A stretch of DNA of 43,510 nucleotides from an uncultured Clostridia bacterium (GTDB lineage: Bacteria; Bacillota; Peptococcia; Peptococcales; Peptococcaceae): contig CALXUG010000023.1 of NCBI GenBank assembly GCA_944391625.1, positions 1 to 43,510 on the forward strand, given 5' to 3'. The translations under genes were made by a program, and so were the position numbers. Below the pieces are notes generated by a model. That model did not search any database and was not told where the DNA came from. It was given only the letters and a program-made list of their open reading frames with translations. Positions within the stretch are counted from its first letter, which is position 1. Every line of letters starts with the position of its first letter. Of this stretch, positions 1 to 43,510 are shown in pieces.

Positions 1-24
1 AGCGACAAAAATACGTGCAGCTAC

Positions 25-66
25 TGTCCAGAGCAGCGTGTGGACGCTGCAACAGATATTGCCCGA
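25..66. repeat. 42-bp dispersed repeat, copy 1
   Basis: This 42-bp segment is identical to positions 5256-5297, and the flanks of the two copies are unrelated. It contains a small hairpin (GCAGCG / CGCTGC around a 6-base loop). A second short match, GGCAATCTCTTT, lies at 119-130 here and at 5158-5169 by the other copy. Read on the minus strand, the right-hand copy has the order 42-mer then 12-mer, while here the 12-mer comes first. The left copy is therefore probably the start of one unit following the end of another, cut by the window edge. The function is unknown. Confidence 0.8.
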
Positions 67-146
67 TAAACTATAGTATTGCTCCATTTATAACAGTATT
101 TCTCTAAATCATCAGAAAGGCAATCTCTTTACACAAAGCCTTGTGC

Positions 147-410
147 CTAACCCTGCACCAGCTTCATAAATTCGCTTTCACTCATATTGGCCTTTCTGGC
201 CGCAGCTACAGGATCCAGTGATTTTTCTTTGACCAGCGAAACCAGCGCCTCCAAAAAACCCTCTGTTCTTCCTTCTTTACGACCTTCTTCTCTGCCCTCT
301 TTTATACCTTCTTTTATACCTTCTTTACGACCTTCTTTTCTGCCCTCAATTATATTTTTTCAAATAGTTTGTCTTTTCCCGCTTCCTTTTCAGACATACT
401 CCGTCATAGC
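147..410 (-). pseudogene. Remnant of an Rpn-family (PD-(D/E)XK nuclease / putative transposase) protein, C-terminal part only
   Basis: Read on the minus strand, this gives the typical tail of Rpn-type recombination-promoting nuclease/transposase proteins. There is a run of [KR]EG repeats (EGRKEGRKEGIKEGIKEGRE and so on, about 342 down to 240), then a segment ending ARKANMSESEFMKLVQG and a TAG stop at 147-149. Upstream the frame is broken. The expected lead-in MSEKEAGKDKLFEKI is readable at about 397-353, but it ends in TAA and is one frame off from the EG repeats, so there is at least one frameshift near 348-356. The catalytic N-terminal domain is absent, because the readable homology stops beside the terminator hairpin at 423-444. 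The piece is decayed and probably marks an old mobile element. Confidence 0.7.
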
Positions 411-413
411 TTT

Positions 414-444
414 ACAAAAAAAGGTGCAGTCCGTAGACTACACC
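414..444 (-). terminator. Rho-independent terminator of the spoIID operon
   Basis: A stem of GGTG-x-AGTC paired with GACT-x-CACC (423-431 with 436-444, one mismatch) is followed on the minus strand by seven T (416-422 on the plus strand are A). It sits downstream of spoIID and the small ORF at 468-581. Confidence 0.6.
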
Positions 445-467
445 CAATAGAAAATAATAATGATTCG

Positions 468-581
468 TTATCCGAACATCCCAGCCCATCTGCCGGATTG
501 ATTGGGCGCAGAATCACGCAGGTTCAGTTCCCGCTCCCGCACCCAGCAGTACAGCCATAAAACCAAACGCAGTTGATTCAT
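468..581 (-). CDS. Possible small protein of 37 residues after spoIID
   Basis: The ATG lies one base after the spoIID stop codon (TAA C ATG), which would allow translational coupling. The frame runs 37 codons to a TAA at 468-470, just before the terminator at 423-444, so it lies inside the spoIID transcript. The protein begins MNQLRLVLWLYCWVRERELN and ends in a Trp/Gly-rich stretch (GRWAGMFG). I do not recognise it. A weak GGGG stretch precedes the ATG. It could equally be chance coding in a 3' untranslated region. Confidence 0.3.
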   Translation of the reverse strand: MNQLRLVLWLYCWVRERELNLRDSAPNQSGRWAGMFG

Positions 582-582
582 G

Positions 583-1545
583 TTACGCCCCTGCCTTCTC
601 AATCTGCACATCGGCAAAAAAATACTGCACGATTTCTTCTGCCGTTTTGCCTTCTTCCGCCAAAGCCCGGGCGCCCCACTGACTCATGCCTACACCGTGG
701 CCATAGCCTTTCCCTTTGATCATAAGCTGATCGCCTCGAAATTCAATTTCGTCGACCAAATTGGACTTCATGGTTTCACCGCCCAAAGCCAAGCGTAGCG
801 CCGCAGCGCCTACGGAAATATCGTCAAACTGATAACGGGTCACCCTGCCGGACGGCCCCTGCTCCGCAATGCTGACGCTGCTGAAGGTTTCCTTTCTGGT
901 GCCGGTAACCTGTTCAACGGCATCCGCCACCTCTGCCATGGAAAAATACGTTTCCCAGGCACGATTGGGATTGTCAGGCAAAGCAAAGCCGGGATCTTCT
1001 ACACTTTGAATATAGGGGGTTTCTTCTTTATCATAGGATAAGCCTTCGGCGGCCGAAGCCGCTGTACGTCCGCCGCCATCGGCAAAAAACCAGGCTTTAA
1101 TCAATTCTCCATCATACACCGCCACCAGATTTTCAGTCTGGTCTACTGCCTGTTTCACGGCATCGTTGATTTTTTCGGCATTATAAGCCTGAAATTCGTT
1201 GATGTCGGTAGATGCGTCGGTACCTCGCTGGGCTACACCGCCGTCTTCAATTTTTTCCAGGGTAAAGGTCCGCGCCATAATGGCCTGGGCAGCCAGCGCT
1301 TCCACCGGCCAGTTTACATCCATTTCTCCGGCCACAACGCCATACAAATATTCCCGCAGCGAAATTTCTGTTGTTTCCCCTGTTTCATGCTGATACAGAC
1401 TGATTACCGTATCATCGGCAGGCCAGTTTTTTTGCGCAGCCCGGGGTGTGGGTTCGTTTTTGCCACAGCCCATCACCGTCAGGCCGCAAAGTGCAATTAT
1501 TAAAAAGAGCCCCAGCCATTGTTTGCTTTTGTTCATTTGTTTCAT
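583..1545 (-). CDS. SpoIID/LytB-domain lipoprotein
   Basis: The 320-residue protein belongs to the SpoIID/LytB family, whose sporulation member is a peptidoglycan lytic transglycosylase that acts on stripped glycan strands. It starts at ATG 1545, eight bases behind AGGAGG (1553-1558), rather than at an upstream in-frame ATG. The N-terminus is a lipoprotein signal with lipobox LTVMGC, which places the protein on the outer face of the membrane. The family signature GKGYGHGVGMSQWGARALA is present near the C-terminus, as is the N-terminal SLREYLYGVVAGEM motif with AAQAIMARTF. It lies 44 bp behind rqcP and probably shares its transcript. Family members outside sporulation act in general wall remodelling. 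Whether this organism sporulates cannot be told from this gene alone. Confidence 0.88.
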   Translation of the reverse strand: MKQMNKSKQWLGLFLIIALCGLTVMGCGKNEPTPRAAQKNWPADDTVISLYQHETGETTEISLREYLYGVVAGEMDVNWPVEALAAQAIMARTFTLEKIEDGGVAQRGTDASTDINEFQAYNAEKINDAVKQAVDQTENLVAVYDGELIKAWFFADGGGRTAASAAEGLSYDKEETPYIQSVEDPGFALPDNPNRAWETYFSMAEVADAVEQVTGTRKETFSSVSIAEQGPSGRVTRYQFDDISVGAAALRLALGGETMKSNLVDEIEFRGDQLMIKGKGYGHGVGMSQWGARALAEEGKTAEEIVQYFFADVQIEKAGA

Positions 1546-1589
1546 AAAAAAACCTCCTTTGCAGAAAGTATTCCACAAAAGAGGATAGT

Positions 1590-1847
1590 TTAGTCAATTT
1601 CCTGACCTTCTAACAATTTGTATAATGTTTTTGCATCATCGGCGCGCACATTATCCCGCACCTCTAAAATTTCGGCGCGCACCTTCCGTTCACCGAAACC
1701 AATTTCCAAAATATCGCCGGGCTTTACTTCCGCCCCGGCTTTGGCAACTTTGCCATTGATTTTCACCTTGCCGCCATCGCATACGTCTTTGGCTACCGTC
1801 CGCCGTTTGATAATGCGGGACACTTTCAAATATTTATCTAAACGCAT
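1590..1847 (-). CDS. rqcP: S4-domain RNA-binding protein, RqcP (YabO) type
   Basis: This 85-residue protein is nearly all S4 domain: MRLDKYLKVSRIIKRRTVAK at the N-terminus, then GGKVKINGKVAKAGAEVKPG. The length and sequence match the RqcP/Hsp15 family. In Bacillus, RqcP binds the stalled 50S subunit with RqcH and supports C-terminal Ala tailing in ribosome quality control. AAGGTGAT precedes the ATG at 1847. In Bacillus the gene (yabO) follows the mazG-like yabN and the flippase-like yabM, and the same set occurs here with hup inserted. The RqcP assignment over a generic heat-shock S4 protein rests on this context plus length. Confidence 0.85.
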   Translation of the reverse strand: MRLDKYLKVSRIIKRRTVAKDVCDGGKVKINGKVAKAGAEVKPGDILEIGFGERKVRAEILEVRDNVRADDAKTLYKLLEGQEID

Positions 1848-1908
1848 TTTTTATCACCTTATCTTTATATTGTAGTCATTCTCTGCTGTAGCAAAAATAC
1901 GCCTGCAA

Positions 1909-1964
1909 AGAAAAAATCCGCCGACTTCTGATATATAACGTATATATCCAGTGCATCAGCGGAT
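1909..1964 (-). terminator. Terminator of the HU gene
   Basis: ATCCGC (1916-1921) pairs with GCGGAT (1959-1964), and an AT-rich inner stem lies around 1929-1948. On the minus strand it is followed by TTTTTTC. It lies between the hup stop and rqcP, so strong HU transcription is probably separated from rqcP-spoIID. Confidence 0.7.
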
Positions 1965-1983
1965 CAAATCATAGATCGTACAA

Positions 1984-2265
1984 TTAATTTTTTTCAGCTA
2001 CAACCTCTTTTAAGCCTTTACCAGCTTTAAAAGCAGGAACTTTTGTTGCAGGAATTGTGATTTCTTTTTTGGTCTGTGGGTTCTGTGCTTTACGGGCTTT
2101 CCGTTCTCTTACTTCGAATGTACCAAAGCCAACCAGCTGAACTTTTTCACCTTTCTGCAGACTTTCAGTTACCGCTGCCAATACAGCATTTACCGCCTTT
2201 TCAGAATCTTTTTTTGTTAATCCGGCTTTTTCAGCAACGCTTGCCACTAATTCAGTTTTATTCAC
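1984..2265 (-). CDS. hup: DNA-binding protein HU
   Basis: The protein of 93 residues is a full-length HU/IHF-family histone-like protein. It has the N-terminal dimerisation helices ([20 protein letters not shown]), the [20 protein letters not shown] segment leading into the DNA-binding beta arm, and the conserved [11 protein letters not shown] end. HU bends and compacts DNA as a homodimer and assists replication and repair. The start is GTG (2265), placed seven bases after AGGAGG. A terminator follows at 1909-1964. It is between mazG and rqcP, as in many Firmicutes. Confidence 0.95.
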
Positions 2266-2397
2266 TGAAATCCCTCCTAAAAACTTATTAAATTTATTTC
2301 ATTTAACATTGTTGACTTCCTGCTAAAAAACATATTATCATATTTTCCACAGAAACGAAAGCCCCCAATGTAGAAAACTTTAGAAAAACAGCCATTT

Positions 2398-3183
2398 TTA
2401 CCGACTTTTCTTCTCCTCTGCCTTGCTTTTTTCCCAAAGGATATCCAATTCTTCTACAGTATAATTGTCAAAGGCCTTTTTGTCTAGCATTATTTTTGTT
2501 TCCATTGCCTGAAATCTGTCGACAAACTTCTGTACAGAACGATTGAGTGCCTGCTCCGGATCCACCTTTACAAACCGGGACAGATTGACAACGGAAAACA
2601 ACAAATCGCCGATTTCTTCTTCCAGGTCGCCATTGCCAGCTATGGCTGCATCAATCTCAGCCAGTTCCTCCTGAATTTTGTCTTTTGGTCCCTGAATATC
2701 GTCCCAGTCAAAGCCAACCCGATGGGCTTTCTGCTGCACCTTTTCTGCTTTCAGCAATGCGGGCAGTGTGGGCGGCAGCTTGCTCATAATGCTGTTGGCT
2801 TCCGGCTGACCGGATTTCTCCCGCTTTTTGATTTCTTCCCAGTTGGCCAGCACTGTTTCGGCATCATCGGCTGCAACATCAGAAAAAATATGCGGATGCC
2901 GACGAATCATTTTCTGGGTAATGGCTTCCACCACATCGTTGAGATTAAAGGCACCTTCCTGCTCGGCCAGCTTGGCATGAAACACTACCTGCAGCAGCAC
3001 ATCGCCCAATTCTTCTTTTAAGTGGGCCATGTCATTGCAATCAATGGCTTCTATCACCTCGTGGGCTTCTTCCAGAAGATTTCGGCGCAGGGACATATGG
3101 GTTTGTTCTTTGTCCCATGGGCAGCCCTGCTCTCCTAACAGTGTATTCATGACATCGGTCAATGGTTTCACATCGTAGTCCAT
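2398..3183 (-). CDS. mazG: Nucleoside triphosphate pyrophosphohydrolase MazG
   Basis: This 261-residue protein has two MazG domains in tandem, as in bacterial MazG. The first carries CPWDKEQTHMSLRRNLLEEA followed by the metal-binding EExxE and ExxD pattern (LLEEAHEVIEAID, LKEELGDVLLQVVF). The second repeats it as IQEELAEIDAAI and LEEEIGDLLFSVVNLSRF. The enzyme hydrolyses NTPs or dNTPs to the monophosphate and pyrophosphate, cleaning up abnormal nucleotides. It is the yabN C-terminal counterpart, but the N-terminal methylase-like domain of YabN is absent. The ATG is one base after the stop of the flippase gene, so the two are likely translationally coupled. Confidence 0.93.
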   Translation of the reverse strand: MDYDVKPLTDVMNTLLGEQGCPWDKEQTHMSLRRNLLEEAHEVIEAIDCNDMAHLKEELGDVLLQVVFHAKLAEQEGAFNLNDVVEAITQKMIRRHPHIFSDVAADDAETVLANWEEIKKREKSGQPEANSIMSKLPPTLPALLKAEKVQQKAHRVGFDWDDIQGPKDKIQEELAEIDAAIAGNGDLEEEIGDLLFSVVNLSRFVKVDPEQALNRSVQKFVDRFQAMETKIMLDKKAFDNYTVEELDILWEKSKAEEKKSR

Positions 3184-3184
3184 T

Positions 3185-4783
3185 TTATTCCCTCACTAAA
3201 TTTAGTTTTAACAAAACTGCTGCTAATTTATTCCCGATTTTTGGTACTTTTCTGATAATCTCCAAACTTACACCGCCAATGGCCAGCAATACTACAAAAT
3301 AGGCACAACCGCCAACGACAATAGACACCAGTGTGGCCAGTCCGTTACTGTGCAGCAAAGCAAATAACCCTTTATAGCTGAGCAGCACCAGCACTGCCAT
3401 GGCAACAACACTGCACAACGGTTTTACCACATGATACGGAACACTGAGCCAGCTCCAGCCGATTTTTCTGGACACCTGCCAGATATTATTGCCGGCTGCC
3501 GCAGCGAACCCTACAACACTGGCCAACGCCGCACCGCGAATGCCCATGCCGGGCATTGCTGTCAGACTGTAGGTCAGCACAATTTTAATGGCTGCGCCCA
3601 AAAGCAGACTATACATGGGCACCATAGCCCGCCCCATGCCCTGCAGTGTGCCAGCACTGATTTGATACAGTCCTACCGCCAGCACAATGGCAGCAGACCA
3701 CAGCATGGCTACACCTGCACCCGGTTTGGCATACAGTAAGTCCATGATAGGGGTGGCTAGTGTCATCAGTCCCACCGTTGCAGGCAGCACAATCAGGATG
3801 GCCAGCTGCATGGCAGAAGCAAAATTCTGGTTTAATTTTTCTTTTTGCCCCATAGCCAACGCCTCGGAAATATTAGGCACTAAGCTGGCAGAAATGGCTG
3901 TGGTTAAAATAAAAGGCAAATTGATAATGGGCAGCACACACATGGACAAATATCCGTATTCACTCATAGCTGCACTGTGACTGAGCCCGCCGGCTTCTAA
4001 CCGCGGCAGCACCATCACCGAGTCGATGGACTGCATAATGGGCAATACCAGACTGCCGATTGAAATAGGAATGGCCAGCGCCAACACCTTGGCGATAACT
4101 TGTCCGTTGCTGACCGGTTCTGCCGGAGCAGTCTGTTTGACTGCATGTTTACGGCGATACAGCAGAAAAATGGTAAGAATCACCAAAAAGGCCACACAGC
4201 CGCCCACAGAAGCGCCTGCACTGGCACCCGCCGCTGTAATTTCATCGCCGAAAGGCATCAGCACAAATAACGCTGCAATGATTACGCCAACCCGCACAAA
4301 TTGCTCGGTAATCTGGGACAATGCTGTGGGCACCATCTCCTGCAGTCCCTGAAAATAGCCGCGGAATACGGCCTGCATACAGGTAAAGATCATCGCCGGA
4401 GCAATGGCCCGCAGGCTCCACGCTGCTTTTGGCTCATGCAGCAGATTTTCAGCCAGCCACTGGGCGTTGATAAAGATAAAGCCTGCTACCAATACGCCTA
4501 CTGCCGACAATACCAGCAGGGAAAGCTTTAAAATCCGCATACTCATGCCCGATTTGCCCTGCTCCTCATATTCGGCTACCAGTTTGGAAATGGCCAGCGG
4601 AATGCCTGCTGTCGATAACGCCAACAGCAGATTATACACCGGATAAACCAAACCGTAAATTGCAATACACTCATCACTGGCAATGCGGGCAAAAGGAATC
4701 CGATATAATGCACCCAGACATTTGGCCAAAATTCCCGCGATACTTAACACCACCGCGCCTTTTACAAAAGATTTTCCAGACAA
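3185..4783 (-). CDS. Polysaccharide/lipid flippase of the SpoVB/MurJ-like (MOP) superfamily
   Basis: The integral membrane protein of 532 residues has about 14 hydrophobic segments, typical of the polysaccharide-biosynthesis/SpoVB branch of the MOP superfamily (YabM in Bacillus). Such proteins flip lipid-linked cell-wall or polysaccharide precursors across the membrane. Family-like features are the start SGKSFVKGAVVLSIAGILAK and the LGALYRIPFARI loop. I choose TTG 4783 as the start because AGAGGAG sits about eight bases upstream and the domain begins immediately; the in-frame ATG at 4855 adds an unlikely charged leader. The stop is one base before the mazG ATG. The substrate is unknown: it could serve peptidoglycan, spore cortex or polysaccharide. 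Confidence 0.85.
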   Translation of the reverse strand: MSGKSFVKGAVVLSIAGILAKCLGALYRIPFARIASDECIAIYGLVYPVYNLLLALSTAGIPLAISKLVAEYEEQGKSGMSMRILKLSLLVLSAVGVLVAGFIFINAQWLAENLLHEPKAAWSLRAIAPAMIFTCMQAVFRGYFQGLQEMVPTALSQITEQFVRVGVIIAALFVLMPFGDEITAAGASAGASVGGCVAFLVILTIFLLYRRKHAVKQTAPAEPVSNGQVIAKVLALAIPISIGSLVLPIMQSIDSVMVLPRLEAGGLSHSAAMSEYGYLSMCVLPIINLPFILTTAISASLVPNISEALAMGQKEKLNQNFASAMQLAILIVLPATVGLMTLATPIMDLLYAKPGAGVAMLWSAAIVLAVGLYQISAGTLQGMGRAMVPMYSLLLGAAIKIVLTYSLTAMPGMGIRGAALASVVGFAAAAGNNIWQVSRKIGWSWLSVPYHVVKPLCSVVAMAVLVLLSYKGLFALLHSNGLATLVSIVVGGCAYFVVLLAIGGVSLEIIRKVPKIGNKLAAVLLKLNLVRE

Positions 4784-4897
4784 AATACACTCTCCTCTTT
4801 TCGGCAACAGAAAAACATGATCACTTTTTGTTCTTCTTTCTTCTCTGTTTTCCATTGCAGGGATTTGTTTTTTTCTATATTGATTTTTTCTTATGTA

Positions 4898-4926
4898 ATA
4901 TTAGCCCAATTATCGCCTAAAAGCAA
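4898..4926 (-). promoter_or_regulatory. Possible promoter of the flippase-mazG transcript
   Basis: On the minus strand, TTGCTT (4926-4921) is followed after 17 bases by TAATAT (4903-4898). The match to sigma-A consensus is only fair, but it is the best spaced pair upstream of TTG 4783. Confidence 0.3.
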
Positions 4927-5435
4927 GAACCAATCGGCCTGATTCTATGGATTGGGCAATAAAATTGCATTGCTGCGGATATGTGTTTCAACCAGATAAA
5001 CCAAAATGCTGCGCAAACTGCTGCCCGATGCAGCACGGCAGCAAAGCAGCAGGAGATGGCATGTTCGTGTAAATTTACAGTAGGAAAAAAGATAGCACTA
5101 TCCGAAATACAAAATGTTTACTCCGCTTGTTATAACGTTTCTTTCATCCGCAAGAGGGCAATCTCTTTGCAGAAAGTCCACCTCTGGATGGAGATTTCTG
5201 CCGACTGTCCCAATCGTGGCAGACGCAGTCTGACTAAGATGGACAGGCTAAGAAATGTCCAGAGCAGCGTGTGGACGCTGCAACAGATATTGCCCGAATT
5301 TGTGCATCACGATTTCCTACAAAAACTTTACACTATCGAGACGGCATTGTCCAGCTACGTTAGTTTCAGGCTGAACTAAGACCTATCTTTCATATTAATA
5401 ACACCAATTTATGGTTTCAATAATTATTATATTAA
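4927..5435. other. Gene-poor region holding a dispersed repeat; open frame 4981-5379 (+) not called
   Basis: About 700 bp separate the flippase start from the TAXI gene. I see no ribosome binding site for the 132-codon plus-strand frame at 4981-5379, and its protein resembles nothing I know. The stretch contains the second copy of the 42-bp repeat (5256-5297), the 12-mer GGCAATCTCTTT at 5158-5169 inside a small hairpin (about 5152-5172), and many short Gln/Ala-rich tracts (GCAGC) around 5010-5050. It is probably noncoding repeat-derived sequence. Confidence 0.5.
5256..5297. repeat. 42-bp dispersed repeat, copy 2
   Basis: Identical over 42 bp to 25-66. The flanking bases differ. The 12-mer GGCAATCTCTTT lies 86 bp to the left (5158-5169), so the full repeat unit here may span about 5155-5297. 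Confidence 0.8.
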
Positions 5436-5439
5436 TATA

Positions 5440-5468
5440 TTTACAGTTTTCTGAATATTTGATATGAT
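5440..5468 (+). promoter_or_regulatory. Sigma-A type promoter of the TAXI TRAP operon
   Basis: TTTACA (5440-5445), a 17-base spacer and TATGAT (5463-5468) lie about 40 bp before the start codon at 5511. The predicted transcript start is near 5475. Confidence 0.65.
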
Positions 5469-5510
5469 TAATACATAGTTTTACTAAAATTTGAGAGGGG
5501 ATATCTAATT

Positions 5511-6491
5511 ATGATGAAAAAGAAGAAAAAAGTAGTTGCAGCTGTAGCTACTCTGGCTCTGTTGGCATTTGGCCTGACAGGCTGCGGCGGTGGCGGCGGC
5601 ACTGCCAGCAACAGACTGATTTTTGCTTCCGGCGGTACTTCCGGTACCTACTATCCGGTTGCCGGCGCAATTGCACAGGTATGGGGCAACAACATTGAAG
5701 GGCTGACTGTTGACGTACAGGCTACCGGTGCTTCTGCCGAAAACCTGAAACTGCTGAACTCAGGCGATGCTGAAATCGCTATTGTACAGAACGACGTTAT
5801 GTTCTATGCCAATACTGCAACAGAAAGTTTCGCAAACGCTGAACCAAACGAAGGCTTTTTGACACTGGGTACTGTATATCCGGAAGTTTGCCAGCTGGTT
5901 GTAGATGCCAATGCCGGTATCGAAACTGTTGCTGACTTAAAAGGCAAAGCTGTATCTATCGGCGCATTCGGCAGCGGTGTTGAATCCAATGCCAAACAGA
6001 TTCTGGCTGCTGCAGGTTTAAGCACTGACGATATTAAAGTAGCCAATTTGGACTTTGCTGAATCTGCCAATGCTATCAAAGATAAAACGATCGTTGCTGC
6101 ATTTGTAACAGCCGGTGCTCCAACTACTGCTGTTACCGAATTGTCTACCACCAACGATATTAAAGTATTATCTTTGGATCAGGAAACCATTGACAACCTG
6201 TGCGCAACTTACAGCTACTATACACCATACACCATCGCTGCTGATGTATACGGCGCTGAAGAAGACACCAACACCATTGCTGTAAAAGCAACTATCGCTG
6301 TAAAAGCTGATTTGGACGAAGAACTGGTTTACAATCTGACTGCAGCATTGTTTGAAAATCTGGACGCTGTAGCACAGGCTCATGATAAAGGAAAAGAAAT
6401 GAGTGTGGAAGGCGCTGTACAAGGTGTATCCGTACCATTACACCCAGGTGCTGCTAAATACTACGAAGAAAAAGGTTTGACTGTTCAATAA
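5511..6491 (+). CDS. TAXI-family TRAP transporter substrate-binding lipoprotein
   Basis: This protein of 326 residues has a lipoprotein signal (MMKKKKK start, lipobox near FGLTGCGGG) and then a TAXI-type binding domain. Motifs include LIFASGGTSGTYYPVAGAIA at the N-terminus, ATGASAENLKLLNSGDAEIA, and the C-terminal PLHPGAAKYYEEKGL. TAXI proteins bind organic acids such as glutamate or 2-oxoglutarate, but the ligand here cannot be inferred. The protein would be tethered outside the membrane and deliver ligand to the fused permease encoded at 7083-9116. GAGAGGGG (5493-5500) is the ribosome binding site, and either of two adjacent ATG codons could be used. It is first in a three-gene operon. Confidence 0.93.
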   Translation: MMKKKKKVVAAVATLALLAFGLTGCGGGGGTASNRLIFASGGTSGTYYPVAGAIAQVWGNNIEGLTVDVQATGASAENLKLLNSGDAEIAIVQNDVMFYANTATESFANAEPNEGFLTLGTVYPEVCQLVVDANAGIETVADLKGKAVSIGAFGSGVESNAKQILAAAGLSTDDIKVANLDFAESANAIKDKTIVAAFVTAGAPTTAVTELSTTNDIKVLSLDQETIDNLCATYSYYTPYTIAADVYGAEEDTNTIAVKATIAVKADLDEELVYNLTAALFENLDAVAQAHDKGKEMSVEGAVQGVSVPLHPGAAKYYEEKGLTVQ

Positions 6492-6512
6492 GGGAAACCT
6501 TTTGACGGGTAA

Positions 6513-7040
6513 ATGAAAACCAAAGTAGATAAACTTTCTGCCGCAACCACGGTTTTTGTGGTTGCGGTTATTTTAGCGATGACCATTCTCTCCTGTAAAC
6601 AATTGTTTGCTGACCCGGTACAATATCTGATAATGGCCAACGCTGATACCCAGGAGCTTTATTTTTCCCATCAGCTGGAAGACGATGGCGTTTTTTCGGT
6701 ATCCTATATCCATTCGGTGAATAAAACCAATGTAGAGGAATATTACCGTCTGGAAAACGGCGATTTATATCTGTTCAAAACCAGATACCGTTCCTTTGGC
6801 GCCGGCGTAGCTACAGAAGTGGCGCCCGGACAAACATTGCGTTATGAAGACGGCTACATGATCATTGAAAACATTCATTATCAACTGCCCAAATTAGTTT
6901 ATAAAGTGGGCACCATTAGCGATCCGCTGATACATATTGGATCTCAGTCCTGGCATATGAAGGAACTGGCGCCTTCTCTTACCAGCGTACAGTTTACGAT
7001 CCAAAGCAAGCCAAAACCTATCATAAGTTTTTCAACCTAA
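6513..7040 (+). CDS. DUF1850 domain protein of the TAXI TRAP operon
   Basis: The 175-residue protein has one N-terminal membrane segment (about residues 10-30) and the DUF1850 core, including FSVSYIHSVNKTNVEEYYRL and the later FGAGVATEVAPGQ. DUF1850 proteins are commonly encoded between the binding protein and the fused permease of TAXI systems. Their function is not established; a role as an accessory periplasmic or extracellular subunit is inferred from that linkage. It starts 21 bp after the binding-protein stop, with a weak GACGGG site. Confidence 0.85.
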   Translation: MKTKVDKLSAATTVFVVAVILAMTILSCKQLFADPVQYLIMANADTQELYFSHQLEDDGVFSVSYIHSVNKTNVEEYYRLENGDLYLFKTRYRSFGAGVATEVAPGQTLRYEDGYMIIENIHYQLPKLVYKVGTISDPLIHIGSQSWHMKELAPSLTSVQFTIQSKPKPIISFST

Positions 7041-7082
7041 TCATTTATTCATAAAAATATTATGAAAGAAAGGAGTTTTTTT

Positions 7083-9116
7083 ATGAAAGATGCAAAACAA
7101 GAAGGTCTTCTCAATACAGAAGAGGAACAGCAGCAAGCTGCTGCCGATGCCGCTACTGCAGAGGAAGATCTGGAACATATTTCAGCTGCCGAAGTTAATG
7201 AAATTATGGCCAAGTACGACAGAGAGTCTGCTACCCGTATTTTCAGCGGCAACAAAGCATTGTTCATGAAATGTCTACTGATTGCTTTTACTATTTTTGC
7301 AGTCGCCATTAATACAGTCGTTCATTTGAATGCACAAATACACCGTTCTGTATTTATTGCACTGGTCTTATTTCTGGCTTATCTATTATATCCTGCCAGA
7401 AAAAATGCGCCCAAAAATACCAACAAGGTGCCATGGTATGACCTGGTGCTGGCTGTAACCAGTTCTGCCTCGTTCCTGTATATGGCTTTCAACTACGAAA
7501 AGCTGGTTATGCAGGCAGGGAGTTATACGCAGATCGACGTATTGATCGCCATTGTGGCAATTTTACTGTTAATGGAGGCCTGTCGCCGCGTGGTGGGGCT
7601 GCCCATTCTGATTGTTGTCGGCTGTTTTATTCTTTATGCTTATTTTGGCGGGCTGATTCCCGGCTACTTTGGTCACCGCGGATTCTCTCTCCAGCGTATT
7701 GCCACCCATTTGTACTTTACCACAGAAGGGGTAATTGGTACGCCATTGGCAGTATGTTCCACCTTTATTTTCCTGTTTATTTTATTCGGTGCTTTCCTGG
7801 AACGTACCGGTATCGGACAGTTCTTTATTGATATCGCCAACAGTATTGCCGGGAAAGCAACCGGCGGTCCTGCTAAAGTTGCCGTTATCGCCAGCGCACT
7901 GCAGGGGACTATCACAGGCAGCTCTGTTGCCAATACAGTAAGTTCCGGTAGTTTTACCATTCCTATGATGAAAAAGATGGGCTATCGGCCTGAATTTGCT
8001 GCCGCAGTAGAAGCCGCTGCTTCTACCGGGGGACAAATCATGCCGCCGATTATGGGGGCTGCTGCTTTCTTAATGGCGGAAATGACCGGGATTCCTTATT
8101 CCAATATCATCATTGCAGCCATTATTCCTGCATTTTTGTATTTTACCGGCATCATGATTATGGTGCATTTAGAAGCAAAACGCTATGGTTTAAAAGGTTT
8201 GCCTGCTGAAGAAATTCCAAACTTTTTCAAATTGATGGCAGGCTACTGGTATCTGCTCATTCCACTGGTTGTGCTGGTTACCATGATGATGACAGGCTAC
8301 ACCCCATCCCGCGCTGCCTTGGCGGCCATTATTCTGTCGGTTGCTGTCAGCATGTTCCGCAAAGAAACCAGAATGAATTTACAGACACTCCTGAGCGCAC
8401 TGGAAGCCGGCGCCCGTAATATTATCGGCGTTGCCATCGCCTGCGCTGTTGCCGGTATGATTGTTGGTACTGTAACCTTAACTGGTATCGGCTTAAAACT
8501 GGCCGGTGGTCTGCTGTCCATGTCCGGCGGCAATATCCTGCTGGCACTGTTCTTTACCATGATTGCTTCTATCGTACTGGGTATGGGGGTTCCTACCACT
8601 GCCAACTATGTAATCATGGCTACCATTACAGCACCAATCGTACTGCAGTTGGGTGTTGATTTACTGCCTGCCCACATGTTTGTATTCTACTTTGGGATTG
8701 TGGCTGATATTACACCGCCGGTTGCGCTGGCAGCTTATGCCGGTTCGGCCATTGCCCGAAGCAATCCGTTAAAAACGGGGGTACAAGCTACCAAACTGGC
8801 CATTGCAGCCTTTATCATTCCGTACATTTTTGCACTCAACCCATCACTGCTGCTGCTGGGCTCTGAACCATTTGATATTATCAATGTTACCATCAGTGCT
8901 TTAGTGGGTATGACCGGCGTTGCCGCTGCTACGGAAGGATATCTGCTGACAAAAATGAGTCCGATCGTCCGTGTAGTTTCGTTAATCGGTGGTCTGATGC
9001 TGATTATCCCCGGTATCCAAACCGATATCGGCGGTCTGGTTCTGGTCGGCATTGCATTTGTAATTCAAAAAATCCGCAGCAACCGTGAACTGAATAAAAT
9101 TTTAGAAAGTGAATAA
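7083..9116 (+). CDS. TRAP transporter permease, fused DctQ-DctM (4TM/12TM) subunit
   Basis: The 677-residue membrane protein has a short acidic cytoplasmic leader, a DctQ-like region with about four membrane segments (residues about 55-175), then the DctM region. Family motifs include EAAASTGGQIMPPIMGAAAF, GMGVPTTANYVIMA and ADITPPVALAAYA. It is the secondary, ion-driven permease that accepts ligand from the TAXI binding protein. The start at ATG 7083 has AGGAG (7071-7075) seven bases upstream; the ATG at 7062 overlaps that site and is rejected. A strong terminator follows, closing the operon. Confidence 0.95.
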   Translation: MKDAKQEGLLNTEEEQQQAAADAATAEEDLEHISAAEVNEIMAKYDRESATRIFSGNKALFMKCLLIAFTIFAVAINTVVHLNAQIHRSVFIALVLFLAYLLYPARKNAPKNTNKVPWYDLVLAVTSSASFLYMAFNYEKLVMQAGSYTQIDVLIAIVAILLLMEACRRVVGLPILIVVGCFILYAYFGGLIPGYFGHRGFSLQRIATHLYFTTEGVIGTPLAVCSTFIFLFILFGAFLERTGIGQFFIDIANSIAGKATGGPAKVAVIASALQGTITGSSVANTVSSGSFTIPMMKKMGYRPEFAAAVEAAASTGGQIMPPIMGAAAFLMAEMTGIPYSNIIIAAIIPAFLYFTGIMIMVHLEAKRYGLKGLPAEEIPNFFKLMAGYWYLLIPLVVLVTMMMTGYTPSRAALAAIILSVAVSMFRKETRMNLQTLLSALEAGARNIIGVAIACAVAGMIVGTVTLTGIGLKLAGGLLSMSGGNILLALFFTMIASIVLGMGVPTTANYVIMATITAPIVLQLGVDLLPAHMFVFYFGIVADITPPVALAAYAGSAIARSNPLKTGVQATKLAIAAFIIPYIFALNPSLLLLGSEPFDIINVTISALVGMTGVAAATEGYLLTKMSPIVRVVSLIGGLMLIIPGIQTDIGGLVLVGIAFVIQKIRSNRELNKILESE

Positions 9117-9139
9117 TCTGTAGTTTTTACAACAATATT

Positions 9140-9184
9140 AAAAGGGAGTATCACACAGTTATGTGAATGTGATACTCCCTTTTT
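9140..9184 (+). terminator. Terminator of the TAXI TRAP operon
   Basis: AAAAGGGAGTATCACA (9140-9155) pairs perfectly with TGTGATACTCCCTTTT (9168-9183), giving a 16-bp stem ending in a T run. Confidence 0.92.
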
Positions 9185-9404
9185 GCTTTTCAAACTATAA
9201 AACCATAAGGCCTCTAAAATGATCAGGCTTTTGCAATATTCCTTTGAATTTTCTAAAAATGAACTTTTATACTTTGTTTATCAATATTCTTCTACCTTAA
9301 AATTCTTCTTTACTAAGATTCTATCATAGATTACGCTCTTGAATTCAACTCATGATTATGATAATCTTCTATATATATTCTACCCCCCTGCTAGGAGGAT
9401 TTTT

Positions 9405-10310
9405 ATGCAAATAGAACGATTAGGGTATTTTATTGAAGCAGCTCAATCTTCTTCATTAACCGAAGCCAGTAAGCATTGCAACGTAACACAGCAAACCATC
9501 AGCGTTGCAATTCAAGAATTAGAAGACATTCTTAATACAACTTTATTTATCCGCAGCAAATCCGGTATCCAACTTACAGAACAAGGCAAAAAGGTATATC
9601 TACAGGTCAAACAAATGTTAGATATCTGGAATTCACTAACAAATTCTTTTTCTCAAAGAGAGCAGCATACCATATCCGGCACTCTAAAATTCCTTTGCCC
9701 AACCACATTAAGCTTTTTGACATTGGAAATCATTCAAAGATTTTCTATTCTTTATCCAAATGTAAATATTTTGATTGAGGAAAAATTTCTAAATAGAATT
9801 CCTAATGATGATACATATGCGGACATCTTAATTTATATTGTGGACAAAGAAGAATATTCACCAGATTTGTTGACTGCCCACCCATCTTATCACCAAGAAG
9901 TTTTTTTCTTAGATTCCGGCGCAATCATGGTTAGCAAGAATTCACCCTATGCTAAATATAAATTTCTACCTAAAAAAGCACTTTCCGAATGGCCTTGGAT
10001 TTTCTTTGATAATAAAGTATTACCCAATCTGCCGTTGTATTCACAAATATTTAACGATAAAATGCCTGCAACCTATATCAATACAAACAACTATCACACT
10101 TATATGGATGCTGTTATCAAACATAACTACGCTGCTTTAACAACCAATATCATAAGAAAAAGCGCTTACTACCACAATCAACAAATTCATTTAATTCAAT
10201 TGCGGCAAAAAATATACGGATACTATATCATCGCCATAAAAAAAGAATATTTAGATCTTCCTTTTGTTCAGGAATTTCTGAATATCCTGCATGATGTTAT
10301 CAATCCCTGA
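9405..10310 (+). CDS. LysR-family transcriptional regulator
   Basis: This 301-residue LTTR has an N-terminal winged helix-turn-helix (MQIERLGYFIEAAQSSSLTE, then ASKHCNVTQQTISVAIQELE) and a C-terminal effector-binding domain with a type 2 periplasmic fold. AGGAGG six bases before ATG 9405 fixes the start; longer in-frame starts are not supported. It sits alone between the TRAP operon terminator and a convergent DASS carrier gene. Its target could be either neighbour; LTTRs usually control an adjacent divergent gene, but none is present here. Coding is more AT-rich than in the TRAP operon, which may indicate separate origin. Confidence 0.9.
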   Translation: MQIERLGYFIEAAQSSSLTEASKHCNVTQQTISVAIQELEDILNTTLFIRSKSGIQLTEQGKKVYLQVKQMLDIWNSLTNSFSQREQHTISGTLKFLCPTTLSFLTLEIIQRFSILYPNVNILIEEKFLNRIPNDDTYADILIYIVDKEEYSPDLLTAHPSYHQEVFFLDSGAIMVSKNSPYAKYKFLPKKALSEWPWIFFDNKVLPNLPLYSQIFNDKMPATYINTNNYHTYMDAVIKHNYAALTTNIIRKSAYYHNQQIHLIQLRQKIYGYYIIAIKKEYLDLPFVQEFLNILHDVINP

Positions 10311-10317
10311 TATATGC

Positions 10318-10363
10318 AAAATCGCAGAAACAAACAATGTCAATTGCTTGCTTCTGCGATTTT
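10318..10363. terminator. Bidirectional terminator between convergent LysR and DASS genes
   Basis: AAAATCGCAGAA (10318-10329) pairs with TTCTGCGATTTT (10352-10363). It serves the convergent genes ending at 10310 and 10386. Confidence 0.8.
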
Positions 10364-10385
10364 ATGTCATATTACAATGCTTTTA

Positions 10386-11831
10386 TCAAAAAACCAAATT
10401 GGTAATGGGAATACCAATAAAAGTTACCAATAGAGTTAAAACAAATATGATAGCCCCATGGGTATAGCTGGTTTTTTTACCAATCCAATCATTACTGAAA
10501 CCCATAGATGCCGGGCCGGAAGAAGCCGGTAATACAAAGGCGATATTCATGCAAAACGCTGCCAAAACGGTCAATGCATACGGATTCGCTCCTACCACAT
10601 CACCCAGACTAAACATAATTGGACTCATAATCATTACGATAACTGCATTATTGGCAAACTGTGTAATGATAGAACCAATGATAAACAGAGCCATTGTAAA
10701 TAACATTGGACTTAAACCGTTTAAAAGACTGCTCATGCTTTCTTTAACAAAAATTAAAATACCACTGTCCGGATTATTTATTGCTACTGATAACGGCGCT
10801 ACTGTAGCAAACATAAAAATCATATCCCAAGAAATTCCTTTTGCCAATTCACCAAATCGAATTACATCTTTGCGACCGAGCATTAAAATATAGTATGCAC
10901 TCAAAATGACAAGTGCAACTCCTGACATATCCAAAGCTTTTAAGAAACTAATACCTGGTATTGTTGCAGGCAAAAGACTTGGTAAAAATAAAAATACCAT
11001 TAAAGTAATCAATAAAACACAAACTAATTTTTGATGTCCTGTCAGTTTTGGCAGTTCTTGTTTAAAGAAATCACTGTTACTGTTTAGGATACAACTGACA
11101 TCTGGTTTGAATACATATTTTAAAATCAAGAAATAGATTCCAGCAGCGATAAAGCTTAATACAAGCATTGTTACTGTAAATTGAAAATAGTTAATTCCCA
11201 ATCCTGTGAATTTTTCTAATTGGCCAACAACCAGAATTGAGATACTCATATATGGAAGAACGCCGCCAAACATGGTACAACAGTATAGAATAGCCATCAG
11301 CACTAATGATGGATATCTATCGCCTTTTTTATAACCAACCTGCTCACAGAAACTATAGAAAACATTCCACATCAAGATGATTGCCGCAAATAAATTAACC
11401 GTAGCGGAAATGATAGAACCCGCAACGCAAAACATGATAGCAATCACCCATGGTCTGCCTGCAGCAAATTTGCGCGTAATACACCAGCGGGCAATCCAGT
11501 CGCTTAAACCTGCTTTTTCAACTAAAGCAGACACTAAGAACAGTAAAAAGATAATAATCGTTATCCTGTCTCCTAAAGCAGTACTTACTGCTGCTCGAAC
11601 TGTATTACCTTCTAAAAATCCAAACGCCATAATCCCAATAAAGCTGGGGAAAATCATACCCAAGGTACTCCAGCCATAAATAATACCCGCAAAAATACCT
11701 AAAGTTGCCATTCCTAATGGTGTAATTGATCCAACCGGAGGAATATAGCGTACAAATAACATTAAGGACATCATAATTACTACATGAATAAATGGTTTAT
11801 AACTGCGTTTTTCTTGAACAATTGCGCTCAT
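10386..11831 (-). CDS. DASS (SLC13-type) anion:sodium symporter family protein, module 1
   Basis: The 481-residue membrane protein with about 11-13 hydrophobic segments belongs to the divalent anion:Na+ symporter (DASS/SLC13, CitT-like) family. These take up di- or tricarboxylates, sulfate or related anions. Typical features are a paired repeat structure with ITQFANNAVIVMIMSPIMF and LPASSGPASMGFSNDW in the second half. AGGAGG before ATG 11831 fixes the start. It lies 99 bp downstream of an alkaline-phosphatase-superfamily gene on the same strand and is the last gene of that cluster. A paralogue occurs at 35598-37028. An aromatic or organic ester anion as substrate is inference from the neighbours. 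Confidence 0.88.
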   Translation of the reverse strand: MSAIVQEKRSYKPFIHVVIMMSLMLFVRYIPPVGSITPLGMATLGIFAGIIYGWSTLGMIFPSFIGIMAFGFLEGNTVRAAVSTALGDRITIIIFLLFLVSALVEKAGLSDWIARWCITRKFAAGRPWVIAIMFCVAGSIISATVNLFAAIILMWNVFYSFCEQVGYKKGDRYPSLVLMAILYCCTMFGGVLPYMSISILVVGQLEKFTGLGINYFQFTVTMLVLSFIAAGIYFLILKYVFKPDVSCILNSNSDFFKQELPKLTGHQKLVCVLLITLMVFLFLPSLLPATIPGISFLKALDMSGVALVILSAYYILMLGRKDVIRFGELAKGISWDMIFMFATVAPLSVAINNPDSGILIFVKESMSSLLNGLSPMLFTMALFIIGSIITQFANNAVIVMIMSPIMFSLGDVVGANPYALTVLAAFCMNIAFVLPASSGPASMGFSNDWIGKKTSYTHGAIIFVLTLLVTFIGIPITNLVF

Positions 11832-11876
11832 TTTAGTCCTCCTCATATAATATATTTGTAATTCACCAATCTATTG

Positions 11877-11914
11877 AAAGGGCTAATGAAATGCGTTGAT
11901 TGCACTAGCCCTTT
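11877..11914 (-). terminator. Hairpin between the phosphodiesterase-like gene and the DASS gene
   Basis: AAAGGGCTAATG (11877-11888) pairs with CACTAGCCCTTT (11903-11914) with one mismatch. There is no long T run after it on the minus strand. It lies only 45 bp before the DASS start, so it may attenuate read-through rather than fully terminate. Confidence 0.5.
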
Positions 11915-11930
11915 AACTCAATATTATTTT

Positions 11931-13928
11931 TTATTCAAAGATCTGATAAACAGGCGCGCCTTCACATTCGTTCGGCATTCTCACGCCAAGTAAGGTGGCA
12001 ATCGTTGGTACAACGTCAACGTGTTTAATGACACGTTCTGTAGCATAGTTTTCTTTAATACCAGGACCTGCCGCTGCAAAAACAGACATGACAGATGTGC
12101 CGCAAGCACCATATGTGGTGGATAATTCATCACAATGGTCGAAGGTATAACCTTCCGCATTGTAGAAGATAATATCGCCCACATTTGGACCGCCCATACC
12201 AAGTAACACAGCTTCTCTGTTGCGCAGTGCTAAAGATACCACACGATGACCTGTTACATCGGAAACCTGTTTGTACAAATCAGTCATAATTTGTTCTTCC
12301 AGTTCATATTGGTCTGCTGGATCAACAATACCTTCAATACCGTCATGGAAATCACGACCTTTTAAGTTAATCCATACCTCACCAGTCAGCCAAAGAACCG
12401 CCTTTGTTTTTGCCCAGTCTACTTCTGGCAGATTGTTGCCGTTTTCATCTTTTTTGAGAACAGTATAACCCCATTCTACAAATTTACGGCCATCAATTGC
12501 ACTGGCTGCCATCAGCGGAGAAATGTGATGTTCCGGACAAACCTGTCCATGGTCGGATACAATTATAATATCCCAGCCTTCATCCAGCAATTCTAAATAT
12601 TGACCAATGTAACGGTCTGTCTGAATATATACTTCTTTAAATAAACGCTGTACTGTTTCTGCTGGCAGTTTGCTGCCATTTTTTAAGAAGGCTACTAACA
12701 TGTGACCCTGTAAGTCAACATTATGGAAATGAGAAAAGATCATTTTAAAGCCGTGATTTCTTGCCAGATACTTAATAGCATCAGAGTTCCAGTCTCCAGA
12801 TACATCCCAAGTAGCCCGCATACAATCGGCAATTAGCTGTTCATCGTGACCGCCGGCCAAACAAATTGGTTGTGGATATCCAACATGCTCAATGATTTCT
12901 TTGTGCAGAGTTTTTGGATGCCATAATACATCATTGGCAATATCCATAGCAAAAGAAATCCACATCTTCACATAGTTACCATCCGGATGCATTTCTAAGA
13001 TGCGCATATTGCGGTTACTCATCACTTTTGCGCCTTCATCACCAGTAATAACCTCATCCACATAATCTTTAAAATACTCACCATTTTTCAGCACAGCAAT
13101 TGGTTCTTCTGCTTTTTTATTTTTATAGATTTCCACAGTATCATATACGCCATCTTTGTTAGCGACAATCAGGCAAGGACGTCTTACCAATCCGCCGGAA
13201 GCCAGCATGGTCATTTCTTTTGCAGACCCTACTTCTTTGCTCCAACCCTCTGCCGCCTTAATTGGAGAGTAGGCAATATCAAACGGTACTTCAGATAAAT
13301 CAGGCAGTTCTGCCATCTGAACCCGTTCTTTCCCACTATTATGATAAACAGTATCCAAAGCATTATATTTGCCTTCCTCATCAAAATCCATACCACTGAT
13401 ATAGCAAGGCACTTCCGTATCGGATGCAGCCTTCACTCTGTATTTTACTTCTGGTGTTTCAGAGCTGGCAATCAACAATTTTTCTGGGTCCACCTCAGCG
13501 TTCCCACAGTTTACACCTTCTGGCTGAGTACCATCGACAACATACAGATTTTCATTGTCAGAGGTTGGAGGCCAAGAAGAACCAGGCCAATGCCATACTA
13601 ATGTTTTCAGACCGGCTTCTGCAGTTACATTCCACAGTGGTTCTGCTTTACAGTTTCTGGAGTCAAAGTTATACTCAACCTGACCAACTACTGGACCTGC
13701 TTTGTAAAAGTCATTTACACCATGTACATAAGGAGAAGCCCCTGTACCCAATGTTGTCCACATTGGAGGTGTTACCGTTGGATGTCCGCCAATCATCTGC
13801 ACATCTGCTCTGGCGGAACCTCTTTCCAAAAACTTTTTCAAGTTCGGCATGATGCCTTCATCTAAATACTGTTTAGTAAGACGCGCGTCTAACCCATCAA
13901 TACCCATAACAAATACTTTACGTTCCAT
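11931..13928 (-). CDS. Cytoplasmic alkaline-phosphatase-superfamily enzyme (type I phosphodiesterase/NPP-like), paralogue 1
   Basis: This 665-residue protein has the type I phosphodiesterase/nucleotide pyrophosphatase fold signature: FVMGIDGLDARL with predicted metal Asp11; PTVTPPMWTTLGTGA with predicted Thr nucleophile at 53; IFSHFHNVDLQGHM; and IIVSDHGQ. There is no signal peptide or membrane segment, so it should act in the cytoplasm. It lacks the CxPxR motif of formylglycine sulfatases. Likely chemistry is hydrolysis of a phosphate or sulfate ester, but the substrate is unknown. It shares high similarity with the gene upstream (14139-16199), for example WHWPGSSWPPTSDN and the VVDGTQP segment. 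The region before GPGIK, where relatives usually carry a metal-ligand His, reads GTSVMSVFAAA. AP1 has His in IKHVDVVPT, while its paralogue has Gln there. Confidence 0.82.
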   Translation of the reverse strand: MERKVFVMGIDGLDARLTKQYLDEGIMPNLKKFLERGSARADVQMIGGHPTVTPPMWTTLGTGASPYVHGVNDFYKAGPVVGQVEYNFDSRNCKAEPLWNVTAEAGLKTLVWHWPGSSWPPTSDNENLYVVDGTQPEGVNCGNAEVDPEKLLIASSETPEVKYRVKAASDTEVPCYISGMDFDEEGKYNALDTVYHNSGKERVQMAELPDLSEVPFDIAYSPIKAAEGWSKEVGSAKEMTMLASGGLVRRPCLIVANKDGVYDTVEIYKNKKAEEPIAVLKNGEYFKDYVDEVITGDEGAKVMSNRNMRILEMHPDGNYVKMWISFAMDIANDVLWHPKTLHKEIIEHVGYPQPICLAGGHDEQLIADCMRATWDVSGDWNSDAIKYLARNHGFKMIFSHFHNVDLQGHMLVAFLKNGSKLPAETVQRLFKEVYIQTDRYIGQYLELLDEGWDIIIVSDHGQVCPEHHISPLMAASAIDGRKFVEWGYTVLKKDENGNNLPEVDWAKTKAVLWLTGEVWINLKGRDFHDGIEGIVDPADQYELEEQIMTDLYKQVSDVTGHRVVSLALRNREAVLLGMGGPNVGDIIFYNAEGYTFDHCDELSTTYGACGTSVMSVFAAAGPGIKENYATERVIKHVDVVPTIATLLGVRMPNECEGAPVYQIFE

Positions 13929-14080
13929 TAAAATCTCTCCTCGTTATTTTTTTGTGTTTATTCCTGTGCTTTAGAGATTACATGATTTCAATGTGTTTGT
14001 AAAACAAGTCTATTTATTAATTGTACTTATCATTAAATTTTTTTTGTGGATACAAATTTTTATAAACTATTCACAATTTA

Positions 14081-14112
14081 CAGAGGCTGTAAAACTCTTT
14101 TCACAACCTCTG
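14081..14112 (-). terminator. Hairpin between the two phosphodiesterase-like genes
   Basis: CAGAGG (14081-14086) pairs with CCTCTG (14107-14112), with further inner pairing of GTAAAA with TTTTCAC. There is no clear T run. It separates paralogue 2 from paralogue 1 and may modulate read-through. Confidence 0.4.
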
Positions 14113-14138
14113 CACTGAATTTATCAATATTTTGGCTA

Positions 14139-16199
14139 TTAAAATTCTTCACTTAAAATTTGATAAGCAGGTGCTCCTTCACATTCATGCGGCATTCTTA
14201 CTCCACCCAATACCGCAATGGTTGGAGCTACATCGATCTGTTTGATCACACGATTTGTTTTAAATCCTGCTTTAATACCAGGACCTGCTGCTACAAAAAT
14301 CGGAGATACTGATGTATCTGCATAGCCATTTTGTGTAGACAAGGAATCTGCGTGAATAATATTGTAGCCTTCTTCCATGAAAAAGATAATATCACCACAT
14401 TCAGGGCCACCCATACCTAATACCAGAGCATCCTTGTTTCTCAACGCCATAGATACTACCCGTTTGCCAGTTTTCTTATCACGATAGTTATACAGGTCAG
14501 AAATAATCTGATCTTCCAGTTCGTATTGATCAGCAGGGTCTACAATCCCATATGGATACCGGCCTTTTAAGTTTAAATAAATATACTGGCTACGGCTGGC
14601 AACTGCTCTTGTTTTGCTGTAATCTACTTCTTTGGTATCATTGCCGTTGGCATCTTTTTTCATAACTGTATAGCCTAATTCCCGCATAACTGGAACACTG
14701 ACACTGCTTACCTCGCTTAAAATATTTTCATGATGCTCTGTTACAATTAAACCATGGTCAGAGGTAATGATTACAGTCCAACCTTCTTCAATATATGGTA
14801 AAAATCTACCAATATAATTATCAGTTTGTACATAAACCTGCTCCATCAAATCCTGATACTGTGCTTCGTCATTTCCCCAATATTCCTGATTTTTTCCATA
14901 GTGCCAAAACATATGACCCATGCCGTCAACATTGTGCAGATGAGAAAAAATTACATCAAACTTATTTTCTTTCATGAAATAGGTCAGGGCATCTGCCTGC
15001 CACTGGCAATAATGTTCCCAGATGGGAATCATTGTGTGTTCCACAACCTGAGGACTTACGCCATTGACAACAGGTCTTGCCGGTACATGACCAACATGTT
15101 CTATAACATCCTGATACAGCGCTCTTGGATGGAATAATTCATCATGACTGGTATCCATCGGTGCATTAATGAACATTTTTACAGTGCTGCCGTCAGCAGC
15201 AATCTCTGTTACCTGATAATGACGCACACAATCCATCGTGCCGCCATCAGCATTTTTTACGTTTTCTCTTACGTTATAAACAATGCTTTCACCTACAATT
15301 GTCGCATAAGGTTCTGCATCTTTTTTAGAATAATACAGACAAACCGTATCATATATTCCTTCAGCATTTTGCAATAACAATGCCGGACGGCGTTCTAGCC
15401 CTTTGGAAAACATCAGATAAAATTCTTTGGCGTTTTCTGGTGCATGAAACCAGCCTTTTGCCGGTTTAATAGGAGATAATACTTTATCAAACGGTAGATT
15501 TACCAACACGTTTACTTCTGTATCATTTTCTGTTAAAACGATATTTTTTATACCTTTGCTTGTGCCAGCATTGACAATACTGTCACGGAAATCAAGTTCT
15601 TCTTCCTCATCGCTATCATCTGTCTGAATCATATCTTCCACATCATCAATAATACAGCCCACACCAGCAGCAATTTTGTCTTTGCTTGCTTCATACGTTA
15701 ATTGTTCGATTGTTTCGCTGGCTTCCAAAAACTCAGCATATCCAACAGTGGCAACACCACCATTTACAGAAGCAGGCTGCGTACCATCAACAACTGCTAA
15801 ATTAGGATTATCAGAGGTTGGAGGCCAGCTAGAACCTGGCCAATGCCATACCATTGTTTTTTTACCAGCTTCAGCAAATACATTCCATAATTGCTCTGCT
15901 TTGCATTTTCTGGAATCCAATGCATATAATACCGAATCAATTTCATCTGGATTTTGGGCAAAAAAATGAGTGATGCCATGGGTGCTTGCATTTGCCCCAG
16001 TTGCTAATGTTGTCCACATTGGTGGTGTTACAGTCGGCATACTGCCTAATAACACCAAATCGTCACGGCAAGCTCCTTTTTCAATGAATTTCTCTAAATT
16101 CGGCATCTTGCCTTTTTCGATACATCTTTTTGCAAATTTAGGATCCAGTCCATCTACACCAACTACAACAACTTTTTCTGTTAACGCTTCTCGCTTCAT
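14139..16199 (-). CDS. Cytoplasmic alkaline-phosphatase-superfamily enzyme (type I phosphodiesterase/NPP-like), paralogue 2
   Basis: The 686-residue protein is a close paralogue of the next gene downstream. Catalytic motifs are VVVGVDGLDPKF (metal Asp16), PTVTPPMWTTLATGA (predicted Thr58 nucleophile), IFSHLHNVDGMGHMF and IITSDHGLIVTEHHE. No signal peptide is seen, so it is cytoplasmic. It has an extra acidic insertion of roughly 20 residues near 188-210 (DDVEDMIQTDDSDEEEE) that paralogue 1 lacks. The C-terminal segment reads DTSVSPIFVAAGPGI and IKQIDVAPTIA. AGGAGG stands eight bases before ATG 16199. It is first in the apparent cluster paralogue 2, paralogue 1, DASS, divergent from a LysR gene. 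The ester substrate is not known. Confidence 0.82.
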   Translation of the reverse strand: MKREALTEKVVVVGVDGLDPKFAKRCIEKGKMPNLEKFIEKGACRDDLVLLGSMPTVTPPMWTTLATGANASTHGITHFFAQNPDEIDSVLYALDSRKCKAEQLWNVFAEAGKKTMVWHWPGSSWPPTSDNPNLAVVDGTQPASVNGGVATVGYAEFLEASETIEQLTYEASKDKIAAGVGCIIDDVEDMIQTDDSDEEEELDFRDSIVNAGTSKGIKNIVLTENDTEVNVLVNLPFDKVLSPIKPAKGWFHAPENAKEFYLMFSKGLERRPALLLQNAEGIYDTVCLYYSKKDAEPYATIVGESIVYNVRENVKNADGGTMDCVRHYQVTEIAADGSTVKMFINAPMDTSHDELFHPRALYQDVIEHVGHVPARPVVNGVSPQVVEHTMIPIWEHYCQWQADALTYFMKENKFDVIFSHLHNVDGMGHMFWHYGKNQEYWGNDEAQYQDLMEQVYVQTDNYIGRFLPYIEEGWTVIITSDHGLIVTEHHENILSEVSSVSVPVMRELGYTVMKKDANGNDTKEVDYSKTRAVASRSQYIYLNLKGRYPYGIVDPADQYELEDQIISDLYNYRDKKTGKRVVSMALRNKDALVLGMGGPECGDIIFFMEEGYNIIHADSLSTQNGYADTSVSPIFVAAGPGIKAGFKTNRVIKQIDVAPTIAVLGGVRMPHECEGAPAYQILSEEF

Positions 16200-16222
16200 T
16201 TTAAATTCCTCCTATTTTTTTC

Positions 16223-16318
16223 AACGTATTACGTTATCTGCTTTATGAGTCTTATTATACTTATAAATTTTATTTTTCCTATATACCAAAACTTGTACGT
16301 ATTTTGAAACGTTATTAC
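16223..16318 (-). promoter_or_regulatory. Candidate LysR operator sites and -10 element in the divergent intergenic region
   Basis: A near-perfect palindrome AACGTATTACGTT lies at 16223-16235, and a second ACGT-flanked dyad (ACGTATTTTGAAACGT) lies at 16297-16312, followed by ATTAC. Between them is a TATAAT on the minus strand (16259-16254) without a good -35 box, as is usual for activator-dependent promoters. The distal dyad would lie about 50-65 bp upstream of a transcript start near 16247, where LTTR recognition sites are commonly found. Confidence 0.45.
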
Positions 16319-16357
16319 ATTTTTAAATAAACCTGTCTGTCTAAAATCGATTCATTA

Positions 16358-16366
16358 TGGTACAAT
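16358..16366 (+). promoter_or_regulatory. Possible extended -10 promoter of the second LysR gene
   Basis: TGGTACAAT (16358-16366) resembles an extended -10 element (TGn-TACAAT). The -35 region (TGTCTA, 16338-16343) matches poorly. It is 48 bp before ATG 16414. Confidence 0.35.
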
Positions 16367-16413
16367 GAAGTATCCTTTATTGTATTTATATTTCTATTTG
16401 AGAGGAAAAACTT

Positions 16414-17313
16414 ATGAAAATAGAGCATTTACAATATCTATTAGAAATTATCGAATGCAATTCTTTTAATAAAGCCAGCAAATCTCTACATATCAACAAC
16501 CAGCACCTGGCACGCAGCATTACCAGTTTGGAAGATGAAATCGGCGTTAAAATTTTAGACAGAAACCACAAAGGTGTAGAAATCACCAAAGAGGGGCAGA
16601 TTGTCGTAGATTATGCCAAAGATGTTGTAGAAAAAACCAAACAATTGTTAAATCACTTTCATCAAAATACACAAACGGATCATATTACTATTTATTCATT
16701 AAATCCTGTGAACTCACAACTATTTTCAATCATTCAATCATTCAGTCAGCAATACCCAAATGTTTCTTTCAATTTAGAAGAGCACGCCACGGCTTCTATG
16801 GTTCAATTATTGCAGGAACACCAAAAAAGTATCGCTTTTGTTTTGTTATTTCCAGAAAAAACTGCACTCAATCCAACCATTCCAGAGGAATTTCATTTTG
16901 AGCCATTGTATCAAGGTAATTTCTTAGTGATCGGATCACCATCCAATTCATTCATTTCACGGCACAAAAGCACTTCTCTGAAAAGCCTTCTAAAACAAGA
17001 CTTGCTGATCTATGATGCGCAAACCAGTGTAATACCAGCGTTATTAGCCAGTGCAGGCACTGCCAATATCAAGTATACAATTGGCAACATTAACACATTC
17101 TATAAACAACTGGACTCTGGAAACTGTGTGTCGCTTATCTTCGATTCATTTTTTTCCGAAAAATTAGCAGAGCGCTATATAGCCATTCCACTCAGAGATG
17201 ATGTCAAAGTAACAGCCGGTATATTGGCCCATAAAAACACACTGCAATCATCAATCGTCATTGATTTTATTGCGCACATTCGTCAATTTTTGCATCTTGA
17301 TGCCCAAAAGTAA
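16414..17313 (+). CDS. LysR-family transcriptional regulator divergent from the phosphodiesterase-like operon
   Basis: This LTTR of 299 residues has the N-terminal winged helix-turn-helix (MKIEHLQYLLEIIECNSFNK, then ASKSLHINNQHLARSITSLE) and a C-terminal ligand-binding domain. GAGAGGA is nine bases or so before ATG 16414. Divergent transcription from the paralogue 2 gene, with dyads between them, points to it as the regulator of the paralogue 2-paralogue 1-DASS cluster. The inducer is probably the transported anion or a product, by analogy with other LTTRs. Confidence 0.9.
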   Translation: MKIEHLQYLLEIIECNSFNKASKSLHINNQHLARSITSLEDEIGVKILDRNHKGVEITKEGQIVVDYAKDVVEKTKQLLNHFHQNTQTDHITIYSLNPVNSQLFSIIQSFSQQYPNVSFNLEEHATASMVQLLQEHQKSIAFVLLFPEKTALNPTIPEEFHFEPLYQGNFLVIGSPSNSFISRHKSTSLKSLLKQDLLIYDAQTSVIPALLASAGTANIKYTIGNINTFYKQLDSGNCVSLIFDSFFSEKLAERYIAIPLRDDVKVTAGILAHKNTLQSSIVIDFIAHIRQFLHLDAQK

Positions 17314-17317
17314 AACA

Positions 17318-17357
17318 GTAGTATTTGAATCCTGCCAAAACTACGAAAATTTTTTAA
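17318..17357 (+). terminator. Possible terminator of the LysR gene
   Basis: GTAGTATTT (17318-17326) pairs imperfectly with AAAACTAC (17337-17344), and six T follow shortly after. Confidence 0.4.
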
Positions 17358-17383
17358 TTCTGCAAAAAATTCATATTTTTTCA

Positions 17384-17412
17384 TTGCATACTAAAATATT
17401 TAGCGATATAAT
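17384..17412 (+). promoter_or_regulatory. Promoter of guaB
   Basis: TTGCAT (17384-17389), 17-base spacer, TATAAT (17407-17412). No purine riboswitch is apparent in the short leader. Confidence 0.7.
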
Positions 17413-17458
17413 AAATGAATTACAAACCGAAAAATAAACAAGAAAAGGAGATTTGATT

Positions 17459-18970
17459 GTGGCATACTACTTTACCGAACCATCCCATACCTTTGGTGAA
17501 TACCTGCTTGTACCAGGTTATTCTTCTTCTGAATGTGTTCCTTCCCGTGTTTCCCTGAAAACCCCTCTGGTGAAATTTAAAAAAGGGGAAGAACCAGCAA
17601 TTTCTATGAATATCCCTATGGTATCCGCTATTATGCAGTCCGTATCCGATGACAATATGGCAATTGCTCTGGCAAAAGAAGGCGGCGTATCCTTCATCTA
17701 TGGCTCCCAGTCCATTGAAAACGAAGCTGCTATGGTCAGCCGGGTAAAAAACTACAAAGCTGGCTTTGTAACCAGTGATTCCAACATCAAACCGGATTCT
17801 ACTTTAGCAGATGTACTGGAACTGAAAAAACAGACCGGCCATTCCACCATGGCTGTCACCGCTGACGGTACCGGCAACGGAAAATTATTGGGTATCGTAA
17901 CCAGCCGTGATTATCGGGTAAGTCGGATGTCTTTGGACACAAAAGTATCTGAATTTATGACCCCATTTGAACGTTTAATCTGTGGCGATCAAAACACTAC
18001 ACTGAAAGAAGCTAACGACATTATCTGGGATCACAAACTGAACTCTCTGCCACTGGTAGATGAAAATCAGAATTTGTTGTATATCGTATTCCGTAAGGAC
18101 TATGATTCCCGCAAGGAAAATCCGTTGGAATTATTAGATGACAACAAAAGTTATATTGTAGGCGCTGGTGTAAATACCCGTGACTACGAAGAACGAATCC
18201 CTGCTCTGGTAGAAGCCGGCGCCGATGTACTGTGCATCGACTCCTCCGAAGGCTTTTCCGAATGGCAGAGCCGTACCATCCAATGGGTACGGGAAAAATA
18301 CGGCGACACTGTAAAAATTGGCGCTGGTAACGTAGTAGACAAAGAGGGCTTTTTATTCTTAGCCCAGGCTGGCGCTGATTTTATCAAAGTTGGTATCGGC
18401 GGCGGTTCCATCTGTATCACCAGAGAAACCAAAGGGATCGGCCGCGGCCAGGCTACTTCTGTGATTGAAGTTGCTAAAGCCCGTGATGAATATTATCAGA
18501 CCACCGGTATTTATATCCCAATCTGTTCCGACGGCGGTATCGTACACGACTATCACATTACACTGGCTCTGGCTATGGGCGCAGACTTTGTAATGCTGGG
18601 CCGTTACTTCTCCCGTTTTGAAGAAAGCCCAACCAACAAGGTAATCATCAACGGCAACTACATGAAAGAATACTGGGGTGAAGGCTCCAACCGCGCCCGC
18701 AACTGGCAGCGATATGATTTGGGCGGCGCAGGCAAGCTATCCTTTGAAGAAGGCGTTGACTCCTACGTGCCATATGCCGGTACTTTAAAAGACAATGTAG
18801 GCGTGACACTGGCCAAAGTGCGCTCCACCATGTGCAACTGCGGCGCGCTGACCATTCCGCAATTACAGCAGAATGCCCGTCTGACACTGGTATCCGCTAC
18901 CAGTATTGTAGAAGGCGGCTCTCACGATGTTGTGGTTAAAAATAATAATATGAATGTCACCGAACGGTAA
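17459..18970 (+). CDS. guaB: IMP dehydrogenase
   Basis: This 503-residue enzyme oxidises IMP to XMP with NAD+, the committed step to guanine nucleotides. The catalytic loop [12 protein letters not shown] places the active-site Cys near residue 319. The CBS-domain pair is at about residues 105-220 ([12 protein letters not shown]-like and [12 protein letters not shown]). Nucleotide-binding [10 protein letters not shown] and the GSNRARNW flap are also present. The start is GTG 17459, eight bases after AGGAG (17446-17450). The in-frame TTG at 17453 is too close to that site. The gene stands alone between its promoter and its terminator. It belongs to the IMPDH branch with an N-terminus like [18 protein letters not shown], seen in several anaerobes. 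Confidence 0.93.
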
Positions 18971-18993
18971 TCTATTGCAATTTTGCAGCTATG

Positions 18994-19025
18994 CACCCTC
19001 CGGCTTTTGCCTGGAGGGTGTTTTT
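18994..19025 (+). terminator. Terminator of guaB
   Basis: CACCCTCC (18994-19001) pairs with GGAGGGTG (19013-19020), followed by TTTTT. Confidence 0.88.
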
Positions 19026-19156
19026 GCAGCTTGTGCAAAATGCACTGCATGATAGAGGAAAGAAATACAGCCGTTTCACATTTTTTGAAAAATGCTGTGT
19101 TTCTATCTCTCTTGCAATTTTATCGTTTCAACTTTTCCAGAAAGGACGCGATACTA

Positions 19157-20929
19157 ATGGAACAATCGGCACAGCCTCAATATTCCAATCTGCAACTAAT
19201 ACGCCGATTCTGGCCTTATCAGAAAAAATATCGCAAGACAATGGCGCTGGATTTATTCTGCGCAGCGCTCACCTGTCTGTGCGATCTGGTGCTGCCTTTA
19301 ATTCTGCGCACCATCACCAACACCGCTATGCAGGATCTGGCTGCTTTGACAGTGGGACTGATTTTAAAATTAACCTTTCTTTATCTGGTTTTGCGGCTTA
19401 TTGACGCCGCTGCCCAATATTACATGGCCGACATGGGTCATGTCATGGGTGTTTACATTGAAACTGACATGCGCCGCGATGCCTTCAACCATCTGCAGCG
19501 ACTGAGCCACGCCTACTATTCCAATACCAAAATCGGACAGATCATGGGCCGCATCACCAATGATTTATTTGAAGTAACAGAGTTTTCCCATCATTGTCCG
19601 GAGGAATTCTTTATCGCCACATTAAAAATTCTGGTCAGCTTTGCCATTCTCTGCACCTATAATGTACCGCTGACCATACTGATTTTTCTTTGCGTACCTT
19701 TGATGATTATAGTTTCTACCATATTGAACACCCGTCTGCGGGCAGCTTTTCGTCAGCAGCGCATCCAGATTGGGGAACTGAACGCCCAAATTGAAGACAG
19801 CCTATTGGGTGAGCGGGTAATCAAAGCCTTTGGCGCAGAAAAAATGGAAACGGAAAAATTTGCTCAGGGAAACCAACAGTTTAAACAAATCAAAAAGCAG
19901 TCCTATCATTATATGGCGCTGTTTCAAGCATCCACACGACTGTTTGACGGCCTTATGTATTTGCTGGTCATTCTGGCCGGCGGATTGTTTGTAATATACC
20001 AGGCCATCACCCCCGGCGATTTGGTTGCCTATGTACTGTATGTATCCACATTGATTGCCACCATCCGCCGTATTGTAGAATTTGCAGAGCAGTTCCAGCG
20101 TGGTATGACCGGCATTGAACGATTTTTTGAAATCATGGATACGCCGGTGGATATTACCGATGCGCCGGATGCTGTTCCGCTGCAGGTGAAGCAGGGAGCT
20201 ATTCAGTTTCAGAATGTCAGCTTTGAATATCCCGACGACCACAATCACGTGCTGCACAATATCCATTTATCCATTGCACCGGGAGAAAGATTGGCTCTGG
20301 TAGGCCCTTCCGGCGGCGGTAAAACAACCCTGTGCAACCTGATCCCCCGTTTTTATGATGTAACCGAAGGCACTATCTATATTGACGGGCAGGATATTCG
20401 CACAGTCACGCTGCAAAGCCTGCGCAACGCCATCGGCATTGTGCAGCAGGATGTCTACCTATTCAGCGGCACCGTTGCGGAAAACATCGCCTACGGAAAA
20501 CCGGACGCATCAGAAGCGGAAATTCAACAGGCTGCTGCCCGCGCCGGAGCCGCTCAGTTTATCCAGGCACTGCCCCATGGATACCACACCTATGTGGGAG
20601 AACGGGGCGTAAAGCTATCTGGCGGACAAAAACAGCGCATTGCCATCGCCCGCATCTTTTTAAAGAATCCGCCGATTTTGATTTTAGACGAAGCCACCAG
20701 CGCTTTGGACAACGAAAGCGAAATTATGGTAAGTCAAAGCCTGGAGGCGCTGGCCCACGGCCGCACCACGCTGACCATCGCCCATCGTCTGACCACCATA
20801 AAAAATTACGATCGGATTCTGGTGCTGGATTCTGACGGCATCGCCGAAGCAGGCAGCCACGAAGAACTGTTACAACGGCAGGGCATCTACTATCGTCTCT
20901 GGTATCAGCTGACAGAGCAACCATCATAA
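19157..20929 (+). CDS. ABC exporter, fused transmembrane and ATP-binding domains
   Basis: The 590-residue half-transporter has an ABC type 1 exporter domain with about six membrane segments (residues about 30-310) and a C-terminal ATPase. Walker A GPSGGGKT (383-390), signature LSGGQ (488-492), Walker B ILILDEA (about 507-513) and the switch His543 are all intact. It would work as a homodimer, or with an unseen partner, and resembles MsbA/lipid- or multidrug-type exporters. The cargo is unknown. ATG 19157 is preferred: AAAGGA is ten bases upstream, and the longer frame would start inside the guaB terminator. Confidence 0.9.
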   Translation: MEQSAQPQYSNLQLIRRFWPYQKKYRKTMALDLFCAALTCLCDLVLPLILRTITNTAMQDLAALTVGLILKLTFLYLVLRLIDAAAQYYMADMGHVMGVYIETDMRRDAFNHLQRLSHAYYSNTKIGQIMGRITNDLFEVTEFSHHCPEEFFIATLKILVSFAILCTYNVPLTILIFLCVPLMIIVSTILNTRLRAAFRQQRIQIGELNAQIEDSLLGERVIKAFGAEKMETEKFAQGNQQFKQIKKQSYHYMALFQASTRLFDGLMYLLVILAGGLFVIYQAITPGDLVAYVLYVSTLIATIRRIVEFAEQFQRGMTGIERFFEIMDTPVDITDAPDAVPLQVKQGAIQFQNVSFEYPDDHNHVLHNIHLSIAPGERLALVGPSGGGKTTLCNLIPRFYDVTEGTIYIDGQDIRTVTLQSLRNAIGIVQQDVYLFSGTVAENIAYGKPDASEAEIQQAAARAGAAQFIQALPHGYHTYVGERGVKLSGGQKQRIAIARIFLKNPPILILDEATSALDNESEIMVSQSLEALAHGRTTLTIAHRLTTIKNYDRILVLDSDGIAEAGSHEELLQRQGIYYRLWYQLTEQPS

Positions 20930-20943
20930 CAATGATAGCATAT

Positions 20944-20971
20944 AGCCATACTGTCAGCGGACGGTATGGCT
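20944..20971 (+). terminator. Terminator of the ABC exporter gene
   Basis: AGCCATACTGT (20944-20954) pairs with ACGGTATGGCT (20961-20971), an 11-bp stem with one wobble. The following T run is weak. The 3' arm abuts the -35 box of the next promoter. Confidence 0.55.
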
Positions 20972-20998
20972 TGATTTTACCCCAAGACCTGCTATAAT
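20971..20998 (+). promoter_or_regulatory. Promoter of the PAP2-DMT gene pair
   Basis: TTGATT (20971-20976), 16-base spacer, perfect TATAAT (20993-20998), 50 bp before ATG 21048. Confidence 0.65.
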
Positions 20999-21047
20999 AT
21001 TGGATTGACGATTGGACAATATTCTTGTAAAACAAAGGAGTTTTTCT

Positions 21048-21602
21048 ATGGACTTTGAATTCGCCATTCTTGATTTCATTGCCACGCTGCATACAGACTT
21101 GTTGGATGCCATCCTGCCTGTGATATCCTCATTTGGGAATGCAGGTATAGGCTGGATCATCCTGTCTGCCATTCTACTGCTGATTCCCCGCTATCGCAAA
21201 GCGGGACTGGCTATGGCACTGGCGTTGATATTTTGCCTGCTTATCGGCAATGTTACTTTAAAACCACTGATTGCCCGTGCCAGACCTTACAGCTATTTTC
21301 CTGACATGGTGCTGCTGATTCCGCCGCTGGACGATTTTTCCTTTCCGTCCGGGCATACCTTTGCTTCTTTTGCGGCGGCTACTGCGCTGTTCCTTCATCA
21401 CAGGAAAGAAGGGTTTGCAGCTTTCTTACTGGCAGCAACTATTGCCTTCTCTCGGCTGTATCTGTACGTGCATTTCCCCAGCGATATTCTGGCAGGTATG
21501 ATTTTAGGTATTGCCAGCGGCTGGACTGCTTATAAAATCATAGATTGGTATCAACATAAGTATCAGCCCGCGTGGCTGCAAGGAAAGAGGTCTTCATCTT
21601 GA
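21048..21602 (+). CDS. PAP2-family membrane phosphatase
   Basis: The protein of 184 residues has about five membrane segments and the three PAP2 phosphatase motifs. Motif 1 is KPLIARARP (Lys72 to Pro80); motif 2 is PSGH (100-103); motif 3 is SRLYLYVHFPSD with Arg136, His142 and Asp146. The family dephosphorylates lipid phosphates such as undecaprenyl pyrophosphate or phosphatidylglycerol phosphate. The exact substrate cannot be told. AGGAG seven or so bases before ATG 21048 sets the start. The stop overlaps the TTG start of the next gene (TTGA), a strong sign of coupled translation. Confidence 0.9.
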   Translation: MDFEFAILDFIATLHTDLLDAILPVISSFGNAGIGWIILSAILLLIPRYRKAGLAMALALIFCLLIGNVTLKPLIARARPYSYFPDMVLLIPPLDDFSFPSGHTFASFAAATALFLHHRKEGFAAFLLAATIAFSRLYLYVHFPSDILAGMILGIASGWTAYKIIDWYQHKYQPAWLQGKRSSS

Positions 21603-22537
21603 ACGGTTTACAAAAATCAATGACAATGGGCTATGTGCTGGCTATCAGCGGCGGCATTTTTTGGGCTGTCGGCGGCTCCTGCGGTCAATATCTGTTTCAG
21701 CACAACCAAATGACATCTAACTGGCTGGTGCCCATCCGGCTGACTATAGCAGGCATTTTGCTGCTGCTCTTTTCTCTGGTTCGTCGGCAAAACATTTTTA
21801 CCGTTTGGCAGGATAAACGAAATATTGCTGACCTACTGCTCTTTGGCTTATTAGGCTCCGCCCTGTGTCAGTACGCCTACTACACATCTATTCAATATTC
21901 CAATGTGGCTTTGGCTACCGTTTTGGCCTATATGTCACCGGTTATGATTTTGCTGTACACAGTCGTCACCGAAAAACGGCTGCCCCGGTTTTATGAAACC
22001 ATCTCGGTGGTATTGGTCATTGCCGGCGCTTTTGTTTGCACCACCCACCTAAATCTGGGCGCGCTGGTGATTAATCCGTTGGCGTTGTTTTGGGGACTGG
22101 TCAGCGCCGCTTCTTTTGTAGTTTACACCATGCAGCCCCGTCGATTGCTGCGCAGCTTTGATCTGTTGGTCATCATCGGCTGGGGTATGCTGATTGGCGG
22201 CATTGCCTTGCTGCTTTTGTTCCGCCCATGGAATATTTCTGTGATTGTAAATCCTGCGCTCTATCTGCATATGGCAATGGTCATCATTCCCGGTACGGTC
22301 TGCTCATTTTGCTTTTATCAGGCCGGTGTCAGCATTGTGGGCAGTGTTACCGGCAGCATTCTGTCCTCGGTGGAACCAGTGGCTTCCATGATTATCTCGG
22401 TGCTGTTTTTAAACGTACCGCTGACCGGATTGGACTTTGTCGGCTTTCTGCTGATTTTAAGCTGCATTCCCATTATCGCCTTTGGCAATAAAAAGCAGCT
22501 GCAAAAACAGTTGGGCAATGCTGCATCCAGCGGCTGA
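21599..22537 (+). CDS. DMT-superfamily (EamA domain) permease
   Basis: The 312-residue membrane protein has about ten hydrophobic segments in two EamA repeats, typical of the drug/metabolite transporter superfamily. The first repeat starts MGYVLAISGGIFWAVGGSCG. The second contains ALFWGLVSAASFVVYTMQPR and ends with the SILSSVEPVASMIISVLFL segment. The cargo is unknown; family members export amino acids or metabolites. I take TTG 21599 as the start because AAAGAGG lies eight bases upstream and the codon overlaps the PAP2 stop. The in-frame frame further upstream lies inside PAP2. Confidence 0.88.
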   Translation: MNGLQKSMTMGYVLAISGGIFWAVGGSCGQYLFQHNQMTSNWLVPIRLTIAGILLLLFSLVRRQNIFTVWQDKRNIADLLLFGLLGSALCQYAYYTSIQYSNVALATVLAYMSPVMILLYTVVTEKRLPRFYETISVVLVIAGAFVCTTHLNLGALVINPLALFWGLVSAASFVVYTMQPRRLLRSFDLLVIIGWGMLIGGIALLLLFRPWNISVIVNPALYLHMAMVIIPGTVCSFCFYQAGVSIVGSVTGSILSSVEPVASMIISVLFLNVPLTGLDFVGFLLILSCIPIIAFGNKKQLQKQLGNAASSG

Positions 22538-22545
22538 AGAATCAG

Positions 22546-22598
22546 AAAATCCCGAACCGATTGTTGCTTTTTGGCAATAACCTGCTCGGGATTTTTTT
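22546..22598. terminator. Terminator between convergent DMT and ogt genes
   Basis: AAAATCCCGA (22547-22556) pairs with TCGGGATTTT (22586-22595), followed by a T run on the plus strand. An inner TTGTTGC / GCAATAA stem adds stability. Confidence 0.8.
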
Positions 22599-22622
22599 GT
22601 ACTGCACAATTTTTCTATCCGC

Positions 22623-23093
22623 CTACACTTCTACCCCTTCCAACCGCAGCAGCTTTTCCTTAATATCCAAGCCGCCAGCATAACCGGTCAGTTTGCCACT
22701 GGCACCGATGACACGGTGACAGGGAATCACAATGGCAATGGGATTATTGTGGTTGGCGCCGCCTACTGCTCTGCTGGCTGTGGGTTGCCCAATAGCTGCT
22801 GCAATCTGGCCATAGGTGCGGGTTTGACCATACGGAATGGCTTCCAGCTGTTGCCACACCTTTTTTTGAAAGGCTGTGCCCTGGGGATTCAAAGGCAGTG
22901 AAAAACTGGCCCGTAATCCGGCAAAATATTCTTCCAGCTGCCGTTTCGCTTCCAAAAGCAACGGCGTATCCTGCAATGCGGCATCACCTACTGTTTTCTG
23001 CTCCTGTTCAAACTGAATCTGTACAATGGCATCATTTTCCTCCACAATACGCAGCAAACCTGCCATTGTGGGCAACTCTGTATAATATCTCAT
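22623..23093 (-). CDS. ogt: Methylated-DNA-[protein]-cysteine S-methyltransferase
   Basis: This 156-residue protein is the suicide repair enzyme that takes methyl groups from O6-methylguanine and O4-methylthymine in DNA. The acceptor is Cys125 in PCHRVIGASGKLTGYAGG. The helix-turn-helix (YGQTRTYGQIAAAIGQPTAS) and the Arg finger (SRAVGGANHNNP) are present. GGAGG eight bases before ATG 23093 sets the start. The larger upstream frame is not coding. It forms a single-gene unit convergent with the DMT permease. Confidence 0.93.
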   Translation of the reverse strand: MRYYTELPTMAGLLRIVEENDAIVQIQFEQEQKTVGDAALQDTPLLLEAKRQLEEYFAGLRASFSLPLNPQGTAFQKKVWQQLEAIPYGQTRTYGQIAAAIGQPTASRAVGGANHNNPIAIVIPCHRVIGASGKLTGYAGGLDIKEKLLRLEGVEV

Positions 23094-23237
23094 AAAAGCG
23101 CCTCCTGCAATGGAATTTCTGTTTTCACTATAACAACTCCCTGAAAAATTTGCAAGAATCAATCCATCTCTACAATGTTTTTTTCCCAGAAGCTTTAATC
23201 TATTTTTGGTCATATTCAACAGACACCATACATTCAC

Positions 23238-23284
23238 TGTAAAAAATGTATTCTAAAACTGTTTTTCGTTGTAAAAAGTGTATT
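23238..23284 (+). repeat. Pair of 15-bp direct repeats upstream of the AAA_14 ATPase gene
   Basis: TGTAAAAAATGTATT (23238-23252) and TGTAAAAAGTGTATT (23270-23284) differ at one base and are 32 bp apart. They stand 28-74 bp upstream of the promoter -35 box, a position suited to regulator binding. Confidence 0.55.
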
Positions 23285-23311
23285 ACTTGCACAATAGTTC
23301 ATTGTAATTTT

Positions 23312-23340
23312 TGTTATATTGCGTTATACTATAACTAACT
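23312..23340 (+). promoter_or_regulatory. Promoter of the AAA_14 ATPase gene
   Basis: TTGTAA (23312-23317), 17-base spacer, TATACT (23335-23340), 19 bp before the start codon. Confidence 0.6.
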
Positions 23341-23359
23341 TGGGCAAGGAGGAATGTCT

Positions 23360-24661
23360 ATGTACAGATTTGCAATGGAAACGCTTTACAAATGGAAAGA
23401 AAGCAAATATCGCAAACCACTCATTATCGAAGGTGCCCGTCAGGTAGGCAAAACCTGGCTGATGAAAGAATTCGGTCAGAAAGCATATAAAGATACTGTG
23501 TACATTAACTTTGATTCTAATTCTCGTATGGCAGAGTTATTCTCCATAGATCTCAACACAGATCGTTTAATCTTGGGACTGGAATTATATGCCGGTCGAA
23601 AAATCGACCCGAACACTACATTATTGATTTTTGACGAAGTGCAGGAAGTACCAAAAGCATTGTCCAGCCTGAAATATTTTTGCGAAAACGCACCACAATA
23701 CCATATTATTTGCGCAGGTTCTTTATTAGGCTTGGCACTGCACAGCGGAACATCCTTTCCTGTTGGAAAAGTAGATTTTTTAAAGCTCTATCCTTTATCG
23801 TTCCGCGAATTTTTAATGGCTACAGGAAAAGAACGTTTTGCACAACTACTGGACAGCAACGATTTTTCCATGATCACCGCATTTAAACATATCTATATAG
23901 ATGCTCTAAAATTGTATTACTTTGTTGGCGGAATGCCGGAAGCTGTGCTGCATTTCTCCGAAAATAACGATTTCAATCAGGTGCGCCATATCCAGCAACG
24001 AATTCTTGCCGCATATGAGCAGGACTTCTCCAAACACGCGCCCAATGAAATTGTGCCGCGAATCCGTATGTTGTGGAACAGCATTCCTTCTCAATTAGCC
24101 AAAGAAAATAAAAAATTTCTGTATGGGCTTGTCAGAGAAGGCGGCAGAGCTAAAGACTACGAAGCTGCCATTATGTGGCTTTCCGACTGTGGGCTTGTGC
24201 ATAAGATCAGTCGTATAAACACACCGAAGCTGCCATTAAAAGCCTATGAAGATCTGAAAGCCTTTAAACTATTTATTGTCGACGTTGGCTTGCTTGGCTG
24301 TATGACAGGTTTGCGGCAGCAGACACTTCTGGATGGCAACGATTTATTTGTGGAATTTAAGGGAGCGCTTACAGAACAGTTTGTCATGCAGCAACTAGCC
24401 ACAATCCCCCAGTTAAACACCTATTACTACACCAATGACCGTGGTTCCTGCGAAATTGATTTTGTAATTGATACTGGCGAAACCATCATTCCAATCGAAG
24501 TCAAGGCAGAAGAAAATCTGCGTGCAAAAAGCCTGCGCAGCTATCATGACAAATTTCAGCCGGAAATTGCTATCCGTACTTCCATGTCCGACTACCGCAA
24601 AGAGGAATGGCTGCTGAATCTGCCCTTATATGCCATCGAAGAAATTCTTGTTTCTTTGTAA
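23360..24661 (+). CDS. AAA_14 / DUF4143 family ATPase
   Basis: The 433-residue protein has an N-terminal AAA_14 P-loop domain and a C-terminal DUF4143 domain. Walker A is GARQVGKT (25-32) and Walker B is LLIFDEVQE (about 88-96). The sensor region AGSLLGLAL and the PLSFREFL motif follow. The C-terminal end has a nuclease-like pattern, CEIDFVID then IIPIEVKAEE, of the PD-(D/E)XK type. The family is widespread in anaerobes and often present in many copies; its function is not established. AGGAGG seven bases before ATG 23360 favours this start over the ATG two codons earlier. It has its own promoter. Confidence 0.88.
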   Translation: MYRFAMETLYKWKESKYRKPLIIEGARQVGKTWLMKEFGQKAYKDTVYINFDSNSRMAELFSIDLNTDRLILGLELYAGRKIDPNTTLLIFDEVQEVPKALSSLKYFCENAPQYHIICAGSLLGLALHSGTSFPVGKVDFLKLYPLSFREFLMATGKERFAQLLDSNDFSMITAFKHIYIDALKLYYFVGGMPEAVLHFSENNDFNQVRHIQQRILAAYEQDFSKHAPNEIVPRIRMLWNSIPSQLAKENKKFLYGLVREGGRAKDYEAAIMWLSDCGLVHKISRINTPKLPLKAYEDLKAFKLFIVDVGLLGCMTGLRQQTLLDGNDLFVEFKGALTEQFVMQQLATIPQLNTYYYTNDRGSCEIDFVIDTGETIIPIEVKAEENLRAKSLRSYHDKFQPEIAIRTSMSDYRKEEWLLNLPLYAIEEILVSL

Positions 24662-24756
24662 TGATTGGAGTACAATAAAAACAGTTTCATACCGTTAACG
24701 AAATCATTTAGGGCTGCGCTCCTTTGAAGCAGCAGCCTGTTTGGGAGGTTTTTATA

Positions 24757-26688
24757 TTGGAATACGGATTTGTAAAGGTTGCCGCTGCAACGCCCGAAAT
24801 TAAGGTAGCGGACTGCGCATACAATACCGATGCTATCCTGGCATTGTGGCAGCAGGCCGAAGAAAAAGGCTGTCATCTTGTGGTGTTTCCAGAGCTGGTA
24901 TTGACAGGCTACACCTGTGGAGATTTATTTTTGCAGCCGGTATTGCTGCAGGGCTGCATGAACGGCCTGCAAAAACTGATAGAAGCCAGCCGCCAGCTAC
25001 AGTCAGTGGCGGTGGTAGGTGCGCCTGTTATCCATGGAGGTAAACTATATAATTGCGCTGTTGTATTGCAGCAGGGCGAAGTGCTGGGCATTGTACCCAA
25101 GTCCTCTTTGCCTACCTATGGCGAATTTTACGAACAGCGGCATTTCAACACAGCCCCTGCCGATGCCACCATTTACAGTGATGCGCTCCGTCCAATCGGG
25201 CAGGACACTACCCTGTTCGGCAGCAAACAGTTATTTCAGTGCCAACAGCTGCCTGACTTTACCTTTGCGGTAGAAATCTGCGAAGATTTGTGGGCGCCGC
25301 TGCCGCCTTCCACCCATCATGCTATGGCCGGCGCCACTGTTATCTGCAATTTATCGGCCAGCAACGAATTAATCGGCAAAGCAGACTACCGCCGCCAGCT
25401 GGTAACAGGACAATCTGCCCGCCTGTTATGCGGCTATGTTTACGTTAACGCCGGTTACGGAGAATCCACCACCGATGTGGTTTTTGCCGGACATAATCTG
25501 ATTGCGGAAAATGGCGTTGTATTAGCAGAAAGTCAGTTATTTGACACCGGACTGACCATTAGCGAAATTGATGTGCAGAAACTGAGCCAGGAACGGCGCA
25601 GAATGAATACCTTTCCACTAAATCAAGCAGAGCGGGGCTATTATCACTGCACCTTTACTGCGCAGACCAGCTGCCCGCTGACACGAAAAATCGACGCGCT
25701 GCCCTTTGTGCCCGCCGACCAAAACCACCGCGCTGAACGCTGCGAGTTAATCTTATCCATTCAGGCACAAGGGCTGAAAAAACGACTGGTGCATTCTGGG
25801 TCAAAGACAGCGGTTATCGGCATCAGCGGCGGTCTGGATTCCACCCTGGCTCTGCTGGTGGCAGTAAAAGCCATGGATTTACTGGAACGGCCCCGCACCG
25901 ATATTGTGGCTGTTACCATGCCTTGCTTCGGCACTACCGACCGCACCCGCTCCAATGCTGAGCTTCTTTGTCAGGAACTGGGCGTTACCTTCCGCACTGT
26001 AGACATCGGCAATACGGTAAAAGCCCACTTTGCCGATATCGGCCATGATTTTGCCGATCACAGCGTCACCTTTGAAAACGGACAGGCCAGAGAACGGACA
26101 CAGGTGTTGATGGATATCGCCAACCAAACCAATGGTCTGGTGGTGGGCACCGGCGATTTGTCTGAACTGGCGCTGGGCTGGGCCACCTATAACGGCGATC
26201 ATATGTCTATGTACGGCGTGAACGGCTCTATCCCCAAAACACTGGTGCGCCATATTGTGCGTTATGCGGCAGACACCACCGACAACGCCAAATTGCAGAC
26301 TACACTGCTGGATATTCTGGACACACCGGTCAGCCCGGAACTGCTGCCTGCTCAGGACGGCCAGATCGCGCAGAAAACAGAAGATTTGGTCGGCCCTTAT
26401 GAACTACACGATTTCTTTTTGTATTACGCAGTGCGCTGGGCCTTTTCACCAAAAAAAATCTATTATCTGGCTCAGCAGGCCTTCGCCGATATTTACCAAA
26501 ACGAAGTGATTTTGCACTGGCTGCGTACCTTTTTCCGTCGGTTCTTCAATCAGCAGTTTAAGCGTTCCTGTCTGCCTGACGGCCCTAAAGTAGGCTCCGT
26601 TGCTTTGTCCCCTCGCGGCGACTGGCGCATGCCCAGCGACGCAGTATCGGCTCTGTGGCTGACAGAAATTGATCAGCTGAAGGCGTGA
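24757..26688 (+). CDS. nadE: Glutamine-dependent NAD+ synthase
   Basis: This protein of 643 residues makes NAD+ from nicotinic acid adenine dinucleotide, ATP and glutamine. The N-terminal nitrilase-type glutaminase domain (residues about 1-275) has the triad Glu46 (VFPELVLTGY), Lys115 (PKSSLPTYGEFYEQRHF) and Cys175 (EICEDLW). The C-terminal synthetase has the P-loop SGGLDS (357-362) and the GTGDLSELALGWATYNGDHM motif. Length matches the two-domain form. The start is TTG 24757, eight bases after GGGAGG (24743-24748). A short GC hairpin, GGCTGC / GCAGCC at about 24712-24737, lies in its leader. Confidence 0.93.
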   Translation: MEYGFVKVAAATPEIKVADCAYNTDAILALWQQAEEKGCHLVVFPELVLTGYTCGDLFLQPVLLQGCMNGLQKLIEASRQLQSVAVVGAPVIHGGKLYNCAVVLQQGEVLGIVPKSSLPTYGEFYEQRHFNTAPADATIYSDALRPIGQDTTLFGSKQLFQCQQLPDFTFAVEICEDLWAPLPPSTHHAMAGATVICNLSASNELIGKADYRRQLVTGQSARLLCGYVYVNAGYGESTTDVVFAGHNLIAENGVVLAESQLFDTGLTISEIDVQKLSQERRRMNTFPLNQAERGYYHCTFTAQTSCPLTRKIDALPFVPADQNHRAERCELILSIQAQGLKKRLVHSGSKTAVIGISGGLDSTLALLVAVKAMDLLERPRTDIVAVTMPCFGTTDRTRSNAELLCQELGVTFRTVDIGNTVKAHFADIGHDFADHSVTFENGQARERTQVLMDIANQTNGLVVGTGDLSELALGWATYNGDHMSMYGVNGSIPKTLVRHIVRYAADTTDNAKLQTTLLDILDTPVSPELLPAQDGQIAQKTEDLVGPYELHDFFLYYAVRWAFSPKKIYYLAQQAFADIYQNEVILHWLRTFFRRFFNQQFKRSCLPDGPKVGSVALSPRGDWRMPSDAVSALWLTEIDQLKA

Positions 26689-26725
26689 AACAGGATTCCA
26701 TACAAAACGCACTCTCTATAACAAC

Positions 26726-26807
26726 AAAGAGGCTGGATTGACCAGCTGTTGTTTCTCCATCGAGTATCATACCTGATGGTATCAACAGCCGGTTCTCCAG
26801 CCTCTTT
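26726..26807. repeat. Long imperfect hairpin (82 nt) after nadE
   Basis: AAAGAGGCTGGA (26726-26737) pairs perfectly with TCCAGCCTCTTT (26796-26807). Inside, ACCAGCTGTTG (26741-26751) pairs with CAACAGCCGGT with one mismatch, and CCATC / GATGG pair near the tip. Being so long, it resembles a miniature inverted element or a stable RNA hairpin more than a simple terminator, though it may end nadE transcription. No T run follows directly. Confidence 0.6.
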
Positions 26808-26900
26808 ACTATTTTCCATATTTTCATGTTTCCATATTTGATTGACAGGATAAAACCAATACTTCCCCTGCCGTAAGTTTTTGCGCCGCCTCTAGCGGAA
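26808..26900. other. Intergenic stretch with no gene
   Basis: Between the nadE hairpin and the possible small ORF at 26902-27012 I see only AT-rich sequence with TTTCC repeats (26815-26835) and no clear promoter or gene. Confidence 0.5.
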
Positions 26901-26901
26901 A

Positions 26902-27012
26902 TCAGAACGATTTCCAAGATTGTGCAGATAGCATCTTTTTGTAATTGACAAACTTTGAACCTAAACGGATAACCAATAACGCAATAACAAAATAAACATC
27001 AACACTGAACAT
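26902..27012 (-). CDS. Possible 36-residue small membrane protein
   Basis: The minus-strand frame starts at ATG 27012 with GGAG about nine bases upstream, and ends with TGA at 26904-26902. The peptide begins MFSVDVYFVIALLVIRLGSK: one hydrophobic stretch followed by a basic tail (NYKKML). The pattern is that of a single-pass small membrane protein. It lies 48 bp downstream of the DIP1984-family gene on the same strand and may be co-transcribed. I do not recognise a family. Confidence 0.3.
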   Translation of the reverse strand: MFSVDVYFVIALLVIRLGSKFVNYKKMLSAQSWKSF

Positions 27013-27060
27013 AACCCTAATCTCCAATTGGCAATGGCGAGGCCGCGCCGGAATAGCTGA

Positions 27061-27564
27061 TTAAAGCTGAATATCTAAATCAAACGTCTTAGTCTGATTG
27101 GTCAGATCCAATGCCAGCTGAATATCGGTAATCTGCTGATTAATAATCTGATAATCGGCCTGAATTTCTGCCAAGTCGTAATTGATACATTTGTATTCCA
27201 CCAAATTGCTGTGTCCAAAGTTGGCGACCCGCTCTTTTTCTAAGCGGCGGCGCATAACATCCAGTGTGCTCTTTCGCTGATTCAGCTGCGCCATCTGCAC
27301 CAATGCCGTATCAATGGTAATCCCCAGCCCGTCCAATACGGTAGTGCTGTTAAACACATTTAATGCATGCTTTACTGTACGAATCTTTTCTTCAATTTCC
27401 AGCAATGTCTGCGCCGTTTGGCGATAATCATAATCAGGCACAATAGGCTCCATACCTTCGCTGACAATATAAGTAGCGGCTGCATTCTCCTGAGACAGCA
27501 AAAACTGCTTGTCATCCTCCAGCTTGCGCAGCAATTTATTGGCGCCGGCCGATGTTATCATCAT
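27061..27564 (-). CDS. DIP1984-family (septicolysin-like) protein
   Basis: The 167-residue protein is mostly alpha-helical and predicted coiled coil. It matches the pattern of the DIP1984/septicolysin-like family: an LLEIEEKIRTVKHALNVFNS segment, then ITIDTALVQMAQLNQRKSTL and VMRRRLEK. The function of the family is unknown; the septicolysin label is historical and does not prove a toxin. AGGAGG about nine bases before the ATG pair at 27564 supports the start. It follows the FeoA-like gene by about 200 bp with a hairpin region between. Confidence 0.65.
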   Translation of the reverse strand: MMITSAGANKLLRKLEDDKQFLLSQENAAATYIVSEGMEPIVPDYDYRQTAQTLLEIEEKIRTVKHALNVFNSTTVLDGLGITIDTALVQMAQLNQRKSTLDVMRRRLEKERVANFGHSNLVEYKCINYDLAEIQADYQIINQQITDIQLALDLTNQTKTFDLDIQL

Positions 27565-27628
27565 GGTTTCATTCCTCCTCTGTTACTGCTAAAAGAAAAA
27601 AGCCTGTCTGCTCATAATATCCATACGG

Positions 27629-27706
27629 CAAAATAACGCAAAATCGAGGAGTTTTTCTTACATGCTCATTATCCCTGCATGCGTTCCGCAATCACACGTT
27701 ATTTTG
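27629..27706 (-). other. Possible structured leader before the DIP1984-family gene
   Basis: CAAAATAACG (27629-27638) is complementary to CGTTATTTTG (27697-27706), and CATGC / GCATG pair inside (27661-27665 with 27678-27682). The structure lies 65 bp upstream of the gene and 60 bp downstream of the FeoA-like gene, so it may end one transcript or fold in the leader of the next. Confidence 0.4.
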
Positions 27707-27765
27707 TACAATAAGCAGTGGCTTTTTATCATACATTTCATACTATTCTATTAATTCTGACAACA

Positions 27766-27996
27766 TTAAATGCCAATGGGCTTTACTTTAATGTGCTGTA
27801 AATAGTTACTTCCCACATCTACCTGACTGTATCCAATCTGTACCAGCCAGTTTACGGCTTTCTGCAGAACCATAACTGTCATTCCAACACCGGCACCTAA
27901 TTCATGATAGATCGCATTCTGATGTTCTTCTGATAAAGACACAATCTCTCCCATCTGACCCATCGGCAATTCTTGTAATGTTAAAATATCCTGCAT
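27766..27996 (-). CDS. FeoA-domain protein
   Basis: The protein of 76 residues is a stand-alone FeoA/SH3-like domain: LTLQELPMGQMGEIVSL at the N-terminus, LGAGVGMTVMVLQKA in the middle and VDVGSNYLQHIKVKPI at the end. FeoA proteins help ferrous iron uptake by FeoB or occur as domains in metal regulators. No feoB is near, so its partner is unknown. AGAGG seven or so bases before ATG 27996 sets the start. It follows the PRC-barrel gene by 69 bp on the same strand as tatA-tatC. Confidence 0.75.
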   Translation of the reverse strand: MQDILTLQELPMGQMGEIVSLSEEHQNAIYHELGAGVGMTVMVLQKAVNWLVQIGYSQVDVGSNYLQHIKVKPIGI

Positions 27997-28065
27997 AAAA
28001 ACACCTCTTTGTATCAATCTATGCAATTGCTCTGCCAGCCAATACAGCCGGCAGAGCTGCATGTT

Positions 28066-29328
28066 TTATTCCTCTGTCTTCTCTGCTTTTTCTTCTTTTA
28101 CTTCTACTTCCTCAGCCGCTTCTGTAACTTCAGCTGGTTCTGCATTAACAGCTTCTTCCGCCTGTTCCATTTTTGCAGCTTCCTCCAGAATAAAAGCATC
28201 TTCTTCTGCTTCTTCGGTGACACAAGCTGTAGATGTGTCTTCTTCCGGTTCTGCAACAATCACTTCTACTTCGATTTCCGGTTCTTCCTCATCAACAACC
28301 GCTGCTGTATCCTCCTGATCTCCCAGCAAAGAAACAGTGGCCAAATCCAGCAGATCCTGCAATTTTCCGCTGCGCAAAGCAATTTTGATTTCTTCCTTAC
28401 CGATAATCTGTCCCGGCCATACAATCACGTTGCCTTCTTCATCCAGCACCGGTTTTTCTACTGTCAGATTATCCAACTGCGCAACCAAATCTGCCGCCAG
28501 AATATCTTCCGGTTCTTCTTTGCGATTGATTTTACTTTTAATACTTTCGGTATCGATATTTTTTACCCATTCCCGCATATCGCAAAACAGATTTTTGGCT
28601 TCATCACTAAAACGGTCGATAAAACGATCTGTCTGCTCTTTAAAACGTTCGCTGGTTACTTCGTCTTTTAACTTATTAAAACCTTCTTCTACCGTTTTGG
28701 TCAGGCTGTCAATGGCGCCTTCCATACCGGCGGACGCTTTTCCTTCACCAGTATGCTGTTCAAAGCCGTCCTCATCAAAGAAAATACCTTCGCTGGAATC
28801 AATTTCTTCCAGAACTTCATCCATCGCTTTCCAATCACCATAAAATTCTTCCGCTGGCACATGGAAATCCTCTGCGCTGATATTTTCAGCTGCAACCACC
28901 ACATCTTTCCCAAAGCTGACCAGTTTTTCACCAGGCAGGATACCTCTGCCGCCAACCAAGGTTTCTACCAGTTCACCTTTGATTACGATTTCGGCAACCT
29001 GACCGGTTTCCGCATCAAAAGCCAACTCTTCTACACGCCCCAGCAGATTTCCATCGGCGGTAATCACATTTTTGCCCAGCCCATCACGCACTTCTGCACA
29101 AACAGAACCATCAATACCATTTAAAGTAATGGTAGCGCCAAAGGCTTTTACATTTTCAAAAGGCACAATATTGACATTGCCCATAAATTTCTTTTCTTTC
29201 ACTTTTAATCCGGCAACCTTATTATCCGGTGTCAGCGCAACGCCGCAAACTTTGCCAATCATTGTTCCATCTGTCAGATTCAGAATGTCTTTTCCCATGA
29301 TGCTGCCGATATTAATCAAAACTCCCAT
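28066..29328 (-). CDS. PRC-barrel domain protein with acidic C-terminal tail
   Basis: The 420-residue protein has two PRC-barrel-like units, about residues 12-75 (ILNLTDGTMIGKVCGVALTP) and 84-150 (NVITADGNLLGRVEELAFDA). A helical middle region with TVEEGFNKLKDEVTSERFKE follows. The last 90 residues are extremely acidic and Glu/Ala/Val-rich. PRC-barrel domains occur in RimM and in photosynthetic and other anchoring proteins and mediate protein or RNA contacts. No signal peptide or membrane segment is seen, so it is probably cytoplasmic. AGGAGG before ATG 29328 supports the start. It lies 30 bp after tatC in an apparent tatA-tatC-PRC-feoA operon. Its job is unknown. Confidence 0.8.
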   Translation of the reverse strand: MGVLINIGSIMGKDILNLTDGTMIGKVCGVALTPDNKVAGLKVKEKKFMGNVNIVPFENVKAFGATITLNGIDGSVCAEVRDGLGKNVITADGNLLGRVEELAFDAETGQVAEIVIKGELVETLVGGRGILPGEKLVSFGKDVVVAAENISAEDFHVPAEEFYGDWKAMDEVLEEIDSSEGIFFDEDGFEQHTGEGKASAGMEGAIDSLTKTVEEGFNKLKDEVTSERFKEQTDRFIDRFSDEAKNLFCDMREWVKNIDTESIKSKINRKEEPEDILAADLVAQLDNLTVEKPVLDEEGNVIVWPGQIIGKEEIKIALRSGKLQDLLDLATVSLLGDQEDTAAVVDEEEPEIEVEVIVAEPEEDTSTACVTEEAEEDAFILEEAAKMEQAEEAVNAEPAEVTEAAEEVEVKEEKAEKTEE

Positions 29329-29358
29329 AAGAATACCTCCTCAAAATTTCCTGCAAAA

Positions 29359-30105
29359 TTATACATTGGCTTTCTTTCTTTCTTTTTTCAGCTTTCTTTT
29401 ATAGACAAACTGCGAAATCTGGATTCCGATTTCATATAAAAGCAGCATAGGTGCCGCTAAACATAACTGACTGACAATATCCGGCGGTGTCAGCAGCGCG
29501 GCTAAAATCAAAATGACCAACAACACATATTTTCTGTTTTTCTTCAGCAGATCCGGTGTAATAATTCCCACCATAGTTAAAAAATAAGTTACCATTGGAA
29601 TTTCAAACACCAGACCAAAGGGAATCAAAAAACCCAATACAAACGACATATAAGAGCTGGCCGTAATCATAGGGGTAATATCCGGCCCCGCCAACCGAAT
29701 CAGTGTAGACATCACCGGCTGCAGTACCAGGAAATAACCAAAACAAACACCGCCTACAAACAAGGCCACCCCAAAAAACATCATAATAAAAAACACTTTT
29801 TTTTCATTGCTGTACAACGCTGGCAAAACAAAACGCATAATCTGCCAGATAATCACCGGACTGGCCAGCACACAACCGCCCAGCAAAGCTATTTTCAACT
29901 GAAACAAAAACCCTTCTGTAAATTGGGTGATCACCAACTGATGACTTAATGACTCCTGAAAAGGCCCCATAAAAACATCTGTCAACTGCTGCTGAAAAAA
30001 CGCAACACATATAATCATACCCAAAAATAACGCCAACACACTGCGGACGATCCTTGTGCGTAATTCTTCTAAATGCTCCATGATCGGCGCGTATTTCTCA
30101 TCCAT
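29359..30105 (-). CDS. tatC: Twin-arginine translocase subunit TatC
   Basis: This protein of 248 residues has the six-helix TatC topology. The N-terminal signature MEHLEELRTRIVRSVLALF, which binds the twin-arginine signal, is intact. So is the conserved loop FVLGFLIPFGLVFEIPMVTYF. TatC forms the receptor of the Tat pathway, which exports folded proteins. It follows tatA on the same strand (113 bp gap), preceded by a weak GGTG site. No obvious Tat substrate (SRRxFLK signal) is encoded in the window. Confidence 0.95.
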   Translation of the reverse strand: MDEKYAPIMEHLEELRTRIVRSVLALFLGMIICVAFFQQQLTDVFMGPFQESLSHQLVITQFTEGFLFQLKIALLGGCVLASPVIIWQIMRFVLPALYSNEKKVFFIMMFFGVALFVGGVCFGYFLVLQPVMSTLIRLAGPDITPMITASSYMSFVLGFLIPFGLVFEIPMVTYFLTMVGIITPDLLKKNRKYVLLVILILAALLTPPDIVSQLCLAAPMLLLYEIGIQISQFVYKRKLKKERKKANV

Positions 30106-30218
30106 ATTATAATTTCACCAACTTTTAGCGGCAACCCTGCATTGCCCGATTGTCTTTTATCAAATTGTAACTATATCTACAAGCTTGTGTGTTACACTGG
30201 TCTATGGAACTCTTTCTT

Positions 30219-30509
30219 TTACTGCTTTTTAACCGAATCGTCCAAATCAACCTTCACTGCATCTTTAATATCTGTCTGAATATCTTGAATGGTAGCTTTG
30301 ATATCCACAGCATCCTTTACTTCCTGCACATCATTTTTGATATCGTTTACTTCTTTTTTGATGTCTGCATCAATATTGTTGATCGCGCCCTTAAACTCCC
30401 GAATGGCTTTTCCTAAAGTTTGCCCTAATTCAGGCAGTTTACCCGGCCCAAAAATAATTAAAGCGACCCCAAGTACCAGCAGAAGCTCCATCCATCCGAT
30501 ATTTAGCAT
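30219..30509 (-). CDS. tatA: Twin-arginine translocase subunit TatA/TatE
   Basis: This 96-residue protein has the single N-terminal membrane helix (MELLLVLGVALIIFGPGKLP) and the amphipathic helix with the conserved FGPGKLPELGQTLGKAIREF hinge. A charged tail follows with repeated D-I-K-like units (DADIKKEVNDIKNDVQEVKD). TatA oligomerises to form the protein-conducting pathway. A single TatA-like gene next to tatC and no tatB fits the minimal TatA-TatC system of Firmicutes. GGAGG seven bases before ATG 30509 sets the start. Confidence 0.93.
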   Translation of the reverse strand: MLNIGWMELLLVLGVALIIFGPGKLPELGQTLGKAIREFKGAINNIDADIKKEVNDIKNDVQEVKDAVDIKATIQDIQTDIKDAVKVDLDDSVKKQ

Positions 30510-30600
30510 AAAAAGACCTCCATCTTGTGTATTGTGTTTATCAATCAGCAAGCTGCATAAAAATTCTATCTGATACGTAGTATTCTATACAACCTGCTTG

Positions 30601-30629
30601 ATTATATCACATCTTTTGTTTTTTTTCCA
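30601..30629 (-). promoter_or_regulatory. Promoter of the tatA-tatC operon
   Basis: On the minus strand, TGGAAA (30629-30624), 17-base spacer, TATAAT (30606-30601) preceded by TGA (extended -10). The start codon is about 90 bp downstream. Confidence 0.6.
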
Positions 30630-30748
30630 GAATGGCGGCCTGAAAAATACCGGCGACTGTTTAAAATATTTTTTAAAAGCTTTACATAAACTTCATAATG
30701 TCATTACAAAAAAGTATTATACTTTATTTATCGATTGGAGGAATCGCA

Positions 30749-31543
30749 ATGCCATCCAATTTTGCCCACTATTTATTCGGGCAGCAGCTTATTCCCAAAC
30801 TGCCTGACTATTTACAGGAAGTAATCAGGTCTAACCTAAAACTATATCAAATTGGGCAGCATGGTCCTGATATTATTTTTTACTATCGTCCCTTTTTGCC
30901 CAACTCGGTATCGCGGGTAGGATTTCAGATGCATAAATTTCCATCTCGTTACTTTTTCGCCCAGGCAAGAGATACCGTCGCTTTACAACAGCAGGATCCC
31001 CAGTTATTGGCTTACACGTTGGGATTTCTCTGCCACTTTATCCTGGACAGCAATTGCCACGGCTATATCTATGAACGGTTAAAAACCTGTAAAATTTCTC
31101 ATGTAGAAATGGAAACCGAATTTGACCGCATGCTGATGGTGCAGCAGCATATCGATCCGCTGAACACCAACGCAACCGAGCATTTGCCCGTAGATATATC
31201 CCTGTGTGAGCTGATCTCACAGATTTTTATTCCGCTAACACCGGAACAAATCTATTACGGACTGCGCAGCATGAAATTTTATCATCGGCTGCTTGTCAGC
31301 CCCACGCCGTCCAAACGATACACCATTCGCCGAATTCTCCGGCTAACCCATACAGAACAGTTGCTTGGCGGTCTGATTGTAAATCCTGTACCCAATCCCG
31401 CTTGCAAAGAAAGCAATAAAAAACTGATGGAATTGTATCAGTTTTCGCTGGAAGAAGCCGTCTCCGTGATGATAGAATACTACAGTAGTTTCTTCACCGG
31501 CGAACCGCTCAGCGAGAGATTTGACCGCACCTTTCAGGCTTAA
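30749..31543 (+). CDS. Zinc-dependent phospholipase C/S1-P1-like family protein
   Basis: The 264-residue protein resembles the zinc-dependent phospholipase C family (PF00882-like). MPSNFAHYLFG carries the early His ligand, GQHGPDIIFYYRP the next His and Asp, and LGFLCHFILDSNCHGYI two further His and an Asp. These fit the trinuclear zinc site. It lacks a signal peptide, unlike secreted clostridial phospholipases, so a cytoplasmic hydrolase role is likely. GGAGG about eight bases before ATG 30749 sets the start; the longer frame lacks a ribosome site. It is divergent from tatA. The substrate is unknown. Confidence 0.72.
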   Translation: MPSNFAHYLFGQQLIPKLPDYLQEVIRSNLKLYQIGQHGPDIIFYYRPFLPNSVSRVGFQMHKFPSRYFFAQARDTVALQQQDPQLLAYTLGFLCHFILDSNCHGYIYERLKTCKISHVEMETEFDRMLMVQQHIDPLNTNATEHLPVDISLCELISQIFIPLTPEQIYYGLRSMKFYHRLLVSPTPSKRYTIRRILRLTHTEQLLGGLIVNPVPNPACKESNKKLMELYQFSLEEAVSVMIEYYSSFFTGEPLSERFDRTFQA

Positions 31544-31637
31544 TTGTCCTGATTCTAATATCTGTTTTGCTGCTCTGTAAAAGCCGTTCTATATTATTTT
31601 GTTAGTTCCATCTTTTTTATCGTATAGATGTCCCCCC

Positions 31638-31685
31638 AGAAGCCGGAATGTGTGCAGACATTCCGGCTTCTCTCCGTGTTTCCGA
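31638..31685 (+). terminator. Terminator of the phospholipase-like gene
   Basis: AGAAGCCGGAATGT (31638-31651) pairs perfectly with ACATTCCGGCTTCT (31658-31671), a 14-bp stem with a 6-base loop. The T-rich tail is loose (CTCCGTGTTT). Confidence 0.7.
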
Positions 31686-31704
31686 ATTGTTTTTTCATAG
31701 CTTC

Positions 31705-31733
31705 TTTTCACACTTTCCGCAATATGCTATAAT
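31705..31733 (+). promoter_or_regulatory. Promoter of the SUKH-domain gene
   Basis: TTTTCA (31705-31710), 17-base spacer, TATAAT (31728-31733), about 58 bp before ATG 31792. Confidence 0.55.
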
Positions 31734-31791
31734 TTCCCCAGATGACTCTTGCAAAAATGATACAAAACCATATCAAAAAGGATGATACACT

Positions 31792-32790
31792 ATGACAAAA
31801 AATTATTTCCCCCAGTTGGACCTAGAACAATTTTGGGACGATGACGAGTTAGCATTAGAGGAATATGTGGACGAAACGCCGGACGATCTTTTAATTGCGT
31901 CCATTGAAAACGAGCTGGGCTATAAACTGCCCGATTCTTATATTGCGCTTATGAAGCAGCACAACGGCGGCATTCCTTATGCCACCTGTTATCCATTGCC
32001 GGAAGAAGACGACCAGGATGACTTGAATTATGTAGAAATTACAGGATTTTTGAATATCGGCCGCAAAAAGATGAACTCTTTGTGCGGTGCTGCCGGCAAC
32101 AAATTATTCAAAGAAATCTGGCATTATCCTGATTACGGCGTTTATATCTGTGATTGCCCTTCGGCAGGATTTGACCTGATTTTGTTGGATTACCGGCAAT
32201 GCGGTACAGATGGAGAGCCTTCTGTGGCTTATGTCAATATGGAAACTTCGCAAATTATTACCCTGGCGCCGGATTTCGCCACCTTTGTGCAGGGACTGAC
32301 CGAGGAAGAAGAACTCATCTCCTTGGAAGAGGAACTGGCCTATCAGATTCAAATCGTTGAGGAAGGCGCATTTTCGCCATTGTTGGCAAAAATTTGCCGA
32401 AATTGCGGTATTCCGCAGGCAGAACAGTGGGTGCGTTCCGCCGCCAGACAACTTGTAGAAGAAAAAGGATACTTCGCTTTGCACGAAGACGCCCATTCCT
32501 GGCTTTTATATGATTTGCAATACATGCTTTACAGCTTTGCCTTTCCACGGGCGTCGTTTAAACAATATCTGCATGATTATCCGCTAATCCTTGCAGAGGA
32601 CGGATTATTTTCCACCAATGGATACGCGCCGGCCTTTGTGGCAGATTGGATGGAAACCAGAATCTCCCAAGGAAAATTAAAGCAGGCCGGCAAAATGATC
32701 GGTCAGAAAAATTGTCTGGTTTTCACCACCGAAGCCATGGAAGAAATCGTACAGCAGTGCAAAGAAATCCACAGCCGTTATTCGGCATAA
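31792..32790 (+). CDS. SMI1/KNR4 (SUKH) domain protein with long C-terminal extension
   Basis: This 332-residue acidic protein has a SUKH/SMI1-KNR4 domain at about residues 30-170. Markers are IASIENELGYKLPDSYIALM followed by KQHNGG, and the YPLPEEDD and DLILLDYRQCG segments. A further 160-residue region of unknown fold follows and ends KEIHSRYSA. SUKH proteins are best known as immunity proteins against polymorphic toxins, but no toxin or effector gene is next to it, and free-standing cases are common. AAGGATGA precedes ATG 31792. It has its own promoter. Confidence 0.8.
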   Translation: MTKNYFPQLDLEQFWDDDELALEEYVDETPDDLLIASIENELGYKLPDSYIALMKQHNGGIPYATCYPLPEEDDQDDLNYVEITGFLNIGRKKMNSLCGAAGNKLFKEIWHYPDYGVYICDCPSAGFDLILLDYRQCGTDGEPSVAYVNMETSQIITLAPDFATFVQGLTEEEELISLEEELAYQIQIVEEGAFSPLLAKICRNCGIPQAEQWVRSAARQLVEEKGYFALHEDAHSWLLYDLQYMLYSFAFPRASFKQYLHDYPLILAEDGLFSTNGYAPAFVADWMETRISQGKLKQAGKMIGQKNCLVFTTEAMEEIVQQCKEIHSRYSA

Positions 32791-32866
32791 CGTGGATAAC
32801 CAACGGCAGTCGGCGTTTTCATTTACCAATCAATCTTGCAGCGATTCACAATCAAAAACCATCTAC

Positions 32867-33043
32867 CATGCCTGTTATCTTTGTCAAACTCTCATTTACA
32901 GCCCATTACAGCACAGACTGTTCAACCTGTCATAAAGCGGATTCCTGTGAACAGAACAAGCCAAGCAATTGCGCAATGCCCGTCGCTTTTCCGGTCAGGT
33001 AAGTTGGAGAACGGACAACCTATAACAGGCATGCTTTGTCAAA
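32867..33043. repeat. Short repeat pair with an inverted 12-bp core and a direct 10-bp flank
   Basis: CATGCCTGTTAT (32867-32878) is the exact reverse complement of ATAACAGGCATG (33022-33033). Each is followed on the right by the same CTTTGTCAAA (32879-32888 and 33034-33043) in direct orientation. Between them CTGTTCA and TGAACAG form a smaller dyad. The stretch between the SUKH gene and the minus-strand gene at 33087 has no plausible coding frame. Confidence 0.6.
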
Positions 33044-33086
33044 AAATATCTATGTACGGTCTTCATAACAGGCCCCCCCTCCGCTT

Positions 33087-33389
33087 CTACCCCGCTGTGG
33101 TATGGGGCGTTTTATACAGCCGCCCCGCAACCAGCCGGCAATATAAATGCCCTTGCTTTAATTCCATTTTTAACATAGCCGCCGCCTCCAGTTCCCGACA
33201 TGCCGCCAGAAGCTGCTCCTGCTCCAAATCACAAATGCTGCGCAATTCTATAAAGCCAATGCGGGGATACTGGGCTCTGCTCAGGTTCTGCAAATATGCA
33301 TAAAAATCCATCCATAGTATCACAGCCTCCCGACTCAGCTGATGCTGGGCAGACTTTTTTAAAAACCAAATCATTGTTTGTTCGTTCAT
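33087..33389 (-). CDS. Small protein of unknown function, possibly winged helix
   Basis: The 100-residue protein starts at ATG 33389 with AGGAGAT about seven bases upstream. It is helical with a MIWFLKKSAQHQLSREAVIL opening. Next come LRSICDLEQEQLLAACRELE and AAMLKMELKQGHLYCRLVAG, which read like a recognition helix followed by a beta wing. The order resembles small winged-helix domains such as those at the N-terminus of phage replication initiators, but I recognise no family with confidence. A good promoter lies at 33437-33465. It is convergent with the SUKH gene. Confidence 0.6.
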   Translation of the reverse strand: MNEQTMIWFLKKSAQHQLSREAVILWMDFYAYLQNLSRAQYPRIGFIELRSICDLEQEQLLAACRELEAAAMLKMELKQGHLYCRLVAGRLYKTPHTTAG

Positions 33390-33436
33390 CTTACTATCTC
33401 CTGTCATAAATAATTTACAAATTTTTCCTTGTCCCT

Positions 33437-33465
33437 ACTATACCATAACTTACAATATCTGTAAA
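33437..33465 (-). promoter_or_regulatory. Promoter of the small protein gene at 33087-33389
   Basis: Minus strand: TTTACA (33465-33460), 17-base spacer, TATAGT (33442-33437), about 48 bp before ATG 33389. The rest of 33466-33642 shows no gene. Confidence 0.6.
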
Positions 33466-33642
33466 CGAACATAATTTGTTTTATTTTGTCACCATTTCCC
33501 TGATTGCCCAACAGCTGAGCCTGTTATCTGCCTATCAGTCCGCAAAACCGACACCCGGTTAACGGATCAAAAGCTTTCCTACACTTTTCATTAATATATA
33601 CTTGTTAATTCATCTCGCCCCTACGTTTCAGTCTAAAATAAT

Positions 33643-33680
33643 AAAAAAATAGGCCATAGTATGATACCTATGACCTATTT
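33643..33680 (-). terminator. Terminator of the DASS-arylsulfotransferase-cupin operon
   Basis: AAATAGGCCATAG (33647-33659) pairs with CTATGACCTATTT (33668-33680) with one mismatch. On the minus strand a T run follows (A run 33643-33649 on the plus strand). Confidence 0.82.
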
Positions 33681-33722
33681 ATACAATATAATCACGCATT
33701 ATGGTGAACAAACAAGACTTTA

Positions 33723-33995
33723 TTAATCTTCTACAACCGGAATCAGGAAAGAACATACACACAATTCCTGATTACCAGTACGTAGAGCATGCATTTCTCC
33801 TGCCGGTACGATAAATGCCTTCCCTTTGCTCAGTACAACTTCACTGTTTTCTAATACACCAAATCCTTCACCAGCAACACAATAAAAAATTTCATCCTGA
33901 TTCTGATGCCTGTGCAATGGAACGATTTTACTAACAGGTAAATGATATACATTGGTTACAGTAGCTGCTTTTACTTCGTCTTTATTCAACTGCAT
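33723..33995 (-). CDS. Small cupin-domain protein
   Basis: The 90-residue protein is a single cupin barrel. Motif 1 is PLHRHQNQDEIFYCVAGEG (His, His, Glu metal ligands) and motif 2 is FIVPAGEMHALRT (His ligand). Small cupins bind a metal and often a carboxylate or sugar; roles range from isomerase or dioxygenase to sensor. It lies 24 bp downstream of the arylsulfotransferase-like gene in the same operon. It may act on, or sense, the same compound (inference). A GGGAG site precedes ATG 33995. Confidence 0.85.
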   Translation of the reverse strand: MQLNKDEVKAATVTNVYHLPVSKIVPLHRHQNQDEIFYCVAGEGFGVLENSEVVLSKGKAFIVPAGEMHALRTGNQELCVCSFLIPVVED

Positions 33996-34019
33996 TATAA
34001 CAATTCTCCCTAAAAATAC

Positions 34020-35483
34020 TTAGAATTTTGCTGTTGTTTCTGCGTCTGGATCATCTTCTTCGGTTACACAAGCAGCCATAGCGGATGTATATCCCAACGC
34101 TTCCGGCACTTCCGTAAAGTTATCCAACATTCCCGGCGCTGCACCTGGTACACGGAATGTCATATTATCTAACTGCTCTACTGGAACTTCTGTTGGTTTT
34201 TCCAACTGTGGCACGTAGTCATACGGATACCGATATGCACGGTATACCATAGAATGAGCTACTTTATCAAATGGAGCGCGATATTCCCATACGATTTCTT
34301 TTTCCGGTGTCACTTCAAACAAACGGCAGAAGCTGCCTTCTGTAATCAAAGTATTTCCATTTGGCAGACGCTGTGCAGAACTAATCAGTTGGCTGTAGAA
34401 AGCTGTGTTTTCTACAATGCCCATCATACCTTCTTTCACATCACTGGCAGTAAAGCTCCATTCCAGTTTCAGAGTTACTGGATTGATTTCCAATACACGG
34501 GAATGGTCACGTTTATCTGTTTTTGTACCATCTTTGGACGTTCTGTCCGGTAAACCATAACCGGCCCAGCCGCCATTATCAAAGATTAAAATGTTGCCAG
34601 CGCCCGGCAGCCCCTGTGGAATCATGTGACAATGATGCTGGCCAATAATCTGACCAATCATGCGCAATTCTCTGCTTACAGTAAAGTCCGGGCCAATCTG
34701 CCATACAATTTTACCGGTTTCCTTGCTAATAATTGCCATAATATTGGATTCACGAGCATCCCAGATGATGTTGTCCGGATGGAACCGTTCATCACCGGCA
34801 TCATACCATTTATTGGGCCCCAGTACACTCATGGAATTGATATGCATCCAGTCGCATAATTCACCATTTCTGGTATTATGCAGGTTGGGATTGCGGAACA
34901 ATACGTTTTTCGCAGCTTCAGAGAAACCCAATTCATTAAAATGTTTGTTCATGTGCCATTCCCAAACAATATTACCTTCCCAGTCTACTTCAACAATAAC
35001 ATCGTCCAACAACTGTTTATCACTGATACGTTTATTTTTAACATTTTCATGGCATAGAATTAAAGTGTTGCCACTGTCTGTTTTGCATTCCATACCCGGA
35101 ACATAGTAACCAACTGGATTGCCTTCACGCTGGTAGTCATGGTGCTGACGGGCCATCCAACGAGGTTCATGTCCTTCGTCTTCAATGAACTCTTTATGAT
35201 CAAAAGACCATACTACATTGCCATCCCAGTCAACCTGTGTTACATCTGTCTGGTCCTGATAGGAAAATGAAGAATCGCGCAGACCTAAAGAACCCATAAC
35301 ATAACCGCCTGGCAGCAGCTTGTTCGGAAAGCCCTGAAAGTTTTTCCATACTTTCACCACATTCCCGTTCATATCGATTAATACAGCGCCAACTTTTTTG
35401 ATTGGCATTAAGGTGTAACCACTCCAGCATTTTTCTGGTTTATAAATTGTTGTCCCTGTAGGAAATACACTTGGAATACCCAT
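34020..35483 (-). CDS. Cytoplasmic arylsulfotransferase (ASST) family protein
   Basis: The 487-residue protein matches the ASST (PAPS-independent aryl-sulfate sulfotransferase) beta-propeller family. Repeated blades end in G(N/K)(I/V)VW patterns (DWDGNVVWSFDH, DWEGNIVWEWH, SKETGKIVWQIG). Conserved-looking active-site residues are His214 (DWMHINS), His283/His284 (IGQHHCHMIPQG) and Arg329 (DHSRVLEI). Classical ASST enzymes of Enterobacteria are periplasmic and carry a signal peptide; this protein starts directly with the family domain and has no signal, so it should work in the cytoplasm. AGGAGG precedes ATG 35483. It lies between a DASS carrier and a cupin gene in one operon. Its donor and acceptor are unknown. 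Confidence 0.85.
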   Translation of the reverse strand: MGIPSVFPTGTTIYKPEKCWSGYTLMPIKKVGAVLIDMNGNVVKVWKNFQGFPNKLLPGGYVMGSLGLRDSSFSYQDQTDVTQVDWDGNVVWSFDHKEFIEDEGHEPRWMARQHHDYQREGNPVGYYVPGMECKTDSGNTLILCHENVKNKRISDKQLLDDVIVEVDWEGNIVWEWHMNKHFNELGFSEAAKNVLFRNPNLHNTRNGELCDWMHINSMSVLGPNKWYDAGDERFHPDNIIWDARESNIMAIISKETGKIVWQIGPDFTVSRELRMIGQIIGQHHCHMIPQGLPGAGNILIFDNGGWAGYGLPDRTSKDGTKTDKRDHSRVLEINPVTLKLEWSFTASDVKEGMMGIVENTAFYSQLISSAQRLPNGNTLITEGSFCRLFEVTPEKEIVWEYRAPFDKVAHSMVYRAYRYPYDYVPQLEKPTEVPVEQLDNMTFRVPGAAPGMLDNFTEVPEALGYTSAMAACVTEEDDPDAETTAKF

Positions 35484-35597
35484 TTTTTAATCCTCCTAAA
35501 AGATAATAAAATATTAATTTTCATATCATATTTTTATATTAACAGAATGACCTGCCTTTACAGGCCCTTCTGTTTTCAACAACTACGATAACACTTC

Positions 35598-37028
35598 TTA
35601 CATCAAAATATTTAACATTGGATAAAGTACTACACAGGCTACAATTGCGGTAATCATGACACCAAAAATACCATACCGATAGATATCTGTCGGCTTAATC
35701 CATTCATTTCCGTACAACAGTGCAGCCAATGGACTGGCTCCCGGTAAAATAAACGCAATGTTTACTAAGTAAATCAACAGTAATGCTAGCGCTGCGCTGT
35801 TTGCACCCAGCATTGGGGCAACCGATACGACGATTGGCAATAAAATCATACCCATACCAATGTTACTACCGATATTGGTTAAAATAAGCGCAAGCGCAAC
35901 TACAAAAATTAAAAACATAACTGGACTTAATCCAGAGAAAATTGGCGCCAACAACTGTTGTACCATCTGATTGATACCGGTTTCTTCTGCTGCAAACGCA
36001 TCAGCGATTGGCAAAATCGCCATGATAATGAATATTACGCCCCACTGCATATATTTACCAGCTAAGAACTGTACATCCAGCACCGGTTTGCCATCAATAC
36101 GAATGGCAGCTAAAACGACCAACATCAAAGCAAAGATACCACTTAAGGATAATGTACCTAAAATACCACCCAAGAAACTGTTTTTTGGCAGGATACCAAA
36201 CAGAGCGGTAAAAAGCATACCAATTAAAAAACCATAAATAGCAACTTTTTCCCGTAAAGTCAGTACAATTTTTTCCTGCAGCAGCTGCTCTACAGAGAAA
36301 CCCTGCAGTCTGCTGATATCCACGCGGAAGATAAATTTCATGGCAAACAAATACAGCAATAAACCAACCGTACCCATAACCAACGCAGACAGCATATAAA
36401 CAGAATAAGAAATTTCAAAGCCGGACATTTTGGTAAATGCACTGCACATTGCAGCACGAATACCAGTGAATGGGAAGAAACAGTTACCAAACATAAAGGC
36501 CAAGAACATTCCCACAACCATCGCTGTCATATATTTATCGCCTTTTTTGTACCCAACCAACTCCGCCATATTATAAAGCAGCGCCCACATTAGCAAAATG
36601 GCAGGAATATTTACCAAAACCACTAAGAAAAATGTAGCAAACAAGAAAATTCCACTAATCAACCAAGGACGGCCCTGCACCATTTTTCTGCTCATCAGCC
36701 AGTTAATAATCGCGCTGACAAATTGTGTCTCACTGATACCACCAGCTACAATCAACATCATCATAATCTGAAATAAAATCGGACTGCTCATCCCTTTGGC
36801 AACCGCTTCCAGAATGGTACAATAATCTGTCAATCCCAATGCAATAATACCCAATACACTGGGCCAGATATTACCAACAGTACTCCATAGATAAATAGTA
36901 CCGCAGAAAATTCCCAAAATCTGCATACCTACATGGGTCAGCGGTTCGATCGGTGGAATAAAGCCAACGCCGAACATCAATACAATCCCAATGATTGCAT
37001 TTACATAATACTTTACATTCTTACTCAT
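35598..37028 (-). CDS. DASS (SLC13-type) anion:sodium symporter family protein, module 2
   Basis: The 476-residue membrane protein is a DASS-family carrier paralogous to that at 10386-11831. Shared landmarks are GRPWLISGIFLF, VGYKKGDKYMTAMVVGMFLA, ILTNIGSNIGMGMILLPIVV and NIAFILPGASPLAALL. It would import a divalent or organic anion with Na+. It is first in the operon DASS-ASST-cupin and transcribed away from a LysR gene, which points to substrate-induced expression. GGGG before ATG 37028 is the likely ribosome site. Import of an aryl sulfate or related sulfated anion is inference from ASST linkage. Confidence 0.88.
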   Translation of the reverse strand: MSKNVKYYVNAIIGIVLMFGVGFIPPIEPLTHVGMQILGIFCGTIYLWSTVGNIWPSVLGIIALGLTDYCTILEAVAKGMSSPILFQIMMMLIVAGGISETQFVSAIINWLMSRKMVQGRPWLISGIFLFATFFLVVLVNIPAILLMWALLYNMAELVGYKKGDKYMTAMVVGMFLAFMFGNCFFPFTGIRAAMCSAFTKMSGFEISYSVYMLSALVMGTVGLLLYLFAMKFIFRVDISRLQGFSVEQLLQEKIVLTLREKVAIYGFLIGMLFTALFGILPKNSFLGGILGTLSLSGIFALMLVVLAAIRIDGKPVLDVQFLAGKYMQWGVIFIIMAILPIADAFAAEETGINQMVQQLLAPIFSGLSPVMFLIFVVALALILTNIGSNIGMGMILLPIVVSVAPMLGANSAALALLLIYLVNIAFILPGASPLAALLYGNEWIKPTDIYRYGIFGVMITAIVACVVLYPMLNILM

Positions 37029-37056
37029 AACAAAAATACCCCTTTCAACAATAGAT

Positions 37057-37084
37057 AATATAATCTGAATTAATGGCTTGTCGA
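37057..37084 (-). promoter_or_regulatory. Promoter of the DASS-ASST-cupin operon
   Basis: Minus strand: TCGACA (37084-37079), 16-base spacer, TATATT (37062-37057). Upstream of it, between 37085 and 37165, are TTGCTATA repeats (37127-37134 and 37149-37156) that may bind the LysR protein. Confidence 0.5.
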
Positions 37085-37200
37085 TATTATATATAAATTA
37101 ATCTTTTTTGTCCAAGAGTTGATTTTGCTATAGCGCCAGCAATTTTTTTGCTATAATAGCCATATCATTGTTTGTTATCATAGTAAAAAGGAGTTTTCAC

Positions 37201-38115
37201 ATGCGGATTTACGATTTAGAATGTCTGTTGGCAGTGGCGCGCAATAAATCTATTTCCAAAACAGCAGAAGAATTATTTATTGGTCAGACAACACTGAGCG
37301 CTATCATCCGCTCCATAGAAAAAGAACTGAATATTAAAATTTTTAAACGTACTTCTGCCGGACTTACGCTCACTGCTCAAGGAGAAAACGCCTTGTTGAT
37401 TGCCGAAGACATTGTAGCAAAAGCGCAGGCTTTTCAAACTTTGTCCAACGGCATTTTATTAAAAAAACGGATTGTACATTTTCTGGCCTATATCAGTGCT
37501 ACCGATTTTTTGATGGTATATTTATCCCAGCAACTGCGTCTGCAGGACAATAATATCATTCTCCATGCAGCAGCAGCCAATTCCCGCAATATATTATCCA
37601 AATTGAAAAACACCGAAGCCAATATCGGCATCGGCAGCATTCAAACAAAAATGCTGGCCGAACATAAAAGCAGCGCCCAATTAGAAGGCTTTACCATAGA
37701 AGAACTGTATCAGGATCGTTTTTGTTTATGTGTGGCAGCGCAATCTGCTCTTGCCAAACAGCCAACACTGACATTACCCCAATTGGAGGGGGAACATTTT
37801 GCCGTAGTAGACCATTTTCCCATTTTCAAAGGAAAACCTGTTGCACCGCTCTATGACGTAATTACAAACTATACTACATTCCCTACCTATGACGGGATCA
37901 AAAAAGCTATCGCCGATAATCACATGGTGGGTCTTTTACCCAAACTGGCTTTCCATAACGATATTTATGCAGCATCAGGCTTGATCAAACTGTATCCGCT
38001 TCGAGATTCTGAGCATGCGTTAACCAATTATTTGATTTATCCCAATGATAATCATTTAACCATGGAAGAAAAACTGATTTTAAAATTAGTTCGTCAATTT
38101 TATACAGCGCTCTAA
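37201..38115 (+). CDS. LysR-family transcriptional regulator divergent from the DASS-ASST-cupin operon
   Basis: This LTTR of 304 residues starts MRIYDLECLLAVARNKSISK, with the winged helix-turn-helix continuing TAEELFIGQTTLSAIIRSIE. A C-terminal effector domain follows. AGGAG seven bases before ATG 37201 sets the start. Divergent arrangement makes it the probable regulator of the operon that begins at 37028. A TATAAT lies 40-50 bp upstream (37152-37157) with a poor -35 box. A strong terminator follows the gene. Confidence 0.9.
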   Translation: MRIYDLECLLAVARNKSISKTAEELFIGQTTLSAIIRSIEKELNIKIFKRTSAGLTLTAQGENALLIAEDIVAKAQAFQTLSNGILLKKRIVHFLAYISATDFLMVYLSQQLRLQDNNIILHAAAANSRNILSKLKNTEANIGIGSIQTKMLAEHKSSAQLEGFTIEELYQDRFCLCVAAQSALAKQPTLTLPQLEGEHFAVVDHFPIFKGKPVAPLYDVITNYTTFPTYDGIKKAIADNHMVGLLPKLAFHNDIYAASGLIKLYPLRDSEHALTNYLIYPNDNHLTMEEKLILKLVRQFYTAL

Positions 38116-38117
38116 CA

Positions 38118-38163
38118 AAAAAGCTCAGAGAGGAAGCAAATTTGCTTCCTCTCTGAGCTTTTT
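38118..38163. terminator. Perfect 46-bp inverted repeat, bidirectional terminator
   Basis: Positions 38118-38140 (AAAAAGCTCAGAGAGG onward) are exactly complementary to 38141-38163, with A and T runs at the ends. It terminates the convergent LysR and lipoprotein genes. Confidence 0.9.
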
Positions 38164-38191
38164 CCTCTATCATCTATTCCATACAAAATTA

Positions 38192-38665
38192 TCACTGCAG
38201 ATCCATTGTGGCGGATTCTACCAAAATATTATGGGAGCCGCCATTCTCTATAGTAAAATACCAGGTTCCGGCAGGCAAAGCGGCTGTCAGCGTTCCTTCG
38301 CTTTCATCCTTTGACGTTTCAAAATAAGCGATTGTAGATTCCGTCTGTCCTTTACGACTGCCATAGTATACTTTCAATTTGGCTGCATTTCCGTAAGGGC
38401 AACTCACCTGAAACATCACCTCTGTATCGTCCTCCTTTATGACAACAGCCTCTGCAGCAATCAACAGATCACTGGGCTTCAACTCAGTAGCGCCGCCTAA
38501 GAAAATGGGAAATTCCTGCTGAACATCAGCACCGGCGGATACTGCCGTATCACTGACAGCAGGCTCCTGGTCAATGGGTTCTTCCGGCACATCTGAACCA
38601 CAGCCCATAAAAAATACCGCACTCAATAGGCAAATAAACATAGCACCATAGAATCGTTTTTTCAT
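38192..38665 (-). CDS. Small lipoprotein of unknown function
   Basis: The 157-residue protein has a lipoprotein signal (MKKRFYGAMFICLLSAVFFM then GC lipobox). An acidic, Pro/Val-rich linker follows, then a beta-rich domain ending GGSHNILVESATMDLQ. The domain looks like a small immunoglobulin-like or pre-peptidase fold, with the PAGTWYFTIEN motif reminiscent of bacterial pre-peptidase C-terminal domains. AAGGAG before ATG 38665 fixes the start. I do not recognise the family. It would be anchored outside the membrane. It is downstream of rpmF and separated by a terminator. Confidence 0.65.
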   Translation of the reverse strand: MKKRFYGAMFICLLSAVFFMGCGSDVPEEPIDQEPAVSDTAVSAGADVQQEFPIFLGGATELKPSDLLIAAEAVVIKEDDTEVMFQVSCPYGNAAKLKVYYGSRKGQTESTIAYFETSKDESEGTLTAALPAGTWYFTIENGGSHNILVESATMDLQ

Positions 38666-38756
38666 AAAAATCTGCTCCTTTCCACGCAATCCAATACCGC
38701 AACACCCTGTCGCAGCTAATAAACAACCCTTCCGGTTATATTTTAACAGATACAAA

Positions 38757-38794
38757 TAAAAAAGACAACCAACGAAACTTCGTCGATTGTCTTT
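38757..38794 (-). terminator. Terminator of the DUF177-rpmF operon
   Basis: AAAGACAA (38761-38768) pairs with TTGTCTTT (38787-38794), extended inward by ACGAA / TTCGT with two mismatches. A T run follows on the minus strand. A second palindrome, TATGGTTTCAAACCATA, sits at 38798-38814. Confidence 0.75.
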
Positions 38795-38826
38795 CAGTAT
38801 GGTTTCAAACCATATCGTGTGTGCTA

Positions 38827-39021
38827 TTATTCAGCAGCTGCAACTTCTTTTGCTACCACTTCACGGCCTTTGTAATAACCGCAGGAAGGGCAAACTCTGT
38901 GCGGCAGCTTTGGTTCATGACACTGTGGGCATTCCATTGTACCTGCAGCAGTTAATCTGGACCATGCTGTTCTTTTTCTTCTTGTTCTTGCTTTAGATCT
39001 TTTACTTGGTGCTACACCCAT
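38827..39021 (-). CDS. rpmF: 50S ribosomal protein L32
   Basis: The 64-residue protein has the L32 basic N-terminus ([20 protein letters not shown]) and the four-Cys zinc ribbon [18 protein letters not shown]. It is a component of the large ribosomal subunit. The zinc-binding form is present; a C-minus paralogue is not in the window. It follows the DUF177 gene by 3 bp, the widely conserved pair. Confidence 0.96.
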
Positions 39022-39024
39022 TTT

Positions 39025-39561
39025 TTACACCTCCTCAGTTTCCTTCAATTTTGCCAAAATGGCTAAACGAGGATCTACCTCATGTAAATCGCAATCGCAT
39101 TGACCTTGATTCAAGTTTTTTCCACACTTTGGACATAAGCCACGGCAATCATCTTTGCACAAGATTTTCAGTGGTAAAACCGCCAATATACTTTCCCGGA
39201 TGATGTCCGTGATCTCCAAAGTATCATTATCATAGATAAAATACTTTTCTTCCACTTCACCAACTGCTAAATGGGAAAAAAGCGATACATCCTTTGTATA
39301 GAGCAATTGCTCTGCAAAACTGCATTCTACCGGAACCACCACCTGCTCCAAGCATCGGGAACAATTCCCTTTTACGGCAGTATTAGCATGTCCTTTCAGG
39401 TATAAAAATTTATCCTGATGGCTGATTTCGGCATCGATCACCAGCGGCTTGACCAGCTGCCAGTCGTCGTCCATAAAATCAAATACTGCAGTTTCTAAAT
39501 GGTAGTGTTCTTCACTGCCCTTTACACTGCGTATTCTGCTGATATCTAATTCCAAAGCCAA
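39025..39561 (-). CDS. DUF177 (YceD) family protein
   Basis: The 178-residue protein is of the YceD/DUF177 family, which pairs with rpmF and has been linked to 23S rRNA processing. Typical features are CSRCLEQVVVPVECSF in the middle and the C-terminal cysteine motif CRGLCPKCGKNLN. TTG 39561 is the likely start, with AAAGGAG eight bases upstream; the frame further upstream lacks a ribosome site. The stop is 3 bp before rpmF. Confidence 0.9.
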   Translation of the reverse strand: MALELDISRIRSVKGSEEHYHLETAVFDFMDDDWQLVKPLVIDAEISHQDKFLYLKGHANTAVKGNCSRCLEQVVVPVECSFAEQLLYTKDVSLFSHLAVGEVEEKYFIYDNDTLEITDIIRESILAVLPLKILCKDDCRGLCPKCGKNLNQGQCDCDLHEVDPRLAILAKLKETEEV

Positions 39562-39619
39562 TTTTGCCACTCCTTTAATCAGAAGCACTGTCAAATACAA
39601 TCACTACTTAACCTTTTTA

Positions 39620-39648
39620 ATTATATATATCCGACCTAATCTTGTCAA
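39620..39648 (-). promoter_or_regulatory. Consensus sigma-A promoter of DUF177-rpmF
   Basis: Minus strand: TTGACA (39648-39643), 17-base spacer, TATAAT (39625-39620). Both hexamers are perfect, as expected for a ribosomal-protein operon. Confidence 0.88.
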
Positions 39649-39719
39649 GAACATATTAAATAAGATTTTTCTGTTGCAACATTAGAAAAAATGTTACTTT
39701 TTCTCCACGTTTCATTTCG

Positions 39720-39748
39720 TTGCTATTCCCATAGCCTTATTATATAAT
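39720..39748 (+). promoter_or_regulatory. Promoter of the TetR gene
   Basis: TTGCTA (39720-39725), 17-base spacer, TATAAT (39743-39748), 26 bp before ATG 39775. Confidence 0.65.
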
Positions 39749-39774
39749 GAAACCTAACAGGGAGGGATGGTTCC

Positions 39775-40329
39775 ATGGCGCACGCTACCAAACAGCTTTT
39801 GGCAAACTCGCTGAAAAAACTGCTGACCAAAAAAACACTGGACAAAATCACCGTTACAGAACTGGCCGAAGACTGCAAAGTAAACCGGCAGACATTTTAC
39901 TACAACTTTCAGGATATTTACGATCTGCTGGACTGGACACTGGAGCAAGAACGCCAGCAATTATTAAGCAGCCATACGTTTGGCGAGGATACTCTAAAAA
40001 ATTGGGACATTCTGCTCGATTATCTGAAAACAAATAAAACATTCATTTTAAATACCTATCATTCTTTAGCCCACCCATTGCTGGAAAAAACCTTAAAAAA
40101 CGATCTCCGTCCTTTGGTAGAAATTGCTGTTTCCCGCTATACCGCAGAATCGCCCATCAGCGAAACAGACAAAGCTTTGGTTATCAAAATATATACGCTG
40201 GCCTTCGTGGGAATCCTCCGTGAATGGTTAGATAACGATTTGGATGAAAACTACGATCTGGACTTTAAACGATTGCTGCCCATGCTGCAGCGCAGCCTGC
40301 AATTTAATATCGGGCAGCTTTCCGACTGA
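39775..40329 (+). CDS. TetR-family transcriptional regulator
   Basis: The 184-residue protein has the N-terminal TetR helix-turn-helix (KITVTELAEDCKVNRQTFYY then NFQDIYDLLDW) and a C-terminal domain resembling the DhaS/TetR_C_8-type group. GGGAGG about nine bases before ATG 39775 sets the start. It is followed on the same strand by a radical SAM gene 140 bp away, with a 23-bp-stem inverted repeat between. A role in controlling that gene is likely from position, not proven. Confidence 0.88.
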   Translation: MAHATKQLLANSLKKLLTKKTLDKITVTELAEDCKVNRQTFYYNFQDIYDLLDWTLEQERQQLLSSHTFGEDTLKNWDILLDYLKTNKTFILNTYHSLAHPLLEKTLKNDLRPLVEIAVSRYTAESPISETDKALVIKIYTLAFVGILREWLDNDLDENYDLDFKRLLPMLQRSLQFNIGQLSD

Positions 40330-40355
40330 ATTTACCAGTTTCATCCTGTTTTTCT

Positions 40356-40409
40356 TAGACAAAGTCCCTCTGTATGTATAAAATTCTACATACAGAGGGA
40401 CTTTGTCTA
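40356..40409 (+). terminator. Long hairpin (23-bp stem) between TetR and radical SAM genes
   Basis: Positions 40356-40378 (TAGACAAAGTCCCTC onward) are exactly complementary to 40387-40409, with an 8-base loop. A T-rich tail (TTCATTTTTTC) follows. It most likely ends the tetR transcript. Its position 60 bp ahead of the radical SAM start would also allow attenuation. Confidence 0.7.
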
Positions 40410-40469
40410 TTCATTTTTTCTTCTTTCCCCTGTACGATAACAGTACTACATCGACAGGAGGAATTCAAA

Positions 40470-41819
40470 ATGCTTACAACACTGGATTTTAAAAAAATCG
40501 GAATCAAAACAGCTTACTCCTATATTGAAAAAAATCCAGAAAAAAACATGCTCAAGCTGATGGACTGGGTAGACCATTTTGCCGGCAGCGGTCCGGACAG
40601 TTTTGAGGAGCAGCGGGCTATCATTCGGCAGATAGCGGCCAATCCAGACTCCAACTGGCATCGGCTGGTTATGCGCATTCTCCGTGACACAGACTGCGAG
40701 GTTGTAAAAACCGTTTTCACCAACTTTTTCCTCAATGCCGTATTAACCGGCTGGAAAACCCAGGAAGAAAATCGTCGCAAATATCAGTGCAACATTCCCT
40801 GGACGATCCTGCTGGACCCCACTTCGGCCTGCAATCTGCACTGCACCGGCTGCTGGGCGGCAGAATACGGCAACAAGCTGAATCTGTCTTTTGACGAAAT
40901 GGATAATCTGATCACGCAGGGCAAAGAACTGGGGATTTATTTCTACATTTACACCGGCGGCGAACCACTGGTGCGCAAGCAAGATCTAATTGCGCTCTGT
41001 CAAAAACATCATGACTGCATTTTTCTCAGTTTCACCAACGGCACACTGATTGATGAAGCATTTGCCCAGGATATGCTGCGGGTAAAAAACTTTATTCCTG
41101 CCATTAGTGTGGAAGGTACGCAAGAAAGCCACGATGCCCGCCGCGGCGCCGGTTCTTATGCTAAAGTGCTGGCAGCCATGCAGCTGCTGAAAGCCCATCG
41201 TCTGCCGTTTGGCGTTTCCTGCTGCTACACCAGCCAAAATGTAGAAATCCTTGGCAGTGAAGCATTCTATGACCAGATGATTGAATTGGGCGCTTCCTTC
41301 GCCTGGTTCTTTCACTACATGCCGGTGGGAAACGATGCTGTGCCCCAGCTGATGCCAACTGTCCAACAGCGGGAATGGATGTATCACCAAGTGCGTCAGC
41401 TCCGTCAAACCAAACCGCTCTTCACCATGGATTTTCAAAACGACGGTGAATATGTAGGCGGCTGTATTGCCGGCGGCAGACGGTATTTACACATCAATGC
41501 CAACGGCGATGCAGACCCGTGCGTATTTGTGCATTACTCCAATGCCAACATCCGCACCCACAGCTTGTTGGACTGTCTGCGTTCTCCGCTGTTTCTGGCC
41601 TATCATCATGGACAGCCTTTTAGCAAAAATCACCTGCGGCCTTGCCCAATGCTGGAAAATCCAGAAAAACTGCGAGCTATGGTCACTGCTGCCGATGCCC
41701 ATTCAACCGACCTGCAAAGTCCGGAACGTGTGGAGCATCTCTGCGCCAAATGCGACCAATACGCCGCAGACTGGAAAATTGCCGCCGATAAGTTATGGTG
41801 CGAAAGTCATCGGAATTAA
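40470..41819 (+). CDS. Radical SAM enzyme with C-terminal SPASM-like cysteines
   Basis: The 449-residue protein binds a [4Fe-4S] cluster through CNLHCTGC (Cys121, Cys125, Cys128). Other radical SAM motifs are YTGGEPLVRK and FTNGTLI. The C-terminal part has GGCIAGGRRYLHINANGDAD, PCVFVHYSN, and CPMLENP then CAKCDQ, a set of cysteines like SPASM/twitch auxiliary-cluster sites. A 110-residue helical N-terminal extension precedes the radical SAM core. The enzyme class often modifies peptides or cofactors, but no precursor peptide is seen nearby. AGGAGG about eight bases before ATG 40470 sets the start. It may be regulated by the TetR protein encoded just upstream. Confidence 0.87.
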   Translation: MLTTLDFKKIGIKTAYSYIEKNPEKNMLKLMDWVDHFAGSGPDSFEEQRAIIRQIAANPDSNWHRLVMRILRDTDCEVVKTVFTNFFLNAVLTGWKTQEENRRKYQCNIPWTILLDPTSACNLHCTGCWAAEYGNKLNLSFDEMDNLITQGKELGIYFYIYTGGEPLVRKQDLIALCQKHHDCIFLSFTNGTLIDEAFAQDMLRVKNFIPAISVEGTQESHDARRGAGSYAKVLAAMQLLKAHRLPFGVSCCYTSQNVEILGSEAFYDQMIELGASFAWFFHYMPVGNDAVPQLMPTVQQREWMYHQVRQLRQTKPLFTMDFQNDGEYVGGCIAGGRRYLHINANGDADPCVFVHYSNANIRTHSLLDCLRSPLFLAYHHGQPFSKNHLRPCPMLENPEKLRAMVTAADAHSTDLQSPERVEHLCAKCDQYAADWKIAADKLWCESHRN

Positions 41820-41880
41820 TAGGAATCATTTTGGTTATTCTAGTATAGGAAACCATCAATCACATAGTATAACAAAAGCA

Positions 41881-42003
41881 AATAAGAGGGAGTAGCTTGC
41901 GCAAGCCAATTGCGTTGTTAACGTCCGTCAGCACAGTTCTCTGAGAACTCGGGCGTTTCCTGCAGAAAACAATTTCGTCTTCTAACAAAGCAAGACTTTT
42001 ATT
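41881..42003 (+). promoter_or_regulatory. yybP-ykoY (manganese-sensing) riboswitch
   Basis: The leader has the core of this riboswitch class. P1 forms from AATAAGAG (41881-41888) and CTTTTATT (41996-42003), with the hallmark GGGAGTAG (41888-41895) on the 5' side and GCAAGAC (41990-41996) on the 3' side. AACGTC (41920-41925) pairs with GGCGTT (41952-41957), the CGTCAGCAC / CGGG internal loop lies above it, and AGTTCT / AGAACT caps it. The P1 3' strand ends eight bases before AAAGGAG, so control at the ribosome site is plausible. The class binds Mn2+ and is often found before metal-exporting P-type ATPases, which matches the gene that follows. Confidence 0.85.
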
Positions 42004-42026
42004 GCCATCGAAAGGAGCGCATCACC

Positions 42027-43510
42027 ATGGACAAATTATGGACAAAAGAAAAAACAGAACTATTAACCTCCCTAAAAAGCAGTGAGCAAGGACTCACCCG
42101 CAGCCAAGCCTCCATCAAGCTGGAGGAGTACGGCGAAAACCGTTTAAAAGAAGGCAAACGCAAAGGCGTGCTGCAGGTATTTGCTGAACAATTTGCCGAC
42201 CTGTTGGTTATGATTTTGATTGTAGCTGCCATCATTTCTGCCGCCACCGGCGGAATCGAAGGAACCATTGTCATTATCGCTGTGCTGATTTTGAACGCCG
42301 TTTTAGGCACCGTGCAGCATTTTAAAGCGCAAAAATCGCTGGATAGCCTAAAAGCCATGTCAGCGCCCCACGCCAGAGTATTGCGGAATGGTGAAAAAAC
42401 AGAAATTCCCGCCGCAGAGCTGGTGCCCGGCGATATTCTCCTGCTGGAAGCCGGCGATGTAGCCGCGGCCGACGGCCGCATTTTAGAAAATCATTCTCTG
42501 CAGGTCAACGAAAGCGCGCTGACAGGAGAATCAGAACCGGTCAATAAAACCGATGAAGTTCTGCTAAAAGATGATCTGCCCTTGGGTGACCGTTTAAACA
42601 TGGTCTACAGCGGTTCGTTGGTTTCTTACGGCCGCGCCGTTGTTCTGGTTACCGCAACCGGTATGCAGACCGAAATCGGTAAAATCGCCCATCTGATGGA
42701 GTCGGCGCAGGAAAAAACAACACCGCTGCAGCGCAGTTTGGACGACTTTTCCAAAAAACTCTCCGTCATTGTGCTGGTTATCTGCGCTGTGGTGTTCTGC
42801 CTGGGCATCTGGCGTGACATGCCCCTGGCCGATGCGCTCATGTTTGCAGTAGCGCTGGCTGTAGCCGCCATTCCCGAAGCACTGAGTTCTATCGTAACCA
42901 TCGGTCTGGCCATCGGCACACAAAAAATGGCCGATGAAAACGCCATCATCAAAAAACTGCGGGCAGTAGAAAGTTTGGGCTGCGTATCGGTCATTTGCTC
43001 CGACAAAACAGGAACACTGACCCAAAACCGCATGACCGTGCAAAAAGCCTACACTCCCAACCAAGTGTGGGAAGCCGACCAAATCACCCAACCGGCGCAG
43101 CCGCTATCAGAATTGGTAACCAAAAGCGTACTGTGCAACGATGCCGTATTAACCAACGGCACCTACGTGGGCGAGCCTACCGAAATTGCCCTGGTGGCCT
43201 TCTGTCACAAAACCGGTGACGATGAAAAAGCATTGCGCAACCAGCATCCCCGTTTGCAGGAGCTGCCCTTCGATTCAGAACGGAAACGCATGTCCACCCT
43301 GCACCACATTGACGGCGCTTACCGCATGATAACCAAAGGCGCGCCCGATGTGCTGCTGCTGCGCTGCAACACCATTCAGCAAGATGGACAGACCATCCCC
43401 ATGACCGATGCCCACCGCACAGAAATTCAAGCACAGATTGAAACCTTTTCCGGTCAGGGATTGCGGGTGCTGGCCTTTGCCGAAAAAACCCTGCCTGCAT
43501 TGCGCAGCTT
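42027..43510 (+). CDS. Cation-transporting P-type ATPase (P2-type, Ca2+/Mn2+ exporter-like), truncated by the window end
   Basis: The first 494 residues are visible; the gene runs past 43510 with no stop. The N-terminal cation ATPase domain (EQGLTRSQASIKLEEYGENR) is followed by membrane helices, the TGES actuator motif (166-169), M4 motif AIPEALSS (281-288) and phosphorylation site CSDKTGTLT with Asp326. The nucleotide-binding KGAPDVLL segment is near the edge. The layout is that of PacL/YoaB-type P2 ATPases, which pump Ca2+ or Mn2+ out of the cell. The Mn2+ riboswitch in its leader favours manganese. AAAGGAG (42011-42017) precedes ATG 42027 by nine bases. Confidence 0.92.
   Translation, partial: MDKLWTKEKTELLTSLKSSEQGLTRSQASIKLEEYGENRLKEGKRKGVLQVFAEQFADLLVMILIVAAIISAATGGIEGTIVIIAVLILNAVLGTVQHFKAQKSLDSLKAMSAPHARVLRNGEKTEIPAAELVPGDILLLEAGDVAAADGRILENHSLQVNESALTGESEPVNKTDEVLLKDDLPLGDRLNMVYSGSLVSYGRAVVLVTATGMQTEIGKIAHLMESAQEKTTPLQRSLDDFSKKLSVIVLVICAVVFCLGIWRDMPLADALMFAVALAVAAIPEALSSIVTIGLAIGTQKMADENAIIKKLRAVESLGCVSVICSDKTGTLTQNRMTVQKAYTPNQVWEADQITQPAQPLSELVTKSVLCNDAVLTNGTYVGEPTEIALVAFCHKTGDDEKALRNQHPRLQELPFDSERKRMSTLHHIDGAYRMITKGAPDVLLLRCNTIQQDGQTIPMTDAHRTEIQAQIETFSGQGLRVLAFAEKTLPALRS

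Follow-up and report, generated by a model that had tools for sequence, protein, structure and literature searches.

The leader, the ATPase gene and their surroundings

The DNA analysed here, referred to as the window, is a stretch of 43,510 nt from contig CALXUG010000023.1 of an uncultured Clostridia bacterium (Peptococcaceae; assembly GCA_944391625.1). Towards its end lies an intact riboswitch aptamer, almost certainly of the Mn2+ (yybP-ykoY) family, at 41877-42008 on the forward strand, and the start codon of a P-type ATPase gene follows 18 nt on. The features of the leader are given below with their basis in brackets; R1 is a covariance model built from 11 orthologous leaders with the window excluded, and A1, A2 and A4 are alignments.

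41868-41873, forward: -10-like TATAAC, 20 nt 5' of GGGAG; no good -35 box seen
41877-42008, forward: aptamer, near-certain Mn2+ (yybP-ykoY) riboswitch, full R1 match (91.5 bits, E 7e-20, window outside the model)
41881-41888, forward: P1.1 5' strand AATAAGAG, closing P1, partner 41996-42003 (R1 match, constrained fold; helix covaries in A4)
41888-41895, forward: motif GGGAGTAG (sequence)
41889-41894, forward: internal loop L1, GGAGTA, inside GGGAGTAGC (invariant in the 18 rows of A1, rows chosen by that motif)
41895-41898, forward: P1.2 5' strand GCTT, partner 41988-41991 (R1 match, constrained fold)
41899-41915, forward: P2 hairpin GCGCAA/TTGCGT, 41899-41904/41910-41915 (R1 match, constrained fold)
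41920-41926, forward: P3 5' strand AACGTCC, partner 41951-41957 (R1 match, constrained fold)
41927-41934, forward: loop L3, GTCAGCAC (GTCA conserved in A2)
41935-41949, forward: distal P3 hairpin AGTTCT/AGAACT, 41935-41940/41944-41949 (constrained fold)
41950-41953, forward: CGGG (sequence)
41953-41961, forward: predicted anti-Shine-Dalgarno GCGTTTCCT, overlapping the P3 3' strand, partner 42013-42020 in free RNA (base-pair probabilities)
41964-41983, forward: weak P4 hairpin AGAA-a-AC/GT-c-TTCT (constrained folds)
41988-42003, forward: P1.2 and P1.1 3' strands AAGC-AAGA-CTTTTATT (this strand forms the terminator's 5' arm in relatives)
41990-41996, forward: GCAAGAC (sequence)
41996-42003, forward: P1.1 3' strand CTTTTATT, pairing with AATAAGAG
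42011-42017, forward: Shine-Dalgarno AAAGGAG (sequence)
42027, forward: ATG of the ATPase gene (sequence)
42027-43508, forward: P-type cation ATPase (Ca2+-ATPase type), N-terminal 494 aa, reading frame cut by the contig end (Pfam, structure matches)

The hallmark strands, the closing P1 and the P3-like stem with its CGGG loop, all read from this leader in the initial annotation, are in place. Helices P1, P2 and P3 surround a multi-way junction and are supported by covariation, with a weak P4 in the window. Every one of the 31 named pairs, spread over five helices, is standard as judged from the sequence and constrained folds; R1's own alignment of the window marks one model pair, in P3, as non-standard. 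The conserved features are likewise present, namely L1 (GGGAGUAG), L3 (GUCA) with its adenosine, and GCAAGAC. By equivalence with the loop described in the excerpt of PMC6754395, A41930 in L3 would be the adenosine expected to contact Mn2+. The stability of the full leader is ordinary (z -0.72).

A simple promoter scan of 41600-42200 found no promoter. Read by eye, TATACT or TATAAT stands at the same 20-nt spacing in three other R1-type leaders (L040, L041 and L133). The last of these belongs to a second R1-type Mn2+ riboswitch of the same genome (L133:1501-1604, reverse strand; G000:C2:2459-2562), which has a terminator hairpin of -30.7 kcal/mol and precedes a 317-aa multi-pass membrane ORF resembling a cation exchanger. 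Directly upstream of the window's riboswitch, on the same strand, a radical SAM/SPASM protein is encoded at 40374-41819; it reached the cut-off of none of the 25 NCBIfam models among the matches listed. Between a TetR-type gene and this radical SAM gene, a hairpin-like stretch (40356-40409) draws sub-threshold microRNA-model matches on both strands and is more likely a terminator or regulatory hairpin than a microRNA.

The downstream gene was annotated as a P2-type ATPase, and its Pfam domains (E1-E2_ATPase, 3.3e-60, along with Cation_ATPase and Cation_ATPase_N) bear this out, as do the best solved-structure matches, which are Ca2+-ATPases including lmo0841 of Listeria (6.7e-136). By domain architecture and similarity to a characterised Ca2+-ATPase the protein is of the P2A Ca2+-type. 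The truncated protein falls under the NCBIfam equivalog cut-offs and reaches the general P-type model TIGR01494. The C-terminal part lies beyond the contig end; on the 494 N-terminal residues present, the pump may move Mn2+, Ca2+ or both, and Mn2+ export is its putative role.

Family identity of the aptamer

R1 matches the window at 91.5 bits (E 7e-20), its sole match in the 43,510 bases at E<=10. Over 81 sources it marks 35 elements, namely the window's and those of 34 of the 80 ATPase relatives kept as the best of 269; 11 of the 34 are its own training sequences. The count of 34 is a lower bound, since several R1-negative relatives (L053, L058, L059, L060, L061, L076 and L085, all outside the set of 16 discussed below) show GGGAGTAG or GGGAGTAA upstream. 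A4 aligns the 35 members, the window among them, by fitting them to the model; pairing holds in 95.0% of its cells, and 28 of its 30 pairs show changes on both sides. Its covariation score of 0.377 (0.142 in shuffles) was reached by none of 500 shuffles. The 11 training rows taken by themselves have two-sided changes in 8 of 30 pairs. A1, a MAFFT alignment of 18 diverse leaders, appeared misaligned in P2 and P3 and was kept out of the model.

The check proposed in the initial annotation was a covariance search with Rfam RF00080, a score below the family threshold being named as the refuting result. On the window, the Rfam 15 model gave no match at its gathering score of 45 bits, and a permissive scan of 301 bases at the element listed nothing at E<=10, as was also the case when this same place was scanned as locus L120. 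Formally, then, the claim failed its own check. However, RF00080 at gathering likewise found nothing in any of 12 sources whose R1-type leaders are of Clostridia or Bacilli type (L040, L042, L043, L045, L046, L048, L052, L063, L065, L074, L105 and L109; seven of them R1 training sequences), so its failure was read as low sensitivity and the test judged unfair. The cut-off was reached in 2 of 14 named control genomes. In permissive mode, five of 17 R1-type sources were listed (L121, L126, L127, L129 and L130), at 17.2-40.9 bits with a cut-off of 45, the weakest at E 1.2. Since R1 and RF00080 mark identical elements in these five, the group can be tied to yybP-ykoY. RF00080 seems too strict or too narrow for these leaders, and it was discarded as the deciding test because it is too insensitive for the R1-type group. 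As the curated model missed the Clostridia-type Mn riboswitches tried here, surveys relying on RF00080 probably undercount them. Weak cmscan listings at the locus (adapt33_2, ctRNA_p42d and DnaX; E 1.6-9.8) lie far under their cut-offs and were put down to chance.

The silence of RF00080, both at gathering and at E<=10, is what would speak for a chance likeness or another RNA class. That reading is highly improbable, given an R1 match of E 7e-20 to a sequence outside the model, the same position before related ATPases, and the insensitivity of RF00080 to a group in which it nevertheless finds some R1 elements. The Mn2+ riboswitch proposed in the initial annotation is upheld on the score, the place and the covariation, and we are nearly certain that the element is a Mn2+ (yybP-ykoY) aptamer. 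From its sequence, the aptamer would be expected to bind Mn2+. Three of 12 sources scanned also carry an FMN riboswitch some 180-280 nt ahead of the Mn2+ riboswitch, on the other strand (L046:2449-2566, L048:2398-2539 and L052:2498-2613; reverse strand).

Absence of the terminator and possible origin of the short leader

In the relatives, a reverse complement of the P1 3' strand lies about 13-50 nt downstream, before a T run. We examined 81 elements, 52 from the R1 searches and 29 of 49 further matches from a search of the phylum, the 20 weaker ones being left out. With the limit set at -10 kcal/mol, 75 of the 81 have a downstream arm that pairs with the P1 3' strand and is followed by a T run; among shuffled tails, 22 of 810 do. 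Looser limits admit 77 of 81 (71/810 shuffled) at -8 kcal/mol and 80 of 81 at -5 kcal/mol; the -10 limit was adopted because that of -5 was also passed by 271 of 810 shuffled tails. An earlier shuffle control at -5 kcal/mol had suggested fewer (56/400, one arm only; 2/200 for the window's tail). Two narrower sets of rules were rejected: the first found no terminator in L034 or L074 and picked a hairpin that was wrong or weak in L069, L072, L098 and L109, and the second found none for L034 and left the arm unplaced in eight elements.

Folding of the five weakest elements gave long hairpins from the P1 strand, ending before T runs, in L073, L074, L103 and L176. In L174 a terminator-like hairpin lies mostly downstream of the P1 strand. 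A clear terminator on the P1 3' strand is thus found in 79 of the 81 elements, with L174 ambiguous. With near-copies counted once, 66 elements remain, 62 of them at -8 kcal/mol or better. All 12 orthologous leaders (L040-L043, L045-L048, L050, L052, L091 and L102) have the hairpin. The terminator is absent in the window, which alone among the 81 has no candidate at any limit. This re-check altered the counts and left our estimates for the competing readings as they were, because the window was still the sole element without a candidate. As an observation apart, the hairpin downstream of the R1 element L174:1501-1629 is not clearly on the P1 strand, and this leader is possibly another altered platform.

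A search of 398 genomes from the phylum with R1, under strict filters and at E<=0.001, gave 49 matches, the window's included, which is a lower bound. The arrangement of the window, with the aptamer end directly before AGGAG and an ATG, was sought as a pattern in the same 398 genomes and occurs at 15 places in 14 of them (9 for the reversed pattern); such an element is found only at the window's. As the pattern is narrow, other leaders of such a build may exist. The novelty is modest, since aptamer, ligand and target are of known kinds; it lies in the loss of a terminator that is clear in nearly all other elements.

Among the 80 best of 269 ATPase relatives, those with 69-74% identity carry the labels Anaerotignum, Lachnospiraceae, Clostridia, Bacillota or Peptococcaceae. 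A tree built from 37 sequences places the window beside three orthologs from Peptococcaceae (L044, L049 and L051) on a branch that is not strong (83/85). These four belong to a set of 16 with good support (97/98). Counting the window, 13 of the set carry the riboswitch, its absence in the tree meaning no R1 match. With filters off, the leaders of the three sisters gave five matches of 8.0-9.9 bits (E 2.4-7), none of which was taken as real. The simplest reading, on this not very strong branch, is that the riboswitch was ancestral to the set of 16, was lost in the three sisters and was kept in altered form in the window.

The ancestral leader would have been a transcriptional ON switch. Without Mn2+, the P1 3' strand would pair downstream to form the terminator, and with Mn2+, P1 would be held closed and transcription would pass. 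In the lineage of the window the 3' arm of the terminator and the U-tract would then have been lost, possibly as about 40-50 nt were deleted between two short direct repeats, leaving the aptamer directly before the ribosome-binding site. The distance from GAC to the matched ORF start is 33 nt in the window. It is 73-101 nt for 12 of 13 relatives and 209 nt for the remaining one; the true ORF start of L097 is somewhat earlier than the matched one. A direct repeat of at least 7 nt flanks the terminator in nine of the 13 relatives (TTTTATT in seven, TTGCACA in L040 and the 10-nt TTTTATTGCA in L052), and a deletion between its copies would take out 35-51 nt. The remaining four have repeats no longer than 4-6 nt. 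For the nine, between 0 (L052) and 95 (L097) of 500 shuffled tails contain a repeat as long. Deletion between direct repeats thus appears a good candidate for the event.

The same repeats could cause polymerase slippage, and the window is one sequence in a single assembly of 74 contigs. The genome might accordingly have a normal terminator, with some 40-50 nt between direct repeats dropped from the contig. We consider such an assembly or sequencing deletion unlikely. The window's tail is not simply that of a relative minus the hairpin, as CGC follows the Shine-Dalgarno, unlike in the 12 relatives listed. Moreover, assemblers usually work with words far longer than repeats of 7-10 nt.

A predicted translational switch and its precedents

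As the terminator of the relatives is missing here, the switch probably acts by hiding and freeing the ribosome-binding site. Without Mn2+, GCGUUUCCU (41953-41961) would pair with AGGAGCGC (42013-42020) and hide the Shine-Dalgarno. Because the occluding strand overlaps the P3 3' strand, the two folds are mutually exclusive; Mn2+, by stabilizing P3 and P1, would exclude the occluding pairing and free the Shine-Dalgarno, so that more pump would be made at high Mn2+. In the predicted folds, the Shine-Dalgarno is unpaired at 0.01 in free RNA and at 0.62 with the aptamer helices enforced. Among 11 relatives, free values span 0.26-0.71, and enforcing the aptamer shifts them by -0.19 to 0.53. For the window's aptamer segment by itself, the aptamer fold is 2.6 kcal/mol less favourable than the free ensemble; in 11 relatives the difference is 0.3-7.4 kcal/mol. 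Once the ribosome-binding site is included the cost rises to 8.2 kcal/mol, because of the pairing of 41953-41961 with 42013-42020. Such a cost is large and would have to be met by Mn2+ or by co-transcriptional folding.

In the shuffle controls the switch finds moderate support and does not stand far above chance. Of 300 spacer shuffles, 11 give equally deep burial of the Shine-Dalgarno and 48 pair it at 0.95 or more with the same occluding strand; shuffling of 41958-41987 brings it to 0.05 unpaired or less in 14 of 300 cases. When the two folds are compared in spacer shuffles, a change as large is seen in 17 of 200, and 31 of 200 combine a free value of at most 0.05 with an enforced value of at least 0.5. 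Of 12 relatives, one (L091) has an equally strong duplex (-11.3 kcal/mol, as compared to -10.9 in the window). After these controls there is less reason to regard the anti-Shine-Dalgarno pairing as clearly non-random.

The most serious rival to a translational switch is a switch in decay, in which the aptamer may bind Mn2+ and nothing has been switched since the terminator was deleted, the pump being made at a fixed level. The missing terminator, a poor -35 box, sister ATPases of the same genus that lack such an element, and a Shine-Dalgarno switch only moderately above shuffles would all fit such a relict. It is nonetheless the less probable reading, though one to be taken seriously. The 31 named pairs and the loops stay intact although many stem bases of the window differ from those of the relatives. 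Free RNA is, moreover, predicted to bury the Shine-Dalgarno, and such a leader would be off, not on, unless the aptamer folds. Another transcriptional route, such as Rho-dependent termination in the leader, would have a parallel in E. coli mntP, which is also of the yybP-ykoY family and which the excerpt of PMC11647493 describes as controlled at translation and by Rho; we think it improbable for the window.

Translational control, suggested in the initial annotation from the short gap before AAAGGAG, is now better founded, in that the terminator is absent and the Shine-Dalgarno is predicted to be buried in free RNA and released once the aptamer folds; the part of the case that rests on shuffle controls stays moderate. 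Translational ON control of the ATPase is our best account of the predicted folds and probably, by a little, the right one. Much the same guarded preference applies to the account as a whole, in which a Mn2+ aptamer lost its terminator, possibly by deletion between direct repeats, and would now be a translational ON switch. It is tempting to see a natural snapshot here, the terminator removed by direct-repeat deletion and a Shine-Dalgarno-occluding helix derived from P3 already acquired, on the way from transcriptional to translational control within one Bacillota gene family; we hold this at slightly less than even. If the translational reading is true, the window and its terminator-bearing relatives would offer a comparison of one aptamer re-plumbed from transcription to translation.

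The yoaB gene is a P-type ATPase gene. In Lactococcus lactis a yybP-ykoY riboswitch lies upstream of yoaB (PMC9190785), and the excerpts of two further papers describe its L1/L3 layout, Mn2+-contacting adenosine and four-way junction (PMC6754395) and the competition of P1.1 with an intrinsic terminator (PMC11087558). As far as these excerpts go, the window shares the L1/L3 layout, the presumed Mn2+-contacting adenosine and the four-way junction with this transcriptional ON switch; unlike it, the window has no terminator, and the Shine-Dalgarno follows directly. The terminator-bearing relatives resemble L. lactis in the competition between P1 and terminator (PMC11087558). In E. coli mntP, a translational ON switch, the excerpted account has the ribosome site inaccessible without Mn2+ and freed with it (PMC11647493), which is the logic proposed for the window and a precedent within the same riboswitch family. 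The two are compared at the level of logic, since mntP belongs to another gene family and another phylum and has a 229-nt leader. Streptococcus mgtA is like the window in having the same riboswitch family before an ATPase gene, in this case a Mn-sensing riboswitch before a Mn2+/Ca2+ ATPase gene whose pump is called P1B-type in the excerpt of PMC11434433. Closest to the window are the 12 orthologous leaders of Anaerotignum and other Clostridia listed above, with a very similar aptamer core and ATPases 69-74% identical; they differ from it in the terminator hairpin that every one of them has.
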